Below, in pieces: positions 1 to 20,794 of a stretch of DNA of 20,794 bases (the first letter of the stretch is position 1; each line of letters opens with the position of its first letter). The stretch covers positions 1-20,794 of the IMG/VR virus record IMGVR_UViG_3300035670_001436. One strand, written 5' to 3'. Below the pieces are notes generated by a model. The model had not been told where the DNA came from. It was given only the letters and a program-made list of their open reading frames with translations, and did no database searches. The translations under genes and the position numbers were made by a program. The stretch is from a virus.

Positions 1-1038
1 TCCGGTTATACCTTGGCGACCTTGAATACCTTGAGCACCTGTTATACCTTGGGCACCAGTAGCTCCTTGTGTACCTGTTCCTCCTTGTGTACCAACGGCA
101 CCTTGTGCTCCAGTAGCACCTTGTGTGCCATTAGTACCAGCAGTTCCTTGTGCTCCAGTTATTCCTTGTGCTCCAGTAGTACCTTGGGTTCCATTAGTTC
201 CTGCTGTTCCTTGTGCCCCTATTGCTCCTTGAGTTCCTGTTGTACCAACAGTACCTTGCACTCCGGTTATACCTTGGCGACCTTGGATTCCTTGTGCTCC
301 AGTAATACCTTGAGCTCCAGTTGCTCCTTGGGTACCATTAGTACCAGCAATTCCTTGAGCACCAGTTGTACCTACGGCTCCTTGTGTACCTGTAGTTCCT
401 TGTGCTCCAGTAGTTCCAGTTGTACCTTGTGAGCCAGTAGCACCTACAGTTCCTTGTGTACCTGTTGTTCCTTGCGCTCCAGTAGTTCCAGTTGTACCTT
501 GTGAGCCAGTTACACCTTGTGTACCTGTGGATCCAGTTGTTCCTTGAGCTCCAGTTGTACCAACAGCTCCTTGAGTTCCTGTTGTACCTTGGGCACCTGT
601 TGTACCAGTGGTTCCTTGAGATCCAGTAGCACCAACTGTTCCTTGTGTACCTGTTGTTCCTTGCGCTCCAGTTACTCCAGTAGTTCCTTGAGATCCAGTA
701 GCTCCTGTTGCTCCTTGTGTACCAGTAGTACCTTGGGCACCAGTATTTCCAACAGCACCCTGTGTACCAGTAGCTCCTTGAGCTCCAGTAGTTCCAGTAA
801 TACCTTGTGCACCGGTAGCTCCTTGAGATCCAGTGGCTCCTTGTGTTCCAACAACCCCTTGTGTACCTGTAGTTCCTTGTGCTCCAGTGGCTCCTTGAGA
901 TCCAGTAGCACCAACTGTTCCTTGTGTACCAGTAGTACCTTGAGCACCAGTTGTACCAACTGTTCCTTGTGTACCAGTAGTTCCTTGAGTTCCAGTAGTT
1001 CCTTGTGTACCAGTTGTACCTTGTGCACCTTTATCACC
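1..1038 (-). repeat. Gly-X-Y coding repeat tract 2
   Basis: This is the distal collagen-like tract of the fibre gene, a 9-base periodicity with Gly at every third codon, from about residue 523 to the window edge. It also holds longer near-exact copies. The 24 bases at 1-24 recur at 262-285, an offset of 261 bp or 29 triplets. About 30 bases around 409-438 recur at 481-510, an offset of 72 bp or 8 triplets. These copies point to duplication of blocks of triplets and not only drift of a simple repeat. Confidence 0.9.
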
Positions 1039-2604
1039 AGTAGTTACAAATGATACTATTATATCAAAATTATTTCCAAATGGAGAAGCAGTTGAATATG
1101 CTTGGTTAGTGACAGTTAATGTCCACCAACCTGTATTATTAGTTAATGCTGATATCTGAAATAATAGGAATTGGGTTGCATCTGTTCTATTTGCAATTCT
1201 AACATATCCTTTTATAGCTGATGATACAGCATTGATTGTATTTAAAAATGAGTCTATGCTTGCACCTTGATCCGTAGTAGAATCAACATACATCGCAGTA
1301 GCAACATTTTCAGTCGCGTTATTTAATCGTACCCTACCAGTACCAGGATCTGCTGCTGTTGTTGAAGTATCAAATGTATAATCAAATGTAGCACCACCAA
1401 ATGAACCATCATTTCCTTGGATTCCGGTAGTACCTTGTGTACCAGTAGTTCCTTGTGTACCAGCAGTACCTTGTGTACCAGTAGTTCCTTGTGTACCAAC
1501 TACACCCTGTGCTCCAGTAGTACCTTGTGCACCTATTCCTCCTTGTGCACCAGTTACACCTTGTGTACCTTGCGTTCCAGTAGTTCCTTGTGCCCCAGTA
1601 GTACCAACAGTACCTTGGGCTCCAGTTGCTCCTTGTGAACCCGTAGCGCCAGTAACACCTTGCGTTCCAGTTGTACCTGTTGTACCTTGTGCACCAGTAG
1701 CACCAGTAGTACCTTGTGTACCAACTGTTCCTTGTGATCCTGTTGCACCTTGTGCACCTGTAGTTCCTTGTGTACCTATAACACCCTGTGTTCCAGTAGT
1801 ACCTTGTGATCCTGTAATTCCTTGTGAACCGGTAGCACCAGTTGCTCCTTGTGAACCGGTAGTTCCTGTTGTACCTTGAGCTCCTGTTGTTCCAGTGGTA
1901 CCTTGTGTTCCAGTTATTCCTTGTGCTCCAGTAATACCTTGTGCTCCAGTAGTTCCTTGTGTACCTAATACACCTTGGGTTCCTGTTGTTCCTTGAGCTC
2001 CAGTAGTTCCTTGGGATCCAGTAGCGCCAGTTGCACCTTGAGATCCTGTTGCTCCAGTAGTACCTTGTGCACCTGTTGTTCCAACGGTACCTTGTGTACC
2101 AGTAGTTCCTTGTGATCCTGTTACACCTTGTGCACCTGTGGTTCCTTGTGTACCAATAGTTCCTTGAGTTCCAGTAGTACCTTGAGTTCCAGTTGCGCCT
2201 TGTGAACCAGTAGCACCCGTTGTACCTTGGGAACCTGTTGTTCCAGTTGTACCTTGTGCACCTGTTGTTCCAGTTGTACCTTGTGTTCCTGTTAATCCTT
2301 GAGCTCCAGCAGTACCTTGTGCGCCTGTTGTTCCTTGTGTTCCAGTTGTACCCTGTGCACCTGTTGTTCCTGTTGTGCCTTGAGTACCAGTGGTACCTTG
2401 AACGCCCTGTAGAGAAAGATTTGATCTATATTTAAAGCTACCATCAGCAGCTAATACAATAATATTTGATTCAATTGTTCCTGCAGGGATAGCATCAAAT
2501 TTAGCTGATGAACCTGTAATTTGTCCAGTTATTATTAAGGATCCTGAAATAGATCCTGAGCCTTCAGAAATGAAGCCATTTTTTATTCTAAATTCGTTTG
2601 CCAT
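1..2604 (-). CDS. Collagen-like phage fibre protein, 3'-partial
   Basis: The frame is open for 868 codons from the ATG at 2604 down to base 1, so the C-terminus lies outside the window. Residues 1-65 are a unique head (starts [15 protein letters not shown]) with SGS/ITGS strings like those in the other appendage proteins here. Residues about 66-400 and 523-868 are unbroken Gly-X-Y triplets dominated by GTT, GAQ, GTQ and GSQ, expected to form a collagen-like triple helix without proline. Between them, residues about 403-523 form a globular insert (begins [13 protein letters not shown], ends FVTTGDKG). From memory, similar inserts accompany Gly-X-Y tracts in environmental phage proteins. The likely role is a long trimeric tail or head fibre that contacts the host. 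A 50-bp gap separates it from the 140-aa gene upstream. Translations of the opposite strand and other frames here are by-products of the repeat. Exact function and binding target are unknown. Confidence 0.9.
1414..2409 (-). repeat. Gly-X-Y coding repeat tract 1
   Basis: This is the proximal collagen-like tract of the fibre gene, about residues 66-397. Glycine occupies every third codon throughout; X and Y are mostly Thr, Ala, Ser and Gln. No stop or frameshift is seen on reading codon by codon. Confidence 0.9.
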
Positions 2605-2647
2605 ATCTTTTCCCTATCCAAGAATATGTTAATAATATATGTTTATT

Positions 2648-2655
2648 ATAAATAT
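2648..2655 (-). promoter_or_regulatory. ATATTTAT motif before collagen-like gene
   Basis: The octamer reads ATATTTAT on the minus strand (ATAAATAT on plus), 43 nt before the fibre ATG and touching the stop codon of the upstream 140-aa gene. It is one of five copies found in intergenic gaps of this window. A role as a late promoter element is inference; no clear -35 box accompanies it. Confidence 0.3.
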
Positions 2656-3077
2656 TATAGAGTTCTAATATTTGTTTTTACTACCCAACTATCTGAAAGA
2701 GTAGTGCAATTAAATTCTAGGTCCCCAGCATTTATTGTTAATGAGAAAGTAACATCAGAAGTATTTCCAATGTCGTTTGTTGCAGTTTCATAGGATGTTC
2801 TATCATTACCATCAGTAGCTCCAACAAAAGCACCAGCACGAACATTATTCCCATTAATTACAACATAATCTACAAAAATAGCACATGGTCCTGCTAATGT
2901 ATATATTACTTTAGTTTCAGTATTTAAAGTATTAGTTTGATTAGTATATGTAGAATCTACAATAGAAAGGCTACTAGATACATTTAATGATCCTGTAACG
3001 GTAGCTCCATTTGTAACTAGTAATGAATTTAAAGAGGCATCAGAGCCTGATACTATGACTTTTTTCCAGTTTGGCAT
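2655..3077 (-). CDS. Putative virion appendage protein, 140 aa
   Basis: A small Ser/Thr/Asn-rich protein of 140 residues. Its N-terminus (MPNWKKVIVSGSDASLNSL) closely matches that of the 423-aa protein encoded at 3655-4926 (MATWKKVIVSGSTANLSAL), then the two diverge. That suggests a shared attachment or trimerisation segment with different outer parts. Residues about 55-140 look beta-rich and may form a compact head-like domain (contains CAIFVDYVVINGNNVRAGAF). There is no signal peptide, membrane segment or coiled coil. It lies between the small 79-aa gene and the collagen-like fibre gene, in the appendage module. I infer a fibre, whisker or decoration protein; no enzymatic motif is visible and the family is not known to me by name. 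Confidence 0.75.
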   Translation of the reverse strand: MPNWKKVIVSGSDASLNSLLVTNGATVTGSLNVSSSLSIVDSTYTNQTNTLNTETKVIYTLAGPCAIFVDYVVINGNNVRAGAFVGATDGNDRTSYETATNDIGNTSDVTFSLTINAGDLEFNCTTLSDSWVVKTNIRTL

Positions 3078-3149
3078 TTAATAAATTTATTATGGTTGGT
3101 TACACAGAATATGCTGTGCCCACTTCTCTTTCGAGCCTATAATACGATA

Positions 3150-3157
3150 ATAAATAT
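3150..3157 (-). promoter_or_regulatory. ATATTTAT motif before 140-aa gene
   Basis: The same minus-strand octamer ATATTTAT, 72 nt before the 140-aa gene's ATG and just after the stop of the 79-aa gene, in an 81-bp gap. Possible promoter element, by recurrence only. Confidence 0.25.
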
Positions 3158-3158
3158 A

Positions 3159-3398
3159 TTATTGCTTCTTTCTAGTTGGAGTTTTTGTTTCTTCATATTG
3201 AAGAATTTGTTGAAGGCTTACATTTTTAGCTTCTTCTTCAGCTTTAATCATTTGGGTTATTTCTTCTAATTCTTGCTCTAGTTTAATTTGAATAGAAGCA
3301 CAAAATTTAGCATCACGCCCTTGAATTGGAATAGTTTCAAGTGCTTGACGGATAAAATTTAATTCGGCATGAGAAAAGTCTATGGAAAATAAATTCAT
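3159..3398 (-). CDS. Small hypothetical protein, 79 aa
   Basis: The 79-residue protein starts MNLFSIDFSHAELNFIRQAL. It is predicted to be mostly helical, with a Glu/Lys/Gln-rich stretch at about 37-65 compatible with a short coiled coil and a basic tail ending TPTRKKQ. It starts 7 nt after the stop of the 62-aa gene, so the two are probably co-transcribed and co-translated. No signal peptide, membrane segment or catalytic motif is present. Placement among tail-appendage genes hints at an assembly or chaperone role, but nothing in the sequence proves it. An 81-bp gap follows. Confidence 0.7.
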   Translation of the reverse strand: MNLFSIDFSHAELNFIRQALETIPIQGRDAKFCASIQIKLEQELEEITQMIKAEEEAKNVSLQQILQYEETKTPTRKKQ

Positions 3399-3405
3399 GG
3401 TTTAG

Positions 3406-3594
3406 TTATTTAGATTGCTCTGTGTATTGGTTTTGCAATTTGATAACTAAATTGTACAAAGGTTCTAAATCTTCTCCAAGGAAAGTTGTACGCTTAATCA
3501 TAGAAAGTAAAACCTCAATTTCTTGTTGAGAAAGTTGATTTGTTGTTTGTTCTTGTGGTTGAGAATTTGATCTAATTTTGTCTATAATACCCAT
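3406..3594 (-). CDS. Small hypothetical protein, 62 aa
   Basis: The 62-residue protein has a polar Gln/Ser-rich N-terminal third (MGIIDKIRSNSQPQEQ) and a helical remainder (residues 22-58) with regularly spaced Leu/Ile residues, including EVLLSMIKRTTFLGEDLEPL and YNLVIKLQNQY. It is the first gene after the terminator at 3607-3637, paired with the 79-aa gene 7 nt downstream. It has no motif that assigns a function. Its length, composition and tight coupling make it a credible real gene and not a chance reading frame. Confidence 0.7.
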   Translation of the reverse strand: MGIIDKIRSNSQPQEQTTNQLSQQEIEVLLSMIKRTTFLGEDLEPLYNLVIKLQNQYTEQSK

Positions 3595-3606
3595 AACATT
3601 AATTGT

Positions 3607-3637
3607 AAAAAATAGGGGGTAGGCTTTAACCTACCCC
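3607..3637 (-). terminator. Intrinsic terminator after 423-aa gene
   Basis: A perfect 8-bp inverted repeat (GGGGTAGG at 3616-3623, CCTACCCC at 3630-3637) has a 6-nt loop. Read on the minus strand it is followed after a few bases by six T (3612-3607). It begins 18 nt past the 423-aa stop codon. The other side is also T-rich (plus strand 3646-3653), so it could act in both directions. Confidence 0.85.
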
Positions 3638-3654
3638 GTTTAGTTATTTTTTTA

Positions 3655-4926
3655 TTAAGAGTAGATAAAAATATCTCCTGTTGCTGTATTAACATGAATA
3701 TTACCAAATCCATTACTTGCACCACCATATACTGGGGCAGCTGATGGGGCTGAAGTTGATGTTTCGGTTGTAGTAACCATAGCAGCAGCTGTAAATGAAG
3801 GGCTGTTTGCTGAGAAACTAGATGTGAATCCCCAACGGTTAATTGAGTTTTCATATCCAAAGAGTTCACCTATATTTTGAGTACCTTGTTGAACAACAAT
3901 ACCACCGTCACCCGCTGTATTTGAACCAGAAGCAAATAATACAAATCGGTCAGCAACTTCTAAATTAGTAGTTTGTTGGAATGAAGCTGTGCCTTGTACT
4001 GTCAAATTACCCGTAATTACTTCATTACCTGTTACGGTTAATGTAGTACCATCAAATTGTAAATTAGACTCACCATTAATTGAACCACCACCAGTTGCAG
4101 TTAATACGTAATTATTAGTATTATTGGTAACATTACCAGAAATACTTGATACAGTATTGGCATTTACTGCATTAGTAGCCCAACTTGCTGTACCAGCAAC
4201 ATTACCTAATAAAGAACCTGTAAAATTGGTTGAAGTAATAGAAGAGATACCAGTAATAGTTGTTGCTAATGTTAAACTATCAGTACCTTCAACCGCTAAA
4301 TTAGTACCTGCTAAATCAGTTAATAAGTTACCGTAAGTAACATATTTATTAGAACCATCGTTAATAAAGAATTGATCAGTACTAGCTAAATCCGTTTTAG
4401 CAGTTGTTGGGAAAATTGCAGTTGCTGTAACTCCCGTTAATCCAGCACCATTACCTTGGAATGAGCCACTAAATGAACCTGATAGGTTTGAGTTAGCACC
4501 AGTTAATTGAATAGAAGTAGCACCAGTAATTGTAGTGCCATTATCAGTTAAAGATGAATTAGCAAATGCTGTACCTGTCCATTTAGTAACATTATTAGTA
4601 CTTAAAGTAGATGCACCACTTACTGCTACTGTTGCTGTTGCAGCACCATCATAAGTAAATGCTGAGATACCCGTTCCTTGGGTTAAGTCAGGTAAATTAG
4701 TAGTACCTGTAAAGGTACCCTGAAATGAACCACTGAATGAACCAGATGCTGTTAATCCTGAAGCTCCAGTTGTTGCTACGATGTTTCCGGTACCATTAAT
4801 TGCTGTGGTTGACAAGTTACTTGTACCACCACCAATTACTACCTGACCGGAAGTTAAATTGTCTACTTGTAAAGCTGATAGATTTGCTGTACTGCCCGAG
4901 ACAATGACTTTTTTCCAAGTTGCCAT
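3655..4926 (-). CDS. Putative tail fibre/appendage protein, 423 aa
   Basis: A low-complexity Thr/Ser/Asn/Gly-rich protein of 423 residues, typical of phage fibre shafts. The N-terminal segment MATWKKVIVSGSTANLSAL is shared with the 140-aa protein downstream. The shaft contains two GSFSGSFQG repeats (about residues 62-70 and 149-157), an NGAGLTGV string just after the second, and SWATNAVNAN at about 250. The C-terminal third contains NLEVADRFVLFASGSN and ends in a Ser/Thr/Pro- and Gly-rich tip (VYGGASNGFGNIHVNTATG). There is no signal peptide or membrane segment. The gene sits between the 127-aa protein, whose stop codon lies in its candidate promoter, and a strong terminator. Role inferred as a virion fibre or tail appendage; receptor specificity cannot be read from the sequence. 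Confidence 0.8.
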   Translation of the reverse strand: MATWKKVIVSGSTANLSALQVDNLTSGQVVIGGGTSNLSTTAINGTGNIVATTGASGLTASGSFSGSFQGTFTGTTNLPDLTQGTGISAFTYDGAATATVAVSGASTLSTNNVTKWTGTAFANSSLTDNGTTITGATSIQLTGANSNLSGSFSGSFQGNGAGLTGVTATAIFPTTAKTDLASTDQFFINDGSNKYVTYGNLLTDLAGTNLAVEGTDSLTLATTITGISSITSTNFTGSLLGNVAGTASWATNAVNANTVSSISGNVTNNTNNYVLTATGGGSINGESNLQFDGTTLTVTGNEVITGNLTVQGTASFQQTTNLEVADRFVLFASGSNTAGDGGIVVQQGTQNIGELFGYENSINRWGFTSSFSANSPSFTAAAMVTTTETSTSAPSAAPVYGGASNGFGNIHVNTATGDIFIYS

Positions 4927-4947
4927 ATTGTTTTCTTATTTTATTTT

Positions 4948-4973
4948 ATTATACATATGTTATTTCTAGTCAA
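4948..4973 (-). promoter_or_regulatory. Candidate sigma70-like promoter for 423-aa gene
   Basis: On the minus strand, TTGACT (4973-4968) precedes TATAAT (4953-4948) with a 14-nt spacer, shorter than the usual 16-18. The -35-like box overlaps the stop codon of the 127-aa gene. The -10 box lies 21 nt before the ATG. The short spacer keeps confidence low. Confidence 0.35.
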
Positions 4974-5349
4974 GGCCTATAAAGAATGATGCAGATGTAA
5001 AGTAAATACCGCCATTCGGAGCAGGACCTGTAAGCTCCTGAGATTGGGTTGAAAAAATTACAACTCCACTTTGAGATACTGTTAGTACTGGTTGATTATT
5101 GTTAGTAATAATAAATATGTTTGGGCCAGTGTTTACACTAGCAGATATACTTCCAGTAGCAATTCTAAAGGGGGTTCCAGTTCCAGCATTTAAAGCATAT
5201 GAGGCTGTTAAAGCATATGATGCACTTACTGCACTAGATATAGAACCACTAAAATACGAAGCAGTTAAAGCAAGGGATGAAGTACCAAATAACGAACCCG
5301 TTATGTTATATGATCCTGATCGTAACTGTTCCGGTTTAATTAATGACAT
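4966..5349 (-). CDS. Putative virion appendage protein, 127 aa
   Basis: The 127-residue protein starts MSLIKPEQLRSGSYNITGSL and is followed by Ala/Ser/Tyr-rich repeats (ASYALTASYALNA, residues about 43-55). Beta-prone sequence follows, ending GGIYFTSASFFIGLD. The SGS/ITGS and TASY strings echo the neighbouring fibre genes, where 423-aa has GTASWATNAVNA and the collagen-like protein has SGSLIITG, which suggests a common appendage family. It starts one base after the stop of the 47-aa gene, so the two are translationally coupled. There is no enzyme motif. I infer a structural or connector protein of the tail periphery; the exact role is unknown. Confidence 0.75.
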   Translation of the reverse strand: MSLIKPEQLRSGSYNITGSLFGTSSLALTASYFSGSISSAVSASYALTASYALNAGTGTPFRIATGSISASVNTGPNIFIITNNNQPVLTVSQSGVVIFSTQSQELTGPAPNGGIYFTSASFFIGLD

Positions 5350-5350
5350 C

Positions 5351-5494
5351 TTATTTTCCTTGTGCTACGTATGCTTTAACGTAATTTTTACTATTTTTAC
5401 TTTTACTTACTTTAGATTTTGCATGAACTCCTGGTCTTTTTTTGCGGGGTTTTTTCATAAATGAAACCGATGCTTGTGCTTTTGCTTTTGCCAT
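5351..5494 (-). CDS. Small basic protein, 47 aa
   Basis: A 47-codon frame from the ATG at 5494 to the TAA at 5353-5351. It is strongly Lys/Arg-rich (MAKAKAQASVSFMKKPRKKR, then PGVHAKSKVSKSKNSKNY, ending VKAYVAQGK). It fits exactly between the gp15-like gene (15-nt gap) and the 127-aa gene (1-nt gap), which is strong positional support. The opposite strand has no plausible gene here. The charge and lack of hydrophobic core suggest an intrinsically disordered, nucleic-acid or acidic-protein binding polypeptide, perhaps packaged in the virion. I have an impression, from memory only, that similar small KKxRKKRPG-type proteins occur in marine T4-like phages. Confidence 0.75.
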   Translation of the reverse strand: MAKAKAQASVSFMKKPRKKRPGVHAKSKVSKSKNSKNYVKAYVAQGK

Positions 5495-5509
5495 TTTAAA
5501 AAAAATTAA

Positions 5510-6769
5510 TTAATTACTAAATTTACCTATTGCTACTACTTCATCGTTAATATCAAAACTATATCCTAATTCTGTAGGATCAACTACAAGAGTTGTAATT
5601 CCTCCACTCTGAGTAAATGAAACTATAGCAGCATTTTCAATTAAAGTACCATTACAAAATATAGAAAAATTATTCAATGATGTTGCCGGGAGTCCTGTAG
5701 GGGCTGTTAGCCATCCGCTAGCAAATGTTATTGTAGTAGGGTTAACAAAAGTTCCTAATTTTTGTATGTTAGTATTTAAATATTGAAGCACAGCAGGGTC
5801 TATATAATTTACTACAAGTTGTTGGTCGTCTATAAATATAGGGGAAATCTTTTTAATTGGTGGTGGGGTTTCTGATAGGTTATTTACTGTTTCTAGTCCG
5901 ATAATTACTTGGGCTTTACTATTATATTTTTTAATAGCAGTTACATCTTTTTGGATTGTGTCTGGGACAATGTATCCAAATAATTTGATGGTAAATGTGC
6001 CTTTAATGATACGGTTAGTATTATCAGATATCTCAATTGCTGTACTATATGAATCAATAGAAGCTTTAAATTTAAAACGCTCAGGATTTCCCCAATATGA
6101 ATCAGAAGCATAGTTAATTGCTTCAATTATTTTATTCATTTGCTCAACATAATACGTTTGAATAGCACAAGTATATGTTAAATTAACGTAATCAGGTACT
6201 ACATTAACAACGAATTGCTTTACAGGAATTCGGTTTGTTAATACGTTAAAATTTGAATAGTCATTTTTTGGATTATATGTTTTAGCCCAAGCAGTATATA
6301 AATGAGGATGATTAGCATCTAATTTATTTGTAAGAGATCGGTTTTTATCCATTGTATCTCTTTTAAACATAATTAGTGGGGCCATTATAGCACCATTTTT
6401 ATCTTTATAATATCCATCCTTTTGTACAGATTTCCATTTTTCAGGTGAACCATAAATTACAGGTACTTCAATTCGTACACCGTTTTGATAAACAAAGGGA
6501 CGTATTACATTTTGAAAATAATACATTATAGCTTCATCAATGTCTTGTAAACCTACAACAAATTGTTTGTAAGTATCATCTTTAACAGACATTTTTTCAG
6601 AGCGATTAAATGGGATTCCACTTTGATCGTTTGCTGTGAATTGATTAAATTGGGAAGGTATATTAGGATTTCCATAAGATTCCCCAGTATCAGGAAACAC
6701 ATATGGTTCTATCTGATTATTTTGGATCTCTAATTGAGATTTTGGGTTAGGTTTTCTTGCTGATGGCAT
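5510..6769 (-). CDS. gp15: gp15-like tail terminator/sheath stabiliser with C-terminal extension
   Basis: In T4, gp15 caps the tail tube and sheath and docks the tail to the neck. This 419-residue protein matches the T4 pattern. Near residues 84-110 it has IRPFVYQNGVRIEVPVIYGS followed by a WKSVQKDG stretch, like the T4 segment with RVPITYAS. Next come APLIMFKRD (about 131-139), FVVNVVPDYVNLTYTCAIQT (about 186-205), a helix around QMNKIIEAI, and the closing FTIKLFGYIVP. T4 gp15 is about 272 residues; here about 140 extra beta-rich residues follow (includes FSIFCNGTLIENAAIVSFTQ and NDEVVAIGKF). The order gp13-gp14-gp15 is conserved as in T4, with a 3-nt gap after gp14. Identification is by sequence pattern from memory, fairly secure in context. 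Confidence 0.8.
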   Translation of the reverse strand: MPSARKPNPKSQLEIQNNQIEPYVFPDTGESYGNPNIPSQFNQFTANDQSGIPFNRSEKMSVKDDTYKQFVVGLQDIDEAIMYYFQNVIRPFVYQNGVRIEVPVIYGSPEKWKSVQKDGYYKDKNGAIMAPLIMFKRDTMDKNRSLTNKLDANHPHLYTAWAKTYNPKNDYSNFNVLTNRIPVKQFVVNVVPDYVNLTYTCAIQTYYVEQMNKIIEAINYASDSYWGNPERFKFKASIDSYSTAIEISDNTNRIIKGTFTIKLFGYIVPDTIQKDVTAIKKYNSKAQVIIGLETVNNLSETPPPIKKISPIFIDDQQLVVNYIDPAVLQYLNTNIQKLGTFVNPTTITFASGWLTAPTGLPATSLNNFSIFCNGTLIENAAIVSFTQSGGITTLVVDPTELGYSFDINDEVVAIGKFSN

Positions 6770-6772
6770 ATC

Positions 6773-7345
6773 TTATAGTCTTTCTCTGGTGATTTGTACT
6801 TTATCTGCAGGAACATAATGTGCAAAGCAAATAATAGAATAATTTGAACCGTAGTTTTCTAATCCTGGGTTTAATGGGTTTGTATCATATGGGTATGATG
6901 GGTCTTTTCCAACAAATAATTGGTTATCGTTTACATTATCAACTTCCCAATATGAATTATTCCACATAATTATGTCTCCCACTTCGGGTACAATATCAGC
7001 TCCATAAGGTGTACCATTATAATTACCTACATCAGGACCCCCACCGGTATTAACAGGATTTTTACCAACTAAATCATCACGTAAAAATTTAAATGTCATA
7101 GGGCGATCAAAGCTTACACCAAAATCATCTACCGGGGAAGAGTTATCACCTCTTTCAATTAACGTGTTAAGTAAAACAGGACCATTATAATATTTAGCAC
7201 CAGCAGCTTCACCATATATGTTTACTTTGGTTTGTTCTGAAATAAGTTGGTAATATGCACATTGTTGGGAAATAATATCCCACATCAACTCACGGCTGAG
7301 ATGTCTAAATAAAGAAACGTCACGTTGTGTACCAAATAATGCCAT
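6773..7345 (-). CDS. gp14: gp14-like neck protein
   Basis: The 190-residue protein starts MALFGTQRDVSLFRHLSREL, with a following YYQLISEQTKVNIYGEA segment. This is the pattern of T4-superfamily neck protein gp14, which joins gp13 below the portal and receives the tail. Residues about 120-140 (IVPEVGDIIMWNNSYWEVDN) and the end (CFAHYVPADKV) also fit gp14 of marine T4-like phages as I remember them. It is shorter than T4 gp14 (about 256 aa). It starts one base after the gp13-like stop and lies 3 nt before gp15, as expected for a neck operon. The protein acts in the virion; no enzyme activity is expected. Confidence 0.8.
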   Translation of the reverse strand: MALFGTQRDVSLFRHLSRELMWDIISQQCAYYQLISEQTKVNIYGEAAGAKYYNGPVLLNTLIERGDNSSPVDDFGVSFDRPMTFKFLRDDLVGKNPVNTGGGPDVGNYNGTPYGADIVPEVGDIIMWNNSYWEVDNVNDNQLFVGKDPSYPYDTNPLNPGLENYGSNYSIICFAHYVPADKVQITRERL

Positions 7346-7346
7346 A

Positions 7347-8492
7347 TTATCCTATAAAAATTGTCATTGGGACATCTGCTAATATATTTTTTTGGTTTTC
7401 TGCTTCTGCTGCTTTCTTTTCAAGTAAAGATTGTCGAGAAGTAGAGTCCAAATATACTCTTAAACGTTCTAATAACGCTGTTTTTTCACTAGTTGCAGCA
7501 GTAATTAAATCTCCTTGGTTCAATGTAATTTCAGATCCAGGAATTGGTACGGTAGTGTATTTTCCTCGAACATATCCTAACATTTCTTTAGCTAATGCTA
7601 ATGCATATTCAAATATCCAAGAACGTCCAATTGAATTAATATAAGAATATGTTGGATTTTCATAAGGAACATCACTTGGAGTAACAATTAAACTTCCACT
7701 AATATCGGCATATGGTTTTCTAGTATCATCTAATTTAACATATTGAAACCATAATTCCTGGTAGTATACAACAGGGATAGGGAATATTTTTAATTGATTA
7801 TTTACTAATTCAAATGTATATTGGGATTTACGAATTTGATCATTGAATTCAATTGCTTGAATTTTTTGTAAGTCATAGTTAATAGGCATTAACATAAAGT
7901 TAATTGCTGGGGAGTATGAGCCCCAACCAAAACTATCAAGCATATTCATCATGCCTGTACCAGTACCAGCATATGGGTCAAAATATCGCACAATGGCAGG
8001 AGGTGCTTCGTAGTAAATTCGTTTAATTTCTATACCTCCAGTAATATTTTGATTAGCTGCCCAAGCATTCATATCATATTCTTGTTGGCCCGCATTTAAT
8101 TTAATAGAACCACTATAATAGGTTACTTTACCCCCAACACCGGCTTCTGTTCCATATTGGTGAGATAATACTACAATATTTGCTAATGTTTCTTGAACCA
8201 TTTTATTATTAGCTGGTTCAAGAGTCATTGGGTTACCCTGAAATGTTAAAAGGTTATCTGCTACTTGATAAGCATATAATTCGTTTCCATAGGTAGTAAC
8301 AGCATCTTCAAGTGCTGTATAGAAGTTAATATTTTGGAGTTCAATCTCAACTAAAGGATATCCCATACGCTGAGCTGCAAATTTTGCAAATTTATCAGCA
8401 TCAGTTTGAAATTGAGGATCATTATCATAAAACCCAAATGGTGTATCTCCGGGGGCAAATGAACTTGAGCCAGGCCAAATAGGAATGTTCAT
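7347..8492 (-). CDS. gp13: gp13-like neck protein
   Basis: A 381-residue protein starting MNIPIWPGSSSFAPGDTPFG. The N-terminal region includes DADKFAKFAAQRMGYPLVEI and LEDAVTTYGNELYAYQVAD, typical of gp13 neck proteins, which bind the portal ring and stabilise packaged DNA before tail joining. The C-terminal half contains FQYVKLDD, then AKEMLGYVRGKY and ITLNQGDLITAATSEKTALL, a pattern seen in connector-forming proteins. T4 gp13 is 309 residues, so this is somewhat longer. It is followed immediately by gp14- and gp15-like genes. The start is preceded by an ATATTTAT motif 14 nt upstream and has no good Shine-Dalgarno sequence. Confidence 0.8.
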   Translation of the reverse strand: MNIPIWPGSSSFAPGDTPFGFYDNDPQFQTDADKFAKFAAQRMGYPLVEIELQNINFYTALEDAVTTYGNELYAYQVADNLLTFQGNPMTLEPANNKMVQETLANIVVLSHQYGTEAGVGGKVTYYSGSIKLNAGQQEYDMNAWAANQNITGGIEIKRIYYEAPPAIVRYFDPYAGTGTGMMNMLDSFGWGSYSPAINFMLMPINYDLQKIQAIEFNDQIRKSQYTFELVNNQLKIFPIPVVYYQELWFQYVKLDDTRKPYADISGSLIVTPSDVPYENPTYSYINSIGRSWIFEYALALAKEMLGYVRGKYTTVPIPGSEITLNQGDLITAATSEKTALLERLRVYLDSTSRQSLLEKKAAEAENQKNILADVPMTIFIG

Positions 8493-8506
8493 AGCAATAT
8501 TTTGTT

Positions 8507-8514
8507 ATAAATAT
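8507..8514 (-). promoter_or_regulatory. ATATTTAT motif before gp13
   Basis: ATATTTAT on the minus strand, 14 nt before the gp13 ATG within the 24-nt phoH-gp13 gap. The distance would leave a very short leader if it were a -10 element. One of five intergenic copies; function inferred only. Confidence 0.3.
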
Positions 8515-8516
8515 GG

Positions 8517-9215
8517 CTATCCTCTAAATGATTTGTATACCTCTAAAATATCATCTACTATTGGATGTCTATGATTTTTTTCTAAAGTAACAACTTCAAA
8601 TCCAGGCACTTCTTTCATATGCTTACATACAACATCAAACCCAGATGTTTTCTTATCTCTTAAGTCAATTTGAGCACCATCACCACAAAAAATCATTTTA
8701 CTACCTGAACAGATACGGGTTAGTAATAGTTCTGTTTGGTTGTCTGTTAAGTTTTGTGCTTCATCTACTACAACTAAACAATCAGTAAAGTTTCTACCTC
8801 GCATAAATGATACAGGTACAATTTCAATTTCACCATCTTGTATACATTTTTCAATTTTTTCTTTACTATACAAACGATGCATGTTTTCATACACCGGAGC
8901 AGTAAATGGAGCAAGTTTTTCATTAACATCTCCTGGTAGAAATCCAATGTCTTGTCCTGCTACTACAGTTGGTCGTGTAATGATAATTTTTTCAATTTCA
9001 CGACTAAACAATAAATCAAGGGCAACATTAGCTGCTAATAAAGATTTACCAGAACCCGCTTTTCCTCGTAATATTGTTACAGTATTATTTAGAATTTTAG
9101 ATTTTGCACTTTTTTGTTCTTCATTCAATTGAATGTTAAACTTAATAGGACCTTTTGGTTTGCGTTTTGCTTTAAATACCTCCTGTGCTTCAGGGGTTCT
9201 ATTGAAATCTGTCAT
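8517..9215 (-). CDS. phoH: PhoH-like P-loop ATPase
   Basis: A 232-residue PhoH-family ATPase, common in phages of marine and freshwater bacteria. Numbered from the chosen start, Walker A is GKAGSGKS at 51-58 and Walker B VVVDEAQN at 148-155. Between them are ITRPTV, a GFLPGD motif and EKLAPFTAPVYENM, and after them FCGDGAQIDL, all characteristic of PhoH. The frame stays open 24 codons further upstream to an ATG at 9287, but that extension would run through the gp23 terminator hairpin (9256-9275). The ATG at 9215 is therefore the better start (MTDFNRTPEAQ). The cellular function of phage PhoH is unsettled; links to phosphate stress or RNA metabolism are proposals in the literature. It sits alone between head and neck genes and may have its own transcript. 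Confidence 0.92.
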   Translation of the reverse strand: MTDFNRTPEAQEVFKAKRKPKGPIKFNIQLNEEQKSAKSKILNNTVTILRGKAGSGKSLLAANVALDLLFSREIEKIIITRPTVVAGQDIGFLPGDVNEKLAPFTAPVYENMHRLYSKEKIEKCIQDGEIEIVPVSFMRGRNFTDCLVVVDEAQNLTDNQTELLLTRICSGSKMIFCGDGAQIDLRDKKTSGFDVVCKHMKEVPGFEVVTLEKNHRHPIVDDILEVYKSFRG

Positions 9216-9231
9216 ATAACTATGTTTGTTG

Positions 9232-9239
9232 ATAAATAT
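9232..9239 (-). promoter_or_regulatory. ATATTTAT motif before phoH
   Basis: ATATTTAT on the minus strand lies 16 nt before the chosen phoH ATG, directly downstream of the gp23 terminator. A new transcript would be needed there, which gives this copy a little more weight than the others. Confidence 0.35.
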
Positions 9240-9250
9240 TAATAAAGAAT

Positions 9251-9275
9251 AGAAAAGCCTGGCTCTCGCCAGGCT
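9251..9275 (-). terminator. Intrinsic terminator after gp23
   Basis: A perfect 8-bp stem (AGCCTGGC 9256-9263, GCCAGGCT 9268-9275) with a 4-nt loop. On the minus strand it is followed by TTTCTATTCTTT. It starts 26 nt past the gp23 stop, where a terminator is expected after the most highly expressed gene. Confidence 0.88.
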
Positions 9276-9301
9276 CTTCATATTCAATTATTAGCTATCT
9301 A

Positions 9302-11032
9302 CTATAGTAAACCTAAATCATTGATGTAGATACGACCGAAGAATTCAGGACGGATCATTTTCTTAGCGTAACGAGTCAAGAGACCTTTACGTGGAGTAAA
9401 TGTATCTGGATCGTACACAAGAGGTGTCATGATTAATGGTACATAAGGAGCAAATACAGCACCAGTTTCAAGGAACTGTGAACCACGGTATCCCATTAAC
9501 ATTAAACCTTCAGTCATGTAAGGGTTTTTGTAAACGGTGTAACGGTTGTTCATTTGACCAGCTTTCTGGATACCGAATGCGTAGCTTGCTTTAGTTACAT
9601 CACCATCAGAGCTAGAAGCAAATCCAGGGATAGACTCAAGGATAGTTGCTACGTTTGGAGAAGTTACGATGAAGTTTGCACCACCACGTAAAGTCTTTTG
9701 GTGAATTTTGTTAGAAACTTTCTGCATTTTAGTTCCTAAAGTTTGGAACCATTGACCTTGTGTATTGAAGAAACCAAGATCTGTGTATGGATTACCAGTG
9801 TTAGATGGGTTACCAGCAACATTCAATGCAGTATTGTTTTTAACTGACCACCACTCATCCCATGCAGATGCGTCTTGGATCAACATATCAATTACTTCAA
9901 GGTCGATTTCCAATGCAATATATTCGCTCATGATTGAAGTCAATTCAGCTTCAGCATCCAAAGATTGGTATGCATTTAAATCTTGAGCAAATTCTGGTGT
10001 CCATTGTGCTTTCAACTTACGAGTTTTAGCAACAATAGCCTCAGATTTCATTTGGATATTGATTTGTGGAATTGCTAATTGGTCAGCAGCTGTAGAGTCA
10101 GCATTTGGATAACCAGCACCGCTGTTATCTTCGAAGTCACCACGATAGTTATCTGCTGGTTGAACGTTATAGAAGATAGTGTTTGATGTAGCTGAACCTG
10201 TAGGAAGGTTAGTCATTAATGCACCTGAACCAGAGATAATGAATGTAACAGTGTTTGAACCATTAGTAGTTGTATACTGAGGTAATAAACGGCTGTACAT
10301 AACTGGAAGTGAAGAAGCTACACTAGCTAAAGTACCTGAAGCAGGAACGAATGCGCGAACACCTTTAAAGTCAGGGCGTAAAGCATTAGTACCAGTACCT
10401 ACAGTCATAGTAACTTTAGAGTAGTTACCTAATGATGCAGATAAATCTGAATTGTATTCAACGTCAGACCAAACCGCTGGGGTAACTGTAGTAGTTACAG
10501 AAGCTGAGAATTGGTTGATTGAATAAGCAAAACGACCTGCACCGTATAAACCGTAAGCAGCATCATTAGCAGTTCCAGGGTTTGTATTACCATACATAGA
10601 TGAAGTAGCACCGTAAGCATCACCACCAGGACCAAATGGACCGATAGGAGCAACTTTACCATTTGTATCACCATATTGGAAATCCAAGAAGAATACAAGA
10701 CCAGAAGGTAAGTTCATTGGTTGTACAGAAACGAATTCTTTAGATGATAAAGAACCGAATACTTTACGTACCAATGGAAGAGCTACACCAGCCCAGTTTT
10801 CACCAGTTCCAGTTGTAAATCCTGAACCTCCTGCTTGAGTTGAAGATTGCTCAACAACCAATTGTTTTGCTTGGTTTTCAAGGATTAAAGCCATGTTGTT
10901 TTTCTCAACTTCGCTATTCAATCCTTCTAAGAGACCCGTTTTAGCCCATTTTGAGGCCATACGAGCTGCGTCACTCTGCATGTTTTTCCATCCAGATGCC
11001 GCGCTTTCTAAAAGAGAATTAATGTTTGACAT
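9302..11032 (-). CDS. gp23: Major capsid protein (gp23-like)
   Basis: The 576-residue HK97-fold major capsid protein of the T4 superfamily forms the hexamers of the head. The N-terminal segment (residues 1 to about 61) is a helical propeptide expected to be removed by gp21; possible cleavage sites are after ILE52 or VVE61. The mature chain begins with Gly/Ser/Thr-rich sequence, then VALPLVRKVFGSLSSKEFVS (about 83-102) and VQPMNLPSGLVFFLDFQYG, the hallmark region of gp23. Later landmarks are KLKAQWTPEFAQDLNAYQSL and, near the C-terminus, ARYAKKMIRPEFFG. T4 gp23 is 521 residues, so there are modest insertions. The upstream 27-nt gap is A-rich with no Shine-Dalgarno. It lies directly after scaffold gp22, the standard order, and is closed by a strong terminator. 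Confidence 0.95.
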   Translation of the reverse strand: MSNINSLLESAASGWKNMQSDAARMASKWAKTGLLEGLNSEVEKNNMALILENQAKQLVVEQSSTQAGGSGFTTGTGENWAGVALPLVRKVFGSLSSKEFVSVQPMNLPSGLVFFLDFQYGDTNGKVAPIGPFGPGGDAYGATSSMYGNTNPGTANDAAYGLYGAGRFAYSINQFSASVTTTVTPAVWSDVEYNSDLSASLGNYSKVTMTVGTGTNALRPDFKGVRAFVPASGTLASVASSLPVMYSRLLPQYTTTNGSNTVTFIISGSGALMTNLPTGSATSNTIFYNVQPADNYRGDFEDNSGAGYPNADSTAADQLAIPQINIQMKSEAIVAKTRKLKAQWTPEFAQDLNAYQSLDAEAELTSIMSEYIALEIDLEVIDMLIQDASAWDEWWSVKNNTALNVAGNPSNTGNPYTDLGFFNTQGQWFQTLGTKMQKVSNKIHQKTLRGGANFIVTSPNVATILESIPGFASSSDGDVTKASYAFGIQKAGQMNNRYTVYKNPYMTEGLMLMGYRGSQFLETGAVFAPYVPLIMTPLVYDPDTFTPRKGLLTRYAKKMIRPEFFGRIYINDLGLL

Positions 11033-11059
11033 TTTTTTGTTTTGTTTTTTTGTTTAAAA

Positions 11060-12166
11060 TTAAATAATTCCTGCCAATTTTTGCATACGTAAAAATGCAT
11101 CGTTTGACTCTACGATTGGTTTTTTAGCGTTTGGTGTTACCATTGCTTTTGAAGCACTACCTAGGCTTTCTTTGATTGTGTCTTTTTTAACTTTGATACC
11201 CTCACTTAAAGTTTCAAACACCATCTTAACTTCACCTACAGTTGTTGCTTTGTCAAAAGAACTTAACACTTTCACTTTTTGGTTTTCGTTTAAGTTTTTA
11301 GATTTGAAGATTTTATTTGTGTAAAGCAATTTAGCATTTAACAAATTAATCTCATTCAATTCAGCTTTTAAAGATTCGATTGCAGAGTAAGCCTCTTCAA
11401 GTTCTTCTTTAAGTTTTTTCTTGTAATCGATTTCTTTTTCATCTTCAGCGGTGTCTTTTTTCTTAGGACCTTTACCGTGACCTTCTTTTTCTTTTTTCAT
11501 GTCGTCACGTTTTTCGTCTCCTTTGTTTCCACCATACTTTTTAGCTTCTTCTAAAGAATCCATTTCTTCAATTTCGCGAAGTAACTCAGCTAAATCAACT
11601 TCGTCATCTTCAATACTAATTTCTCCAGCTTCATCTTTACCGCCCATGTCTTCATGTCCAGCTTCGAGTTCACCGGCTTCAAGCATGTCCTTGATAACAT
11701 CTTCAATCATTTTTTTAAGATCTTCATCGGTCATGTCTTCGAGATCAATTGGTTCACCTTCTTTGTCATCTTCTTTAGATTCCTCATCAGATGAATCATC
11801 ATCTTCATTGTCATCTTCTTCAGCTTCGTTTAAGGTTTCTTCAACTTCTCCCTCTTCTAATTCTAACTCTTTTAAAAGCTCTTCTAAATCAATTTCATCT
11901 AATTTGTCATCTTCAGCTTCATAAACGTCTTCAGCTTCATCCATTTTCATATCTTTAGCTTCTTCCATTTTTCCATCTTCAGATTTATCATACATCTCTT
12001 CAAGTTCATCTTCTTTTTCCATTTCTTGAAGTTTTGCAGCAAATATAGCATTTAATTGAGGTGCGAAGGCTTCTTCTAGAGCGGATTTTGCATTTGCTAT
12101 AGCGCTTTCTTTAACAGCTTTAGCATCAGCAATTGCTTCTTTAAGCAAATCTCTGTTTGTTGCCAT
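11060..12166 (-). CDS. gp22: Prohead scaffold/core protein (gp22-like), highly acidic
   Basis: In T4, gp22 is the main scaffold of the prohead core and is later digested by gp21. This 368-residue protein has a helical N-terminus (residues 1-45, LLKEAIADAKAVKESAIANA then FAPQLNAIFAAKLQEME). An extreme Glu/Asp-rich centre of about 160 residues follows (from about 50, with runs such as EEDDNEDDDSSDEESKEDDK), then a lysine-rich stretch near 210-245. It closes with a coiled-coil-prone C-terminal region ending FLRMQKLAGII. T4 gp22 is about 269 residues; the extra length is mostly the acidic block. Position between protease and capsid genes is the standard one. It has its own candidate promoter and structured leader in the 198-bp gap upstream. 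Assignment rests on position, composition and termini, since the acidic core evolves fast. Confidence 0.82.
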   Translation of the reverse strand: MATNRDLLKEAIADAKAVKESAIANAKSALEEAFAPQLNAIFAAKLQEMEKEDELEEMYDKSEDGKMEEAKDMKMDEAEDVYEAEDDKLDEIDLEELLKELELEEGEVEETLNEAEEDDNEDDDSSDEESKEDDKEGEPIDLEDMTDEDLKKMIEDVIKDMLEAGELEAGHEDMGGKDEAGEISIEDDEVDLAELLREIEEMDSLEEAKKYGGNKGDEKRDDMKKEKEGHGKGPKKKDTAEDEKEIDYKKKLKEELEEAYSAIESLKAELNEINLLNAKLLYTNKIFKSKNLNENQKVKVLSSFDKATTVGEVKMVFETLSEGIKVKKDTIKESLGSASKAMVTPNAKKPIVESNDAFLRMQKLAGII

Positions 12167-12192
12167 TTTTCCTAAATTATTTGTTGGGAAAG

Positions 12193-12212
12193 TACGTTTA
12201 TTAAGAAACGTA
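12193..12212 (-). promoter_or_regulatory. Stem-loop in gp22 leader, proximal
   Basis: A perfect 7-bp inverted repeat TACGTTT/AAACGTA with a 6-nt loop, 27-46 nt before the gp22 ATG. It is not followed by a T run on the minus strand, so it is not a terminator. It could tune scaffold translation or mRNA stability. Confidence 0.4.
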
Positions 12213-12230
12213 ATAGAATTTTTTACATCG

Positions 12231-12260
12231 ATGCCACATAAGGATATGAGGGGGTGGCAT
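12231..12260 (-). promoter_or_regulatory. Stem-loop at predicted 5' end of gp22 mRNA
   Basis: A perfect 7-bp inverted repeat ATGCCAC/GTGGCAT with a 16-nt loop containing a run of C on the minus strand. It begins about 7 nt downstream of the -10 box of the candidate promoter, so a transcript from that promoter would start with this hairpin. That could protect the message from 5' degradation. Confidence 0.4.
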
Positions 12261-12266
12261 ATTCGT

Positions 12267-12293
12267 ATTATATGTATGTGTTGAATATGTCAA
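12267..12293 (-). promoter_or_regulatory. Candidate sigma70 promoter for gp22-gp23
   Basis: On the minus strand, a perfect TTGACA (12293-12288) and a perfect TATAAT (12272-12267) are separated by 15 nt, two shorter than ideal. It lies directly downstream of the gp21 terminator and about 100 nt upstream of gp22, where a promoter is needed. Bacteroidota promoters usually use a TAnnTTTG -7 box, which is not seen here. Confidence 0.55.
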
Positions 12294-12306
12294 AGTCGCA
12301 GAGAAT

Positions 12307-12334
12307 AAAAAAAGGCTCCAAAAAATGGAGCCTT
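12307..12334 (-). terminator. Intrinsic terminator after gp21
   Basis: A perfect 9-bp stem (AAGGCTCCA 12312-12320, TGGAGCCTT 12326-12334) with a 5-nt A loop. Read on the minus strand, it is followed by a seven-T run at 12313-12307 that overlaps the end of the stem. It starts 31 nt past the gp21 stop and separates protease from scaffold and capsid expression. Confidence 0.9.
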
Positions 12335-12364
12335 AGCCTAAAAGATAGAACTAATAGGGGGGGA

Positions 12365-12997
12365 TTAAATTATAGGGCATGAACCCTTTGCACATAAAAT
12401 ATCAGTAATAATTGAATTTGTACGTGCATATTGATTTAAATATGTTGTTCTTGATTCATTTAATGCACCATTTATCATCCATGAGTCTGGATTAGATGGG
12501 TTGGAAACTAAATCCCAGGTAAGTAATTCAAAGTCATCTTGTACTTCCATTACTTCACCCATTTGTTTTAATGAGCCCATTCCACGAGAAGAAATTCCAA
12601 TGATTAAACCATTTCTAACTAACGCACCAGCAATACGACCTGATGAGGTGCCTAGGTCACCTGAGTCAGCGAATATTTCTACTCTGCCCCAGATTTCATC
12701 TCCTCTCCACCATACTTCACGAATTGCATGTGATGCATTTTTAAGATTGATTACTTGAGAGTCAGGATGATCTAATTCACCTACGGTTTCAGTAGAATGT
12801 TGTTTGATCTTACGTGTAAAATTTTCAATTTCACGTTCCCATAACTCACGTTTGTAATATCTACCATTCCCATTTTTTACTTCTACAGTAGCTAATATCC
12901 CTTCAACAAAAATATTTTTGCCTTTATCTACCCCTTCAATTAATCGAACAGGTTTTGGATCAAAATGTCTGGTTTCTATTAAAAGTTGCTTGTCCAT
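12365..12997 (-). CDS. gp21: Prohead core protease (gp21-like)
   Basis: A 210-residue serine protease of the T4 gp21 family (MEROPS S80), which cleaves scaffold and the capsid propeptide during head maturation. Visible landmarks are NGNGRYYKRELWEREI (42-57), GELDHPDS with probable catalytic His77, and GISSRGMGSL with the probable catalytic Ser at 136 or 137. The conserved LLTWDLVSNPSNPDSWM stretch lies at about 159-174. Length matches the family (T4 gp21 is about 212). It follows the 661-aa gene with a single-base gap and is ended by a strong terminator. Specificity for sites like (L/I)xE is known for T4 and assumed here. Confidence 0.93.
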   Translation of the reverse strand: MDKQLLIETRHFDPKPVRLIEGVDKGKNIFVEGILATVEVKNGNGRYYKRELWEREIENFTRKIKQHSTETVGELDHPDSQVINLKNASHAIREVWWRGDEIWGRVEIFADSGDLGTSSGRIAGALVRNGLIIGISSRGMGSLKQMGEVMEVQDDFELLTWDLVSNPSNPDSWMINGALNESRTTYLNQYARTNSIITDILCAKGSCPII

Positions 12998-12998
12998 C

Positions 12999-14984
12999 TT
13001 AATAGTTGTCTTCTCGGTCTTCTAAATAATCTTCTAAATCATCACTTTCATCAGAAGGCATGTTTGTATATGTGCTAACAATAGAATCTATTTTTTGCCC
13101 ATCATCTTGACGCTCATCAGCATCTTCAACATATTCAGGACTTATATCAAATTCATCTTCTACTTCGTCAATTACTTCAGTTTTTTTAACTTTACCTTTA
13201 TGTTTAGATATTACTTTTTCAAGTTTAGTTTTAGCTTTTTCTAAAGTTTTAATGTCTTTTTCAAGCTCTTTAATTTTCTTTTTATCAGTAAGAGCTTTCA
13301 TATCTTCATCTTCATCAAGTTTACCGAGTTGAGATTGACGTTTTTCAATAGCATCAGCAAGTTTTTGAAGTTTACTTTCTAATACTTCATATTCAGCCAT
13401 TTTATTGATTTCAGCTATTTCTTTTTCAACACCTTCTCTTAAAAGTGACTCACGAAGAATCATTTCTTCAAGTTCTTCTTTTTCTTGTTTACTTAATGGA
13501 ATTTTAACACCAACACCTTTTTCACGTTCAATAGGCATATTAACAGCATGGTAATTACCAAATGACATTTTAGGATCAACATTCTTTTTAATTAATGCTC
13601 TAACCATAGGATCTAAATCAGAAATAAGTTTTTCTAATTCATTTTTACCCATTTCTTTTTCTCTAGATGTTCTTCCTCTTTCAAGTCCTTGAATAGCATT
13701 ATACAAGAAGTTAGAGATTAACATAATAGATCCTTCAGGTTTAGACAAAAATTTGATATGAGGAATCTGTAATGATTCATCTCTAGCAGGAGTATTAGGG
13801 CCTGGGTTGGAGAAATTAAGTTTGTCTATTAATTCTTGGGATAAAAATGCTTCACTAGGAATGTATCGTCTTCCACCTCCACCAGTGTTAGAAGTACTAA
13901 CGCTAGGAGCTTGATACATTACTTCGTCTACTTCATTTTCTTCTAAATTTTGACTAATTGAATTTAATCCAGCAATATGTGAAGTATATATTTTTTGAAT
14001 ATCATCTAATGCATTCTTATCATTTAAATGAGGTTGTTCTAATTTAAAAAGAACATCTTTAAATTCTTCTGTGTTTAATTCTTCAGCAATGATTTCTTTG
14101 ATTACTTTACGTAATTTAGATTCTTCAAGTGATTCTTCTTCAAATAACGGTTTTGCAACTTTGTAAATTTGATTTGCTATTTTATTAGCATTTGAAGAAG
14201 TCTCAAGTTTTCCGTGGCGAGCAAATCCTTCAATAGCTTTTAATAATTCTTTATCTGTAAAAGTATCAGCATTTTTTAGATTGGTGTTTTTTTGTAAAAA
14301 TACCACCATTGCCTTTTTAATATTTTCTTTTGCACCATTAACATCACCTAAAGGTTTTGATGAAAATAATCCTTCGTTTAAGTCACCATAGCCAGAAAAT
14401 TTATATTTTCCTTTAGCTTCTTTAGGTTCACCTAAACCTGGGTGATCAACTGAATAACCTAAGTCTTTAACGCCGAATTGGGCATTTTTAGTATAATAAA
14501 TTGGGTCTTTTGTTAAGTTTTTAAATACGATGTCTTTTAATTCTTGCATCGTTTTATCACTATTTTTAGGATCCTTCATTTCCGCATAATAACCCATCAT
14601 AATTTGATCAAATATCATATTATCAGGATTTTTTTCATCTGAATTATTATATACATGGCTAAGGTCTTCCTCTACAGGTTTAGAGACTTTTTTCTCTTCT
14701 GCTTTAACTTTCTCATCTTCGTTTTTCTTTTTTGCCTCAGCTAAAAAGTCTTCAAAAGCGGTTTCGTAAGATTCTTTTTTAGGACGGTCCATTATAGCAG
14801 GCATCACAGTAAATACATTTTCTGAAATGATATTTTTGGTTTTGAGTGATGATATGGCTTCATCAAATGTAGCTGCGTTACGTATGATGTTTGGGAATTG
14901 GCGTTTTGCTTCTGTAAGGAAAACACCTTTATGTCCTTTACCTTCTTTGATTAACAAATATTGATCTTGTAGGGTCTTTTTCAT
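12999..14984 (-). CDS. Uncharacterised head-module protein, 661 aa
   Basis: A 661-residue, highly charged, soluble protein encoded between portal and protease, where T4 carries the small core proteins gp67 and gp68. The N-terminus (KKTLQDQYLLIKEGKGHKGV) is followed by a Lys/Glu-rich linker (about 75-110). The middle region contains PDNMIFDQIMMGYYAEMKDP and KKAMVVFLQKNTNLKNADTF. A GGGGRRYIPSEAFLSQELID segment lies near residue 370. From about 510 to 600 there is a long coiled coil (ELEKDIKTLEKAKTKLEKVI), and the tail is extremely acidic (DESDDLEDYLEDREDNY). There is no membrane segment or enzyme motif. Gaps of one base on either side tie it to the 162-aa gene and gp21. I infer an internal prohead core or head protein, possibly a gp21 substrate. 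It is not a recognised homologue. Confidence 0.75.
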   Translation of the reverse strand: MKKTLQDQYLLIKEGKGHKGVFLTEAKRQFPNIIRNAATFDEAISSLKTKNIISENVFTVMPAIMDRPKKESYETAFEDFLAEAKKKNEDEKVKAEEKKVSKPVEEDLSHVYNNSDEKNPDNMIFDQIMMGYYAEMKDPKNSDKTMQELKDIVFKNLTKDPIYYTKNAQFGVKDLGYSVDHPGLGEPKEAKGKYKFSGYGDLNEGLFSSKPLGDVNGAKENIKKAMVVFLQKNTNLKNADTFTDKELLKAIEGFARHGKLETSSNANKIANQIYKVAKPLFEEESLEESKLRKVIKEIIAEELNTEEFKDVLFKLEQPHLNDKNALDDIQKIYTSHIAGLNSISQNLEENEVDEVMYQAPSVSTSNTGGGGRRYIPSEAFLSQELIDKLNFSNPGPNTPARDESLQIPHIKFLSKPEGSIMLISNFLYNAIQGLERGRTSREKEMGKNELEKLISDLDPMVRALIKKNVDPKMSFGNYHAVNMPIEREKGVGVKIPLSKQEKEELEEMILRESLLREGVEKEIAEINKMAEYEVLESKLQKLADAIEKRQSQLGKLDEDEDMKALTDKKKIKELEKDIKTLEKAKTKLEKVISKHKGKVKKTEVIDEVEDEFDISPEYVEDADERQDDGQKIDSIVSTYTNMPSDESDDLEDYLEDREDNY

Positions 14985-14985
14985 T

Positions 14986-15474
14986 TTATTTGCTTAATAA
15001 TTTTTGGGCTTTTTTAATATATTCTAAAGCCATTGATGTCGGTTTATAAATACTAAACTTTCCAGGGTTAGCTTTGTAATATTCAATAGTTTGATTTTTA
15101 GCGTTGGAAATAAGAATATTTAATTCATCTTGGATTTGATCAAATTCATTAATTCTTTCTTCTTGAAATTTTTCAACATCCGTTTTTTCATCTTCCCAAA
15201 GTTGTTTAACTTCTAAACCAGATCCTTCAATTTTTTTAGGTACTAATTTATACTTAAATTGCTTAACATAAGCATTATCTTTTACACCTTCGGATCCAGC
15301 ATTTGGCCCCATACCTAAATCAGCTCCAGGACCCTCTTTAATATTTTTAGTTTTTTTAAATGCTTTAGGAGTAGCATAATTCATCCCTTGACCAGGAGAA
15401 AACGAAGCACCACCCATTCCGGTAGCGCTCATTTCTGCTAATTTTTTGCGAATTATTTCTTTAATTTTTTCCAT
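14986..15474 (-). CDS. Uncharacterised head-module protein, 162 aa
   Basis: The 162-residue protein has a short basic helix (MEKIKEIIRKKLAEM), then a Gly/Met/Ser-rich flexible stretch (SATGMGGASFSPGQGMNYAT, about 16-35). Basic and polar sequence includes YKLVPKKIEGSGLEVKQLW, and a helical C-terminal half runs from about residue 92 (DEKTDVEKFQEERINEFDQI). Its start overlaps the end of the 286-aa gene by 14 nt, and its stop is one base before the 661-aa start. The GG-ASF-PGQG-NYATP string resembles proteins seen downstream of portal genes in other environmental T4-like phages, from memory only. Likely a virion or prohead component; function unknown. Confidence 0.72.
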   Translation of the reverse strand: MEKIKEIIRKKLAEMSATGMGGASFSPGQGMNYATPKAFKKTKNIKEGPGADLGMGPNAGSEGVKDNAYVKQFKYKLVPKKIEGSGLEVKQLWEDEKTDVEKFQEERINEFDQIQDELNILISNAKNQTIEYYKANPGKFSIYKPTSMALEYIKKAQKLLSK

Positions 15475-16321
15475 TTACAGTTTCTAACTCATTTATTAAA
15501 TCATAATACTGTAACAAATCAACTAAGTCATTATCGGTAATTTTAGACGTTTTAGCCGGTACCTGGATAATGTTAATAATTTCGTTGATTTTTATTTTGG
15601 TTGCTTCGTTTTTGGTTTTATTATTTAACGTAGCTAATTTTTCTTTAATTTCAGTTACCTTAGTAATATAGAATTCTTTTAAACGAGGTTTATTATCAAC
15701 CGAAGTAATAAATTCTTTAAGGATTTCCTTTTGTTGGGGATGTAAATCGTTATATTTTGAATTGAAATTTTCTAATATTCTTTTATATGCTAATAAACGA
15801 ACACTTTTGTCGGCTTGTTCAAATTCAATCATTGATTCACTACGATCATCATTATTGATTTTAGCTGCGGTTAAATGCTCTAAAATAGTTACTTTATTAG
15901 ATATAATTTGATCGGGGTTAGTAGATTCTTGTGCATTTACAATTTCTAGTAATGTGTAAAAAGCAGCATATACCTTGTAATTAGGTAATTTATGATTAAA
16001 AAATTCATTTAAATCATATTGTTTTTGGATCTCACTAATTAAATTGTATTTTTGACGTTTAATAGCTCCTCTATTTAATGTTTTAGAAGATTCAATTAAT
16101 GTATCTACTACAACATTTGCTTTACCTTCAGTTAATGATGTTCTTTTAAGTAACGTTTCATATAACTTATACTCACGACCCAATTCCGATTTAACGAAAT
16201 ATTTTTTCAGTATGTCTTTAGCAGGGGAATCTTTTCCATCCAGTGTGTCTGTAGTAATCTGGCGAACTAAAAGTTCAAAGAGGATACCCGTGTTCTTATA
16301 CTTTGAATGTTTGATTTGCAT
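15461..16321 (-). CDS. Uncharacterised head-module protein, 286 aa
   Basis: A 286-residue, mostly helical, charged protein starting MQIKHSKYKNTGILFELLVR. Landmarks are KDSPAKDILKKYFVKSELGR (about 31-50), the EYKLYETLLKR helix, LPNYKVYAAFYTLLEIVNAQ, and an IKEKLATLNNKTKNEATKIK stretch near the C-terminus. It has no signal peptide, membrane segment or catalytic motif. It is the first gene after the portal, 41 nt downstream, and carries an AT-rich TATAAATA/ATATTTAT element in that gap. It overlaps the 162-aa gene by 14 nt, implying translational coupling. By position it could be a head assembly, core-nucleation or portal-associated factor, but this is inference. Confidence 0.75.
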   Translation of the reverse strand: MQIKHSKYKNTGILFELLVRQITTDTLDGKDSPAKDILKKYFVKSELGREYKLYETLLKRTSLTEGKANVVVDTLIESSKTLNRGAIKRQKYNLISEIQKQYDLNEFFNHKLPNYKVYAAFYTLLEIVNAQESTNPDQIISNKVTILEHLTAAKINNDDRSESMIEFEQADKSVRLLAYKRILENFNSKYNDLHPQQKEILKEFITSVDNKPRLKEFYITKVTEIKEKLATLNNKTKNEATKIKINEIINIIQVPAKTSKITDNDLVDLLQYYDLINELETVNGKN

Positions 16322-16338
16322 TCTTGTAAATATTTGTT

Positions 16339-16351
16339 TATTTATAAATAT
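16339..16351 (-). promoter_or_regulatory. AT-rich element with TATAAATA before 286-aa gene
   Basis: Minus-strand TATAAATA (16346-16339), the textbook -10 of T4 late promoters, overlaps ATATTTAT (16351-16344). The TATAAATA ends 17 nt before the ATG of the 286-aa gene. This is the only place in the window where I saw the T4 late box in the sense orientation in a gap. Confidence 0.4.
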
Positions 16352-16362
16352 ATAGAATTTCT

Positions 16363-18261
16363 TTACTCTCGTATTTGTGATTCATCTAATAGTGAATTCC
16401 CCCTAATATCTGACTCAAAAATCATTTGTTTTTGTTGGTTTTTGATATCATGAAACATTTTTTTATTAGGGTTTGGTCTTTTTTTAGTTTCAAGAGCTAA
16501 TGGACTGTTACCTTTATATTGAGGTTTAATAGAATTTGATTCATCTCCGTCGGTTTTAGCACCATCTGCTCCAATTCTATCTTTTCCAAATGCATTATCT
16601 TGGGTATTTTTATCTGTTACCTTTTCAGAAGGACGACCTAAATCTTTTTCTTCATCATACCCTACAGGTACATTAGTAGCTTCATATCTTCCTCTACCAT
16701 ATAAAGAAGCTAGATCATGTGGAGTACCATAAGATTTTCCGGTTTCAAGAGGATCATTACCCTCATTTTCAATTTGTGCAACACGGAATTTACGTTTAGC
16801 ATCCTGAAGTATTAAATCTCTATATTCATCATATTGGTCTTCACTCAAATGGAATAAGTTTTCATATATCCAATCAGTTGGTAGGATTTTATTTTCCATC
16901 ATCTGAGTAGCTAATTCAACTTTTTCCTTAAGTAGGGCTACTCTTTCTTGGTCATAAATGATGGAAGGTGTAGTTAATGACAATTCAAAATTTGTCATAC
17001 TTTCATCACGGTATCCCTGAGAGTATAAATGGACTAAAGCTATTTTATTTAATTCAGACACTACAATGCGTTGGATACGTTCAATTGTACGTGCAAATCG
17101 AATATCTTCAGCAGCTAACGTAGCTTTACCTGTTAAATCTTTTTCATAACCCATAAATGCTTTAGGCACTTTAAGGGCAGCAAATAATTTATCTCTTAAA
17201 TAAGTAACGTCTTCAATACCTTGCCATTGTAAACCTGCTAAATTATCAATTTTAGTTGCTTGATCATTACCTCGTACTGGGATGTAGAAGTCTTCAAGCA
17301 AGTTTTGCATGTTGTATTTTAAATTGTAATCTCCAGTTTGTTGATCAATATAAGGAGTACGTTTCATTTTAGAAATAGTCTTCTGCATAAAGTTTTCTAC
17401 TTCAGCAGGTGCAATATTTCCAACATTAATATAAAAAATACGTTTTTCAGGTGCGCGAACAATACGGTGAATTAACATCGCATCTTCCATCATTATATAT
17501 TGTTTAAACAATTTACGAGCAGGCTCTAAATATGATCTACCATAAGGTAAAAAGTTAGTATCCGTTAATAAACGGAAATGTGCCATTTCATAATTGTCAA
17601 AATATATTGAATTTGCTTGCCCACCAGCATTTGGGACATTATAGTAACCATAATCAGAAGGAGATGAAATTCCATCTGGGTCAAAACGGAAACGTACTGA
17701 ATTTGGGTGGTCTTTGTCATATCCATCTTGTCTTTCAATATGGAATGCATTGTAAGGGATTACATTATATACACCAAATTTTTCAGCAATTTCTAATTTT
17801 AAAAAGAAATCACCGTATTTCAACATATTACGAATCCAAGGCCATAAGTTAAATTCTACATTCAATACATCATAGAACAAATTATATAGAATTTTTTGTA
17901 CATCTTCATCTGATGAGCGAATTTGTAATACTTCACCCATATCATTACGTAATGTACTTTCATCAGATAAGATATCTAGGGCAGAAGCAATGATAGCATC
18001 TGTATCCATTGAATCATATTCGGAATAAAGTGTGGGGCGTAAAGTTTGGTAATTAAAGCTACTTTGATATCCATAAATTGAGGTGTGTGAGTTAGTATAG
18101 ATACGATTAAATCTATCTACTAATGCATTAGTTTCATATTCACCTGAAATTTGGATTTTGTTTATATCAAATACTTTTAACTGGTTGTCTCCTTCATTTC
18201 GGATGATAACATCAGTTGAAAATAGTCGTCTTAATCGTGAAAATAATCCTGTATCTGCCAT
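16363..18261 (-). CDS. gp20: Portal vertex protein (gp20-like)
   Basis: A 632-residue portal protein forms the twelve-fold ring at one head vertex through which DNA is packaged and ejected, and it nucleates prohead assembly in T4. The diagnostic segment MMEDAMLIHRIVRAPEKRIF (about 257-276) is followed by YINVGNIAPAEVENFM, then YNLKYNMQNLLEDFYIPVRG (about 312-331). The channel and clip region follows (YLRDKLFAALKVPKAFMGYE, about 354-373). Upstream, SMDTDAIIASALDILSDEST (about 84-103) is also characteristic. T4 gp20 is 524 residues; the extra length is mostly a polar C-terminal tail. It starts 3 nt after the terminase stop with an A-rich leader, so the two are co-translated. Confidence 0.95.
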   Translation of the reverse strand: MADTGLFSRLRRLFSTDVIIRNEGDNQLKVFDINKIQISGEYETNALVDRFNRIYTNSHTSIYGYQSSFNYQTLRPTLYSEYDSMDTDAIIASALDILSDESTLRNDMGEVLQIRSSDEDVQKILYNLFYDVLNVEFNLWPWIRNMLKYGDFFLKLEIAEKFGVYNVIPYNAFHIERQDGYDKDHPNSVRFRFDPDGISSPSDYGYYNVPNAGGQANSIYFDNYEMAHFRLLTDTNFLPYGRSYLEPARKLFKQYIMMEDAMLIHRIVRAPEKRIFYINVGNIAPAEVENFMQKTISKMKRTPYIDQQTGDYNLKYNMQNLLEDFYIPVRGNDQATKIDNLAGLQWQGIEDVTYLRDKLFAALKVPKAFMGYEKDLTGKATLAAEDIRFARTIERIQRIVVSELNKIALVHLYSQGYRDESMTNFELSLTTPSIIYDQERVALLKEKVELATQMMENKILPTDWIYENLFHLSEDQYDEYRDLILQDAKRKFRVAQIENEGNDPLETGKSYGTPHDLASLYGRGRYEATNVPVGYDEEKDLGRPSEKVTDKNTQDNAFGKDRIGADGAKTDGDESNSIKPQYKGNSPLALETKKRPNPNKKMFHDIKNQQKQMIFESDIRGNSLLDESQIRE

Positions 18262-18264
18262 ATT

Positions 18265-19872
18265 TTATTTTTGTAAAAGCCAAGAAATGTCTTCCTTGTC
18301 GTTTGAGTAAGGGTTGTTTATTTGGTATGGGTTATTATTATACTTATCAGCATAACTAGGTCCATGAGAATAACCTCCAGCATATGTGGTACGAGAATTT
18401 CCTATACCATTTAACATACTTTTAGTCATTTCCATGTTACTTGTTCTAAGTTTAAATGCAGTTTCGCGTAAATAACAACCGATACAAAATGCCATTACTA
18501 AGTCATCATTATATCCTGATTGGGCTTCTGCTCTGCCATTTCTCCATATAAATACTTTCATTTCCTCTAATAGGCGAGCTGAGTAAAAAACAACTCCTTT
18601 ATCCATAACAGCTTCTTGGAATTTTCCAATTGCTATAGGGCGAGTTGTATTTGACATCGTAAAGCCTGGGGTCATCTTGCTATGATCCATGTAAGGGTCA
18701 AAGAAAGTATCTACGTTGTTCATACCACCTTTTGGTGAGTAATAAAAATTTTGATAACCTCTATCTAAAATGGTTTGTACAGTTGACCAACCTACGCTTT
18801 GATTTTCGACTGCTAACAAGGCATTGTTATATTCCGTTGCAATGCTTGTTAGTAAATGTCCGTAATCTTTTGTGTTAATTTGGCCCTTATATTCACCTAC
18901 CTGAGTGAATGTTTCAACATCAAAGATGTGAAACGCCGAAAAATCCTTGCCATCACCACGTGCTACATCAGCTACGATCAGATAACTCCTCGAATAATCC
19001 GCTGGTTCCCAAATCCATAAGTTTTGATCAATGCCACGTTTTTCTAGAGGTTCTTTCACGTGAAATTGTTCGTAAAAAGTAATATCTTCTGGGAGGAATA
19101 CTGTGTCACCAGATGTTGTGAAATCGCAATCACATTCCTGTGCTGCCATTCTAACACCTAGATCTTTATCTTGTTGGTCCCTCCATGATTGATCTCGTTC
19201 AGGGTGTACTTGCCAAGGTAATCTAATAGGTAAAAAACTATTATCACCCATTTCGGCATTAACCCACGTTTGATGAAACCAATTACCCGTACCATAAGGT
19301 GTAGATAATGCAATGCATCCACCACCCGTAGCTAGGGTTTGTTGGGCTGATGCCCAAATCTCACCAATATTGTGGATAAAGGCGGCCTCATCTATAATTA
19401 ATAAAGAAACGGCTTCTGATCGACCAGCATCACTTGATGCACCAACGGCTTTAATTTGAGATCCATTTGGTAGTCGAAGTGTTAATTTATTTGCCTCGTC
19501 AGGTTTATTGGCAAATTTAAGCCAGGAAGGTAAACTTTCATACATGAATTTTACCTTAGTAACCATGTTTTTAGCAGTTTCCTGTTTTGTTGCAATACAA
19601 AGGATGTTTTTATCCTCATGGAAAATCATTAACCACAATGAATAACCTGCGGCTAATGTTGAAATACCCAACTGGCGGGATTTGAGTACTATTGAGTATG
19701 GGTTCTCTTGGAATAAAGTAAGTACTTTTTCTTGAAATGGATAAAGATTAAAAGGTACTCGTCCACGTTTTGGGTGTTGGATCTGGCAGTATTTTTTCAT
19801 GAAGTATGCCGGTGATTGGGCACATTTCATATATTCCTCGCGGACGACTTGTTTTAAACTTTTTTCTTCCAT
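18265..19872 (-). CDS. gp17: Terminase large subunit (gp17-like)
   Basis: A 535-residue packaging motor with ATPase and nuclease domains. The ATPase has a Walker A-like SRQLGIST (65-72), preceded by K64, Walker B LLIIDEAAF (158-166, with D161 and E162), and coupling motif STPYG (190-194). The RNase H-like nuclease has candidate acidic residues D302 (IVADVARGDGKDFS), E356 (AVENQS) and D456/D457 (GYNDDLVM). T4 gp17 is 610 residues, so this is somewhat shorter. Walker A carries Ile where T4 has the Lys of SRQLGKT. The ATG shares one base with the stop of the preceding 142-aa gene (TAATG), and the portal starts 3 nt after its own stop. No small terminase gene is visible in the window. Confidence 0.95.
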   Translation of the reverse strand: MEEKSLKQVVREEYMKCAQSPAYFMKKYCQIQHPKRGRVPFNLYPFQEKVLTLFQENPYSIVLKSRQLGISTLAAGYSLWLMIFHEDKNILCIATKQETAKNMVTKVKFMYESLPSWLKFANKPDEANKLTLRLPNGSQIKAVGASSDAGRSEAVSLLIIDEAAFIHNIGEIWASAQQTLATGGGCIALSTPYGTGNWFHQTWVNAEMGDNSFLPIRLPWQVHPERDQSWRDQQDKDLGVRMAAQECDCDFTTSGDTVFLPEDITFYEQFHVKEPLEKRGIDQNLWIWEPADYSRSYLIVADVARGDGKDFSAFHIFDVETFTQVGEYKGQINTKDYGHLLTSIATEYNNALLAVENQSVGWSTVQTILDRGYQNFYYSPKGGMNNVDTFFDPYMDHSKMTPGFTMSNTTRPIAIGKFQEAVMDKGVVFYSARLLEEMKVFIWRNGRAEAQSGYNDDLVMAFCIGCYLRETAFKLRTSNMEMTKSMLNGIGNSRTTYAGGYSHGPSYADKYNNNPYQINNPYSNDKEDISWLLQK

Positions 19873-20300
19873 TATTTAATTACCATCAATGTAAGAATAA
19901 CAAGTATGGAAGACACGAATCCTCCACCTAACCATTTAATTCCTTTCTTTAAGTTGGTGTTTTTACGAGTAAGTTCAGTTACATCGTTTTCTAATCCTTT
20001 AATTACAGTATCTTGTACAGTAACAATTTTTTCATAGTTTGCTACTTGCTTAAGATAATTTGTTTCTTTAGATATGTAAATATTAATTGTACTATCTTTG
20101 GCATCAATTTTTTCATTTAATTGCCATACCATTTTATTTACAATTTTTAATTCAGCAATAGCAGAATCACCTCGTGAAAGATCAATTGCAATAGCTCGTG
20201 CTTTATCATGTGAAAAACAAATTTTATCTGTAACGATCTGTGAAAAACTGTTCGAGCTCAGAATTAGAAGCACTAGTAAGATCTTTAATTTTGTTGCCAT
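19872..20300 (-). CDS. Exported coiled-coil membrane protein, spanin-like candidate
   Basis: The 142-residue protein has a signal peptide (residues 1-20, KILLVLLILSSNSFSQ), with cleavage likely before or after Gln21. A polar helical body of about 100 residues (coiled coil about 45-118, with DVTELTRKNTNLKK) leads to a C-terminal membrane span (about 121-141, GGGFVSSILVILTLMVIK). It would therefore hang in the periplasm tethered by its C-terminus. Its start lies inside the preceding 120-aa gene, overlapping by 77 nt in another frame, a layout typical of spanin pairs that disrupt the outer membrane at lysis. It ends in TAATG with the terminase gene. The lysis role is inferred from architecture; a structural or holin-related role is possible. 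Confidence 0.7.
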   Translation of the reverse strand: MATKLKILLVLLILSSNSFSQIVTDKICFSHDKARAIAIDLSRGDSAIAELKIVNKMVWQLNEKIDAKDSTINIYISKETNYLKQVANYEKIVTVQDTVIKGLENDVTELTRKNTNLKKGIKWLGGGFVSSILVILTLMVIK

Positions 20301-20586
20301 AGTATGTGCGTGTTGTTTGTAGCTCTTTTTCTGTGTGTTTAATTTCTAAATTCAATGAATCAACAATGTGATTTTGTTGTTCAAGATTTTTATTTAAAAT
20401 TTTTTGACCTTCTTTTAATAAAAAGATGTTATTTTTTAATCGTTCAATTTCTTGTTTTTGTTTAATATATTTGTCAGTTGATGTAGGTTTTTTAACATCA
20501 CACTTAACTAAAAATATTAATAATAACAAAAATATCCCACCTATAATTAGATGGGATAATTTTATTTGAAATGTTCTATTTTTCAT
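20224..20586 (-). CDS. N-terminally anchored coiled-coil protein, i-spanin-like candidate
   Basis: The 120-residue protein has a short basic N-terminus, one membrane span (about 12-27, LIIGGIFLLLLIFLV) and then Cys29. A long coiled coil runs from about 38 to 95 (QKQEIERLKNNIFLLKEGQK), with a tail ending SNSELEQFFTDRYR. The topology resembles inner-membrane spanins such as Rz. The LVKC before the Cys is not a standard lipobox, because Lys at -1 is unusual, so a membrane anchor is more likely than a lipoprotein. Its last 77 nt overlap the start of the exported 142-aa gene. It starts one base after the stop of the upstream partial gene. Function inferred from architecture and the overlapping pair only. 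Confidence 0.7.
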   Translation of the reverse strand: MKNRTFQIKLSHLIIGGIFLLLLIFLVKCDVKKPTSTDKYIKQKQEIERLKNNIFLLKEGQKILNKNLEQQNHIVDSLNLEIKHTEKELQTTRTYYGNKIKDLTSASNSELEQFFTDRYR

Positions 20587-20587
20587 A

Positions 20588-20794
20588 TTAGAACAAATTA
20601 TCTAATTCTTTTTCAGCTTTTAATTTATCTGCATTTGCTAATTTAAGGTCACTCATCAAAGTTTCTCTTTCTTTTCCTTCAGCACCTCTAATTAATTTAG
20701 CTAGTTCTCTCATTCTATCTTCAGCAGCGGATTTAGCTTTAAGAAGTTCATCTTTTTTATCAGCTTTTTTATTTGCTCCTTTACTAGCTGATGC
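20588..20794 (-). CDS. Charged coiled-coil protein, C-terminal fragment
   Basis: An open frame enters from the right edge and ends at the TAA at 20590-20588, giving 68 residues (ends LANADKLKAEKELDNLF). The fragment is rich in Lys, Ala, Glu and Leu with heptad-like spacing (KDELLKAKSAAEDRMRELAK), so probably a coiled coil. It is one base from the start of the 120-aa gene, making it the upstream member of the same operon. The N-terminus and identity are outside the window. Confidence 0.6.
   Translation of the reverse strand, partial: ASASKGANKKADKKDELLKAKSAAEDRMRELAKLIRGAEGKERETLMSDLKLANADKLKAEKELDNLF

Follow-up and report, generated by a model that had tools for sequence, protein, structure and literature searches.

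On balance, we consider it probable that the three genes between the portal and prohead protease genes of this virus, here called X, Y and Z, make up the prohead-core/internal-head locus of a putative Far-T4-like lineage, with Y as a tagged core protein and Z as a carrier. The window, i.e. the whole stretch of DNA analysed, comprises 20,794 bases (positions 1 to 20,794 of the IMG/VR virus record IMGVR_UViG_3300035670_001436). We favour this reading because the genes keep a constant position, a T4-type late-promoter box precedes them, Y opens with a tag that contains the protease consensus LxE, and tagged genes cluster in the same interval of a related record, LR756508. A first-pass annotation of the window had also proposed prohead-core or internal head proteins, a proposal that these points support but to which comparison with T4 gp67 and gp68 added no link. 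It had missed the modular make-up of Z with its exchanged centre, and the occurrence of the N-terminal tag on unrelated proteins genome-wide.

The minus-strand run consists of terL, portal (gp20), X, Y, Z, protease (gp21), a gene in the scaffold position and MCP (gp23) (Table 1). As described earlier, X and Y overlap by 14 nt, gaps of 1 nt separate Y from Z and Z from the protease gene, and in T4 the portal-protease interval is occupied only by gp67 (80 aa) and gp68 (141 aa). The three ORFs proved to be real genes of unknown families: none had a Pfam match above the cut-off, and the PHROG search gave a single match, a weak one between Z and an unknown family.

Table 1 Features of the portal-protease interval and its surroundings in the window
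Feature	Position	Strand	Remarks
PhoH	8517-9287		
MCP gp23	9302-11032	(-)	PF07068, 7e-75
Scaffold-position gene	11060-12166	(-)	
gp21-type prohead protease	12365..12997	(-)	3' neighbour of Z; PF03420, 6e-26
Z ORF	12999..14984	(-)	661 aa
Z C-module	13002..13424	(-)	residues 521-661: coiled coil and acidic tail
Z hypervariable centre	13425..14384	(-)	residues 201-520
Z payload domain	13500..13853	(-)	about residues 378-495; modelled fold alpha/beta
Internal tag-like motif in Z	14076..14120	(-)	SKLRKVIKEIIAEEL, residues 289-303
Z N-module	14385..14984	(-)	residues 1-200; present in all relatives
Y ORF	14986..15474	(-)	162 aa; N-terminal tag, Gly-rich segment, helical C-terminus
Tag of Y	15433..15474	(-)	MEKIKEIIRKKLAE, ending in LxE; fits relaxed tag pattern only
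X ORF	15461..16321	(-)	286 aa; all-helical, constant length, one copy per genome
T4-type late-promoter box	16339..16346	(-)	TATAAATA, in the portal-X gap
gp20-type portal	16363..18261	(-)	5' neighbour of X; PF07230, 1e-66
terL	18265-19872	(-)	

The arrangement is not a product of chance, since a survey of gene order, as proposed with the first-pass annotation, found 98 IMG/VR loci, with 62 distinct Z, that have complete X, Y, Z and protease genes in this order. The IMG/VR searches gave 80 loci with X as the query and 79 with Z, and an alignment-based search confirmed at least 587 relatives of X. Among isolates, the order recurs in Flavobacterium phage immuto, with X at 44%, a Y of 73 aa and a Z of 360 aa; the LMO8 phage paper contains neither immuto data nor mass spectrometry. 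In Microcystis phage Mel-JY01 and in the 484-kb record LR756508, X (at 37% and 36%, respectively) is followed by other small genes, one of which has a Y-like N-terminus in each case. Four of the six MAG contigs with X were labelled Flavobacteriaceae, Flavobacteriales or Chitinophagaceae, which suggests that the hosts of X-bearing phages are Bacteroidota. LR756508 has a portal ORF of 1386 aa and a protease of 574 aa (L004, about 18323-20047; LR756508 156480-158204) with an intein-like insertion directly after GELDHPD that begins CLKKHSAQALTVDG. In L163:10373, L176:10710, L167:4428 and about a dozen further relatives, but not in the window, Y and Z are separated by an extra small gene; its product (73-93 aa, MANIPVNPTGIVTTTSITGSFAGF...) is rich in Thr, Ser and Gly and probably in beta structure.

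The late-promoter box TATAAATA lies just upstream of the first gene, as in a T4-type late operon. Of 146 distinct upstream regions of relatives, 78 had it at most 70 nt before X, nearly always at 17-26 nt, against a background of 0.01 per 70 nt; in relatives it was found neither before Y (0/160) nor before the protease gene (0/121). The number of late boxes in the window alone was not above chance.

X is mostly 282-289 aa long, with 40 invariant positions among 71 diverse members, and its AlphaFold2 model is all-helical (pLDDT 82, pTM 0.52). It had no match in PDB, and in BFVD it matched only two unnamed proteins from uncultured phages. No sequence relative was found in T4, and Pfam, PHROGs and fold searches gave no functional match for X. 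Read from its position, this constant helical protein would probably act where portal and core first meet. One relative (L070:3463-4365) has an exact 16-aa tandem duplication near the C-terminus of X (SRITDNDLVDLLQYYD twice).

The T4 prohead-core genes gp67 (PIP) and gp68 are, like X-Y-Z, closely spaced between gp20 and gp21; they are small, whereas here there are three genes, which are much larger and one of which is modular. The profile comparison that the first-pass annotation had suggested gave no link: hhalign matched X, Y and Z to none of gp67, gp68 and gp22, with a best probability of 0.12% for gp67/gp68, in a test of low power, as gp22 was not matched by the phage's own scaffold either. 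No member of X, Y or Z matched the PHROG families of gp67/gp68. The profile of Z matched neither gp22 nor this phage's scaffold, a comparison that is similarly weak. By the tests made, the proteins fall outside the gp67, gp68 and gp22 families, and the locus appears to work like a T4 core/internal-protein locus in which different protein families would take the gp67-gp68 position. The Far-T4 phages (Roux et al. 2015, PMC4360716) are aquatic and T4-like, and phoH adjoins the structural genes, as here; a text search of that paper found no treatment of the portal-protease genes.

The N-terminus of Y is a short basic-amphipathic helical segment, which has the form MEKIKEIIRKKLAE in the window and ends in LAE or LKE in most Y. 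This tag, with the consensus LRxxIRxEIxxxLxE, stands at the start of 3-15 unrelated proteins in each of six related genomes. We counted it with a strict pattern, L[RK].[ILVMA][IVM][RK][EQRKSN].[IVLM], which goes back to a motif in Z. The Y proteins of G002, G004 and LR756508 fit this pattern, and that of the window fits only a relaxed one. N-terminal tags numbered 15 in LR756508, 8 in G005 (the record of L150), 5 in G002, 4 in G004, 3 in G001 and 3 in immuto, and tags inside proteins 3, 0, 0, 2, 2 and 0, respectively, with one at a C-terminus. The totals for the six relatives were thus 38 N-terminal and 7 internal tags, to be read with the provisos that the pattern was picked after inspection and that orthologues were counted more than once. 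Shuffled proteins of four genomes gave 0.03-0.04 N-terminal tags, and the strict pattern found none in T4 or Mel-JY01. The contrast between N-terminal and internal tags and the T4 control are the stronger parts of this evidence. LxE stood at offset +14 in 19 of the 38 tags, so that half were without it, compared to 0.9% at later offsets.

The 33 tagged proteins that we scanned had no common family, only scattered weak domain matches. In LR756508 the peptide and not the DNA is conserved, because the tags share codons no more often than codon usage predicts (same-codon rate 0.41 vs 0.40), and this rules out a DNA-level cause of the likeness for that record. The somewhat raised rate in G005 (0.63 vs 0.50 from codon usage) fits recent duplication. 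No paper naming the tag was found in a literature search that had most subscription journals outside its range.

Unrelated bodies behind a short N-terminal peptide ending in L/I-x-E are likewise characteristic of the T4 internal proteins IPI-IPIII with their capsid targeting sequence (PMC9026906, PMC12373910). The T4 internal proteins have only an N-terminal leader in common (PMC12373910), and L/I-x-E is the consensus of the T4 prohead protease gp21 (PMC9026906). Y and the tagged proteins have both of these marks, a common N-terminal peptide and, in most Y and in half of the counted tags, its end at L/I-x-E. The peptide itself differs from that of T4, whose proteins are without this tag, and, unlike in IPI-IPIII, a tagged domain is here also fused inside a larger protein of the core locus. 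We infer that Y would be a core protein that enters the prohead by means of its amphipathic N-terminal tag, which a gp21-type protease would cut at LxE, much like the T4 capsid targeting sequence. In several relatives (L195:5374-6067, L199, L204, L205 and L208) two genes take the place of the single Y, one for the Gly-rich part and one for the helical C-terminal part (77-95 aa), which again points to module fusion and fission in the portal-protease interval.

Z consists of parts with very different histories. The N-module has a mean pairwise identity of 81%, whereas the centre varies from 41 to 416 aa, is mostly unalignable and has mostly 1-17% identity per 20-aa block. The similarity of the centre hardly follows that of X (rho 0.13), unlike that of the Z N-module (0.75), the protease (0.79) and the portal (0.81); unrelated centres can accompany X that are 97-99% identical, and common centres X near 69%. 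For this reason we conclude, from sequence comparison, that the centre of Z undergoes horizontal exchange. The earlier description of the interval as the most conserved part of the genome therefore holds for X and the Z N-module, whereas few stretches are less conserved than the centre of Z. The AlphaFold2 model of Z resembles beads on a string and has low overall confidence (pLDDT 64, pTM 0.27). Z had no match in PDB, and Pfam, PHROGs and fold searches gave no functional match for it.

The internal tag motif of Z (in the window SKLRKVIKEIIAEEL) occurs 0.95 times per Z, compared to 0.002 in shuffled Z. There is normally one copy, which rules out an array of LR-motif repeats; the N-terminus of Z was likewise rejected as a common tag, with one copy per genome. 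A domain often found behind the internal tag is a separate gene in L150 and L148, and the window's payload domain is a distant version of it. In L150 the stand-alone domain starts with a tag of its own, from which point on it runs colinear with Z; no further copy was found elsewhere in L150's record. Since tag and domain form a separate colinear gene, the centre of Z looks like a captured tagged protein. Z would join the core through its conserved N-module; the payload that it carries would be exchangeable and would have begun as an independent tagged protein, acquired by fusion. FLTE25 of Z was rejected as a conserved cleavage site, distant relatives having FLKSA or FLKQA, and concentration of the LxE sites of Z in linkers was not significant (p=0.20).

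The first-pass annotation had seen in Z a possible second scaffold, and the features that it named are real: a coiled coil spans about residues 499-596 in the model, and the last 62 residues include 25 D/E against 5 K/R. On this view X, Y and Z would be purely structural assembly factors, with Z as an accessory scaffold and its variable centre as a tolerated spacer. We regard this as unlikely, although the position of the genes agrees with it and scaffold proteins, too, vary in sequence and length. A gp22-type scaffold should have the coiled coil in all relatives, but about 30 complete distant Z had no C-module that we could detect, and 14 of these amount to little beyond the N-module (193-224 aa, without coiled coil or acidic tail, most of them stopping where the variable centre starts). 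Only the N-terminal 200 aa are universal, and a coiled coil that the family can do without weakens the scaffold role. Nor would a spacer require folded, exchanged domains, one of which is a gene on its own. By inference from these features, Z as the carrier of an exchangeable payload fits better than Z as a scaffold.

Some tagged genes lie far from head genes, among them an array in G005 beside a clamp-loader-like gene, in which a second N-terminal motif, FNLKKYLAENKL, interleaves with the tag. This would agree with a tag that binds another phage or host machine (e.g. as a signal for degradation, a polymerase or the membrane) and that Y merely happens to have, but we think such a role improbable, more so than the structural one: 5 of the 15 tagged genes of LR756508 are located between X and the protease, an interval of 13 ORFs (p=3e-6), LxE is fixed at +14, and T4 internal-protein genes, too, are not confined to one locus (PMC12373910). 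In LR756508 the genes that follow the protease have looser forms of the tag. The G005 array (97.6-102.5 kb; L255:17666-19997 and L256:1-2496) is made up of small genes with unrelated bodies and alternating N-terminal peptides, MKHSQLKQLIKEEIRSVLNE and MKEFNLKKYLAENKLLNE; MKEFNLKKYLAENKLLNE is also the N-terminal peptide of four genes in immuto, of which two lie directly upstream of terL.

To our knowledge, no one has yet characterised the head-core genes of Far-T4 phages. Should the tag prove to be a capsid-targeting signal, the orphan proteins that enter the head could be predicted from a simple N-terminal pattern, a large set of unknown genes would become testable, and the centre of Z would be a place to seek injected host-takeover or anti-restriction proteins. 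T4 Ip1-3 proved to be such proteins (PMC12373910), and one survey detected Far-T4 phages in nearly all of its aquatic viromes (PMC4360716). More tentatively than the assignment of the locus itself, we propose a lineage-specific capsid-loading tag on several to more than 12 unrelated proteins per genome, and a Z that would serve as a dedicated carrier, its captured whole tagged payloads being swapped between phages so that a variable set of proteins would reach the host, possibly in counter-defence.

Upstream of terL, two overlapping ORFs at 19872-20586 encode proteins with a signal-like or lipobox-like N-terminus and helical bodies, and possibly represent a candidate spanin-like lysis pair.
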